Below are positions 1-64,000 of a stretch of 64,000 nt of DNA, one piece after another. This DNA is from Lophium mytilinum (lineage: Eukaryota > Ascomycota > Dothideomycetes > Mytilinidiales > Mytilinidiaceae): NCBI GenBank assembly GCA_010093605.1, contig MU004183.1:1612001-1676000 (forward strand), in the 5' to 3' direction. The notes beneath the pieces are model-generated. The model searched no databases and was not told where the DNA came from. It worked only from the letters and a program-made list of their open reading frames with translations. Positions within the stretch are counted from its first letter, which is position 1; each line of letters begins with the position of its first letter. The position numbers and the translations under genes were made by a program.

Positions 1-1486
1 AATACGCTTCCGAGCGTCCCGTGGAGCACTACTGCTCCGCAGGCTAGCACTCAAGGGGCGCATGAGGCAAGTGTTGCGGACGTCAGCCGCGGAGCATCAG
101 CAATACCGTCAAATAGACGACTAATCATCGTATGTAATCCTCACTCTGGGCATTAGCTTTGGGCAATATAGAGGTAGTCTGCAAGACCGTCTCGCTGTAA
201 ATCTATGTACACTGGTCCACCGCTGTCTGAGATACCTCGATATATTTTGGTAATATGAACCAGACGTATATCGGTCAGTTCAAACCGTCCGTAGCCTTGC
301 CAGGCCGCCTCTATCCTGTGTTATGGATGTGACTTGGCGTCATACCAAGCGTAGTCGGTTCCGAGCTCCCAGATTAGTTAGCACATTGAAGCTCCCTAGG
401 AGTTCGGCGTGTTTAGAATCGCGAATGCGAGGTCCAGGAGTGCGGAATCTGAAGTGCGGTAGTATTTAGGAGTCTCTGCCTGCGTAGAGCATCAAGTTCA
501 TGTTGTCTGAAGTGCTCCAATGTATCATGCGAAGCCTACGTAGGATCCAATGTTTGAAACGCTGTAAGTCATGCTTGCTATCTAGGCCCAATTTCTCATT
601 GCTTGACACTGGTTGAAGCGCTCCAAGACATCATGTCATGTAGGATGAGGAATGGATATGAAGGTTACAATGCCGTGATTTAGACTACGCCCTATTCGTG
701 AGCTTTCCTAACAGTGCTTGCCAGTTGTTACACTGGAAACTCATGAGTGACCTTTTGCAGGCCGAAGAGTCAGCAATACCCCACACTGATCAAATCAACG
801 ACTAATCACGTATCGAACGATATTATTTCCTTCCTAGGGCATTGAATCGGTGGTCGGCCGAGAGTCGTCTTGCCCCCACCTGTGGTACGACGACTGGACG
901 CGTTAATCGACACCCCAGTCGTGTCAGGCATCTCGCGCCATCTTCTCCTTCTGTCGGCTGCATGTTGAGCGGCACGGTGGAGGACTGTGCATTCCCACAC
1001 CGTGCATTCCCGCTGGACCAGGAACCCCGAGGTCCCACGGTGCACACCCTGACCCGTGTCGTCACTGAACAACCTCGCGTGGAGCAATCCCCTCCAACCT
1101 CTATCACCAAGGATGAGTGACCGGTGAAGATGATATGTATGAACGAATAGTCGCATAGACCGCGTCTCAAGTCCTCGCAATGGCCATGCAGTATTTGCGG
1201 CCGTCCCTGGTAGTTAGGTAGGACTATTCCACAGAGATATTAGAACAGTTTCGCTTCTTTCCCCAGTCATACACAATACACAAGATTCCCTTGGTGATCT
1301 TGTCAGAACTCTGTCTAACTCTCTTATCACCCCAGCAGATGTCAGATCCTCTGCCGCGCTGGCACTTCGCTCGCAGTGTCTCGCGCCATCAACCTGCATC
1401 TACGGCGTCCAGTCTCCACCTGCGGCACCTCACTCCGCCCTATTACTCGCTCTAATATTCACTCTAATCCTCGAAGTACTACCGCC
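1..1486. other. Intergenic, no gene recognised
   Basis: I see no convincing coding region here; the open frames overlap each other on both strands without family motifs. A pair of diverged direct repeats is present at about 97-157 and 770-846, both containing TCAGCAATACC, ACGACTAATCA and GGGCATT. A shorter repeat with a TGAAGYGCTCCAA core lies near 508-535 and 614-640. The last ~100 bases are the 5' leader of the dehydratase gene and are open and Arg/Ser-rich in frame, but contain no upstream ATG in that frame. Confidence 0.6.
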
Positions 1487-1876
1487 ATGACAAGCGCCGA
1501 TCCTACCTTATCCCCGAGCGCCTCCATAACCCCGATCTTCTCCCCTTCCCAGCCCGCGGACCTCCCCGCGCGCGCAACCTCGCTCTTGCGAACCTCGTCC
1601 TGGACGCTGACGCCTTCGCGCATCGCCATCACGCGCGTCTACCGCTTCAAGACGTTCAAGGCCGCGTGGGCGTTCATGAACAAGGTCGCTGACGAGTGTA
1701 AGCGGCAGCGGCATCACCCGTCGTGGCATAATCTGTACAACGAAGTTACGATTGAGTGGACGACGCATCGGCCGGAGGGGTTGAGTATCAAGGATGTGGA
1801 GATGGCCGAGTTTTGCGATAGGGTTGCGGAGGAGGGTGGGGCTGTGGAGGGGGAGGAGGGAAAGAAGTGCTGTTAG
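1487..1876 (+). CDS. Pterin-4-alpha-carbinolamine dehydratase
   Basis: This 129-residue single-exon protein matches the pterin-4a-carbinolamine dehydratase (PCD/DCoH) family, which dehydrates 4a-hydroxytetrahydrobiopterin during pterin cofactor recycling. What I see: the core runs from about residue 32 (TSSWTLTPSRIAITRVYRFKTF) into the family signature HHPSWHNLYNEV at about residues 76-87, followed by W and H of IEWTTH and the GLS..D end. HHP supplies the active-site histidines in this family. The start at 1487 is the first ATG in frame. The upstream frame stays open and Arg-rich, so a longer, possibly organelle-targeted form from a non-AUG start cannot be excluded. The last ~15 residues are Glu/Gly-rich and end in CC. 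Family assignment is firm; the physiological pterin substrate in this fungus is unknown. Confidence 0.88.
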   Translation: MTSADPTLSPSASITPIFSPSQPADLPARATSLLRTSSWTLTPSRIAITRVYRFKTFKAAWAFMNKVADECKRQRHHPSWHNLYNEVTIEWTTHRPEGLSIKDVEMAEFCDRVAEEGGAVEGEEGKKCC

Positions 1877-4269
1877 GGATGTCACTCGTTCTGAGTGTAT
1901 GCCACGACCGCTTTGGGGTTGAAGACGGGGATGATGAGTTTTGAGTCTGTAGCGCGCATAGGTGCAACAGCTGGGTATGTTACGATCATCACAAGGATAG
2001 TATCGTTGGACTGTTGAATCATTAAGGTAAACTCTCGAGGACTACCAGCAAGTCAACCACTCAATCATATACTTCTCAAAATAAGGCCTTGACCGCACTC
2101 CTCACACATCAAATCTACCTCCTGTCCTCGCATCCACTTCATTAGTCCTACAGAAATAGTCATCTTGCCTAACCCTCGAACCCGCACGCCCAAAGCCGAG
2201 TCAACTGGGGGCGGAGTTTCGTAACTTTCATCCCAAACTCCACTCCTGGACATCTCTATAACGCTTTGATACTCTGAGCAACGAACTGAAGTCCCTTATT
2301 TCCTATTCAAGCATTTCCGCGCCTGCTGACATGCTACACTCCTCCGTAATTCTTACGCGCGAAACCTGCTGACGCCTTGCAAACCCTCATGCCGATCGCG
2401 GAGGGTGACGCCATGTCGCTCTGTCATACTCTTCTCAGACGAAATCGTATAGTAAAGCGCATCTCAGATTATGGTGAAGAAGTGAACTCGTGGGTAAGGG
2501 GCTGACTACAAATATAGCTGACCTCAGCAGCAAGTCAGCAGCCCAGGAAGCCAACACGTAAGCCAGTCGGCTAAGCACGATGAGTGGAAATATCAACGCT
2601 CCGATGGCGTCTAACCTCGCTCTTCACTCTTGCCCGACGCGTTCCCTAGCTTAAAGAGCCGGACATTGATCTCCCCCGAAACCCGAGCTTTCAGATATGC
2701 GGACAGTGATTAGCCATAGTCCCCAAAATCCTTAATCTCGCTCTCTATATGACACCGACACAACACAGAGCTCCGGGCTCGGGTCTTCCCTGAAAACGAG
2801 CTTTGAAAGCACGGCAGACTATGATGTCGGCAACTTTTTCACTGTAGTTACAAGATCTAAGCTCGTTCCCCCGAAGCCGATATCGAGCTGAATTCGGGCC
2901 TCGGTCTCTCCGACGACAAACGATGCGTGACATGCGTAGACAGTGAATAGCTATACCGCCAATACCCACCTAACCTACCGAAATCTCAGCCAGTCTAACG
3001 CTGGGACTCCGGATCTCGGTCTCTCTTTCTCCAACAACACACGATATGCGCAAATAGTGAACAGCCACACGACCGAGTCCCATCTAACCAACCCATATCG
3101 TAGCTAATCTCGCACTAACCAAATGTGCCACTGATGTCTAACAGACTCGGGCTCTCGGTATACCGCCCATGACCTCTGCGAGCTCTACTTGCCTCGAACC
3201 CCGTCAAATTGAGAGAAGTACGACTGTCCACAGCTCTCATTTCGCGGCCTCACGCAATCCCGTGTATCTGAACTTCGCTCCTCACATGGCTCCGAGCCTC
3301 CCACCCCGCTCTTCACGCAGCTCCGCGTACACACCCTCGCTCTTCATACCTTCCTGAGCGTACCGTCCCGCTCTTCACGAACGCCCGAGAACTGCTTACC
3401 ACCGACCCTTTCGGTACATGCGTAACTCCCGAGACACAGAACACCATAAAAGGGATAGGATCTCGCGTACAACGCATATTGCAACGCGTCTCGTCGGGCC
3501 GGGCCAACGCCCTCCCCGACACTCGAGGGGCGATATACAGTAAGCTCAGAGAACCGCACGAGTCGATTTCAGCAGTTCGTTCGAAGCAGCTGGGGCTGAG
3601 CCGGACGACGAAAGACGTAGGATAACTATCTGAATCGAGTGTTGCCGGCGCGGGAAGGCACACGATAGTGAAAGGCAGCAGTGGAGTGGTTGGTAGCATC
3701 AGCGGTTGGTGCAAGGCGGCCGCGGCGGAAGCCGGCGGGTTGAAATGGACTGAGATGTGTAGTACGTAGCTATGAGCTTGGACTTGTGGGATATCTATCA
3801 TGTTTCAGACCCGTGTGTCGCGTCTTCACCGTTCGCTTTCGTTCCATGTTCACTTCGCGAAATCGGGGACGGATAAGAGCGAGAGCGTCACAGCTTACCA
3901 AAGACATCACAAGCTCTGGCAAACGAACAGCACATAGGAATACTCTTTTATTACTAGGATTGATTTCCCCACCTCGACGCCAAATCTGGCGCCTTCTACC
4001 ACCATATACATTAACATCCACCACACTCCAATGATCCAAAACCGCCGTCCAGAAGTTCGCACTCCTAAAATTCTAGCAAATCCCCAAACCGGAGCTTTAC
4101 TGCCCCCAAACAAAACGCCGCTGCGATGCACGCTCGCCTCCGATCGGCCGTTTTCATGAAAGACAAAAGGCCGCCGGGCCCATGACCGCCGATGCTCGAC
4201 TCGGATCGACTAGAGATATGCACAACGCACCTCTTTTTGTATCCCGAGCCCCTTTTGTAGTAGGTCTAT
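1877..4269. other. Intergenic with degenerate tandem repeat
   Basis: No gene is recognised in this 2.4 kb. The middle holds a degenerate ~115-bp tandem repeat (annotated separately at 2640-3165). Sequence 3170-4180 is GC-moderate with overlapping spurious frames only. The final part is the 3' flank of ERG25, which is transcribed toward it. Confidence 0.6.
2640..3165. repeat. Degenerate ~115-bp tandem repeat, about 4 units
   Basis: Related blocks recur at regular spacing. A CCCGAAACCCGAGCTTT-like block occurs near 2676 and 2790. ATGCG..ACAGTGA.TAGC-like blocks start at 2697, 2932 and 3046. CGGTCTCTC...ACAA.CGAT..GCG blocks occur near 2901 and 3017. The spacings (about 114, 116 and 235 = 2 x ~117) indicate one unit of roughly 115 bp repeated at least four times and then diverged. 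No unit is long enough or clean enough to be coding. Confidence 0.6.
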
Positions 4270-5333
4270 TTACACAGCCTTCTTCGCCTTCGCAATCTTT
4301 TTCTCACGCCTGCGTTTCGACGCCTCAGGTCCGGCCTCGGTGTCAAGACAAAAGTCCCACCAGCGGAAGCTGGACGCGTAGTTGCCGATGAAGCGCTCGT
4401 GGTGGACATCGTGGTGCTCGGCGCCCGCCCAGAACGGGAGGAAGTGGTGCAGGCTCCACGGGAATTCGTAGCCGGAGTGGGCGTCGATGGCCTGGAACAG
4501 GCGGAACACGATCCACAGGTACATTGTCAGGATGTGCAGGTCCTTGGTGATGGCGCACCAGAGGAAGGGCACGCCGACGGTGCCGAAGCCGAGGACCATG
4601 ACTTCGATGGGCGAGGCGTATTCGGCGGCTAGTCCGAAGGGAGCTGAGTATTGGTGGTGGATTTTGTGGATGCCGCGGTAGAGGGGGCCCCAATGCATGG
4701 CGCGGTGGGTCCAGTAGTGCCAGGCGTCTTCGAGGACGAAGAAGACGGAGATCTGAAAGGCCATTGTAAAGAGAGAGGGGAAGGGGACGCTGGTAGAGAG
4801 GCCGACATATTGGCACATGGGGTGGAAGAGCCTGGGAATGTTAGGAAAGAGGGCGACATAGATGAGGAAACGGACTCACCAGATCTGGGGAAGCTCAACA
4901 GTGAAGTGGCTGAAGAGGACGAGTGCCGCGCATTGCCATTGCTCATAGGCAGTTGGTTTTTTGTCCTGTTATGGCTGTCAGCGGGTGAAGCAAGATAGCT
5001 GGAAGAGGTAAACGTACCTGCTGGATCTTGTATCTGTTGAACCAGGGTATCATATCTATTATGACCCAGGGCAGCGAGCGGCCGAAGTAGACCAGCTCGT
5101 GCATGGCGAAGGACATAATGCCGGTGGCAAGAATGTCGTTCTGCATGTAGGCGTACCAGGCCATCCATAGGCGCTCGAAGTAATTGAGCTGGACATTGTA
5201 CTTGGATATCTCCTCGAAGCCGCCCCAGTAGCTGGCCGGCGGGGTGGCGAAGGGGTCGTAGACGGTGCTGTTCCTGCAATCGGGGGTGGTTAGCGGTGAA
5301 GAGGATGCGATAGGAGGCCGGGGGCGCGTACAT
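4270..5333 (-). CDS. ERG25: C-4 methylsterol oxidase (ERG25)
   Basis: This is the ER membrane di-iron enzyme that oxidises the C-4 methyl groups of 4,4-dimethyl sterols in ergosterol synthesis. The joined exons 5332-5333, 5018-5273, 4880-4965 and 4270-4831 give 301 residues, the usual family length. What I see: an N-terminus [20 protein letters not shown], hydrophobic segments, then the three fatty-acid-hydroxylase histidine boxes HRAMH (~156-160), HKIHH (~169-173) and HHDVHH (~250). The Lys-rich tail [10 protein letters not shown] fits an ER-retained protein. The first intron (5274-5331) has a GTACGC donor, GCTAAC branch and TTGCAG acceptor, and joins AT to G, so the start codon itself is assembled by splicing. 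An in-frame TAG lies upstream with no other ATG. Identity is near certain; the two-base first coding exon is inferred. Confidence 0.93.
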
Positions 5334-6091
5334 GGCGACAAACTCGGGCTGCGGCCAGTCGACAAAGCCAATCTAATGGAGGGTCGCGCTGAGGAAGAGG
5401 AGCCGGGAGAGTTGCTGCGCAAGATGCGTTTTGTGGTGGGTGATGAAGGAGGATATAGGGAATAATTGTTGAGAACCACACCACTTTCAGGAGCCAGGAA
5501 CAATCGATTCCGAGACGCTAACATGTCTTTAGCGCTATCACGTGATCCCTACCATCTCGCCGCGGTCTCTTCCGAGATCGACGACGACGAGAGATGCCAG
5601 CACCGCCCGTACTGTGCCAGCGCTGATTGGCTACATTTTCTGCTCCTGTCCCATGCGTGGATCGACTATTTGCCCTCCGGATCCCGTCCTGCCGTGGACC
5701 CCTTGAGCTGCACACGACGACGGCCGTGCTGCGCCATTTGCCCACCAGCAGTCAGGTCATGGTGGTTCAGGAAACTCGGTGTGCCAGATATTATGACCCT
5801 TGAGACTCCATGTCGCCCTGAAAAGCCTCAACGATTTTGAGACTTGGGCTGTTGCACATTCACATCTAAGTACGTATCTTGATGATGTTTGGTCAGAAAG
5901 TGGTACGAATTTACCTCGCAGCAAGTCAGACTTAGTGTCTTCACAATCGACTAGGCCATATATGAGGTGGCATCCTGGTATCAAAGACTTCCGTAGCCTA
6001 AGTCTATCTATGAGATTGTCTTGGTCCTTCTAACCTCACCAATGCCATAGCAACATACCCCATCACTGATACTTCTCGGTATTGGAAACAC
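5334..6091. other. Intergenic, nothing recognised
   Basis: This 758-bp stretch upstream of ERG25 and downstream of the 2EXR-like gene shows no gene, RNA or repeat that I can support. It should contain the ERG25 promoter and non-coding leader. Confidence 0.5.
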
Positions 6092-7201
6092 CTAATCCTG
6101 GCCTCCCGCCTGGCCCTCCATCTGCACAGGATCCGAATAGTATTCAGCATCCATTCCGCGAAGACCCTTGAACTCATGTGCCAAAGCCTCCAGTGCTTTG
6201 GGTCCAACATGCATGTCCTCATGCAAGCAAGCTTCGATTTCCCGGGTTGAGTTCATGAAGTCAATCCACGATTTATCTTGCTTCTCCTCCTCAGTCAAGC
6301 CCCATCGAACGTGCTCCACGCTCGTGGGAATAGACGAGATGAGTCTTCGCATCAAGTCTCGCATAACAGGTGGTGCCCGTCCAGTGCCCTGGAAGAACGC
6401 CAAAAGAACCGGCAGGATGTTGTCACCGTGCATGAACGCAATTCTCAGTTCGCGTAGATTCGGCATGACCTGAAGCCCGGAGAAGGCGAGCGCTTGGAGG
6501 ATAGGATATACTCGCTGTTCTCGATTCTCCCACGAGCCCTCTCGGATGGGTCCGTCGAGATTATCGAGGACGAAGTCGGCTAGAAGGATGTTCAGATGCA
6601 GCCGACGAATTGAGGACAGGTCCCATCCAGATGACGCAGCTTGGCCACCCTTCGCCCACTCGGATCGGGAATACTGCTCGTACTTCGCGTCCATGCGTGC
6701 GCTCCTACTGGCCTCGTCTTCATTGGGAGGAGCGGGAAGGTCGAATCGCCAATGAATTGAGGACATGTGGACTTGGAAGATGTGCGAGTTGTACAAGACT
6801 TGTTTCGCTTCTTCGTAAACCTGAGACAGTGAGCTATACGCTATGAGAAGAAAAGGGCTATAGGGATATACCTGTTTGGATGTCTGGAGTATAGCAACCC
6901 GCTTAGTTGTCCTAGGACGGTTCAGCCAACCCGACGAACAGCAGGGTCTATCAAGAGCTAATGTGTTGGTTACGTCGCTTGGGTCCCCCGGTGGGTAAGC
7001 CTCTATCATGGGCGTTGAGGACATATAGTAATGTGACTTTGGTCTCGGTTCTGGATCGTGTTCGCAGCCAGAATACCATTGCACCTCCAGTGGCACCAGA
7101 AGATGGCCATAAACCATATCCCGGAGCTCTCTAGGCAGATTTAGGAATTGGAAGGGTCCCTTAGGCTTCCATTGTGCTATGTCGGGCAGAAGTGGCTGCA
7201 T
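6092..7201 (-). CDS. 2EXR/F-box-like protein of unknown function
   Basis: This encodes about 352 residues from exons 6872-7201 and 6092-6820. The N-terminus has FQFLNLPRELRDMVYGHLLVP (~17-37), the 'F-x-x-LP-x-ELR' start typical of the 2EXR/F-box-like domain found in large fungal families. The following part, LQTSKQVYEEAKQVLYNSHIF, matches how these proteins continue. The 51-nt intron (6821-6871; GTATAT donor, CAG acceptor) is free of stops and a multiple of three, so retention would insert 17 residues (VYPYSPFLLIAYSSLSQ) without breaking the frame. The C-terminal two thirds are helical and charged with no catalytic motif I recognise. Such proteins are often assumed to be substrate adaptors, but nothing here proves that. 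Confidence 0.75.
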   Translation of the reverse strand: MQPLLPDIAQWKPKGPFQFLNLPRELRDMVYGHLLVPLEVQWYSGCEHDPEPRPKSHYYMSSTPMIEAYPPGDPSDVTNTLALDRPCCSSGWLNRPRTTKRVAILQTSKQVYPYSPFLLIAYSSLSQVYEEAKQVLYNSHIFQVHMSSIHWRFDLPAPPNEDEASRSARMDAKYEQYSRSEWAKGGQAASSGWDLSSIRRLHLNILLADFVLDNLDGPIREGSWENREQRVYPILQALAFSGLQVMPNLRELRIAFMHGDNILPVLLAFFQGTGRAPPVMRDLMRRLISSIPTSVEHVRWGLTEEEKQDKSWIDFMNSTREIEACLHEDMHVGPKALEALAHEFKGLRGMDAEYYSDPVQMEGQAGGQD

Positions 7202-8019
7202 GATGACTGTGTGTGGTGTAGCGGATGATGAGTGTGGTTGTGTGTGGTGTGAGAGGTGTGGTGGGTGAGAGCGGTGAGGTAAATATCCTGCAAGTTTCCG
7301 TACTTATAGCTCTGTAGGAAAGACTGCGTCCACGTCTACGTCGTGACCAGGTTAGTGAATGGGTTACATGATTCTTCTGAGCTAGTGAATTCATTCAGTT
7401 GCAATTTAGCAGCTGCTAAGGAGGACGTCGAGGTTAGTGTCTCGTGTAAGCTTTGCATCATACCGACGCTGCGTTCGTACTAATATGGCTTACAAGGCGC
7501 TTGCCCCGTTCTCTCACTACGGTTTGTCCTATGGTTTATCTCGAAGACTGTTCCATCTCGTGCGGGCAGCATTTGTAGCTCAGCCCTCGGGAATCTCAAC
7601 CTTTTCGACGTTGTAAGAACTCACAAGTCGTACTTGGTGTGTGACTAACAGTTTCCGCGATGTATTCTACATTAGTGAAGATGGAACATAAAAAGACTTC
7701 CATGTTAGTGGTGACAATGATGAAGGGAATTGAAGGAGAGGAGTCCGGCGAGAGAAGTAGAAATAAAACGGCGAAGCCTTTCTGAAGATCTAAGTACCAT
7801 TGGAGGAAACAGTTTCGTAACTTTCCTAACATTTTTAAGATGTATCACTCCCAACACCTCGAGGTACCCCTCTATTAGTTTGAAATTTGTTTGATTTCAT
7901 TACCAATCTATGATCTTTCCAGTCTAACCGCCTGTCTAAAGGGTATCAAACTGACTATAGTCCACTAGATAGCTTGATCTCATGCAGCCTCATGTGCTCC
8001 ATCAAGGCCACTCATCCCA
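7202..8019. other. Intergenic, nothing recognised
   Basis: This 818-bp stretch carries the promoter side of the 2EXR-like gene, with GT-rich runs just upstream of its start near 7205-7265, and the 3' flank of the Ufd1-like gene. No gene or RNA is supported. Confidence 0.5.
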
Positions 8020-10392
8020 TCACCTCACCTCCTCCCTCTGGGGCGCCCAACTCTTCAACCAACCCCTCGCCTTATCCAAATCCCCGCCCTCCGCTTCAAG
8101 CGCAGCCACACACCACGCCATACCAAACCCACCCTTCCCCTCCACCCCCTTCTCCGCCGCCAACATCTCCGCCAACGCCCTCCTCCTCTGACTCGCTTCA
8201 TCGACACAGAAATGCAATGGCGTGGCGTAGTTCCCTCCCGCCATACCCTCTAGATATGGCTTAATCAGCGGCAGCGCGTCCTTCGTCCCGACCGCCTTCC
8301 CCTCACCATCGCCTATACTTGCTCGGCCGGTGCGGCAGAAAGGGTTCCTACACCACTTCTTCCCGCAGCCTGTGAGGAGCTGTGAGAGATAGCGGCGCTC
8401 CACCCGCCTCCGCAGGGCTTTCCCTTCTGGATCGTAGAGACTGACGTATAGCGGGCCGAAGCAAACGCTGCAGAGACCGATATCGTTCCCGGGGCCTTGT
8501 CCCATGCGAGTACCGGCGCGGGTGTCGCCGTTCTTCCCTACACCGTCCTGTGTGCGGCCGCAGTTGATGTTGCGGCAGAGGCGAGGTGCGGGTCGGGAGA
8601 GACGCTCGAAATTGTGGTGTTTGAGGTGAGTTGGCATGTCTCGAAGACGGATGATGGCGTTGCAGAGATGGCATTCTGTTGTGCGGGCGCCATCGGCAAG
8701 TTCATGGGGGGTGAGGCCCGAGAGGAGCAGTTCTGGGGTCGGGTTGAGGGGGTCGCCTTCTTGGGGAACTTGAAGGTGACAGAAGCGGCAGAGGATGAGT
8801 TTACCCGGGCATGTCGTGGTGCGGTGTTGAGCGAGAGTTGGGATTGAGGGGAATTCTAGGGAGCAGGATGAGCACGTCTGCGGCGTGTGGAAGATAGAGT
8901 CGTGTTTGGTATGACTTAGAGGTGTATTGCCGTGGTAAGTATCGTGAGGGCAATGCCAATGATTCTCAAATTCTGCAGAGCGTTTCTGGAACACGGTACC
9001 GCAGCCTTGTGGGCAGAGTATGTTGTTCCGTAGACAGAAATTCTCGTGCAGAAAGAGGGTCCGCTGTGGTACCCATTGGTTGCAATTCTTGCATTGAACC
9101 TCGTCCGCATTATGTGTGGGTTCTGACTGTGAGGTGCCATTTGTCATAAGCTGTTCTTTTGGATCCAAGGGCGCCGCACGGATGTGATAACGCCTTGGTG
9201 TGGGATTCGGGTCTTCTTGCTGTTCATTTGTGTACGATCGGACCGAGATCCACACGGCCTCAGCGTCTTCCAACTCGACATTCGTAGGCTGTAGCTTTAT
9301 ACGCTTAGGGTATCTGCTCGAGACCTCTGCAAAGACGTAATCGTCTTCTCTTGGTCGAACTCGTTGTTGGGCAGAAAATGGGCTGACGAAAAGGTCGACC
9401 TCCTCGTCATCTTCTACGCCGCTAATCTCAACCTCGAGTCCTTGAGATCGATCCCACGATGAGATATCATAGTCGACATATTCCCCATCTAGTACCTGGC
9501 CATCTTGCCCTTTGAGCAGTTGTAGGTTTCCGCCAGCGGAACTTCCTTCTGTTGTCCCTGGTGCTCGGTGAGCTTTGGCCGCTATTTTCTTCAGCGTTTC
9601 CCGCGCTTGTTCCTCGTTCAGAGCCTCAATATCAACCTCCAGGTCCGTGTCTACCACGCATATCCCATCACCCTCAGGCTTGAAGCCATCGATCAAGAAG
9701 CGGAACTCCTCATTTTTGCCACCGAACCCTCTGCCACCTTGCACCACCAGCACCTCGCCGTTAGTCAGTGTGGTAAAGTTCTGGCGCATATGCTGTTCCA
9801 AAAGTGACTTCCAGTCTTCTGGATCGTATCCCGCTTCTAGTGGCCGTAGCTTGACATAGGTTCCTTTTGGTAGTTGTTTAGCATGGATGGTGAGTTTAGG
9901 CAGACTTGTGCCATTTACGGCAAGTTCTTCCAGATCATTTGCCATCACTTCGTCATGGTCTCCGTTTGTGCCATTGTCCTTGGCCGCAACCCCAGTAGCC
10001 TCAGAGTCTAGGCCGAGCGTTTCCCGCAAGAACTTGCTCAGCACAACTTCGCCGTCGTCTGCGGAAAACTCGCGAATGCCCGCATATACCACGCGCCCAT
10101 TCTCCGGATTTACTAATCGGAAGGTAAGAGGATGGGGAAGCTGTTGCTGCCTGTCCTGGAACTGGGCGCGTGCCTGTCGCTCGGCGGCGTAGGTGTAGGG
10201 ATTGTAGGGATCGAAGGCGGTCGTGTGGGTGCCGGAGGACTCGGTAGTAATGACGGGGGCGGCGGCGAGGAGCTGTTCGAGCGCAGAAGGTGGTAGGAGT
10301 ATCTTGTCGCCGGGCAGGGTGGTTGTCCGCGATTTGGGCGTGACGGCGAACTGTGCGGACCAGGTGAGCGATATGGGGTCCGGCGAGGACAT
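8020..10392 (-). CDS. Ufd1-domain protein with zinc fingers and AZUL-like motif
   Basis: This is one uninterrupted 790-residue frame. Residues ~1-290 resemble the Ufd1 N-terminal double-barrel fold (PLTFRLVNPENGRVVYAGIREFSADDGEVVLSKFLRETLGL, then LPKLTIHAKQLPKGTYVKLRPLEAGYDPEDWKSLLEQHMRQNFTTLTNGEVLVV). In Ufd1 this fold binds ubiquitin chains and Cdc48/p97. From ~431 come repeated C2H2/TRAF-like fingers (CKNCNQWVPQ...H..FC, CPQGCGTVF, CSSCSLEF...H, CRFCHLQV, CHLCNAIIRL...H). Near ~670-683 is LLTGCGKKWCRNPFC, resembling the AZUL zinc module of UBE3A. The protein is much longer than yeast Ufd1 (361 residues), so it is not simply Ufd1. A role in ubiquitin-dependent degradation is inferred from domains. 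It is divergently transcribed from the F-box gene at 11180. Confidence 0.82.
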   Translation of the reverse strand: MSSPDPISLTWSAQFAVTPKSRTTTLPGDKILLPPSALEQLLAAAPVITTESSGTHTTAFDPYNPYTYAAERQARAQFQDRQQQLPHPLTFRLVNPENGRVVYAGIREFSADDGEVVLSKFLRETLGLDSEATGVAAKDNGTNGDHDEVMANDLEELAVNGTSLPKLTIHAKQLPKGTYVKLRPLEAGYDPEDWKSLLEQHMRQNFTTLTNGEVLVVQGGRGFGGKNEEFRFLIDGFKPEGDGICVVDTDLEVDIEALNEEQARETLKKIAAKAHRAPGTTEGSSAGGNLQLLKGQDGQVLDGEYVDYDISSWDRSQGLEVEISGVEDDEEVDLFVSPFSAQQRVRPREDDYVFAEVSSRYPKRIKLQPTNVELEDAEAVWISVRSYTNEQQEDPNPTPRRYHIRAAPLDPKEQLMTNGTSQSEPTHNADEVQCKNCNQWVPQRTLFLHENFCLRNNILCPQGCGTVFQKRSAEFENHWHCPHDTYHGNTPLSHTKHDSIFHTPQTCSSCSLEFPSIPTLAQHRTTTCPGKLILCRFCHLQVPQEGDPLNPTPELLLSGLTPHELADGARTTECHLCNAIIRLRDMPTHLKHHNFERLSRPAPRLCRNINCGRTQDGVGKNGDTRAGTRMGQGPGNDIGLCSVCFGPLYVSLYDPEGKALRRRVERRYLSQLLTGCGKKWCRNPFCRTGRASIGDGEGKAVGTKDALPLIKPYLEGMAGGNYATPLHFCVDEASQRRRALAEMLAAEKGVEGKGGFGMAWCVAALEAEGGDLDKARGWLKSWAPQREEVR

Positions 10393-11179
10393 GTTGCAGC
10401 TTTATAGACAAACGGAAGAAATGGGTATCACAGAACAGGAACGAGAGAAGAGCAAAGTGTCGTGAATATAACGTCGTGGTGGGAGAGGCGTGGTGATGCT
10501 ACCTAAGCGGCTCTTCTGGCAGCTTCGGCCAGCCATGTCATCGGTGCGCCTCATTGGCGGGGCGGCTTTCAGGGTCTATCCGAAATGCTGAGTGGAACTG
10601 AAGTTGGTAATTCCATTTGAACTAACTATCTGGAAGCTCGCTGGGACATGTCCGACAGCGGTGTTTTGATACATAGAGTCTGAAGTAACATGTACAAGTT
10701 TCTATGCTAAATTCCCCCACCAGCAGTGACAAAGAGTGTACTGTACGTACGCAAATCTAATGGTAAAGTGTCCCCAGCGGCCCCACGCGGGACCCAAGAT
10801 CTCGCCTCTCACGCCTTACCCGGACCAGGAAGCCGGCGGAGGACCGCCATGCTGGCGCTGCTCAGGGTCGACTCATCGAGCCTGCATCCTTGCACCAACT
10901 GGGCATCGTCATCCAACAGAAAGGCGTAGCGGCCAACACGGCATTCACTCAACACTACACCCACAACACCTACGACACCTTTCTTTTTGCCCGCATCTCC
11001 AACCCCCGCTGAGACCCCCGCAATACTGCACGTGTCCTTCTGGTGGTCAACCTCACTCAGCCTAAAACCCCGACAAGCCCGGCCCGTGTGGCCTCCGTCG
11101 CAAGTGCTCTCGTATGACCTGTGGAGTTGCCCCCCCAGTGAAGTCTGAAATGCCATCTTCTCTCCCTCTCGACACCCCC
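10393..11179. promoter_or_regulatory. Divergent promoter region
   Basis: This ~790-bp gap separates the start codons of two divergently transcribed genes (Ufd1-like, minus; F-box, plus), so it must hold both promoters. I recognise no specific factor site. The stretch from 11114 to 11179 is open in frame with the F-box gene and has further ATGs at 11114 and 11150, so that protein could start up to 22 residues earlier. Confidence 0.5.
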
Positions 11180-12986
11180 ATGGCCGCAACTACCACACTG
11201 GTGGATCTGCTGTCCAACACCCTGGTCTTGCGCCAGACGGCGCCCTATCTGCCCGCGTCCGGGCTGCTTGCCCTAGCAGCCACCTCCAAGGCCTTCCGCA
11301 GCCTCGTGCAACAGTCTCCCGACGTCTTCCGCTATCTCGAGCTCTCCGACGTCAAGTCCACATGGCCCAACTACGTGCCGCTAGACTCTGGTGGGATCAC
11401 ATGGCGCAACCAGCGCATGGATGAATCCCTAACCGAAGACGAATTCTACTCTGGCCCCATCCGTGGCGTCTTTGCACACCTCCAGCGCGCCAACTTCCTC
11501 AAGAACGTGCACACATTGGTCTTGGATGGCCTGTCCGTACCTGCAGATCTCGTGCAGGAGATCATAGCAGAGGATCGCTTCAATGTCCGCATTCTCTCTA
11601 TTAGAGAGGTTGTGAACCTGAACGAACGAAAGCTCATGGACGTCTTGAAGTATGCTGTCCGCCCAACTAGACCAGAGGGTACCCCCAAGCTCAAGGGTCT
11701 CTATGTCTTTGGGACCCGAAAGCTCGACTACGACCTGGTTGATCACTCCCCGAAGAAAAAGAAACCTCCGCCTGGCGCCGAGTGGAACCATCGCTCAGCG
11801 GATGCCCTCAACGCCTCCCTTGCCCGCACCAAAGATCAATGGTATCAAAGCCATGGCAACATGATACATAGGCGTGTTCCTCACGAATGGGGCCCTACGC
11901 TCCAGGCTTGCGAAGGCATCATTTTCTTTGACGCTGTTCTCTGTCGAGGACCTCGTCACGATGCTTCAAAAGCTTACATCCAGGAGGGACAAAGCAGCGG
12001 CGAGCCGCATCCCTTTGGGTACCTTCCCCCGGCCATTGCCACCGTCGCTTTGGGACCATCAGGTTGCGCTAGTTGCCACTCGACCCCGGAAGGACCAGCA
12101 ATATTTGGACAATCTCCAGCGTCCCATCTTCCCCTTTTGAGCCCTCCACCTCGCCAATCAGCTACGATACGTGCAGCTCAAGAACCCATCACCACGGACG
12201 GCTCTGGACCACCGCCTCTGATCGTCCGATGTGTAGACTGCCTCAAAGGACGCTGGTGTGAGCGTTGCCACAAGTGGTGGGACGAGAACTGCTATGCAGG
12301 CTCGTCAGTGACAGGTCGCACCGAACTCCAACAGACCGAATACTTCGAGGAGAAGATCGATATCGATATTGCGGTTGAACAAGAAATCAAGGTACTTGCA
12401 AACCTTTGCTTTCCTCACTGCTTCGCCAGCGTCATCGTGCCCAAGTGCAAGGCGCTGGCAGCAAGGATCACCGCTACCTTGGCGCACGAACGGGGAGAGA
12501 CGGCCGAAGCAAGCAGCAGTTCTGCGAGCTAGTTGGATCCGGATCACAACCATTCTTTGGTTGAACCTGCGAACCGACTATGTGCAAACAGCCTTGACAT
12601 CCGGTCGTGGCGCGCCAAAGTATGCTCGCTCCATCGTCAAGGGGAAAAGGCTAACCTGCTGTGATTCAGATGATTGGCGTCAAGCGGGACTGTTTTGGGT
12701 GCGGATTCACTGTATGCACCCTTTTCTTACTTCGATCAATCAAAGTTCGTTCATCCAAATAACCTGGGATAGTGCTTCGAATGCAAGGAAACATACATCC
12801 GCAAGTGCGGCAAGTGCGGCAACGAATTCTGTCCTGTGGACAACGAGAATTCCTCAGCCACTACCGTGGGTTTATTTTCTCCTCTAGTATCGCCCTCTCC
12901 TTTCCCAATTGATTAGTCATAAAACTAATAACCCGCAGTGCGACTGGTGCAGATACACCGGACGACGAACGAGGGAACCTTACTAG
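11180..12986 (+). CDS. F-box protein with Cys-rich C-terminal domain
   Basis: The N-terminus LVDLLSNTLVLRQTAPYLPASGLLALAATSKAFRSLV (~7-43) reads as an F-box, the module that ties substrate receptors to Skp1 in SCF ubiquitin ligases. I chose the ATG at 11180 for its context and closeness to the F-box; 11114 and 11150 are in frame too. A middle part carries zinc-binding-like pairs (CASCHSTPEG, CVDCLKGRWCERCHKWWDENCY). The frame from the start ends at a TAG at 12530-12532. Beyond it, exons 12670-12711, 12773-12865 and 12939-12986 join cleanly into GVKRDCFGCGFT, CFECKETYIRKCGKCGNEFC and CDWCRYTGRRTREPY-stop, a tail typical of this family. How transcripts bypass the TAG is unresolved: an intron there is likely but I could not place it. 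The 12986 end is therefore inferred. Confidence 0.68.
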
Positions 12987-13726
12987 ATTATGCATTAGCG
13001 ACGGCGAAGAAAAGCGAGCGGGCATTTTGACTTTCCTGCTCTTATACTTGGGTTTGATTCTTGAATAGCGAACGGAGGACGGCGAGACTGGTTGGGAAGG
13101 TGAATATCCCATCTCCATTTTTACGACGCGGCGGCCGTCTGGCATGACGAAGATACCCCACTCTATTGCAATAAAAAACGGTTTGATGTTCTAGCTGAAG
13201 GTCTTTGCTAAAGCGTGCGTGTTGGTGAATGCGCTGTCTGCTCTTTCGTCTAAGTCCACGCGATGTTGTTTTCACTGAATTGATCGTGAGCGAGGGCACG
13301 TGAGTAAGTTGACGGCTCTGGTATAGGCCCTCATCTCCTCTATACAGTACATTGAGAACATCGCCGCTGGGCTGACCAGAGCTACTGAGCGCTTCTACGC
13401 CGTCTCTTAGATATATTCATCGCCGTTGACTAGCTCATCTCTCCTTAGATGCCTTTAGCAGTGTCCAATACCACTGATGTCGATAAAGCAGAAGCAGGAG
13501 TGAATGATAACGAGAGTGAAGGCATGAAATAATAACGGCTGTCCCTCACGGATGATGATGGTTTGAAGACATTCGCGCGGCCATATTCTGTGCCTGCAAA
13601 TGATGCTGGGTGCTGGCCATCGCGCCTTCTATTTTGGCATTCTTCCCTTCCCAGGCCGCCACGCTCGACAGCTCCTCAACCTCCCCATGAAGGTAATGAC
13701 GCCGCCCAATTCTCGTTCCCAGAGCC
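12987..13726. other. Intergenic, nothing recognised
   Basis: This 740-bp stretch lies between two genes on the plus strand. It holds the 3' flank of the F-box gene and the promoter of the next gene. I see no RNA gene, repeat or supported coding region. Confidence 0.5.
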
Positions 13727-15716
13727 ATGCTAAGACAGCCCAACAGTAGACAGAGATTCGAAGCAATTCTAGCCCACTGGGAAGCCCTCCAGGCCACCGA
13801 CTGCACCCCGCCAGCACCCAAGATGGGAGGCCGCAAGGCGAAACCTCACGATGGTACCAATCTCCCGGACAGCGGCAGTGAGAGCCAGCATCGCAAGCTT
13901 TATCGATTCAGCTCCATCACATCCTTCATGTCGCCGCAGACCTCCTTCATGTCCAAAACGTTTCTCCGCAAGAAGCAGGCACGCAACTCTGCTGCCAACG
14001 TCTCCACGACCACGCTCTTGGGTGCCGCCGAATCCGAAGCACTACTGGGCCCAAACAATCAGTCGCCCGACGCTATGCGCGTCTCGAATCTGATCTCTCC
14101 TATGAGGTTCTCGCCCGTGGGCTACACGCCGCCGGCGTCGGATGACGAGTGGCCGTCCACCACGCTCCCGCGAAGCAAGACGATGAGCAACATACCTGTG
14201 CCTGCTAGCAGGAGTCGCGCCTCCTCAAACGCTCAGTCGACCACTTCGATTGTCTCTCGCACTTCTACTGCTTTTCGTCGTACTCGTATTCCTACACCAG
14301 CCAAAAACATCGACCAACGAAATTCAAAGTACGTTGCAGCCGGCAACGCCTTCGCGCAAACCGAGTCCACACGAATCAAAGCTACTCGGTCACATACTAC
14401 ACCGAACCTTCTTGCAGGCATCAACAAACCCCACAATGCGTTCATGATACAGCGGAAGTCTCTATATGAGACGAAGCCCGTGACGCCGGTCGTGACCAGG
14501 AAATCGAACAAGGAGAATATCAGACGGACTAGCAAAGATGGAGGCTACTCACAGCTAGAGGACAGAACAACGAGGAGAGATAGTAGATTCCTCGAGAGAC
14601 TCGATTACCAGCAGCAGACGGCGTTCAAAGGCAAGGGGAAACAAGCTGCACGGAACACATCTTTCTTGAGCAACACTCCTCCGAGGAATTCGAACGATAG
14701 AGTACGAACACCACCGACTGTGAAGCGTTACCGACCTACAGCTGCTTCGCAGTCTATGAGCAAGCTCCCACGTCTTTCCTCCTCCCATGAGATTACGCAG
14801 GTCAAACTGATGGGCCCTCGCAATCCGCCCACTCCACCAACACCCAGGACTCCCGGTGTGCCTCGCATACCATCTTTCGAGAACTTCGCAGCAACTCGCA
14901 ACGCTAAGCACGGCCCTACTGCTGCCATACGTAGGAAACCACCAACCACCTCCCTAGGAAATCGGAGGGTATCCTCGCAGTCTTCTGTGAGACTGGGCCG
15001 GGAGGTGCGTTCCAAATCAATGGGCATGCTGGGAGAATCCATACCCCCTGTCCCACCCATTCCCGTCAAGTATCTTACACCACCTGGCCGTATCCTGCCC
15101 TTACCCAGACCACGACCAAGACCACTACCAAACCGTCTCGAACACCTGCTTGAAGAGGCAGTGGCTGACAGCAAGCCCGAGTCCTTCATTAGCTTTGCTG
15201 ACTTTGTTGGATTGCGGCAGATCAGCCAGTCGATGCCCATGGCGTACTGGTGCGGCCGCTTCACGACGCTCTCGGACCAGTTCCGCACCGCCGAGTTTGA
15301 TCGCGCGCTGCGACCGATTGACGACACGGACGACAGCGATGCCGCGGACGTCTCTGCCGAGCGGAGGTATAAGATGGTGTTTAAGGAGCTGCAGAGCCTG
15401 TGCGTGACCACCGAGGCTAAAGAGAGTCTGAGGGTAAGCATCTCATTCATTATTTAATCTGGGGAAGAAACTTACACGAACATCCTACCCGCAGTCTTTC
15501 CAGATGAAGTTCGCAATGGACCACAAAATCATCTCGCTCATTCCTGGACCTGTCGAGCCTATCATGACTGCCTTTCGAACCCGTATCTTGACGGATGCGT
15601 CGTCGACTACTTTATCCTCGGCCGGTTCTTCTTCGCGCAAGTCGTCCTTCATCGAGCGGCTTATGGGCAGGAGTCGGAAATCGAGTAGCTCGTCGGCGGC
15701 GGAGAAGGAGTCGTAG
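13727..15716 (+). CDS. Conserved fungal protein of unknown function
   Basis: This gives 642 residues from exons 13727-15433 and 15495-15716, joined by a 61-nt intron (GTAAGC donor, CCGCAG acceptor). I do not recognise a named family. Most of the chain (~40-470) is Ser/Thr/Pro/Arg-rich and likely disordered, with many basic S-P and T-P contexts such as TPPTPRTPGVPR, as in cytoskeletal or cell-cycle phosphoproteins. A compact C-terminal part starts near 485 (SFISFADFVGLRQISQSMPMAYWCGRFTTLSDQFRTAEFDRAL) and continues across the intron (SFQMKFAMDHKIISLIPGPVEPIM); this is the only globular-looking segment. The end is again Ser/Lys-rich. The start is the first ATG before a helical MLRQPNSRQRFEAILAHWEALQ. 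Function is not inferred. Confidence 0.75.
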
Positions 15717-16315
15717 GGCGAGGGGGAACATGGGGTGATGTGAGGATGAGATGACGCGAGGGTGAACTACGAGCGTTGAGTGTAAGATATGATGTTTGAG
15801 CCTTTTCTTCCCTTTTGCGGTGCTTGCGAGCGCGATGTAGGCAGTGGAGCGACGTTATTGGTGTTGCAGTTCTTGAGGAGAGGTAACGTTTTGAGCGCCG
15901 AGTCACAAAAAAATACGAGAAGGGATTACGGGAGTCGATTGAGATTTTCGTAAGAAAAGCAGATGGGAGAAGTCGAGCGATCAGTTCGAGTGTCTAGTTT
16001 GGCGCAGGCTGGGTTTCGGAGGGCGGAAAAGGGTGTTGCTTCAGCTGAGACGTTACGCTGACGGATAGGAAGCTTCTTGGAGGAAATACACTGCACTACT
16101 GAAAAATCTTGCCTTGTCATGATGATGAAAATAGATTGAACGCCGCACCTACTCATGGCTAGAGAAATACCCTTGGTGTCCATCCAAGGCCTCTGGACAC
16201 CAGAAAACGCCTTGCAATGCTTCTCCCAACCCAGAGTCTAAACAGACCATACGCACCGCACCCTACCTACCCAAAGAATCTCACCTCAATAATGAACCTC
16301 AACCACACAACCCTC
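15717..16315. other. Convergent intergenic region
   Basis: This ~600-bp gap separates two genes whose 3' ends face each other: the unknown protein (plus) and TFB2 (minus). It should contain both polyadenylation regions. Nothing else is recognised. Confidence 0.5.
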
Positions 16316-17911
16316 TTACCTCTTCTCCTTCTTACTCACCAAATACGCCGAAATCTGCTCAAGCCGATCCACGAAAAACACCCTCTTCTGATCACTTTTC
16401 CACGTCAGCACGCCCAAACTCTCCGCATAGCCCAGCGTATCCTGGTACTCCTTCTCACTGCTAAAATCCTTCATGAGATGGCCGTGCGTCGCCTCGATGC
16501 GCTCGCCTTCGTACTCCCACAGCCGGATCTGGTCCATGACGGTGGGCGGCAGCACGGGGTTATTCTTCTGCATCTGTGGGTGGGCATGGGCGGTGAGGTA
16601 GTCGATGATCTGGCGGGCCTCGATGCCGAGCTTGATGGCGCGCTGGATGCTGTCCTTTGTGAGTTTTCCGGACACAAGGTTGGGGAAGCGGGAGGAGAGG
16701 CGGGCGAAGAGGGAGAGGACGGCGATTTGGAGATGCGAGGAGGTGTAGGCGTAGATGCGGTAGTTGGTTTCGACGATGATGTAGCCTTTGCCCGGGGCGG
16801 TGGAGGGGCGCAGGGCGTTGGAGAAGGTGGTGGAGGTGGTTTGGAGCGCGCCGGCGTCCGAGGTCAGGGTCGTGGCGAGGCGGGTGGGGTAGAAGCGGGA
16901 GGAGGTTTTGGAGCTGCGGTAGACGATGCCGAAGTCGTTGAGGTCTTCGAGCATTTGGAGCTGGGTGGGGGAGAGGGTGGCGGTGCTGTAGTCTTGGCCG
17001 AGGGAGAGGCTGCCGAGCATGAAGATGAAGGAGAGGACGTCGACTTCGTTCATGCCGAGCTTTGGAATTGTTAGGGACACCCTAGCGCGAAAATGACAAA
17101 GGAGATCAGATGGGAGCAGTGGAAGTAAATGTTGGCTTACCTCTGGCGCTTGCTTCAGGTAGACGATTAGTAGACTCCAGACTTGGGCATTGGCCTCTTG
17201 GAGCAGGAATGTGAAGCCGGTCTTCGTGATTGTTCCGTGATTTGCACGCGTCACAAAGTCTCCAATCTCGAGGAGCTTTCTTGTCCCATTCCCCACAGTT
17301 TCCCCAAGGCCGGTGCTGTCTCTCAGCCCGCTCGTAGATCCGACCATGAAGTATAGAATCGCCTCCCATTGCTTCCGCGCAAACTGGTCCAGAAAAGCAA
17401 TGTCGACATCGTTCTTGTCCGGAGTACTGCTCGGAACACCGAAAGACTTGTGGTTGCCTCCGCCGGTAAGAGCTTGTCGGAGGGAGTTCGCGAACCCGCT
17501 TTCGAGTCGATACGATAGCGACTTTGAGGACTCCTGGCTGTGAGTTATGATGTGGAGGGATTGGAGAACCGAGATCGCCTTTTCTCTCTCCCTGTAATGG
17601 ATTTAGCTTTGCTTCGTGACTTTCATATAGTCTCGTACCCTTTTGAGTTCGCGCGAATCCAGTGATCTAGGTCGCCGATGGTGAATGCACGCGGCATGTA
17701 CAGCATGGCCATAACGATGGTCTTGGCTGCAGTATGGCAGACAGTCAGTGAAATGATTCAAGCATTCGAAACTGCTGGGCTACTGACCCAAGTGAGGCAA
17801 CATGCATCGGAACACAGCCAGAGCCGTGGATGGCTGCTCATAGAGCTTCTGGTGAGTTATCTGCGTCTGTCCCTCGAGGTAGTCGAGTGCTTGGGAGGTG
17901 GACGCCGACAT
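16316..17911 (-). CDS. TFB2: TFIIH subunit Tfb2 (p52)
   Basis: This is a core TFIIH subunit needed for transcription initiation and nucleotide excision repair, where it anchors and stimulates the XPB-type helicase. Exons 17788-17911, 17639-17726, 17141-17591 and 16316-17059 give 468 residues, the usual family length. What I see: an N-terminus ALDYLEGQTQITHQKLYEQPSTALAVFRCMLPHLAKTIVMAML, then FARKQWEAILYFMVGS, TGFTFLLQEANAQVWSLLIVYL, VDVLSFIFMLGSLSLGQDYST, and the hallmark GKGYIIVETNYRIYAYTSSHLQIAVLSLF, with a C-terminal WEYEGERIEATHGHLMKDF block. The third intron (17060-17140, 81 nt) is stop-free and a multiple of three. The gene is divergent from the thioesterase gene, with 263 bp between starts. 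Confidence 0.93.
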
Positions 17912-18174
17912 CGTGGGTGATGCTGGGTCGTTGGTTGCAAGTGTGTTACCTGAGTATCATCGTCTGCTGGAATTTAAGCTGAACAAGGCGCGTCCAGGCG
18001 CTCAAGTTCATGAAAGCAGTGACGTTGTAGCTTTCTTCTCGGTGAACTTCATTGTTGCGGGCGGAGATCAACCGAGCTCGTTCCACCCCCCTCCCAGCGG
18101 AGGCTCGGCATTGATCTCTCCCAACCTGGAGACAATCCACCTCTGTCCAATCGAGCGAACAGAGTGTTGAAGCA

Positions 18175-19214
18175 ATGCCTGCCCTTAAATTCGTTCGTTC
18201 CGTGAGTTGTCAGTGCTGCTAATCTCTCTGGGCTGATTTCACTGACCAATCTAGGTCTGGGAGTCCTTCCGGGCCTCCTCGGGTCTTGAGCCAAGGTAAT
18301 TCACCATACAGCCTATCATTTCTTTCATTTCGACTGATCAGTGATCTTTCGTAAGGCTGCTGGATGGCGTGAGTGATCAAGCTTTGTGATAACACAAGAT
18401 TGCTATTTATCTAAGCACCATTATCTAGCTTCGAGTAACCCACGCCGTACCCGGCAAAGTCAAATTCGAGCTAGACATTGAGAAGCAGCATACAGTAAGC
18501 AATTTCATTCATACCTCTAATACACTTCAAGTTTCTTTGCACAGGGAAACCGCTCATATATTCATAACATTTGACCAAAGCCGTTTCCTAACGGCGTCAT
18601 GTAGAACAGACTCAGCATCCTCCACGGCGGTACAATAGCAAGCATGGGTACCTTCCCCTTCCTAATATCATCATCCCCCTAGACTAAAGTACTCCTAGTG
18701 GACCTCGGTGGCTCTCTAGCAGTAGCATCCCGCGGCCTTTATGCAACCGGTGTCTCCACGGATCTGAACGGTACCTTGCCATACCCAACCTACGCTATAC
18801 CAATGAATGCTAATAACCCAAAGTAACCTACCTCTCCTCCGGTGGCAAAACAGGCGACTTGATCAAAGCCGTACGAGCCCTTCCTTTTCTCTATTTCTCT
18901 CTTCCTTTCCCTACTAACACACCCTAGGAAGCCTCCTGCGATAAATGTAAGCAACCCCCATCTCCACGCCGAGATCCAGCAAACCCAATCCCCACTAACA
19001 CAGCACAGTTGGCAAAACGTTAGCATTCACGTCCATCAAATTCATGAATCAGAAGGACGAGGTATTCGCGCGGGGGAGTCATACGAAGTGAGTTTGGGTA
19101 TATGAAACGAGTAGATTGAAGCAAGCTGACATGCGTAGGTATGTGGCGTTAGCGTGGAAGGATCCGAAGAACATTGTGGACGAGCTGAGTCCGAAGGTGG
19201 CCAAAGGGTCGTGA
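18175..19214 (+). CDS. Hotdog-fold acyl-CoA thioesterase, ACOT13-like
   Basis: Ten exons within ~1.04 kb join to 160 residues: 18175-18201, 18255-18295, 18356-18368, 18429-18494, 18605-18647, 18699-18770, 18824-18870, 18928-18946, 19009-19087 and 19139-19214. The protein has the 4HBT/PaaI-type hotdog layout: FELDIEKQHTNRLSILHGGTIASMVDLGGSLAVAS (~43-77) holds the HGG turn and the acidic residue of the long helix, followed by TDLNVTYLSSGGKTGDLIKAEA and FTSIKFMNQKDEVFARGSH. ACOT13-type enzymes hydrolyse medium- and long-chain acyl-CoAs, often in mitochondria. The third exon is only 13 nt and the eighth only 19 nt. No other gene here is so finely split. Family assignment is firm; substrate is not. 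Confidence 0.88.
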
Positions 19215-19750
19215 GAGTAGATCGGGAGATTTATGTGCATATTTCGCCGAGGGAGGAGTCGCTCTGATCTCGATGAGTTCGGTAGAGCGTGCTACATTGA
19301 CTTGGGGTGGTTTGTAGCATAGAACATGACGTCCAACCTGCTGTTGAAGACCAGAATGATCTCGTGAAGCTTGCATTCCAAGACAGTAACTACCACCAAC
19401 CTACGCATGCCGAAGTGTCGATGAAGACAGATACTAAACCAGCCAAGTTGTTGTGAGTATTATTTTGGATTTGATGGTCGGAAAGGAGCTTGCCCGTCTC
19501 CTCCGTTTTCGACGAGAGAACAGTATTTCCGCGAGGGTCTGCAGCTACTGCAACCTCCGGACGCCGTTCCCTAACTATCAGCCAGTTCCACGCTGTCTAG
19601 CCATTTGATAACCCCAGGAACTCGCTTATTGAATCCTAGAGAGGATAATCAGCACAAGTCGAATGAAGAGCCTATCCAACGCCCGATAGAATCGCTTTCA
19701 TCCGACTTGCAATGCGCCCGGTTCCCGAAATGTAGGTGTCGTTAATATGA
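19215..19750. other. Convergent intergenic region
   Basis: This 536-bp gap lies between the 3' ends of the thioesterase gene (plus) and the RRM gene (minus). I see no gene, RNA or repeat. Confidence 0.5.
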
Positions 19751-20833
19751 CTAACCCCTATAAGCACCGCGACCTCTCCGGAAGTTTTGTCTCGGTTGTG
19801 TAGGTGGAGCTGGTGCGCCGTTTTCGTTGAAGCCGTATCGGCCGTCCGAGTAGTCCTCGTCGCGCGCATTGTTCTGACTGTCGTACCGCAACCGTCCCCT
19901 ATCCTGCTCATCCACATCCATAGCATCCCTATCCGGCCTCTGAGCCTGCGCGCTGGGTCCTGTGGGTGTCCGGGTGGTCGGTTGTGACGGCGGTCCGTAC
20001 TTCATGTACACGTAGAGGAGTCGTCCGTCCGCCTGGAGAGAGAGTTAGAGAACTGCAGCGCACTCGATAATCTGACTTTGCAATCACCTTCTTGTTGTTG
20101 AACGTGTCAATGACATTGTCGGCCCCTTCTCGATTTACGAACACCATTTCGGCGATTACAGTGGGTTCCTTGCTTGCCAGCTTGCACCCAAGCATTTCGC
20201 CCCCAATCGGCGCCATAACAGCCTCGATATCCGCGGCAGTCGTTCCAGGCGCAAAATTGCTCGCTATGACGGTGTACGGGCCTGCCATGCCCCGAATTGA
20301 GATGCCGCTCGCGCCGTTGGTTGCGTTCCCCCAGATATTGGCCTGCGCACTCAACGGACTCGGCTCGTCTGATCGTAGGTCGTTCACGAAGCGGTTGCTA
20401 CGTTGCTCGATGCGCGACGTAGATGCGGTCCTCGAGAGTTGGGCGACGCGAGCGCGCGGGTTGTTCTGAGCGTGTAGGTCGTGGCCCCATTTGCCGTTGA
20501 CGTTGGGTTTGGGAGCTGCGGAGGCCGAGCGCTATAATACAAGGCGGTTATACCTCTGATCTTTGATTCTGGGCGAGGTGGTTTTGTTACCTTCGTGATG
20601 CCCACTCTGCTTGCAAGGCTGGGGGTTTGCGACGGGTTCTTGCGCGCCCCGATTCCAGCTCCACTCCCCTTCTTTCCACGGCCGAAGATTTCACTTGCTA
20701 GGGCCTCGTTCTTCTTGCGCTTGCGAGCTGTAACGAATACCCATTAGCTTCCGCGACGAGCTCCTGTGGGTTCATGCGACTGACATTCTTGGATTATGGC
20801 GTCGAAGGACGCAGACTCTTTTCCAGCGGACAT
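19751..20833 (-). CDS. RRM RNA-binding protein, possible mRNA-export type
   Basis: This gives 303 residues from exons 20785-20833, 20591-20727, 20088-20531 and 19751-20032. A basic N-terminal part (SRKRKKNEALASEIFGRGKKG) looks like a nuclear targeting region. One RRM-like fold spans ~125-205: GPYTVIASNFAPGTTAADIEAVMAPIGGEMLGCKL, then EMVFVNREGADNVIDTFNNKK joined by splicing to ADGRLLYVYMKYG. The tail is Asp/Pro/Gly-rich with AMDVDEQDRG and ends RRGRGAYRG, an RG-type end common in RNA-binding proteins. The overall plan (basic N-terminus, single RRM, RG tail) recalls Yra1/ALY-like adaptors, but sequence similarity to that family is not obvious, so that role is only a suggestion. Confidence 0.8.
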
Positions 20834-21625
20834 AGCCTGAGATAGTATTAGGTAGAATATAAACCGAAAGAGGAATATTACTGAATGAGTGGCGCGAGAT
20901 TGTATGTGTTGTTGAACGGAAGGTTGGTGGGTTGAGAGCTTTCACGGAGGATGTGGTTGCGCCTGCCTCGTGGGACTTGTAAACGGAGCTCACGCCTTTT
21001 CGCGTTCTCTTGGCGGGGCGAGTCTTCTGCATAAATCCATGAAAGGGTCAACAGGGTCGCCTGCCCGCATTTATCGAACATGCAGCCCAAACAATACGCG
21101 CTTGTCAATGTGTATATCAAGAGATAGTTTAATTACTTTAAAATTTCTCTACGGGGTGTGATCCGCTTTCATATTACGGTCGTAACGCGGCGTCAAGCCT
21201 ACTAATTCCTTCACATATCCCTCCAAACTCTCTGTTGTAGAACAGTCGCGCTTCAGCCAACAGTTCATTCATCGCTGAACGCTCAAGCTCGCGCGCCTGC
21301 AAATCGCCCATTTTAATTACCACCGCAATAGCTCCATCCTCCTCCCAGCCCAACCCAATTGCGCCAGACGACAACTTCCAATAGTTGAACATATCCGAAA
21401 AACAGATTCAACGCCGTGCCCATGAGTGCTGGACAAATCTTGACAACTAAATGCAATGTAATGAGGTAGGGACCGAATATGGCACAGTAGAAGTGAAGTT
21501 TTCTGTCATGTTTTGATGAAAGCAAAGTGGTCGAATACGCCGATTTATGCATGATAATAGTCTTCTGTTAAGACAAATAGGTTCTAGGAGAGGTGGTGAG
21601 GTAGTCGGAAGAGATTGGTTGATGT
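20834..21625. other. Intergenic, nothing firm
   Basis: This 792-bp stretch holds the promoter of the RRM gene and the 3' flank of the DUF7137-like gene. A 72-codon minus-strand frame at 21174-21392 (containing MGDLQARELERSAMNELLAEARLFYNREF) is helix-like but matches nothing I know. I leave it unannotated as a gene. Confidence 0.5.
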
Positions 21626-22622
21626 TTAAAATACACCGAAGCTGCCGGCGAACCATCCGAAGGAAAGAACAGTAATCGCGCCCATGCCGAGGAGGAAGCT
21701 GAGTGTCTGTTGTTCGCTTCTTGAAAGAGCAGCGTTGCAAGTTGAGCAATGCCATGCTATAAATAGGATTAGCCATTGTGCGCAACCGAGAACTGGGAAG
21801 AAGTAAAACGTACCAGGGAATGATTCGTAAGGCTGCGGGGTGTACATTCCAAAGGTGTACTGGTTGTATACAGCTAGATATCCTGCCTTCGGTGTCGCAC
21901 TAACGCTGCTGTCCGCATCGTAGATCATGAGAGTGTAAGTTTCGGTCAGGAGTGGTAGAGTGCCGGTCGCTTGGTATGCGCCAGTATCCCATAGTACTTC
22001 ACCAGTCTCGTGGACAGTCTGGTTGACAGCAAGCGTGTATGTTCCTTGGTTGGCGGTGCAAGTGGCGAGGATGTCGATGGCCGTGGGTGTGACAGACAAG
22101 CTGGTGTAGTTCCAGGCAAAAGTGACCCAGTCGCCGACTTTGTAGTATTGTTGGCCAGCAATCGCAGCTGGGGTCACCATCTGGATACCCCCAGCCGGCA
22201 ATCGAGGATCGAAGTCGCTGATGGTTGCGTGTTTGGTGGCTTTGGTGCCGGTCGCTGAGCTCACTTTTCCAGTGACCTTTCCTGTGCTCTTTCCTGTACT
22301 CTCACTCTTCCCTGTGGACTTTGCATCTTTGTCTGTTGTTGCGGCGGCGCTTTCCCCGCTAGATGCTGCTGCGGAGTCGGTTGGCTGTGACGAGTCGGCC
22401 GTCGCGGAGGCTGTGGGTTCTGGTGAGGCCGAAGCTAGAAAAATGGTCAGAATGTGGCAATCTAATAGTTGATTGAGAGAACGCACATTTGTCTGCCCGG
22501 CCATAGATCAGTCCATCAACGTCGGCCATAGCCTTGACATTTTCGAATGCGTCGGGCCACGAGATGGCGCTGGAAAGGGATGAGAAGGTAAGGAGGGTTG
22601 CGAGGAGCTGCGAAGTTCGCAT
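21626..22622 (-). CDS. Secreted or membrane-anchored DUF7137-like protein
   Basis: This gives 295 residues from exons 22487-22622, 21814-22434 and 21626-21756. It starts with a signal peptide (MRTSQLLATLLTFSSLSSAISWP) and then a Ser/Thr/Lys-rich linker with SESTGKSTGKVTGKVSSATG repeats (~65-105). A conserved domain follows: DPRLPAGGIQMVTPAAIAGQQYYKVGDWVTFAWNYTSLSVTPTAIDILATC, then GEVLWDTGAYQ, LPLLTETYTLMIYD and YNQYTFGMYTPQPYE. Near the end is CSTCNAALSRSEQ and a hydrophobic C-terminal segment (FLLGMGAITVLSFGWFAGSFGVF), so the protein is probably anchored in a membrane. From memory this matches the fungal DUF7137 family; its function is unknown. The linker suggests heavy O-glycosylation, which is inference. 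Confidence 0.82.
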
Positions 22623-23900
22623 TTTGGCGATGTGAGGAGGCTAGCAGAAGCTGCTATAGCGGAAGGTGTAGACACAAAGAGGCGGGTGGTTGTAGGCGAG
22701 GCGTTGAGGCTGTGGTACACGCAGGAGAGTCGTTCTCGGGTTGTTTTGAGGGGCCGAAGGAGGAACGTTGAGGTGCAGGAGAGTCTGACGCGTACACAAA
22801 GCTGATCTCCTCCGCCTAAACGAGTGACTGATGAAGAAGATTAGTAGGACGAACGAGAGAATAGAGAGATGTTTGTTCGGAGCACGAGTGAATTGCAGAT
22901 GGGAGGTGGTGACGGCGAGAGCGAAGGTGCTGGTGGAGAGAGTTGCTCGACAGGGGCGTGGCATGCATTTCTGTCCTAGTGCTGGCTAGGGAACGAGGGA
23001 ACGCCACCGACTATTTTTACATTTTGAGCCCATCCTCGGATCTCATCCCCAGCTCGAGGCCGTCACCACCTGGCCACCACCTGGCCACGAGCCATGTGAG
23101 CGGGCGGTCGATACCACGCTGACCGAGGCCACCACCCGTTGCTCTGCAACAGAGACGCTCCTCCGCAAGCCAGCTCCTGTGCCATCACTGCGCCGCCCGG
23201 AACTCCACCGTGCGCCCCCTTAAAGACTCCAGGGCCAGTACGAGGCTGCTTATTAGTTGAGCACGGTCACTGCGTATTCTGTGTTATCAACTCAAGTTTT
23301 GATGAAACCTTTTCGTCTCGTTTGATATCAGATTCTTAAGCTTTTCAATTCATCTAGTCTATTTTGTTCACTGCTTGTTTTAAATGTTTAGGAGGTTCTA
23401 GATCCGGTTCCTGCGCCTCCGATCTGGGCCGACCCTGGGTGCCTAATGCGGCTGGCAGGGCTCGTTTGGGCATCCTTCTCTGCTGACGCGCGAGACGCAG
23501 CTTGCCTAAGCTGTATGTACAGCACGTAGCTGAACATCCTCAAGGTTACTCCCAATGAACGAATTAACAGACCTCACGCTCTCGAAATACAGTACCCATA
23601 GCATGCGCCCGAAGACAATAAGCCATACTTTAACCTGCAGATACTTTTGCGTTTACAAATCAGCGTAAAGTACGACGATCAGATCATTGCGGCCGTTCGC
23701 CAACTTCAAGTCCACACAACTGATAGCTCAAAACCAATTGACAATTCTAAATTCCGCGAGAGTGGCTATCGACAAACAAGTATCTCTAAAGTTGAGTCTA
23801 GAGTACACAAAAGTACAAAATAACAACGTCAATAGCAAAACGGGTAAACAGAATACCCAGAGATGGTATCACACAGAATTTGCAAAGCCCGGCTCTCCCT
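22623..23900. other. Intergenic, nothing recognised
   Basis: This 1.28 kb holds the promoter of the DUF7137-like gene and the 3' flank of sidA. A short direct repeat with CACCTGGCCAC occurs twice at about 23067-23090. No gene is supported. Confidence 0.5.
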
Positions 23901-25695
<1,795 letters not shown>

Positions 25696-26354
25696 CTACA
25701 GACCACTCCCGGTGACGTGTTAGTAAACTATCCGCTTACATTCTTATCCATTGCCCGTTGCACTAGGGAAATGGAGTCCAGTTTGCTCACATTTAGCGAA
25801 AATTGGGAGATCCAGAAACGTGGCTGTACCTTGATGCACAAGTGCAGGCGGTGCGTTCCACTCTAACGGGACGTTTGAAAAATGTTTAGGGTAAAACGGT
25901 CTGTAGGTTACTGCCCGTCAGTACGCTTCAAGGTGGTGTGAGTGGTGACGCATTAGATAGGTAACAGTGATGCAAACGCGATGCCATGGAGAGCTCCTAA
26001 ATTTCTTACCTCGTCACTTGTGTACTGAGCGATGAAGGAGGGAAATGCTTAGTGCCTCCGAGTCGGCGTGTGACTAGGGCAGACGGTCTATTATGAATAA
26101 GACGTCTTCCCACACTAATGATGCATAACGGGCCCTGATCGGTTGGCCGACCTTGGCCGGGCAGTGGAGTTTAGCAGCTCGGTGATTCATACTGGCTTCT
26201 CAGGAGAGAATGGAACGACTTTCAGCATGAAAACTGCCTAGTACAGAAACGCGCTGCAGCGGCTCGGTGAGAGCTGCGCAGTGAGCAGCATCCCAGGCTG
26301 TGATGCGAGGGGTGAGGGCGACGACGACGTCAGGGATCAGCATCTAATCTCGGC

Positions 26355-26363
26355 ATCAGATAA
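26355..26363 (+). promoter_or_regulatory. ATCWGATAA GATA-factor site 1
   Basis: The sequence reads ATCAGATAA, an exact match to the extended SreA-type GATA consensus, about 700 bp upstream of the sidA start codon. Confidence 0.6.
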
Positions 26364-26562
26364 TGAAACGGAGCTTGAGCGGGGTTGGGCTCGCAATGGT
26401 CAGCGTGGAGGAAAATTTGCAGCGGCGTGTGGCGGCTTCGCGAAAGTTGCAAAGGTGGAGAGAAAAAGTAACTTGGGGTGCAGCCAAGCCGCGGCCATTT
26501 CCCAACACCGTTAGCACGGCATGTCAACCGGCATGTCCATCCTTAGGAGCGGATCTGATAAC

Positions 26563-26571
26563 CTTCTTTTG
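26563..26571 (+). promoter_or_regulatory. ATCWGATAA GATA-factor site 2
   Basis: The sequence reads ATCTGATAA, an exact match, about 910 bp upstream of sidA and 43 bp from site 3, which is inverted relative to it. Confidence 0.62.
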
Positions 26572-26605
26572 AATCCTAAGCCCCGAGTTTCGGAGCCGTG
26601 AGGCA

Positions 26606-26614
26606 TTATCAGAT
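26606..26614 (-). promoter_or_regulatory. ATCWGATAA GATA-factor site 3
   Basis: The plus strand reads TTATCAGAT, so the minus strand reads ATCTGATAA, an exact match. With site 2 it forms a closely spaced inverted pair, an arrangement suited to a two-finger GATA protein. Confidence 0.62.
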
Positions 26615-27882
26615 CAAACCAAGCATTGCCCCTTGGCCCCAGACCCTGATGACGGATGACTGCATGTTGGCTCTGGTCTGCTAGCCCAATTGTTCCTTGT
26701 GTGATACTGCAGCAGGCGTGATGAGCTGCGTCGAGTGAAACCGCTGCTTCCGAGTTCCTCCTGCCGACATCCTCAAAAGAGTAGACGCCCGATGCATGTT
26801 TGTCAATATCGGCTTGCTCTTCCCTTGGAAGATGGATGTATCTCCGAGCTGCCGAAGGATGGCATCTTGAAGTCAATGCATATTTGAGTCTTCGCGCCAA
26901 ACCTCAAAATGCAAAGCGAGTAGACCCACGCGTGGATGGAATGTAGAGCGTTTGTGGAGTTTCCATTACACACGAAGCGATAATGCGGTGGTACATTGCT
27001 TGTACGCGAAAATAGGTGGTAATTCTACCAATGACACCACAGACCAGCTTAACAATCGTGCCAGGTTCCTTGACGCTAAACCCCACAATCAACTCTTCGA
27101 TTCATTTGATAGGATTTTTAGCCCCCTCCCCCGGCCAAGCCATAAAAGGTCTGGGTCTAAAGTAGTTACATCAGACAGCTCCCAAGTTTCGTTGTTGGTA
27201 ACATGTAGAGAAAATACAAGAGTCAAAAGGTTTTGCCGGACGTTAACGATGATAGCAGAACTTGGGGCGACAGTACGTAGTTGTCGAATGCGAGTCTGTA
27301 TGAGACATCTAGAATAGAAACGAGCTGAATTGACAGAAAAGGAAAGGGAGAAGCAAGGCTTGACATTCTGAAAAACGAGCGCATACTGCTATCCAGCACA
27401 CGTCAGCTTGAGACCCGCAATACTCCTTCCTTGGGAATGCAGGGCCTTCCCTTTGGACAGTTTCGTTCATGGATGGAAAGGAAGCTCGACTTGATGAATA
27501 TGAAACTTGCGGGATACAGTTCGTCTCAATATGGGGCATTTCTAAAATGTTTCCTAGATGGCCACTCGTAACACTTGATACCAAGCCATCGCTAGTCATT
27601 CAATGCTCGCACAAACCTTTGTGGTTGAAATGCCGCGCCCCTCACGCTGTGGAGGCTTGAGACCGTTGGAAATGCAAGTTCGATCTGCAAGTCACACGTT
27701 GCCAAGCTGCAGGCTCCACATACAGTCAACCGCGTAAGCTATCTGATTTGCCATCGTTAGGGCTGGAGATGCAGCTCTGACAACGTTGGTGGGGATTAAC
27801 CAAGGAGGAAGGTTGAAGTTGGAGAACTCCACGGACGCGGTTGATGCCAAGCATGATCGCAACTATGTTTTTTTATGTCTGT

Positions 27883-27899
27883 AATCTGATCATCAGATT
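27883..27899. promoter_or_regulatory. Palindromic ATCTGAT pair upstream of the NRPS
   Basis: AATCTGAT, one spacer base, then ATCAGATT is a perfect 8-bp inverted repeat. Each arm carries the ATCWGAT core but not the final AA of the extended consensus. It lies about 950 bp upstream of the NRPS start. Confidence 0.35.
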
Positions 27900-28846
27900 C
27901 TTAGTTAGCAACTATCCCATTCATCCTGGCGATGGCCCCATATCGGTATGTCCGGCTATATGATAAGGTTTGAGGTGTCCACAAGCTGACAGGACAGCAG
28001 TTCAATACGCGTTTATCTCCAGATCAACTCGACAGTGTCGTGAGAAAGCCCGAGATCGGAGTCCCGAATGAGCCTTGGAAGCGGTGCGGTCATGTGGTGG
28101 GCTTCAGCGTCGAAGTGCTACGGAACTGCCACTTTGGACGTTCCCATCAGAGAGTGGGTGGCCTGGTGGTGATGGATGGTGAGAGGGAGTGGCGGCTAGA
28201 AAAGGATGGCATTATTCGCTGAATGGCGACAACCTAGGAACCGCACCGACGATTCACCGCTAGCGGGAAGTCTCTCTCCATCGTGACGCGATCAGGAGAA
28301 CACTAGTCTCGCCTCGTTTGCTGCCCAAAGCGCGTCTGCCGTCGCAAATACCTCCCACCTATCACACAGCCACGTATTAGCTGATACCTCTGTCTCCACG
28401 GTCCCTTCGCCAATGTCTCCAGCGTGAACTCGTCGCTAAAATCAGCCCCATCTTCGAAATCACCAGTCTAAGCCTAGTAATATCCCCCACGCGTTTGGAA
28501 GTGACTTCGGAAGACCGGGGCGAAAAAGCTAAAGAAGAACATCCATACATCCCGGCTTCCAATCACCAACCCTCAATTACCAATACTCAATGACTTGGTG
28601 TTGCCCGATTGGTATCCCATTATTTTTGGGGCCAGTCGACAGTTTGCAACTCTCAAGCAAGCTCGTACGCCCTATTTCTAGTCGTTCAAGTCGAAATCGT
28701 TAAAGAAAAGCTGGCAAGGGGACGTTCCGCGTGGTCCTTCTCCACGTATCCTATTCCATTCTTGCAGAAGACGATTGTGCCCCTTTCATTAATCTCTCTC
28801 GCCAATCTCCACATCTCAAAGTCAAGACTGCTTGAAAACGATCGCA

Positions 28847-31800
28847 ATGAACCAAGAGAGCTCCAACTTGTCAATCATAAACCCGAACCCCTCTCATCTG
28901 GATGGACCCAAGCTTCTACACCAGCTTCTCGATGGCAGTCGCGGGCTGCAACATTTCGCGATTGACTTTCTTGACAATGGCACGACCAAGAGGCAAATCT
29001 CGTATCAGTCATTGCATACCTTGAGTGATGCGCTAGCAAAAAGGCTTCGTCGCTCTCTTTCCCGTCTGAATCAGGACCGCCCCGTAATACCAGTGCTATT
29101 GCCACAGTCACCAGAGCTTTATATAACGCTATTGGCAATACTCAAGGCTGGCGCAGCATTCTGTCCGTTAGGCTTGGATGCCCCCGAAGAGCGACTACGC
29201 TTCATTCTTGAAGACGTTTCAGCACGTATTGTGGTAACGACGCCTGACCTGGAGAACCATCTGCCTCGTGGCCCTCAATTGGAAGTTCTGATCGTGGAGC
29301 ACGAAATATATCAGAGCCATGGGGACGAAACACTCTCCAACGACACAATCCGTCCAACCGATTTGGCCTACTTGATGTACACATCAGGCTCAACCGGAAC
29401 ACCAAAAGCCGTGGCAGTATCACATTTCGCAGTGACCCAAAGCCTTCTGGCTCATGACAAACACATTCCGCGCTTTTCTCGGTTCCTACAATTCGCAGCC
29501 CCTACGTTCGATGTATCTGTCTTCGAGATATTCTTTCCTCTCTTCAGGAGAGGCACTCTCGTTGGCTGTACTCGAGCCGACATGCTCAACGACTTACCTA
29601 GGGTCATCAAAGATATGAATGTGGATGCAGCTGAGCTCACACCTACTGTCGTTTCTAGCCTGCTCCGAGGCCGACAGAGTGTTCCAAGTCTGAATCTTCT
29701 TCTCACCATAGGAGAAATGTTGACCCGCCCAATTGTGGACGAGTATGGCGGTACCAAAGCTCGAACGAGCATTCTCTGGGGAATGTACGGTCCGACCGAA
29801 GCTGCAATTCACTGCACGCTTCAGACAGCATTCTCGTCTAGCTCTAGTGTGGGGAATATTGGAGTACCCCTAGAGACGGTGTCTGTTCTCATAGCAACTC
29901 CGCTCGATGAGTCTTCAGCCGTGTCCTCGGACGTGCATTTGGTTCCGCTCGGCAAAGCAGGGGAATTGATTGTCGGTGGGCCCCAGCTAGCCATGGAATA
30001 TCTCAACCGGCCCGATATCACTACTTCAGCCTTCATAGACCATCCGCAATATGGCCGCTTGTACCGCACTGGAGATAAGGCAAAAATTATGCCGGACGGT
30101 GCCATCGAATGCTTAGGACGACTTGTTTCTGGGCAAGTGAAATTGCGAGGGCAACGATTGGAGCTTGGTGAGGTCGAGCAGGTTATTGCTGGATTGGAGG
30201 GCTTTCGAAACGTTGCCGCTCAGATCATCGACGAAACTCTCGTAGCCTTTTGCCTGGTCGACTCTTCAAGTGTTTCGTCGCAGGACGTGCTTCAAGTCTG
30301 CAATCGTTGGTTACCATCATTCATGGTCCCTGGAGATGTCGTCTTACTTTCCACTTTCCCACAGCTTCCTTCTGGAAAGGTCGATAAGCGGAAGCTCGAG
30401 GCGGACTACTGTCTCAGAGATGCCGGTCTAGCGTCTAGAGATCATAGCGGTATAATGGCCGACCAATGCGAAGACACGGTATCAAGTGTTGTACAGGACG
30501 TACTTCACCAGAGATTGGATTCTTTGACTCCTTTCGCTACCATTGGCCTGGACTCTTTACGATCGATTCAAATAGCGTCCCGACTGCGAAGAGCTGGATA
30601 CGATGTCGATGCTACAGATGTCCTCTCCGCATCAGATATCAAGGCTCTAGAAACACGTGCTACGGAGAAACGACGATTTGAGCAATCAACACCATTCAGT
30701 CATTGCAGTAACATGTTTAAAGACATAAAAGATCTCGCATTGGAAAACTTAGAGCTGCAGTCACATCGAGCATTGATTGCCGATATCATCCCGTGTACGC
30801 CTCTACAAGACGCCATGCTTGCCGAGACCATCCTTCACTCGGACGCTTATTGCAACTGGATTGAAGTTGAGATGTTAGAAATGCATACCTTTGCGGAAGT
30901 CAAACAGTTTCTGGTAATTCTTGCGGCAAAGAATGAGATTCTCCGATCTGGTTTCTGCGGTGTCCCCCTCTCCGCAGCCCCATACGCACAAGTCATCTGG
31001 AGGAGCTTGGACGATGCCCAAATTGAAGAATCTGAACACTTTACTCGACATTTTGCTCTTGATAGTTCCGGCTCACTTCTGCGACCACTAAAGGTGCAAG
31101 TGAATACGAAGGGGAAGAAACCGCGACTTCTATTCCAGATTCCACACTATCTGTATGATGGCTGGTCATTTGACTTGATCTTGAAAGACTTGAGTGATCT
31201 CTCTTTGCGCAGAGGGAGTCATAGTCGGCCTCAATTCCGAGAAGTGGTTCAGTACTATTCGTCACTTCACGACTCTCAACAAAACAACGAATCTAGAAAA
31301 TATTGGAGGGATCAGCTAGCTGGATACCAACCCACGCCTTTCCCGAATCTCAATAGCAAGAGCATCACAGCTGGTTCACCACAGTCTTTCTCTCGCAGGT
31401 CAATTGTAGACCTAAAACTACTCAAAGACGAAGCAGATGAGCTGCAGATGAATCCCCAAGTGTTCTTCCAGGCTGGGTTGGCCTTCATCCTCAGCTCTTA
31501 TCTAGCCTCCACTGATGTGGTCTTTGGTACAGTGACATCTGGTCGAACTCTTGCCATTACCGGCATTGAGGACATTCTTGGGCCTTGTATTGCGACTCTC
31601 CCGCTGCGGATATCTTTATCAGATTACGCCACCGCAAGAGATGTCTTGGAGAGCATTCATCAGTCGAATAGAGCAGCAATCAACCATTGCACCACACCAC
31701 TCAGGGATATCAAAAGATCTTGTGGAATCAACCCAGGAATCTCACTATTCGACGTTCTCTTCGTATGGCAGGAGTCCTTAGAAAGTCATAATCTCGAGAA

Positions 31801-34800
31801 TTTAGCAGTCAAAACTATTGATAGTCTTGACAGGCTAGAGTTCAAGCTCACACTAGAGATAACTCCGACTACAAACGGCGTTCTCTACCGTGCAAATTAC
31901 GATCCTTGTGTCGTACCTGAATCCCAAGTTCGGATTTTGCTTTCACAGCTCGACGATCTGGTCATTCATCTAAGTCAGCACCGACAGGCAAATCCACTTC
32001 GGCTTGACAGCATCCTTCGCAACTCAAACCTCTCTATCGCAAACCCACGGCCTATTCGACAGAAAATTGATTACGGACCAGCTCACTCGGTGGAAACATG
32101 GGCTAAGCATGCGCCGGATAGGCCTGCCGTGTCATTTGGCTCGAGGAGCTCTGGTCCCTCGATGACGCTACAGACTGTCTCATACATGGATCTGAATTCA
32201 CGGGCCAACAAGCTTGCGAGACTACTTCAAGCTAGCGGATTTGGGAACGAAGAACTCATCTGCATCTATATGGAGAAGTCCATTGACCTGTACGTCTCCG
32301 TTCTTGCCGTATCGAAGCTCGGCCTCGGATATGCTCCCATCACTCCAGACACACCCGTAGAACGGACCCTGTGGATACTCCGTGAAGCGGGAGTCAAAGC
32401 ATGCATCAGTCACTCATCATGCTCCGGACGTATCGAAGCGAAAGATCACCATACTGTCCTAAACGTGGATACTCTTAACTTTTCCGCTCACTCCGACCAG
32501 AACATAGACATACCATACAAGGGTGGCAACCTAGCATATGCAATCTTCACCTCCGGTAGCACCGGGACGCCCAAAGGCGTTCTAGTTACCCAAGACAACC
32601 TTGCTAGCAATCTCAAAGTGCTGTCCCAGATCTATCCGGTACACGATGGCTCGAGACTCTTACAATCATGCTCGCAAGCATTTGACGTGTCTGTTTTTGA
32701 AATATTCTTCACGTGGTACACCGGCATGTGTCTGTGCTCCGCCACGAAAGATGATCTATTCCACGACTTTGAAGGCTCCATTAGACAGTTCAGGATTACG
32801 CATTTGAGCCTTACTCCCACTGTTGCCGCTCTTGTTGATCCTGAAAACGTACCCGAGGTGGTGTTCCTTGTAACTGCTGGAGAAGCAGTCACTGAGCAAG
32901 TGAGGAGGAAGTGGGCTGGCAAAGGCCTATATCAAGGTAAGTTTAATTCTCAACTTTCTTCCTTCGAAGCCATTCTAACTTTCATGTGTCAAAGGATACG
33001 GGCCATCTGAAACTACCAATATTTGTACGGTCAATCCGAATGTCGACTCGCATGACGTGATATCTAACATCGGTCCTCCTTTCTGCAACACTTCAGCCTT
33101 TGTTCTGGATGCTACCGGAGATGCGCTAGTCCCGCGAGGAGGTGTAGGCGAATTATGTTTCGGCGGCGATCAAGTTTTTCGTGGCTATCTCAACCTGCCA
33201 GAAGTAACGGCTGCCAAAATATTCGAGCATCCTGAATATGGCCGACTGTATCGGAGTGGAGACCTTGGTCGGCTGTTACCTAGCGACGTGATACTGTTTG
33301 TTGGAAGGTCTGACGACCAGGTTAAGATCAGGGGCCAACGGGTCGAGCTTGGAGAGATAAGCTCAAGCATACTGGATTCGGAGTCCATTCACGATACAGT
33401 GAGTATCGTGTTCGAGAACGAATATCGAGTACAGACCCTTGTCGCGTTCTGGGTACCTACAGGACTGGCATCTCAAGATTTCTCTACGCTTCCAGATCCC
33501 TCTGATGAACAATTTGCTTCGGTCATCTCTGGTACTTTCGAACGATTGGAATCTAGACTACCGTCGTACATGATTCCAGCGCACTTGATACCAGTTACGA
33601 GAATTCCAATGACCCAGCAATCGAAAGTCGATAAACGCAGACTTGTTGCGGCGTTTCAAAGTCTGGATTCACAGTATCTGGATCAAGTCGGGCAACACGC
33701 TTCCACGACAACCGCCAGCGGAGAGTGGTCTAGCCTCGAGCGTCAGCTAGTAAACTTGCTTAGTTCGGTGGCTAAGGTAGGTGTCTCTCGAATAGGACGT
33801 AATACATCGTTCTTCAGTCTCGGATTGGACTCCATCTCCGCAATTTCACTTTCTCGCCAGATTGGAGAGGCTAGGCTCGCAAACGTATCGGTTTCTCGTA
33901 TTCTTCAAAATCCAAGCATATCACGCCTAGCTAGTAGCATTTCTGCGGACGGAGCCGAAAGCAAGACCAGTCAACGAATTGCAACTCGAAAATTGCATAC
34001 CATATTCGACGAGGAGTTCAAGTCTGATATTTGCACTGAGTTCCAAAAACACGGAGAGCACGTCGAGAGAATCCTACCGTGTACGCCTCTGCAGCAAGCA
34101 ATGCTATCAACCCTCGATTCGTCAGATCCATCTACATATTTCAATAGGATGGTGTTTGAAATTACTGGTGAAGAGGCTGTCTTGCGCAACTGCTGGCAGA
34201 CTATGACTGAAAGACACGAAATTCTACGAACGTGCTTTGTAGCGACCGAAGAACCGGAATATGCTTATGCCCAAATCGTTCTCTCGCCCAAAGAGCTCCC
34301 ATGGGATGTTGTCGATGTGCAATCCGAGAATTTGCAGCAACGCATAGAGCAATACATAGCGGATATTTCTCCTTCCCTAGTATCGCGATACAGGCCTCCT
34401 ATACGCTGGGCTTTTATCAAATCTGGGTCGGCCCGTCATTTACTATTCTACTGTCACCATGCCATGTATGATGGAGCGGCAGTATCATACCTCTTAAATG
34501 AGATCGAACAGCTCTATCGCGGCTCGAAATTACCGGCACCGGTATCATACGAACCCTACCTAGAGGAGCTAGTCTCGCTTGATGACAAGACTGCAGAACT
34601 CTTCTGGTCTGATAGATTGCGGAATTACGAACCCTCGGCGTTCCCTAACCTCACTGTGAAACCAACGTCATCGATGGACGTATCGAGCCGTGGAGGAAGC
34701 GTCTCGAGAGATCTGACAGTCAATCTCGACGCTGTCCATGAAGAATGTCAGCGAATGTCGCTCTCTCTCCTCTCAATAATGCAATCAGTGTGGACAAAGC

Positions 34801-37800
34801 TTCTGCATTATTACCTTGGAGAGACCGATATCTGTTTTGGCAATGTTGTCAGTGGGCGCACGCTTCTAGTGCCTGGGTTGGAACGGCTCGTAGCACCGTG
34901 TTTCAATACGATACCCGTCCGGGTTGACCTGACGTCTTTAAAATCAAATGAAGAGCTAGCACAGACTCTCCAAGACTTCAACGTAGGCTCTCTGCCGTTT
35001 CAACTGACCGCCCTTCGAAAAATCCAGTCAAAGGCTTGCCACGATGGCGGCAGACTCTTCGATAGTCTTTTCATATTGCAGCCTACACGACAAAACCTCG
35101 ACCATAACTTGTGGACTCTGGAAGAAGATGTCAGTCAGATGGACATACCCTTAGTCTGTGAAGTCACACCTACTCCGGACCGAAATACCATCGAATTGAC
35201 AGTTCACTATCATCAAGAAATCGCTGGAAAGCCTGAGGCTGAGGCGATTGCCGAAGTATTCGACCACGTTTTGCGCTCATGCGTGACCTCTCCTTCGGGT
35301 TCACCCATTCAGACCAGTGGAATTCCTCCGCGATTACTTTCCGTCTGCAATGAGGATTACATAACCCTACAGCCTTCCAATGGACCTTTGCTCATTTCAG
35401 CTTTTCAACAAAATGCTGTGCTCCAACCCCATAAAGTTGCGCTAGATTTCCTGCACGGAAGTGGTGAGAGAACAAAATGGTCGTTCAGAAGGCTTGATGA
35501 AATCTCCAACCGGATTTCGCATGCGCTGTTGTTTCGAGGAGTCCAAGTTGAAGACGTCATTCCTATACATCTACCCAAGAGTCCGGAATTCTATGCTGGC
35601 ATTCTTGGCATCCTGAAAGCAGGAGCGGCCTTTGCACCTTTTGATCCAAAGCTACCAGAGGAGCGTAAAAGATTCATGTTTTCAGAACTAGGTTCATCAG
35701 TCGTATTGGGCACAGAAGACACGGCCTCCAGCTGGTGTAAAGGAGCACAAGTCGTAGATGCGACAGAGGTGTTTCGATTCAGTAACCGTACTCCTCGGGT
35801 ACCGGGTATCAAATCGTCCAGTCTAGCTTACTGTCTTTACACATCTGGGTCTACTGGCCTACCTAAGGCAGTAGCTGTCGAGCATCGCAATCCCACTCAG
35901 ACCATTGAGAGCTCTAGGCGACTCATCCCTTGGAACTCGCATTCAAGACTTCTCCAATATGCAGCCACGACCTTCGATATGTGCTATTACGATTGTTTCC
36001 TGGCATGGTCGTTTGGGTTCTGTCTCTGCGCCGCAGACCAGTCTGCTATGCTGAATGATCTTTCGAAGGTCATCAACACGATGAACATCTCGCTACTAGA
36101 CCTCACTCCAACCGTTGCTGCGACTATTTCAAGGAGTCACGTACCTTCCATCGACTTCTTGTATTGCATTGGTGAGGCAATGCTACCTAGTATCATCAAT
36201 CAGTGGGATAGCCAGTGTGTCAATTCATACGGTCCAACGGAAGCAGCGTTTTGCTGCACCATCTTTCCCACTACGCAGGGAATCAAGCCCAATATCATCG
36301 GAAGACCATTTACAACAACATCTTTCACGGTTATCTCTAAGGATGGCGAAACCGTAGTGCCCGTACTGGGCGTTGGAGAACTTCACATCGGCGGTTCCCA
36401 AGTTGCCCGAGGATACTTCGCGAACGAAGAACTCACATCATCAAGATTCATTGAATTCGATGGACAGCGTCTTTATAAGACTGGTGACATGGTTCGAATG
36501 CTGGCGGACGGCAACTTTGAATTCCTTGGGCGATCCGATGATCAAATCAAGATAAGAGGGCTTCGCGTCGAGCTTAGTGAGATCAGTCAGGTCATCAAGA
36601 ACTCACACGAGGATATACAAGCTGTCAATACGCAAATACTACGCAAGTCAAAGGATGCCAAAGATCAACTGGTTGTGTTCATGGTCACAAAGAGACCAAA
36701 GGACCATTCAGATAGCGCCGTCAAACAAGCTGCACGTTCCGCAGCGACTGCAAAACTGCCGGCTTACATGGTCCCAAACTTCTTGATACCAGTTTCCGAT
36801 ATTCCACTATCTTCAGCTGGGAAAGTTGACAAGAGAGCGCTTACAGATATTTTCCGATGTGATGCGGATGCGGATTCGGAACTATTGGGCGACGAAGTGG
36901 ACAACGAAGCTGACTGGACTTCATTACAGAAGGAGGTCAGAAGCGTATTATCCTTCCTTTCTCGCACTCCCGAAAGCACCATTAGACTTCGCACGACAAT
37001 ATATCAACTCGGACTGGACAGTATCAGTGCCGTACAAGTTGCAGCGAGATTAAGAAAGAAAGAATTCCAAGTATCTGCTAGCGACGTTCTCGAGAATCCA
37101 ACTTGTGTCGACCTGGCAAGCAAACTCGAAAGATCGGCTGGAGCTCCAAGGTTGGACCTCGAACCTAATGGATTCTTTGACACTCTGGAACAGACTCTTC
37201 GACCTCTTGTCTGTAATTCATATGGTCTACGATCGGAGACCATTGAATCAGTTCGCCCTTGCACCCCTCTCCAGCAAGGCATGATTTCCAAGCTCATTCA
37301 GTCGGGCGGTACTAGGTATTTTAACTACCTACAGCTCCAACTTGATAAAGGGTTGGATATCTCTCGGCTTCATTCCGCCTGGTCCGCAACAATGCAGAAG
37401 CATGTCATGCTACGCACAGGATTTGCTACCATTAACCTTAAGCGTCACCCTTTCGCCATGGTCCATTACCTCGGAGCTGAAGTGAGTATTCCATGGGATG
37501 CAAATGAGCACTATTCGGATGATTTACATGAGATTGACCAATGGCTACATCAATCCTCAATTCAAGTGCTGGAAAATCTCCACAAGCTTCCGTGGCGTTT
37601 GAGAATTGCATCTAGCAGCGATCGGGTTACCATGGACTTAGCCATGTTCCATGCTCTGTACGATGCCCACAGCCTCAATCTCATTCTTGGAGATGTTTCT
37701 GCCGCTTATCGTGGTCTTTCCACTGCTCCGGCAAGCTCTCTGGATACAGTACTAGGATCTATTGTTCGCGATAGGGATGAAAAAACCTCTCTATTCTGGG

Positions 37801-40800
37801 AGAAAAGAACTAAAGAAGTGAATCCGTCGCGTTTCCCGAATCTTTCTCCCCTCAGGGTAGAAACTGCCCCGTCTCAAGTCCTGTCGAAGATCAGCTCTAG
37901 AAGTATGAGCGACCTTGAGAGAGGTTGTCGTGCTAGAGGCATCACTATGCAAGCCGCTGGACAAGCTGCCTGGGCTTTGGTTTTGGCCGCATACACAGGC
38001 GACCCCAAAGTTACATTTGGTACTGTTCTCTCAGGTCGTACATTCGAAGACTCCGAGACCGTTGCTTTCCCAACTATCACAACCGTGCCAGTGACCTATC
38101 GCACCGACCAAGACAACGATGCACTTCTGAAGGACATAATGGAGCTCAGTTCTTCGGTCCAGAAGCACCAGTTCACCCCTCTAAGCGAGATACAGCGCAT
38201 TGCCGGGTTTCCTGACCAGCCACTATTCGATACCATCTTCGCCTTTCAGAAGGTTTCTACTCAGGACACTACATCTCGGCCCTGGAGAATCAGTCTGGAA
38301 AAGGCCTCTGATGATGTAAGTACAATTCTAGAATCTTCAGTTGCAGTTCTAACGAAATAGTACTCGTTATCTATCGAGGTCGAGCCTGCCGCCACGACAC
38401 TCGAACTGCGCATCACGTTCTCTCCTCACGTGGTCCCGGTAGAGCAAGCCTCTCTGATTCTGAGGCAGCTAGACGCGTTCCTCGTCAATCTAATTATGCC
38501 TCCAAGTATGGTGTCCCTGCAAACCGCCCCGCATGATGCAGTATTGTTTTCTATTACACCTGCAAGGGAGCCTTGTATTCCATCGAAGATCAAACTGCTT
38601 CATGAATTCGTTGAGGTCAATGCGAGGAAGCAGCCTCAGAAGATAGCCTTGGAATTCGTTCAGGCCTTCCAATCCGGAGAAGCTGTGGGCCAGTGTTGGA
38701 CTTATGCGGAACTCGACACGGAGGGAGACAAGATTGCCAGCTTACTCCAGAGTTATGGCGTAAAGCCCGGCGGCATGATCGCTACATGTTTCGATAAATG
38801 TCCCGAAGCGTCCTTTGCAATGCTTGGTGTCCTCAAAGCAGGATGCGCATTCGTGGCACTCGATCCGAGCGCGCCTACAGCACGAAAAGAGTTCATACTC
38901 AAGGACTCTGGAGCAGACTTATTGCTTACCATGAGTTCCCAATCAGCGGATCTTGAAAGTCAAGTCACTGTCCCCGTTGTGAACCTCGACGATCAGAACA
39001 CCAGACGTACGTTGAAATCAAGGCTCAAACTGGAACGTCCGATCACTGGTCAAGATACCAGCTACTGCCTATACACGTCGGGTACAACTGGTACACCAAA
39101 AGGCTGCGAGATAACGCACGAAAACGCTGTTCAAGCTATGCTCGCATTCCAGCGCCTTTTCGCAGGTCACTGGGACTCAGCGTCCCGCTGGCTCCAATTT
39201 GCATCTTTCCACTTCGATGTCTCAGTATTGGAGCAGTACTGGAGCTGGTCTGTTGGTATCCGCGTCGTCTCTGCACCACGTGATCTCATCTTCGAAGACA
39301 TTGGTGCTGCCATCAAAGTTCTCAATATCACACACATCGACCTCACTCCGAGCCTTGCTAGCATTCTCCATCCTGACGATGTTCCAAGCCTCTGCAAAGG
39401 GGTCTTCATCACCGGCGGAGAACAGCTAAAACAAGAAATACTCGACGTTTGGGGCCCTAAAGGTGTCATATACAACGGATATGGACCGACAGAAGCCACT
39501 ATCGGTGTTACCATGTATCCTAGGGTCCCCGAAAACGGAAAAACTTCCAATATTGGCCCTCAATTCGACAATGTTGGGTCGTATGTCCTCAAACCCAATA
39601 CTGAAATTCCCGTTCTTCGTGGAGCCATTGGGGAGTTGTGTGTGTCTGGAAAATTGGTGGGCAAAGGATATCTAAATCGAGATGATCTCACCAAAGAGCG
39701 CTTCCCGTGGCTCAAAACATTCGAAGAACGCGTTTATCGGACTGGAGATCTAGTCCGTATTCTGCACGACAACTCGTTCTCTTTCTGCGGCCGAGCTGAT
39801 GATCAAGTGAAGCTACGCGGGCAGAGACTGGAAATTGGAGAGATCAATTCGGTCATCAAGCAGGCTTCAGAAACAATAGTAGATGTAGCAACCTTGGTTT
39901 TGAAACGTCCGAACCAGCAGAAAGAACAGCTAGTTACCTTCGTGGCCACGAAAACTTTGTCCAAGTCGCGAAAAGAGCCGGCAATCCTTATTGGCAGCTG
40001 TGCGGAGTTGGTGCCGGCCAAAGAGGCTTGCGTGGAGAAGCTACCTGGATATATGGTCCCCACTCACTTCGTTCCAATCACCTCGATCCCATTATCAGCG
40101 ACCAATAAAGCGGACGGGAAGAAGCTTCGTGAGCTTTATAATGCCCTTGCTACGGAAGACCTTCAGCATCTCTCGAGCTTATCACGGGATCAAGACGACA
40201 AGTGGTCAACCACTGAGCGTCGCATTAGAGATGTTGTGAAGGACTTCACCAACAGTGATCCAGACGCGATACGTAAATCATCAAGCATCTTTGAGCTTGG
40301 CCTTGACTCGATCTCAGTAATCGGCTTCGCTAAGAAGCTAAAGGAAGTTGGGTTCACAAACGCACAAGCATCTTTAGTGATGAAAAGTAAGTATGTCCAA
40401 GTCCATGGCCGTAACATCCGCTGACCAGAATACTAGATGCATCCATCAGTCGCCTTGCAAAAGCCGTGACAAGTAGGGATGATGCTGGTCTGAGTGAACG
40501 CGCTGCAACCATCGAAGCCCGTCAGAAAACTGCAGCGATCCAACACCGACAACGTGGAACCATCCTCGATGCACTTCAGATCAACTCAAGCGATATCGAA
40601 TGCATTTCTCCATGTACGCCACTACAAGAAGGCATGATCGCGAGGTCGCTCGAAAGTGAGCAGCCATTATACTTTGTGTGTTTCCAGCTTCACTTGTCCA
40701 GCGCGGTTGACGAAACAAAACTGCGCTCCGCTTTTGAAAAAGTCTTTGCATCGACACAAATCTTACGCACCTGCTTCGTCAATACCGAGGATGGATTCTT

Positions 40801-43800
40801 GCAGGTGGCTCTCCGAAAACCAGCCTTTCCCTGGAAACAGATCGCAATCCCCAATTCCAGTGAAGTTGACCATCATCTTACTTGTGAGAAGGAGATGTGG
40901 TGGAAAGAGAACAAAGTGAGTCTCCAAAGGCCATTCGAATTAGTGTTGGTAAAGTTACCTGGTCGGGCAGTCCTCGCTCTGCACATCTTCCACGCGCTCT
41001 ACGATGGGGGCAGCTTGCCCATGCTTCTAGCCGCCCTCCTGAAAGAGTATTCAAATCTCGGAAGCGCTTCTTACGGGCCACCGTTTCAATCTGTTCTTCC
41101 CTTTGGGCCCCTTAGGAAATCTGAAGGTGCACAAAGCTTCTGGTCCAAGATTCTCTCAGCAGCTCAACACAGGCCATTCCCGTCCCTAGCTGCATCGTCA
41201 CAGATAGAAGATGTTGTAGTTACTAGAAACCTAGAGGGGCTTGACCGCTTCGAGGCCATCAGGCGGAAGCTTCAAGTTACTCACCAAGCAATTGCGCAAG
41301 CTTGTTGGGCAACGGTGATGCAAGCTCATGTCAAAGGTGCGGTCACGCTGGGCATAGTTGTTTCTGGAAGATCAATCGACTATGAGGGGGCAGAAAACAC
41401 GATCGGTCCATTATTCAACACTATCCCGTTCTACATTCAAGTCGAAAGGCCAGACACATGGGCGACTTTAGTCACGAGGTGTCATGACTTCAACACCGCG
41501 GCTGTACCATTTCAGCATACTCCATTGAGAGACGTTATGAAATGGAACAAAAGAACGTCGAAAGAGCCGCTCTTTGATACGCTATTCGTGTATCAGCGAG
41601 CTGATGGGGATAGTAGTACTTGGGCTCATAACCACCTTTGGGATGTGGTTGATGACGGTTCTACTGCTGACTATCCGCTTGCATTTGAAGTGGAGCAGAG
41701 TCAAGACGGGGCTTTGAAGCTTACAATAGTTGCCCAAGGGCATGTCCTCGACTATTCGAGTGCCTCCAGGTTGCTCGATGAGTTCGAAGCTACTTTGAAC
41801 TCGCTACTCACGAATGCGGAGTCCTTGATAGCAGATGCCCGCGGCGACATCTTCGATTCTTCCGATGCTGCTCTTCACCCATTCCAAGCTGATAGGCTTC
41901 CGGGGATACCTTCAGATCCAGATACAGCTTATGAGTGGGGACTACAAGCGTCCGCAATTCGAGACGAGATAGCAACACTGGCTGGCGTCGACACGGTCGA
42001 AATCAACGAGAGAACTTCGATTTTCGAGCTGGGTCTTGATAGTATTGATGCCATCAAGCTATCTTCTAGGCTGAGAAGACGTCAAATCGAGATTCCAGTC
42101 AGCTCGATCATGCGAAATCTGACTGTGTCGAGAATTGCACAACATATCCTAAGCGAACCGAGCAATAAGGCACCGTTGCATTCGGATGGAATGCAGCTTC
42201 AACTGCGAACATTGGAAGAAATCTTCCGGAAGAGCAGCCCCGGCAAACAAGCGGTCGATCATGTGCTTCCAGTAACTCCATTGCAAGAAGGTATGGTAGC
42301 GGAAATGCTGTCTTCCGACTTTACTAGGTATTTTAATCACGACACTCTCAAACTGGGCAGCAATGTCGACATCACGAAACTCAGAGACGCTTGGGACACC
42401 GTCTTTCAACAATCTCCAATTCTTCGAACCTCGTTGATGGAGATAGATGACCCAACTTTGGACTTCTCTTTTGCTCAGATCGCCTCACGATCTCCCGCGT
42501 TGCCTTGGGATGAGACTGAACTTGGGAACGAAAACCAAATAACGCAGCTCATCAATGACATCAGGAAAACAGCTGCGCGCTCGAAGTCTCCTACGAATCT
42601 TTTTCGGATCCATTTCGTGAAGTGCCCAGGGGCCTCTTACCTCGTGTTATCTCTCGCGCACGCATTATACGATGGATGGTCGCTCACCCTCTTGCATGAA
42701 GACGTTCGAAGGGCGTACTATGGCCAATACAAATCTCGACCCTCATATCGCAAGGTTCTAGAACAAACTTTGAACGCGTCGGGTCCAGAGGCGAATGGTT
42801 TTTGGCAAAGCTACCTCTCCGGCGCTGAATCGGTAACGTTCCCTCGAAAGGGGCCCTCGGAAAGTCAACCAGACCAGCAGCACCGACTAGAACGCACGAG
42901 CAAGATTCCACTTTCTCAGTTGATCTCCTTCAGCAAGAAATATGGGATCACTCTCCAGACAATCGGACAAGCCGTCTGGTCGTTAGTCCTTGCCTCATAC
43001 CTACACACACTCGAAGTCGTTTTCGGCTCCATCTTATCCGGAAGGGATAGTGAGCTAACGACGGATGTGCTGTTCCCAACGATGAATACCGTCGCCGTTC
43101 GTGTGTTTCTCCACGGAACTCGACTTGAGCTGCTTCGGGATGTGCAACACAACTTTGCGAGTATTCGACAATACCAACATTTTCCGTTACGTATCGCTCA
43201 AAGATTCGCTGCTTCGCCAGGGAAAGCTCTTTTGGACACTCTCTTTGTTTACCAAAAGAGCCCTGAAGCCACCCTAGACACACAGAAGCCGCTGTATGAG
43301 TCCATTGGTGGGTTGTCTGATGTCGAATATCCGGTGTGTACCGAGATGGAGATCGTGGGGAATGATCTGATTTGGCGCTGCGCTACGCACAACTCAGCTC
43401 TTGACGATGAAGGTGCTGCGGAGTTGCTAGACCGGCTCGATCTGGTATTGAGGAATGTTATGGAACATCCTAACCAGCCAGTTATCGACATTACGAGTAA
43501 CGAGACTAGCATCTGCGGGTTAGCACCGTACAAAACCCAAGACACATCGGCCCTCATGCCTGATCATGCCGAAGACGAAGAACCATCAAACACCACGTCT
43601 TCCGCATGGTCTGCTACCGAGTTGACTATTCGCGAAGTGCTCTCAGCCGTGTCGAATATACCCGAAGACGAGGTGTCGAAATCCATAACCATGTTCCATC
43701 TCGGTCTCGATTCAATCAGTGCCATTAAAGTGTCTTCTCTTCTTCGGAAACGATCGGTCAATCTGAGTGTAGGCGACATGCTTCGGGCAGCCACAGTGGA

Positions 43801-45304
43801 GAAAATGGCAAAGTTAGCCGATCAAAGGAAGCCAGATGCACCATTTTCCACCTCCGACACGGATGCTTTAATCTCTGCGGCCCTAGAACATCAAAACGTA
43901 CCTGCAGTACTCTCTCGAGCTGGCCTCTCCACCGATAGCTTCGAAAATATCCTTCCTGCTTCGGCTGGCCAGGTTTACATGCTTTGTAACTGGACGAACA
44001 CCCGCGGCACGCTGTTTTATCCGGGCTTTCAATATCGCGCCTTGGAATCTCTTACCGTAGCAATTCTGCATCGAGCATGGGACGAATTGGTCGCTCGAAA
44101 TCCACTGCTCCGGACCTCCTTCTTCGCCACACGAGATGTAGAGACTCCATTTCTACAGGGCGTCCTCCGAAACGCAACTTCTTCATTCCACGACATCTCC
44201 GACATTGAAGAAGCCAAAAGATCTCGCTACATTGAAGAGAACAGCACTTGCCAACCTTACGTTTTCCTCTTCGCTCAGCGGTCTGCGAATCACTGGCTTC
44301 TAACTCTCAAAATCCACCATGCTCTGTACGACGGCGTGAGCCTACCGATATTGATACACCAGCTTCAAGACCTCTGCAATGGCTCTGTAGCGCAGGCCCA
44401 CCAGAATTATGCATTCAAACGAGCACTGGCTATCAACTCTACCGAGGACGCTCGCAAAAAACGTCGATCCTTTTGGACTTCGTATCTGGAAGGCGCCTCA
44501 CTTAGACATCTCGCGCAACCTAGTAACGCGGCCTCGTCTCGGGTAGAAGTCTTCAAGCCCCGCCTGATCGAGAATGTCGGAAGCTTAGAGAGCCTGTCCA
44601 GGCAAGGTGGACTCAGCATCCAATCGCTTTTCTTGGCGGCATATGGCAAGATGTATTCCGCGCTGCTCCCTGGTACTCTGGACCCCAAGGACGAAGACCT
44701 TGTAATCGGGCTGTATCTCGCGAATCGCTCTCATGCAATTGAAGGCCTCCCCGATGGCGCCGCGCCGACAGTGAATTTGGTCCCTCTGCGGATCAAGACG
44801 CCGCAATTAACAAGCCTTTCAGACTCTGCCTTGCAGATACAGCATGATATACGGGAGATTGGCACCTTAGAGAACTCGGCGGTGGGGCTGTGGGAGATCT
44901 CGAAGTGGACTGGAGTTAGGATTGATACCTTTGTGAATTTTCTAAAGCTGCCTGCCGCGGACACCGAAGCTGCCAAACAACCTCTGGAAATTCAAGAAGC
45001 CAATGGAGGGGAGGAAGCGTGGAGTAGAACGGTGGACCACGCGGAGAAGGTGGAAGGCTTCGTTCTTGCGAAGGAGCTTCTAGACAACGTGGTCAGGGAA
45101 TCGTATTTGGTGAGTCTTGGATCTGCGCGAGAATACATCCATATGCTAACATTAGATTTCTAGCACACAATTGACGTGGAAGCCACTATCAGAAATGGCG
45201 CTTTGGATGTGGGCGTGTTTTGTCCGGTAGAGCTGTTGGGTATGGAGGGCGCAGGGAAAGTGATTGAAGATCTAAAGAGAGAGCTCATGAGTTTGCTTTC
45301 GTAG
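28847..45304 (+). CDS. Ferrichrome-type siderophore NRPS (SidC/NPS2-like)
   Basis: Five exons (28847-32936, 32995-38315, 38361-40386, 40437-45109, 45164-45304) encode 5416 residues. Domain order is A1-T1-C1-A2-T2-C2-A3-T3-C3-A4-T4-C4-T5-C5-T6-C6. All four A domains have the ATP loop (YTSGSTGTPK or close variants) and YGP[TS]E. Carrier serines sit in six GLDS[IL] motifs (~568, 1639, 2701, 3783, 4344, 4900). Condensation histidine motifs are HYLYDG (~766), HHAMYDG (~1850), HALYDA (~2915), HALYDG (~3997, ~4553) and HHALYDG (~5106). There is no thioesterase; the terminal C domain is expected to cyclise. The T-C-T-C end is the hallmark of fungal ferrichrome synthetases, which reuse one A domain for hydroxyornithine derivatives. 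Four A domains fit NPS2-type ferricrocin synthetases better than three-A SidC. With sidA adjacent, ferricrocin is the likely product. The start is the first ATG in frame. Confidence 0.95.
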
Positions 45305-45572
45305 ATTCTTTCGTGGCGTTTGTATGTGGATAGACCATGCTTGTAATAGAGCGAGCGCTTGTTGTTTTTTGTAGATTTCCTAGATCGCCTTGACTTGTTC
45401 CGTTAGTAGAAACTTTTCCTTCGCCGACGATATGCTCGGATAGTAGTATAAGACCCTGTATTTGTGACCTTGACCTGTGTAAATGCTCATCTCAACGCAC
45501 CCCGCAGTCCTCATGTTCCGTCGTTTTGCCCTGAACGAGTCGCTCGCCGATAACTTCGCTCTTCATCATCGC

Positions 45573-46724
45573 CTAAGCCTTCAATCGCGTCCCTTGTAAA
45601 TCCTCGTGCGCGTCCTTGAGTAGAAAGCTAAAGCATGTCAGACTTTTGCCATGTACTCTGAAGAAGTATTTACTTACTTGTACCACCATATCGTAGGGCC
45701 AACAGTCCCTAGATGCCACAGACTATGCGCATCGACCATGCCCCACCAAGGTGGAAAGTCCAACAACTCCAAACTCATCGCCATAATTATCCACGCGACG
45801 ATCAGACCCGGCCACATCGCCCAAGTCCTATTCAACTTCTTGTACTGATTGTAACTGAACCAACTCCACATCAAGTTCTGCACGATTCCCACGGCCACAT
45901 TCGCCGCCATATTGTACGTGTAGTCCCAGCTCCAGAGCGAGAGATATAAGACATGCGCGGAGTAAAGCGAGAGACACAGCAGCGTCCACGCCCTCAACAC
46001 GCTCTGTTTAACGGGGTCACGCTTATCCAGGCGGAAGATGCGGATAGGCGCGTAGTACAGCCCATACATAACGCTAGCGCCCGCACCGAAGTAGTCCATC
46101 TTCTCCGTGAACGCAAAATCGCGTGTGTGGAAAAGCATGCTGAAGGTCCAGCTCGCCAGCCCGAAGTATCCGAACAGCAGGTAGTATTTACGCAGGGCGT
46201 AGGAGGCGGGCACTTCGCTCCGGAGCCGCGAAATGCCGTAATCGTGGGCGAGGTAGTTGAAGAGGGAGAAGATGACGCTGAAGGGTTCCTGCATGCCTAG
46301 GAAGCGGTAGAAGGGCCATTTACCGTGGAATTGGTAGATCGGCTGCATGTAGGGTGGGTCGCGCGCGAGCCGTGTGTCGGTCACGACGTGCTGGCATGTG
46401 TAGTCGCATTCGGACGGGCAGTCCCAGAGGAGGAGCCGGTGGTGGAGAGCTAGGAGGTTGTCGTATCAGCGCCAAATCGATCACTATGATACAGCAGCTG
46501 GAAACTCACATATAGGCGTCGGGTTATCTCCGCAGTTGGCTTCTTTGCAGACCTGTAGAACCAAGGTGAGCGCGTGCTATGCTTGGTGGATGTTGATGTC
46601 TCACCTTCACACATTCTTTGAATTCCGGCAGCCTGTCACCGAGAGAGGCTTGAGAGAGGCCAACAAATGAACACGCGGCGGTGAGAGCAATTAAATGCCA
46701 TCTTTGGTGCGATCGTAGCCTCAT
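45573..46724 (-). CDS. PER1: PER1/PGAP3-like GPI-remodelling protein
   Basis: This ER membrane protein is needed to remove the sn-2 acyl chain from GPI lipids during anchor remodelling. Exons 46605-46724, 46510-46552, 45678-46449 and 45573-45627 give 329 residues. What I see: a signal peptide (WHLIALTAACSFVGLSQA), a Cys-rich lumenal part (ECVKVCKEANCGDNPTP, WDCPSECDYTCQHVV), the family block IYQFHGKWPFYRFLGMQEPFSVIFSLFNYLAHDYG, HTRDFAFTEKMDYFGAGA, several membrane segments, and the conserved DAHSLWHLGTVGPTIWWYNFLLKDAHEDLQGTRLKA end, the last part supplied by the small final exon after a GTAAGT donor. Histidines in QFHGKWPF and DAHSLWH are the likely catalytic residues of this CREST-type hydrolase family. 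Identity is firm. Confidence 0.95.
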
Positions 46725-47310
46725 CTTCGTGGCTAGAGTATCTCCATGAAGCTGGGGGATGGTGTGTTGTTTCAGGGCCCTGAGTCTCTCCCGCTTCCGC
46801 TCCGCAATTTCTTGGCACTCCCCAAAATGGGCACCTCAGATATAAGTTTCCGGTCGCAAGGGGTTTGTTGGTACTCAACTTTGCTGATTTTGTTTGACGG
46901 CCTGTAGTTGTTTTTTCGATCGTTCATGTTGAGATTTCGTCGGTTGCGAATAGTTCTGGCCTTGTCTTGTACCACCCAGCGGTCACTGATAGAAAGTTTT
47001 CATTCGCGAGCCTCAAAGAGCTCGGCTTCTGTGATCTTAGTGCTCCTTGAGATGGTCCTCAATAAGAAATTGCTGTGACTTGACCCTGGATTCCCCGTAA
47101 TGCCTGATGTACTACGGTGATGGCTCGTGCCCCGCTGAATTGCACTAATAATCAAAAAGAATATTACCAAACCGCCCCAAACGCAAAGCTGATGTTCTGG
47201 TATGATCTCTTAACGTAGAAATGCCAAATATACGCAAAAAAATTGGTGTTCCTCTCGCAAACCGAGCCGCGGTGGTTCACTGACGCTGGAGACCCTCCCA
47301 ACCCACCACC

Positions 47311-47316
47311 AAAAAA
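47311..47316 (-). terminator. RNA polymerase III T-run
   Basis: Six T residues on the minus strand lie 12 nt past the discriminator base of the tRNA-Ala gene, as expected for a Pol III terminator. Confidence 0.6.
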
Positions 47317-47328
47317 TCAATCCTACTC

Positions 47329-47460
47329 TGGAGATATGGGGGATCGAACCCCAGACCTCCCGCAAGCTATATGCAAAGCGGGCGCTCTACCACTGAGCCT
47401 TGGCGCTTACGTCAGCTATTATATATGAAGATAGGCCACGGAGCCACTTACTATATCCCC
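47329..47460 (-). tRNA. tRNA-Ala (UGC), interrupted by a 53-nt insert
   Basis: Reading the minus strand, 47452-47460 gives GGGGATATA (nt 1-9) and 47398-47329 gives nt 10-73: D-arm GCTC/GAGC, anticodon stem CCCGC/GCGGG with TTTGCA and anticodon TGC, a 7-nt intron TATAGCT (47371-47365) after position 37, variable loop AGGTC, T-arm TGGGG-TTCGATC-CCCCA and acceptor TATCTCC plus A. The separated 5' piece pairs perfectly with that acceptor strand (one G-U). Between nt 9 and 10 lie 53 extra bases (47399-47451). Without them this is a normal tRNA-Ala. As it stands the immediate upstream 7 nt cannot pair. It may be a pseudogene, or a gene requiring removal of the insert. Confidence 0.75.
47399..47451 (-). 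other. Spliceosomal-intron-like insert within the tRNA gene
   Basis: On the tRNA strand the 53-nt insert begins GTAAGT, has TAGCTGACG (a CTRAC branch-site match) with the branch A about 15 nt from the end, and ends CCAAG before GCTCAG. Length and signals match the protein-gene introns of this window (for example 53 nt in eIF3e). It is not at 37/38, the only position where the tRNA endonuclease normally removes introns. Its function is inferred from signals only. Confidence 0.55.
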
Positions 47461-47879
47461 GAATTTCGATGGTTGCAAAAATTATTCAATATATATACCG
47501 TAAAAAAAGAACAGATCAAAACTCTGGGGTGGCGGTGAAAGCTCTCCTACACGTCATTGGCTATAGATCATTGAAACCGCCGCAGAAATTGCTTACAGGT
47601 ATAGTATAGGTTCCATGGGACCCACTCTCCAATGCGGGGTCTACAACGCCTTTTACAGCTTCCAACCCCACAAGGTAGGATACATAATCCGAAAAATCTA
47701 GTGCATTCTCTTTGAATGTACGCACATAACTCTACTCCATTAGAGCAGAATTGCTAAATGCTGTGGCATATGAAAATTCATGTTGGTTGCGGTTCGGACT
47801 ACTAAGCGAATGTCCCCCAACACCTCCCCGCTCCATCCCACGCCTCCGAACCGCCAGTTTCCCTCACCATAAGCACCCG

Positions 47880-47923
47880 ATCATAAGGCAATAGGCCTTT
47901 CAAAAAGGCCGCGCTATTATGAT
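47880..47923. repeat. 44-bp two-stem hairpin
   Basis: The outer arms ATCATAA and TTATGAT (7 bp) enclose an internal loop, and inner arms GGCCTTT and AAAGGCC (7 bp) enclose the loop CAA. It is a perfect nested inverted repeat, with no neighbouring gene to explain it as a terminator. Confidence 0.5.
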
Positions 47924-48190
47924 TTCTGCTCGAATAGGACAAATCAATCACTGATTCGCTCACATTGTCCTTATCAACTCGCCCGCCCCCTTTTGCAATT
48001 AACTAGGATGTGCCGCCCAGCTGCAACATTTTTATATTCATCGTCTTCACCGGATACGAAGCTGACGGCCTCTACTCATCTAACAACCATGGTGATATTG
48101 GCCTTAGTATGACTTGCCCACGCAGCTACCATAAGCTTCAATTTGAGGGTTCCAAATTGCTTTTTTGCACATATTTTGCTGCCCGCGAAA

Positions 48191-48720
48191 GCCTCCTAGG
48201 CTTAAAGTGTTCTCAAAGCGGCGATGTCGTTGTGTACACTCTATAGATGAACCATGAGGACTTGACCTAGTTTTGAGCTTTGGAGAGCCTCCTGGCCGTT
48301 TGACCTAGAGATTGTGAGGGATATAGTTCGTCCGGCGCTCTAAGCTAGCCGCGTGGCGTTCGAATCAAGTTTACACCTTCAAGAGCCTCCTGGACGTATT
48401 GATATTGAAAAGCGAGTAATGTAAGTCTTTGCAAGTTTCAAATTTGCATCACAGAACTCGTTATTGTTTACGGTTTTTAGGGCCTCCCGGACGTATTAGA
48501 ACTAACTTTACGGAGGAATAATGTACAAGTTCCGCGTTTTAATATAGGACTTAGAAGCTGGTAGCTGCTCATAAAAGGTATAATCTTGTTAAGATCATGT
48601 AAATAACTTAGGAGTCAGGACTCGGAAATTGGTAGCTTCTTCATGCCCTTGAGAGGCTCCTGGGCGCATATCCTTCAATGGGCGAGCAACGAAATTGCGA
48701 TCAAGGTGCAAGCAGACGAT
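48191..48720. repeat. Degenerate ~97-bp tandem repeat, about 5 units
   Basis: A GCCTCCTGGACGTATT-like box recurs at 48191, 48287, 48385, 48482 and 48655 (spacings 96, 98, 97, then 173). The third, fourth and fifth boxes also share following sequence such as GCGAGTAATG..GCAAGT. Stops occur in all frames, so it is not coding now. Confidence 0.55.
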
Positions 48721-49507
48721 TTCTTACAGAATAGCGATACGAAAGGCCCGGCCTAGTCTGATATATTGCTGAGGCGTCCCTAGCAGCGTCTTTTTGCGGC
48801 ATCTTCATTGCAGCTGTGCAAACTCTACGGAGGCGTCAATCTGTGGGCTCAGCGCAGTGGTATTCAGCTTATATACTACTAGAGAACATGCTAACATTCT
48901 GCAATAGGTTCGTGATTCATAGCCATTCTCGCATTGTGATCTAGGCTGCTCCTTGAGCTGTTTCATTCACTCCTATTTGGCAAAGTTTGAAGTCCTCCAG
49001 GAGGATATGTGCCTGGAAAGTCATATCGAGATTCCAGCCAACACCGTAGCAAGCCAAACTTCGACGTTCTAGGTATAGGCACCGAAATTGAGATTCGTAA
49101 TTGTCAATGCCTTTGTACTCTCAGCCCGCATTTCCTTGCTCCATACCTGCTATAAGCGGCCAAAGCTTTTATCAACACAGGTCTATACAGGATCATGACA
49201 CAGAATCGTACACACCTCGAGATCAGAGTCATTTTAATCATGGTTTCATTAGTCTGAGTACAACTGCATTCATAATCAAGGTTATCCATTTCTCTCATCC
49301 TAGTCTTTAAAAATAGTCTTCCATAACAGAGCCGACGCATGATGTAAGATTACTACATGCAAGATCTAGGCCGAATGTTCAAAATGCTCATAAATACGAT
49401 GCGCCTTAATGCCCAAACTGAACTGGGGCCACCCTAAAGGAGTTCTAAAGTCTTTCAAGACGATACTCCACTTTGCAAATGCTCGCAAAAGAAAGAAAAT
49501 CTGAAAT

Positions 49508-51114
49508 CTACGCAATCTCGTACTTGCGCCTGAACATGCCGTCAACGTCAGTGAGGTAGTATGTACCAGGGAACAGGGTATCAGTGGCGCCCTTGGGCTT
49601 GTAGTCTTTTTGAAGGTGGGCCTTGCCGCGGAGGTTGCACATCTGTGGGTGGTGTTAGTCATGTGATGCTGGGAACAATAGTAAGAGTTTCAAAGAAAGA
49701 GAGCTTACCTCATCGTACACCTCCGGAGCGACAACACGTCGCGAGTCCAGGCGGCTCTGGATGTCAAGCGCCTTCGAGATTTCCTCTGTAGAGCCATTGA
49801 CCTTGAATGAAAACAAGGAGCTGGCAAGACCGCTGCCGTAGCTGAACATGCCAATGCGCTTGCCCTGGATGTCCTCGCTGCTGACATTGCTGATCAGGCT
49901 GCACAAGCTGCCGTACACGCTACCGCAGTACATGTTGCCGCACTGAGTGGGGACCTGGATGCTGGGCTGGACGCGGGCGGCGTACTTCTTCTTTGCGAGA
50001 CCCATAAAGACCTTCTCGACGGCCTTGTCAGTCACAGAGGCTGCGTAATCGAGACCAGACAGCTCCTTGGGAACCTCGGCGAAGATGGGGTCGGAGGGGT
50101 TGGTGAGATAGTCGTTGTACAACAGACGCGCGTAAGACTTATTCACCAGCTTGCAGTTTGGCGCATGGAAGCACATGTAGTCGAAACGATCGAGAGGAGT
50201 ACCGGCTGCGGAGTCACCGTTCGCATGACCGTTGGCTTGGCCCTTGACAACTGCTTCGCGGGCGTTGTACGCCTTGTAGCATGCGTCAACAGCCTCGATG
50301 TAGCAGCGGATGGAGAATTGCCCATCAACAATGGGGTACTCGCTCGTGAAGTCGGGCTTGTAGAAGTCGTAGACGTGGGTAATGTAGCTGCCACGGATGC
50401 CAGCATCCACTACAATGGGGGCGTCTGGGCCAACGAGCATAGCCACACAGCCAGCACCGCCAGTCGGGCGAGCATTGCCCTTCTTATACAGCGCAATGTC
50501 GCCAGTAACGACAATTGCGTTCCGGCCGTCCCAAGCAGACGACTCGAGCCAGTTCACAGTGTTGAAGAGGGCGTTGGTGCCGCCGTAGCAGGCATTCACG
50601 GTGTCCACACCCTCGACGTTGAAGTTTCCAGATTCCTCGAAAAGCTGCATCAACACCGACTTGACGGATTTTGACTTGTCGAGCAGGGTCTCGGTGCCGA
50701 CCTCGAGGCGGCCAATGGTCTTCAGGTCGATATTGTACTTCTTTATGAGAGAAGAGAGCGCGGTGAGGGCTAGCGAGTAGATGTCTGTGCAGAAGAGGCC
50801 CGTTAGCACGCATTCTCCCCACTGCGGCCCTGGCTCGCAGCGAACACTGGGTAGGAGCTCTCACCTTCCCGGTCGTCGCAGAAGCTCATCTTCGTCTGGC
50901 CCAGGCCAATGGTGTACTTTCCGGTGCTAACGCCATCGAACTTCTCGAGCTCGGCTTGGTCGACGCACTGCAACCGCGGTTAGAGTCGTCGTTGCCAGAG
51001 GGGCGCAGCACTCGTGCTCGTGCGTCTAGGAGGGGCAGGGGACGGCACACGTACCTGGCTGGGAAAGTAGAGCTCGAGGGCCTTGATGCCGATGTTGGAG
51101 GGTCGCGCGGCCAT
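49508..51114 (-). CDS. ERG13: Hydroxymethylglutaryl-CoA synthase
   Basis: This enzyme condenses acetyl-CoA with acetoacetyl-CoA to HMG-CoA, the second step of the mevalonate pathway feeding sterols and, in some fungi, mevalonate-derived siderophores. Exons 51055-51114, 50865-50967, 49709-50784 and 49508-49642 give 457 residues, the family size. What I see: the N-terminus [58 protein letters not shown], the catalytic cysteine in [12 protein letters not shown] (C120), [25 protein letters not shown], the region [20 protein letters not shown] with the acid-base His, and [14 protein letters not shown]. The last exon codes [43 protein letters not shown]. Gene identity is near certain. Confidence 0.96.
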
Positions 51115-54100
51115 GGTGGAAGTGCTTGGAGGCAGAGAGTTCGTGAGAGAGACGGGTGTGGAGGAGGTGAGGGCGCTGGTTCACCGCTGGTTTTGTAGGG
51201 AGAACAATAGCGTGATAGACAATGGGGTTAAGTTGCGGTCTGGGCGGCGGCGGCGATCGGACAGAAAGTTTGGCGAGACGTGAACTAGATTGGGTGCAAC
51301 GGTGAGCAGTGAGAGCTAATTGATGAGCGGAAGGGAGGTCGCTGGGCGTGTGTTATGAAGGACCTGAGTTCTCGGAGTCCGCAGGCTGCTCTTATAGTGT
51401 CAGACTCCGTGGTGGGCAGCTACTGTATCGCGTCCGGACCCTCAACAAATCGACTCGCCGTGGTGGGATTGACGCTCGAGCCGTCGGCCATCGTCGAAAA
51501 ATCCAACGCCTGCAGGGGCCCTTTGAAGCCCGTTCCCCGCAACGGTCAAGCGCCAGGAACGATTGGTGAATGCAGCCGACAATCGCCCACGGCACTGCCC
51601 TGCAGCATGCGCAACTGATGTGATTTGGACTGCATGTCACACTCGAGCAGGTGGAGTCGCACTCGTGGCACAGTGGCCTTTTCTCACTCCAAATCAACCC
51701 GGATATCGGGCCAAGGCTGCTCGTCGCAAGAAAAGCACCACCAAACGGTGCTCTCGGACCATGTCGTCACCTGCATGCTCCTCGCCAACCACAGCCTGAC
51801 GGACCTGCAGTCGCGCTGCTCCACTGGACGAACCCTCGAGCCGCGGGAATGCTTCAGACGTTCCGACCTGGTACCCATTCACCCCGCTGATTAACATGTC
51901 TAGAGTCCGACGGACTTTTGATACACTAGTTTGCTTCACGCTTTGGCCGTATCTCTGTGCTTTTATGATGTGAAAAGAAGCAGTCACGTTTAGTTTGTCT
52001 CTTGAGTGGGATATTTGATGTGGGATGTGAGCCTATTCCCTCAAGTCTGGTCAAGCTGAAACAGATCCCCCGGTGGCGTCCAGAGCTGAGGTTCTGCGGA
52101 TGATGTTTTTGTTGACTGTTCGTCTGATATCAGGACTGCTCGTTATAAGATCTCGGGCCCTCGTAGTTTCACAACTAGTCAATCAATCCTTCATCATGCA
52201 CTTCATCACAATCACAGCCATTCTCACTGGTCTTTTACCACAACCTAGACTTGTATTCACCACTAGATACATCGTTTCAGAGCATTTTTAGGGAGATATC
52301 AGTTTGTATGACATTGTCCCTTCTGACGATTGTCTAGCTGGCACCACGCCTCGAACAATAGTTTGAAACCGAGCTTGATATCGACTGCATGAGTCTACGT
52401 ATATTCTAGAATACAAAGCGTCTGGGATTGAAATGTATGTTTATTGCCAAGCAGCGAAGTACCCGGACATGAGTTCGCACACTCTTTTTCGCCACGGATT
52501 TTGATCTCCCTTCCTGAACTCGAATAAACTGCCGCACACCTAAACCGCTCAATTTGCGCCGTTCAGGCTTTTGGTCCCAGATATCGCACCGAAATACCTC
52601 AGGTGTATGCAAACTTCTGTCCAGGTAGAGCGCAACGAAGGCCACAAGTCGTTTGCTTGATCGAGTGTAGGTTCTTCTGATTGCGACTACAAGTCCGTCC
52701 TACAACAAATCGCTCGCTCAGGAGGACGTAGTGAGTCGAGCACATGGCCTTCGACTACTACTCAGTTGACGACCACACCCGTGCTGTGTTCGACATCATC
52801 ATTCCAGGAACTCGTTTCCCGCGTAAGATTTCATCTAACTGCCACTCACCACATCTGCCGAGCTCATCAAAACGACTGATCTGGTATGTGGAGCGCCACC
52901 CGGCCCAGTATTGTTGAAGGACCGGCAATACATCCTACAATGTCTTAAGGAAGCGCTCGACTGTGCTGGGAAAGGAATTTGACATGTAAGGAGCCCTAAT
53001 AACTCCGTACGATCATGCTAAACGGACGCGACAAACTGACGACTTCAAATCGCGGAAGACACACCACTACTCTATTCTCTGCTGGCCCGCTTGACTCTGA
53101 CGCTGTCGAACGCGGCATTAAGAGTCTGTTCTACCTACAGCGTGGTTGGTGGAATTTCGAATCGCGAGCACACGGCATGAATGATCTCATGCCGCCATAA
53201 GCAAACAACGCAGGACTGAAGGTTAATGAGGCATAAGAGTGTCGATATACGGCATATCTGGCTATAGGTGTCCATGATGAAACGGGCTTGATCAGTCTTT
53301 CATCAGCATCTAGCCCAAAGAGGAGTCGAAGCAGACGACGGGGAAGCTTGTATTGTTCCGTGGCTAAAGCCCGGGTGGGACGCAGATCTGTCAAACATTC
53401 ATCACTTTCCAGAGGCTTTTGGACATGGAAGGCGGGGCGACCACCCGCAGCGGGAAGGTCGCCAATAGTGGTCTGGATAGGGCAGACCCGCAACGAGTGA
53501 AGGGTAGAGTGCGAGGCCCACGACGGTCGGAGGCTGGGACTGGATGGCTGAACCTGCGCAGTGTTTCATGGCGTTTCAGCGTGCAGACCACCCACCTGCC
53601 TCACGCCGAGTAGATAGTGGCAGGCGAGGCAGCAAGCAGTCTTACCACAAGGTTTTCTGTGGCGAGTCGGCCTGCAGAATCTCCTTAGCCTACCGTGTCT
53701 GCTTTGCGAATGGCGCGCTGCACTGGGCTAGCTATATTGGAGTCGGTCCTGTCTAACGGGGCCCTGCGCGATCACCAGGGCCAAATCAAGGTTATCCGCA
53801 CCTGGGCATCGGCAAATTGAACCGAGTCAGCGTGAAAGAGCATGAGAATTGGTGGAGAGGAGGGGCCGAGAGACAGCGGAGGGTGCATTTGACAGTGTGA
53901 CAGTTTTAGAAATTGAGAGCAGAGGAGCAGAGGCGCGAGAGCACTGACTGTGAGTGACTGATGATGAGCACGGTGGTGATGAAGTGAAACGGAGCTTGCC
54001 GTAGAATATCGTTTGGAGAGCGCCCAGCCAAGCCCTCTCTCAACTCTGAAGCGCCGTCCATAGCACCACGACCCAAACACCCTCACCACCACCCTCGCTG

Positions 54101-54256
54101 GCTCGATCCCAATAACAAACACCTCAATCGCTTCCGGTCGCTGAGCCCTTCGATCGCTTTCTTCGCTGCCTCCGCCCTCGCGTCCCAGGGCCCGCACCGC
54201 GCCCATTATTGCCTCTAAGGGGGGAACGAGCCCGCTGAGGGCTGCCAGACGCTGCC
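51115..54256. other. Long intergenic region, nothing firm
   Basis: This 3.1-kb gap separates two divergent genes, HMG-CoA synthase (minus) and the DUF7820-like gene (plus), and holds both promoters. A short plus-strand frame from the ATG at 52744 (MAFDYYSVDDHTRAVFDIII...) looks protein-like for ~25 codons but ends soon after. I could not build a gene from it. No RNA gene or clear repeat was seen. Confidence 0.5.
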
Positions 54257-56511
54257 ATGGCCGGGCGTGATCGCGACGAGGACTCTACGCCTCGCCAATC
54301 TATCAATCCAAATGTCTTCGACGACGAGTTTGCCATCGATGCCGACGACCTCGACTTTGGGATGGGTGTCGCCGATGGCTTCAGGCCGGGACACCCGTCT
54401 GGTGCGACACGAGATGACCAGGGACTGCAGAGAGCGCCGTCACGACAATCCAACTCAGAAACAACAGAAAATGGTGTGCGCAGGATGCCATCGCGAAACA
54501 GCACCGCTAAACCGCCTGCCACTGGAGACTCCTTTGCTATCGCGAATGATGGCGCCACCCCTGCTGTCCCGAACCGCAACGCCAACATCCACGGTCGAGC
54601 AGGCAGTTCACGCGCCAACGCCCTAATGCACCGCTCGTCTATCAGTTCCGAGTCCTCCTTCGCGACCATGGCTCGATCCGACAGTCCCTACGGCGTAGGC
54701 CCCAGCCATCCGTATGGCATGTATCCCCAAAACACCATCGCCCGCTCCTCAAGCGTGACGACATCCTCGACCATACGCCAACCTCACCGCTCCTTCTCAG
54801 CAAACCGTCCGACACATCCGTACGGCATGTACACCCAAAACGTGGCCGAAGACCAGGACGAGGAAATCGTCACACCAGCGCCAATAATACCGGTCGGGTT
54901 CCCAGGGCGAGATACAGGCTACCATAGGCAAATAGGACCGGACGGCGAGGAACAGGACATCATCGGTCCGGATGGGCACACAGAGCAGCTTCCGCCCTAC
55001 ACGAGATTCCCAGAAGAAGGCCCCACGAAGCACTCGCTCGCAGCGGAGCCATCCCCGAGTCCAGTAGCAACAGTCCCCCCTCGCTCAGGATCATCCCAGG
55101 ACGCTCTAGTGTCGCCGACCACTCCGTCAGAGCGGCAACATCGCGCAGACCCCTACGTTCTTCCTATGTCAGAGTCGTCTGGCTCGTCCCATAATGCTGA
55201 ATCCGGAATCACAGAGAAGTCATGGAGAGGCAGGACCTGGAAGGATATCAGGAGGAAAAGAGTACTGTGGGGCAAGATCCCGCTATGGGTGCTATTACTG
55301 TTCCTAGGTCTTGTCTTGATATTTGCCGTCATTCTAGGTGCTGCAATTGGGTCTTTCCTGGCTCGAGAGAAGATGCAAGCACACCAGCCCCCTCCGTAAG
55401 TGTCCTTTCGCCCTGTCCTAATTATGACTAACACTAGTGCAGTGAAAGCGTCGTGACTGTTGTCACAACCGCATCTATGTTTGATGCGTCACTTATTCCC
55501 ACGCCCTCTGGTCTTTCGCCTCTTCCCATGGGTACATTTGCTCTGCCAATAAGCGTGCCCCAAGAAGCGAGTGCAAATTGCCTCACGGTATCCAACCAAA
55601 CCGCTGCCTGGTCTTGCACCCTATCCTGGCCTGCTCTTCAACTCGTTGTGGCTCCGTATCCTTCCGAGAACTTGCCTTACGCCTCGTTAGTACCCATGGA
55701 TGAAGATGACCCCAAACTTCAATATGGGGTCCAGCCGCCGTCTATTCAAATGCAGACTCTCAGCCTCGTCAGTGATCAGGACTTCCCTAAATACGGCCCG
55801 GCTTTCCATTTCCAGGGTTTGTACGACAAGGTCGTCATCTTGAAGCCTGACCAATTCAGTACAGAAGCAGCGTTGCAAGCTCGAGATGACGATGAACCTG
55901 ACTTCCACCACCGTTTCCAGGTAGTGCCAGGAGACCAGCCGTGGGCCTGCTATTTTAATCAGACATTCATTGAGGGATACCTCTACGTCACGGACAACTC
56001 TTCGGCTGCAACTTGGACACAGTCGCTATCGTCTTCGACTTGCACCACGACGCCCTCAGCGCAAACACCATTACCATCCACAGATGCAGAGGCGGTCACT
56101 TCCGTATCAACTCCTTCATCTGCCACTACGCCAGCCACGCCTTCGTGGTCAGGGCCCTGGCCAAGTCAGTTCACGACGTATCCGACATCGATACCCCCCT
56201 TCCGGCCTCGAGATGACGGGCCCCATCTATTACCCTATCCTCGAGTTGTGAAGATAGAGGAGCGCCGCATTCCCGGCTCGCCCCAGCCAGTGTGCCAGCA
56301 GATGCGGCTTCTTGACAGCGGCCTCCTAGTCCCAGCTGTCAACAGCACTGGACAATGGATACTGATACCTCTTCAAGAAACAGACCCGACGATGCAGCAA
56401 TTCAGCCAGGCGGGCGCGAGTGCACCGGGCGCGAGTAGCTCGCCGTCGCCGGGCGTAAAGAAGAGGGATGACCCGTCCGGCGCGTGTCACTGCCAATGGA
56501 TGTTCCAATGA
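54257..56511 (+). CDS. DUF7820-like single-pass membrane protein
   Basis: Two exons (54257-55395, 55443-56511; 47-nt intron with GTAAGT donor and GTGCAG acceptor) give 735 residues. The first ~350 are hydrophilic, Ser/Pro-rich and probably cytosolic. They contain two copies of HPYGMY[PT]QN (~154 and ~193). Basic RTWKDIRRKRVLWGK precedes a single membrane segment (IPLWVLLLFLGLVLIFAVILGAAIGSFLA, ~339-367). After it comes a large external part with Cys residues and N-glycosylation sites (NQT, NSS, NST), the block PYPRVVKIEERRIPGSPQPVCQQMRLLDSG, and a Ser/Pro-rich end finishing CHCQWMFQ. From memory this matches the fungal DUF7820 family, sometimes mislabelled glycoprotease. Function is unknown; a cell-surface role fits the topology. 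Confidence 0.82.
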
Positions 56512-57685
56512 TAAGCAATCCTGGAGTTTGCTCGATTCTACGTTCTATCTGTCAATATTAGAACGTAGTTCTGCGGTAAGAGCACATCATTGGGCTAGCG
56601 GTCATCAGCGATTCATTCTGGCGGCGTTAAACAAAGGCAAGGGCGTTGGTGACGAGCATTCATACCGAATGCTGTTATTTTTCCTTTCTTATGAAATCTA
56701 TTGAGCATTTGGGTTGCGGATACGGGAGTTAACGATACGGACATCGCGGCGTTTTTGTGTTCCCTTCCTTTATTATTGAAGACTGTCTCCATTGGGGGGA
56801 GAAACACCGGTCCTGCGACTTTTTCCATGTTTTTACTGGAACGCTTGCTGTTGGTCGTCTTGTGTATAATGCCAGCAGCAGGGTGTCTCATTCTTGGCTT
56901 TGTTTCCTTGTATTTGTTCCGCGGCGCAGACTACGAGGCGCTGTGGGTTCTACTTTGCTACGAGTACATTCCTGTCTGTAGGTGGACATGAGGATGGATG
57001 GATGGAAGGATGGATTGGGACGGAAATGGAATCCTAGGTGCTAGCTGGGTGGGAACGATATCCAGCTTGTATGGATAAGTAGCAATCAATAGACGATATC
57101 TTTAAATACTTGACGGCTGTGACGCCTTATTGCGAGCGTATGTCGTTGGTCTTATCGATCCTCATTCACTACCCAGTTGATTGGCTGGAGCATCCGGGTC
57201 CGACTGCTCCGGATGGCCTCATTCGTGTATCAGAACAGCTCATGTACAACTGCACACCTAATCAGAGTCTACTGCCTATAGTGGGCCTCAAACGTAGGCT
57301 CGATGAGATAATTTAGTACTGAACCACTCCCGCCATGTTAAGGTTAGGTTAGAAACGTTACCGACAGATACCGTTCGCCCCGGCTCGGTTGCGGAGGCAT
57401 GCCGATGCAACACACTCGGACAGTCTCTCTCTCCTCCCGGACCATCTCCCGCCCCGCATCTGCGATTGGTAATAGATGCTTGTACATGGCGCGTAATAGA
57501 TGACATAAATGCCCTTTAGGCCTGTCAATCGCTCTTTGAGACCCGAGTATCAAACCTAGGAGATTTATGATAGAGTACACTTCCCATTATCAAATCACAT
57601 CCGAATCATTAAACCTCGCTTTGACTCCCTCATTCCACCTTTCCGTATATTCAACTCTCAATATCTGTTCATCAATTGAATAATC
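56512..57685. other. Intergenic with GGAT-type microsatellite
   Basis: This 1.17-kb gap between two plus-strand genes contains a short (GGAT)n-like run at about 56990-57020. Other open frames are hydrophobic or overlapping and lack support. The last ~150 bp, pyrimidine-rich, are the promoter and leader of the dehydrogenase-like gene. Confidence 0.5.
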
Positions 57686-58647
57686 ATGGCCCCCAAAACC
57701 GCCCTCATCATCGGTGCAGGCAAGAACATCGGCGCGGCCGTCGCGAAGTCGCTTAAAGACCAGGGCTACAGCGTCGCGCTGGTGAGCCGGAAGCCGGACC
57801 CCAAGGCCGCAGAGGCAAGCGGGTATACTGCATTTTCGGCGGACGTAGCGAAGCCCGAGAGTGTGCGGGCGGCGTTCAAGGAGGTTGGGGAGAAGCTGGG
57901 GGCGCCGAGTGTGGTTGTTTATAACGGTAATGCTTCTCTATAGTCCTCACTTCCTGTCACGGCTGGCTTAGGAAGAATTTGGAAAGTGAGATATGATATT
58001 AGTGAAGAGGAGATAAGTTGCGTGCTTGTGGACATGGCTGATATATGTTTTGTAGCTGCCGCATTCACCTTCCCAACGGACCCTTCAGACCCGTTCAGCG
58101 CCGGCGCAGAGGCTTTCGCGGCGGATGTAGCGGTGAATTCCGTTGGTGGCTTTGTTGCGCTCCAGGAGGCTGTGGCGGCGTTTAAGACGGTGGACGACGC
58201 ATCCACGCCGAAGGTGTTTATTGCGACGGGGAATGTGCTGCCGTTCAAGCCAGTTGTGTTTGCCGGGACGCTGGGAGCTGGTAAGGCGGCGCTTGCGCAT
58301 CTAGTGGATGTTTCGATTCAGGCGTTTGGAGGCAAGGGATACAGGTGAGTCTTCCGTCACAATTTTTGGTGGGATAGAGGGTGGAGCTGGTGTCTTTGGC
58401 CGATGGTGGGCCGGGTTGATGTTGGATTGCAGCGGCTGACAGTATGGCGAACAGGTTTTATTTCGCTTCGCAGGTCAATAAGGATGGGAACCCGGTGGAT
58501 TACCCGGAGCTGAGTGGAGAGGCGCATGCGAAGGTTTACGCGCAGTTGCTGGCGGAGAAAGAGCAGGGACCGTGGGAGGTGCGGTTCACGGGCGATACGC
58601 TGAGGTTTAAGGAAGATGAGGCTAAGGCTGCTATGAAGAACTTCTGA
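57686..58647 (+). CDS. Short-chain dehydrogenase-like protein, atypical active site
   Basis: Exons 57686-57926, 58056-58344 and 58455-58647 give 240 residues, the length of a classical SDR. The N-terminus TALIIGAGKNIGAAVAKSLKDQGYSVALVSRK (~4-35) is a Rossmann nucleotide-binding start, with GAGKNIG replacing TGxxxGIG and an Arg-Lys pair after beta-2 that favours NADPH. SADVAKPESV gives the next conserved Asp. The catalytic region differs: where classical members have Y-x-x-x-K, this reads LGAGKAALAHL, keeping the Lys but with Leu at the Tyr position, and the catalytic Ser strand reads VFIATGN. A related fungal group with the same changes exists to my recollection. It may use other residues or bind cofactor without classical catalysis; substrate unknown. 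Confidence 0.83.
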
Positions 58648-58840
58648 GGGAAAAAAACGTCGACAGATTATCCCTAGAGGAAAAGATTATACGGACAGGG
58701 CTGGGAACTACGAAAGAGGAAAGAGATACGATGTGTTCAACACTGAGCGGCAAAACTGTACAATGGAAAAGAACAACGCGGCTAGAGCCGGCTGCTAGTG
58801 ATTGATACTATATGAGGCAAGAATTTCTCCGGTACCTCTG

Positions 58841-59097
58841 TCTTTCGGGACCCCTAAACATTGCACTTTGGTGTGGTGGTAAAGCGTCTATGACGAAATA
58901 GTCAGGGTAAAAAAACCTTTCTTTGTAGGACGGGTTTTCTAGTAGGACTTTGGTCCGAGTTTTTTTGCCGGTCCAAGGTTCGATCCGCGCGTGAGTAGTA
59001 AAGGGCCTCTTTTTAGTATATTTTATAATTCCTTAGACATGAGATATAAATTAAAGATAGAAGGAAGCGCTCTATGTACCCTGATCTATTTTGCTTC
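58841..59097 (+). repeat. SINE-like repeat, copy A
   Basis: This shares order and sequence with copy B: CGGGACC..CTA start, then AGTAGGACTTTGGTCCGAG, a B-box-like GGTTCGATCC (58978-58987), CGCGTGAG.AGTAAAGGGC, and GCTCTATGTACCC near the end. An A-box-like TGGTGTGGTGG lies ~109 bp before the B box. tRNA-derived SINEs carry such boxes, but the wide spacing is unusual, so the class is tentative. Confidence 0.5.
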
Positions 59098-59186
59098 CCG
59101 CTTATTCCTAAAGTAAAGAGAGTGGGTTATTAATATCACCTTAGGCGTCCACAGCTATATACGGCTTGCCATTCTTTCTCACATCC

Positions 59187-59447
59187 GTCCTTCGGGACCG
59201 CTACACTGCGAAGGTGGTGCAGTGACAACTGACGCACCGCCGTCTAGTACAAAAAAATCCTTCCTCGTAAGAAGGATTTTTTTAGTAGGACTTCGGTCCG
59301 AGTTTTTGTTTGACGATTCGGGATTCGATCCTCGCGTGCGGTAGTGAAGGGCTGCAACTTTTTGATACGAATTGCGATCACCTAGGCACGAAATATAAGA
59401 TGAAGAAAAGAGGAGCGGTCTATCTACCCATGTTTCGTTCACTTTCC
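59187..59447 (+). repeat. SINE-like repeat, copy B, with perfect hairpin
   Basis: This copy lies 346 bp after copy A in the same orientation. It has an A-box-like TGGTGCAGTGA near 59214 and a B-box-like ATTCGATCC near 59323. Between them AAAAAAATCCTTC and GAAGGATTTTTTT form a 13-bp perfect stem with a 7-base loop (59251-59283). The T-run would end Pol III transcription early. Confidence 0.5.
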
Positions 59448-59811
59448 ATTCATGTGTTGAGTACAGAGTGGAAGATTCACAAAAGGCGATCTTGGTATCA
59501 TTTCTAGGATATGACCCTCCGATATGCTGTGGTTTGATGAAATGCCTTACAAAACGACTACTGATCATCGAATCCACGGCGCAAAAACCTCGTGGGAATG
59601 TGCCTAGGATTTGCGATATTCGGACTTTCAACCTAATATATCAATGCTGCCTACGTAGGGTTCTTGTGAAGATGTATGTCAGAAATCTGATCGACACCGA
59701 ATTGGTCTTTTCATCATCCATTCTTAGTATACATAGAATACATTCCCTAAACAGACAGTGGTCCGGGGTCTATTTACCACATCAACGCGCGGATATAGTA
59801 CAATGAACATC

Positions 59812-60474
59812 TCAAAAGTTTTTTGACTCGAGATATTTAACGATCTGGTTCTTATACCAGCCCTAGAAGCAAGAATGTTAGCAAATTACGCCTGCCGACA
59901 TGTATTTAGCCCTCACCTTTACAACAACGTGCCCCGTGACCGGGTTTATGAAAGCGTGCCCCTTCGGTAGAGCCAACAGCTCACTAAGCTCGTCCCTTAG
60001 TTGTGTCGCATCACCGGTAATCTTCCTCACTGTCGTCAGATGCTTGTTCCCACCGGCTTTTGCGTCCTTATACACCGGGAGAAAGTTCGATGGCGTCCGC
60101 GCGACATGGAATTTGAGCTCTTTCTGTAGTTGAGATGCTGGGCTAGGGACTCTTTGTGAAGGGAGTGCCTTTAAAGAAGGTATAGGGGATGTGGGATTAT
60201 CCGCGTCTGTTGCTGCTTCTGCTGCTGCTATGTCGGCATCGCGAGATTGTGGAGGCGAGGGAGTTGAGGAAGTTGAGGCAGCGCTAGCTGAAGCCGACGG
60301 AGGTGATGCAGATGCTAGAAGAGTCAGAAGTTATGCGCAGGTCCGAAGTAATGAATGTATACCTTCAAGGCTTAGTCGCGAGGCGGTGGAAAAGCGGAGG
60401 AGATGTCGAAAGGAAGACGGCCTAGGGGGTCCCAAGGGTCTCAGAAACGATAGAACAGGCTGCGAAAGAGCCAT
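59812..60474 (-). CDS. IMG2: Mitochondrial large-subunit ribosomal protein mL49
   Basis: Exons 60363-60474, 59917-60314 and 59812-59862 give 186 residues. mL49 (yeast Img2) is a component of the mitochondrial large ribosomal subunit. What I see: an Arg-rich, acid-free N-terminus (MALSQPVLSFLRPLGPPRPSSFRHLLRFSTASRLSL) acting as a targeting presequence, an Ala/Ser/Pro linker, then the conserved domain FHVARTPSNFLPVYKDAKAGGNKHLTTVRKITGDATQLRDELSELL, followed by INPVTGHVVVKGWYKNQIVKYLESKNF, the last part from a 51-nt final exon (donor GTGAGG, acceptor TCTAG). An ATG 14 codons upstream is in frame (MIQETESYAAYSI), but the start chosen gives a better presequence. The gene is divergent from eIF3e, 276 bp between starts. 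Confidence 0.9.
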
Positions 60475-60750
60475 GATGGAATATGCAGCGTAAGACTCGG
60501 TCTCCTGGATCAATTGGATATGCGCCTAGCTGGTTGCGCGCGTTGTTGAGGGCGAAGCGTGGAGGGAGGTCTTCAACGAGGTGCTGTCGCTCCGAAGCTG
60601 CTGCTGCTCGTCGGCGCCCCAAATCAGATTTTAGCGAGCCGCACTTTAACTTCATTGTTTCCACGCCCCTCCACCGACAAGTCGCCCGCATCTCCCGACC
60701 GCCTCTTGAGCCTCTAACATTCGAGATCGAGTCGCCAGAATACGCCCAGC
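60475..60750. promoter_or_regulatory. Short divergent promoter, mL49 / eIF3e
   Basis: Only 276 bp separate the two start codons, so the promoters of a mitochondrial ribosomal protein gene and a cytosolic translation factor gene must overlap or be shared. No specific factor site is recognised. Confidence 0.55.
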
Positions 60751-62175
60751 ATGGCAGACACCACCACCGACAGCGGGGAAGACATCGCGACCCAATACGA
60801 CCTTCTGCCGAAGCTGATCCAGAACCTGGACCGCCACCTAATCTACCCGCTGTTCAACTTCACCTATGGCGCCAACGAGGATGGAGAGCAGTCCCAGGAG
60901 AGCAAGGAGATATTCCTGCATCTGCTCAAGCCGACCAACATGATCGACTACGTGAGCCAGCTGGAAAAGGACGTGAAGGGCCTTGACGAAGTCCCCGCCG
61001 AGTACAGCACAAAGAGGGAGAGCACGCTAAAGACGCGGGACCGGTTGGAGCAAGAGACGGCCAGGATAATAGAGCTGTTGACCGATGAAACGGTCATCAA
61101 CGCGCTCAGGAGCGACAAGGTGGCCAACATGAACTACCTGAAGGAGAATTTCCAAGTCACAGACGAGATGGTCAACCAGCTCTGGGAATTTGGAAACTTC
61201 CAGTACAGCTGCGGCGTGTACGACCAAGCCGCTGAGCTCCTATACAGGTTCAGAGTCTTGGTACATTAACCCATATTCAACAAGTTCACAACTCCGGCTA
61301 ATTTAGAGGGCAGTCCACCGACAACGACAAGGTCGCCGAAGCCACCTGGGGCAAGCTAGCCTGCGAAATCCTCAGCGCGAACTGGGAGGCCGCCATGGAG
61401 GAGATCACAAAAGTGAAGGAGTCCATCGACACACGGCTCTTCAACAACCCTCTCGCCCAGCTCCACCACCGCACCTGGTTGATCCACTGGTCTCTGTTCC
61501 CTTTCTTCAACCACGACGCTGCGAAGGAAATCCTTACCGAGATGTTCTTCTCGCCCGCCTACATTAACACTATCCAGACAAACTGTCCCTGGATCCTCCG
61601 CTACCTCGCCGTCGCCGTCATCACGAACCGCAACCGCAACCGCAACTCGAATCAATATCAAAAGCAGCTCAAGGACCTCGTGAGAATTGTGCGACAAGAA
61701 GGCTACGAATACCGCGACCCTGCCACAGACTTCATCAAGGCGCTCTACATTGACTTTGACTTCGAGGAGGCACAAAAGAAGCTCTCGGAGACCGAAATCC
61801 TCCTCAACAATGACTTTTTCCTCGCCAACTCCGCCGCTCCTTTCGTGGATGCCGCACGCCATCTCATCTCGGAGACATACTGCAAAATTCACCAGAGGAT
61901 AGACATCAAGTAAGGCACAATCTAGCACTGATTTTCATTCCACTTAACTAACACTCTTCAGGGACCTCTCCACCCGCCTCGGCCTCACCCAAGACGAAGG
62001 CGAGAAATGGATCGTCAACCTGATCCGCGACACCCGCGTCGATGCAAAGATCGACTACCAAGCCGGCACCGTCGTCATGAACCACCCGCCCCAGTCCGTC
62101 TACCAGCAAGTGATAGAGCGCACCAAGGGCGGCTTCTTCCGGACCCAAGTCCTCAGCGCCGCTGTTGCGAAATGA
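60751..62175 (+). CDS. Translation initiation factor eIF3 subunit e (Int6)
   Basis: Exons 60751-61260, 61314-61909 and 61962-62175 give 439 residues, the normal length. eIF3e is a PCI-domain subunit of eIF3, which recruits mRNA to the 40S ribosome. What I see: the N-terminus [26 protein letters not shown] (~11-36), then [73 protein letters not shown] (across intron 1), [54 protein letters not shown], and the C-terminal PCI winged helix [56 protein letters not shown]. Identity is firm. Confidence 0.96.
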
Positions 62176-64000
62176 AAATGAATATCCTTTCATCTTGCTT
62201 TCACTCTTGGTTTCTCGGGCATGTTTTTTCCTCGGCTTTGGGACGGCTCGCTGTGCTGTGACTCTTGCTTGCAGGGAGCAGAGCGGCGTAATGGTCCTTT
62301 TCACGCTTTGCTTGGGTTAGGGCTGGGTCTGCATGCATTGCGCGGGTGGATTGAAACCGTGTGTGTGCTTTGGAGGGCGGGGGAGCTGGGGGGCTGGGCT
62401 GGGCGAGAAAGAGAAAAGTGGGCAACACATGCTCACCTGAAGAGTATGAATGGACGATGAATGGCGGGAACGAATGGCTGATGAACATGGCCCTCAAGGG
62501 CCAGTCTCAAAAAGATGCCAAGCCTATGAGGGGGGCTCGGAGCTGGCAAAAAGCCTCCCTATCTAGAACTAGCAAATGAGGAAAGTAGATCTCGTATCTC
62601 TCCATAGCCGTACTATGAATCAACCGCGAACGTGATCCGCATTGCAGGTGGGGTGAACCACTGTTAGGTAGGTAGAGAAAATGAAGGAGGTGACGCCAAC
62701 CGGCTTCCCCGTTCTCGTGGCCCCCGCCCATCGCCTCATTCCTGTCTGCCGCAGATCTGACGCTTTGAGCATCGGTTCCGATGGCATGCTGTTGTCACCT
62801 AACCCTCTCCCTGTGGCCGCGTTCCATCTGAAGGGCTTGTGCCTCTCGGCGCGCAAGCCGGGCGATCAGATTGGCGATGTCGAAGATGAGATCGGCTGGG
62901 TATCCTGGAAGCGGCTTGCTCTTTCCGCTTCCGCGCGAGATGCGGCGGACAGGTTCGAGGGCGTGCTATGCGGACTTCGGGAGTTTGGGGCAGGGGGTGA
63001 GGAAGAGCCGGACGGTTGGGGCGCGCGCAGGTGAATGCGGGAAACGGGTAGGTGCTCCGTATGGGGTTCGATGATATATGGGTTGGTAGTTGGAAGGGAT
63101 TGGGGGATGCGCGTGGGGAACTGGGGTTCGCGGCGGCGGGTGGCGGGTGTTGTGTAAGGGATGCAGGGAGTTGTGGTCTGGGATACGGAGAGTGGGTTGA
63201 TGGAGTTCTTGTTGTTGGCATGGGGATAGGATCATTGGGTGAGAGTTTGAAGGGTGGAAGCGTGATCACCCGACGGGTTTTAGGATCTGATTGATAGGTC
63301 TGCGTACCTCAATTGGGCTTGATCGATAGTTGGGAGACGGAGTTCGATCCGCAGAGTGCGGGGCTTTGGGGGATCAAGGCTCATGTTTCACAGCAGTGCA
63401 AGCAAGAGACGCGTACCATACTGAAGATCGCAGCAAGACGAGGCGACTTCGTGGTGAGTGAGTCTTGTTGATCACTGCAGACGCCTGCCTGGTGCAAACC
63501 TTTGCTACACCATGCGGACCCTTCCGACTGCCGAACACAGATTGGCCTCTAGAATATGGGGAAGCACTTGCCTTCGAGACATCACGCGTGTTGCGGTGTC
63601 TTTTTGTTGCCACGACGGACAATCATGCCACTTTAAAGCCGACATTCACGACAGCACTGGGCTATGGTCACGACGCCTGAGCGGTCAAAGATCTTTTGCT
63701 TTGTGTTGAACACGTGGCTTGGTGCTTCCAGGTTGTTCACGTCGAGGGGGTGGCTTGCGGCAGGTAGCCGTGGGGACTGGTACCTGTGTACTTGGTACGA
63801 CGATGTGCGACGAGATGGCTGCCGGGATACCGAGTCTCTGGATAACGAAGGCCTGCGACGTTGAGTGGAGATTGTTCATGCAATGCGATAGTGTAAAGGT
63901 GATCCTCGCACCCGCATAGCCTGAGAGTCCTTTGTATGAGCATCCTATAATTGCTGCGAGCACGGTTGAAAAGGATTTAGAAGAAGCTTGATTGGAATAT
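62176..64000. other. Intergenic to window end, nothing recognised
   Basis: The last 1.8 kb holds the 3' flank of eIF3e and then G-rich or overlapping spurious frames. The minus-strand frame at 62799-63269 is Pro/Ser/Arg-rich low complexity, most likely not a gene. An undetected gene could begin near the edge. Confidence 0.5.

Follow-up and report, generated by a model that had tools for sequence, protein, structure and literature searches.

In a filamentous ascomycete, a nuclear gene for tRNA-Ala(UGC) may have gained a 53-nt GT-AG spliceosomal intron between nucleotides 9 and 10, besides carrying a 7-nt intron at the canonical 37/38 position; we put the chances of this account as a whole at about even. 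The gene occupies 47460-47329 on the minus strand of the 64-kb stretch of DNA analysed here (the window), where it is flanked by genes for a Per1-like protein and HMG-CoA synthase. Its anatomy and the splice signals that it carries are plain from direct reading (Table 1), and they make a strong sequence case for interpreting the 53 nt as an intron, which is the best-supported reading. More tentatively, and with a chance that we set a little short of even, we propose that a working tRNA is matured from this gene by two unrelated splicing systems, with the spliceosome removing the 53 nt, which perhaps carry an A-box-like promoter element of their own, and the tRNA endonuclease removing the 7 nt. 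If true, this would be a case of spliceosomal intron gain in a nuclear tRNA gene, and it would mean that a fungal spliceosome is able to process a tRNA precursor whose first exon is very short.

Table 1. Features of the interrupted tRNA-Ala(UGC) gene and its surroundings (window coordinates).
Feature	Position	Strand	Remarks
Possible Pol III TATA element, TATATATATT	47488..47497	-	-37 to -28 from nt 1; putative role
CAA, possible transcription start	47475-47473	-	at -15; putative role
Exon 1, tRNA-Ala nt 1-9, GGGGATATA	47452..47460	-	7/7 pairs to nt 66-72, G3:U70; 9-mer unique in window
Insert between nt 9 and 10, putative spliceosomal-type intron	47399..47451 (53 nt)	-	GTAAGT start, CTGAC, AG end
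A-box-like element within insert, TGGCTCCGTGG	47436..47446	-	one mismatch to consensus
Putative branch site CTGAC	47411..47415	-	A at 47412; 13 nt from A to insert end
A-box as left after insertion, AGGCTCAGTGG	47390..47400	-	one mismatch to consensus
tRNA-Ala nt 10-73, split by 7 nt at 37/38	47329..47398	-	ARAGORN with both inserts out; Rfam tRNA
Canonical-site tRNA intron TATAGCT at 37/38, presumably of tRNA-endonuclease type	47365..47371 (7 nt)	-	ARAGORN, intron fixed at 37/38
B-box, GGTTCGATCCC	47340..47350	-	present
T6 run, possible Pol III terminator	47311..47316	-	13 nt past tRNA; putative role

The 5' end of the tRNA is supplied by a short piece upstream of the insert. As the earlier note had claimed, direct reading finds 53 nt inserted between nucleotides 9 and 10 and an upstream piece whose seven pairs, one of them G-U, make the acceptor stem whole (G1-C72, G2-C71, G3-U70, G4-C69, A5-U68, U6-A67 and A7-U66). 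The sole G-U pair is 3:70, which we take to be the alanine identity pair, and the same piece, GGGGATATA at 47460-47452, also brings U8 and A9. It is present in a single copy in the window, both strands searched. Heptamers that can form pairs with the 3' acceptor strand number 75 in 128 kb (both strands), ten of them with TR next (exon 1 included), and the odds of meeting by luck a 9-nt piece that fits in the 150 nt or so upstream are roughly 1%. A chance fit of this piece was considered and judged unlikely, as the 9-mer is unique and the gap between it and nucleotide 10 independently has the ends of an intron.

With both inserts removed, the sequence has the cloverleaf, UGC anticodon, G3:U70 pair and B-box expected of a functional tRNA-Ala, and ARAGORN reads it as a clean 72-nt tRNA-Ala(tgc) in which all four stems are paired. 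When the 53 nt alone were deleted, the program returned tRNA-Ala(tgc) with a 7-nt intron if introns were allowed and, if they were disallowed, a tRNA whose loop was too long and whose type it left unresolved. The earlier claim that deletion of the 53 nt restores a textbook tRNA is right to the extent that ARAGORN then reads tRNA-Ala(tgc), but the result is clean only when the 7 nt are also taken out. Likewise, 47398-47329 had been assigned to nucleotides 10-73, which is correct for the tRNA body but overlooks seven extra nucleotides in the anticodon loop (47371-47365). The 7-nt insert is short yet within range, since canonical eukaryotic tRNA introns span 6-133 nt according to the accessible part of PMC4090602. 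The uncut gene misleads the standard tools. ARAGORN in bacterial mode found no gene in it as it stands, and with introns allowed the program wrongly called a tRNA-Ser(aga) with a misplaced intron of 43 nt or, when given the entire window, a tRNA-Ser with a 1,733-nt intron; such a wrong tRNA-Ser call could be carried by automatic annotation. The Rfam tRNA model matched 47407-47329 at 37.4 bits (gathering threshold 29) and mispaired the 5' acceptor strand; this was the only Rfam match in the window at E values up to 1.

To score the splice signals, a small weight-matrix model was built from eight spliceosomal introns of the window (45-87 nt), hand-picked from several dozen candidates of an open-frame scan, the rest being dropped as unsupported. 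Ungapped alignment of the junction to solved proteins backs four of the eight (three in HMG-CoA synthase, one in the ornithine monooxygenase); restored frames are the basis for another three (two in the NRPS, one in a fatty-acid-hydroxylase gene) and open frames alone for the last (61910-61961). A third NRPS intron was left out of the modelled set. Finding introns by codon usage was unproductive because codon bias is weak, giving no candidates in one run and four non-overlapping ones of seven in another. The insert scores 16.3 (5' site 9.0, branch 4.6, 3' site 2.8), inside the leave-one-out range of 13.3-19.8 for the modelled introns, on a model that is coarse because eight introns are few. 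As the ends of the insert are set by the tRNA and not by splice signals, the score is a fair test of those ends. Counting the insert itself, only four of the 127,894 53-mers on both strands of the window score as high or higher, as do 71 of 22,601 GT..AG pairs lying 45-90 nt apart, and the strict motifs (GTAAGT, CTRAC at 8-30 and AG) occur together in two of the 127,894 53-mers, or in six with GTRNG; these odds overstate the case somewhat because it was an odd appearance that led to the selection of this locus.

The insert lies in the sense orientation relative to the tRNA and reads GTAAGT...CTGAC...CCAAG, so that the GTAAGT, CTGAC and final AG described in the earlier note are all there on direct reading. 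Its length of 53 nt falls within the 45-87 nt of the modelled introns, and two of those eight share its GTAAGT. The branch A had been placed about 15 nt from the insert end; the correct figure is 13 nt after the A at 47412, compared with 8-18 nt in the modelled introns. The branch motif of the latter is CTAAC in seven cases and CTAAT in one, and CTGAC is found in none. On the exon side of its 5' site the insert has ATA, where AG is usual. The proposal that the insert is a spliceosomal intron is partly supported, by its length, 5' splice site, branch-like site and AG and by the negative outcome of the tests of the main alternatives, of which that for a bulge-helix-bulge is weak; the branch motif, which has no counterpart among the eight introns, and the ATA on the exon side speak against it.

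The 3' end of the insert is less than uniquely marked by signals of this kind. An AG does end the insert precisely at the tRNA boundary, as had been claimed, but splice signals by themselves would also allow a CAG at 47393, which lies in the D arm six nucleotides beyond 47399 and outscores the border AG (18.4 vs 16.3) when 5' site and branch are kept unchanged. Under these conditions, a TAG at 47387 ties with 47399 at 16.3. Distance from the branch A favours 47399, which at 13 nt is inside the modelled 8-18 nt; it is 19 nt for 47393 and 25 nt for 47387, both outside that range. Of these three sites only 47399 yields a tRNA, and use of the CAG at 47393 would destroy it. A further AG at 47406 is 6 nt past the branch A, closer than in any modelled intron; its tie at 16.3 comes from a sham branch, CTATC, because the model scores CTGAC the same as CTATC, which is without a branch A.

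The putative TATA element, B-box and T6 run are placed as in a Pol III gene, their promoter and terminator roles being presumed. We propose that Pol III would start about 15 nt ahead of exon 1 and stop at the T6 run, that the spliceosome would excise the 53 nt much as it excises the intron of S. pombe U6, that tRNA endonuclease and ligase would take out the 7 nt, and that end trimming would then give tRNA-Ala(UGC). Through the insertion the A-box has come to lie about 53 bp further from the presumed start. Matches to the A-box as good as TGGCTCCGTGG or better number 161 in 128 kb, corresponding to about a 5% chance of one in 53 nt.

Folding of the precursor gave a lowest-energy structure of -45.3 kcal/mol, in which exon 1 is paired with TATCTTC of the insert and the cloverleaf is not formed, a point against the proposed path; when the cloverleaf was imposed and the insert left as a loop, the fold reached -40.2 kcal/mol. 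Stability is at the level of shuffled sequences (z -0.70; 47 of 200 shuffles fold as well). In the stretch 47460-47427 (minus strand), GGGGATA of exon 1 pairs at seven of seven positions with the TATCTTC (G-U allowed), and GTAAGT lies in an open loop of the lowest-energy fold. Going by how closely the insert matches the acceptor end, such pairing of exon 1 with TATCTTC would arise by luck in about 2.5% of cases, and it could either favour or impede splicing.

Another explanation is that a spliceosomal intron was inserted recently and that the gene is dead, with Pol III misinitiating, or splicing absent or directed to another AG, and other copies of tRNA-Ala(UGC) sufficing. A dead gene copy is a live chance, if on the unlikely side. 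According to the accessible part of PMC4090602, an insertion in the D or T arm of a eukaryotic tRNA gene is in most cases presumed to be the sign of a pseudogene, and both the better-scoring CAG at 47393 and the displaced A-box would fit such an outcome. Against it, neither the tRNA body and G3:U70 nor the B-box and T run bear signs of decay, although a recent insertion would show none yet. It is a good deal less probable that the 53 nt are an unrelated insertion with intron-like ends by chance, leaving the gene a pseudogene. Intron-like signals are short, disrupted tRNA genes are numerous and this locus was picked for its odd look, all of which such an insertion has in its favour; it has to contend with the four 53-mers in 127,894, insert counted, that score as high, and the insert has neither target-site duplication nor terminal repeat. 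The end of the insert shares no nucleotide with the left flank and its start shares one (G) with the right flank, and repeats of at least 8 nt were absent from 47300-47500. An origin from a transposon was considered separately and, as far as the window goes, rejected, the border identity being one G at most, with no terminal repeat found and no nearby repeats. A search for a second copy of the insert within the 64-kb window gave a best score of 13, compared with 12-17 for 20 shuffles.

We regard it as improbable to a marked degree that the insert is a non-canonical tRNA intron like those of nucleomorphs and Cyanidioschyzon, removed by the tRNA endonuclease. Ectopic tRNA introns do occur in those algae, some of them without a defined bulge-helix-bulge in the accessible parts of PMC4090602 and PMC3978253; here, no 4-bp central helix, which 3-nt bulges should flank, was found at 9/10, and an endonuclease intron would make the GTAAGT...AG mere chance. 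In that search for a bulge-helix-bulge at most three of four pairs formed at any offset tried and two of four at the standard offset, a weak test because the canonical 7-nt intron likewise reaches at most three of four. Least probable of all, and in our view scarcely credible, is that the insert is what remains of a degraded duplicate, tandem or partial, of this tRNA gene. It contains TATCTTCA, which matches the tRNA 3' end at seven of eight positions, as well as the A-box-like TGGCTCCGTGG and a stretch that aligns to tRNA nucleotides 7-27. An 8-mer equally close to the tRNA 3' end is nevertheless held by 2.5% of the 53-mers in the window, and a wrecked copy leaves the exact 9/10 borders and GT-AG ends unexplained. 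Descent of the insert from this tRNA was also assessed in its own right and rejected, as the similarity is not significant (444 of 4,000 random 53-mers from the window and 388 of 4,000 shuffles align as well).

A gained spliceosomal intron, the reading that we prefer, has parallels in other non-coding RNA genes. U6 snRNA of S. pombe is a Pol III transcript from which the spliceosome removes an mRNA-type intron, according to the accessible part of PMC8917221. Like the tRNA it is a small stable RNA made by Pol III; the differences are that U6 is itself a component of the spliceosome and its intron is known to be excised, whereas the host here is a tRNA gene and splicing is predicted. Spliceosomal introns have also been described in ascomycete rRNA genes (Cubero 2000; Bhattacharya 2000; as cited in the accessible part of PMC11889510). 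These too are introns of spliceosomal type in non-coding RNA genes, but rRNA genes are multicopy and transcribed by Pol I, whereas the insert studied here interrupts a tRNA gene with an internal promoter and leaves a first exon of 9 nt. The ectopic tRNA introns of nucleomorphs and Cyanidioschyzon merolae are similar in lying outside 37/38, and a canonical intron is sometimes present as well (PMC4090602 and PMC3978253, accessible parts); unlike the present insert, with its GT-AG ends, branch-like signal and, by the weak test above, no bulge-helix-bulge, they are ascribed to the tRNA endonuclease. Introner-like elements are a route of intron gain in fungi, including Dothideomycetes (PMC4457414, in the part accessible), but they form multiplied families in protein genes, whereas this insert lies in a tRNA gene and has no second copy in the 64-kb window.

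The open-access literature yielded no paper describing a tRNA gene with a spliceosomal intron, judged by title or abstract start among the matches listed and with subscription papers and preprints outside the scope; to the extent that open-access text can be searched, this agrees with the earlier note, which knew of no established case. The archaeal tRNA-gene introns listed in the accessible part of PMC11782384 include none of spliceosomal type. A review states that it is the tRNA splicing endonuclease that recognises the introns of pre-tRNA, in contrast to those of pre-mRNA (PMC4390854, accessible part), and the accessible description of tRNAscan-SE 2.0 limits eukaryotic tRNA genes to one intron and describes a non-canonical search for archaea (PMC8450103). 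The present gene differs from the canonical eukaryotic arrangement of one intron at 37/38 in having two inserts, of which the 7-nt one is at 37/38. As tRNAscan-SE 2.0 assumes one eukaryotic intron, tRNA genes of this kind may be overlooked in fungal genomes. If the 53 nt are spliced, the gene would break both the separation of tRNA from mRNA splicing and the one-intron limit for eukaryotic tRNA genes, and would offer an intron gain outside coding sequence that can be dated. Pattern searches of virus and prokaryote contig collections gave no matches, nor did the neighbouring Per1-like protein in virus contigs; this was expected and is uninformative on fungi, because the collections are without fungi.

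The window also contains genes for a large NRPS, an ornithine N5-monooxygenase, the Per1-like protein and HMG-CoA synthase, with short introns that have CTAAC branch sites. The NRPS (24092-45163) has adenylation, condensation and carrier domains and lies near the L-ornithine N5-monooxygenase; together the two look like a hydroxamate siderophore locus. In the intergenic region beyond the tRNA, at 48271-48670, there are four direct 32-nt repeats with 66-78% identity to the reference copy, spaced at 98, 97 and 173 nt.
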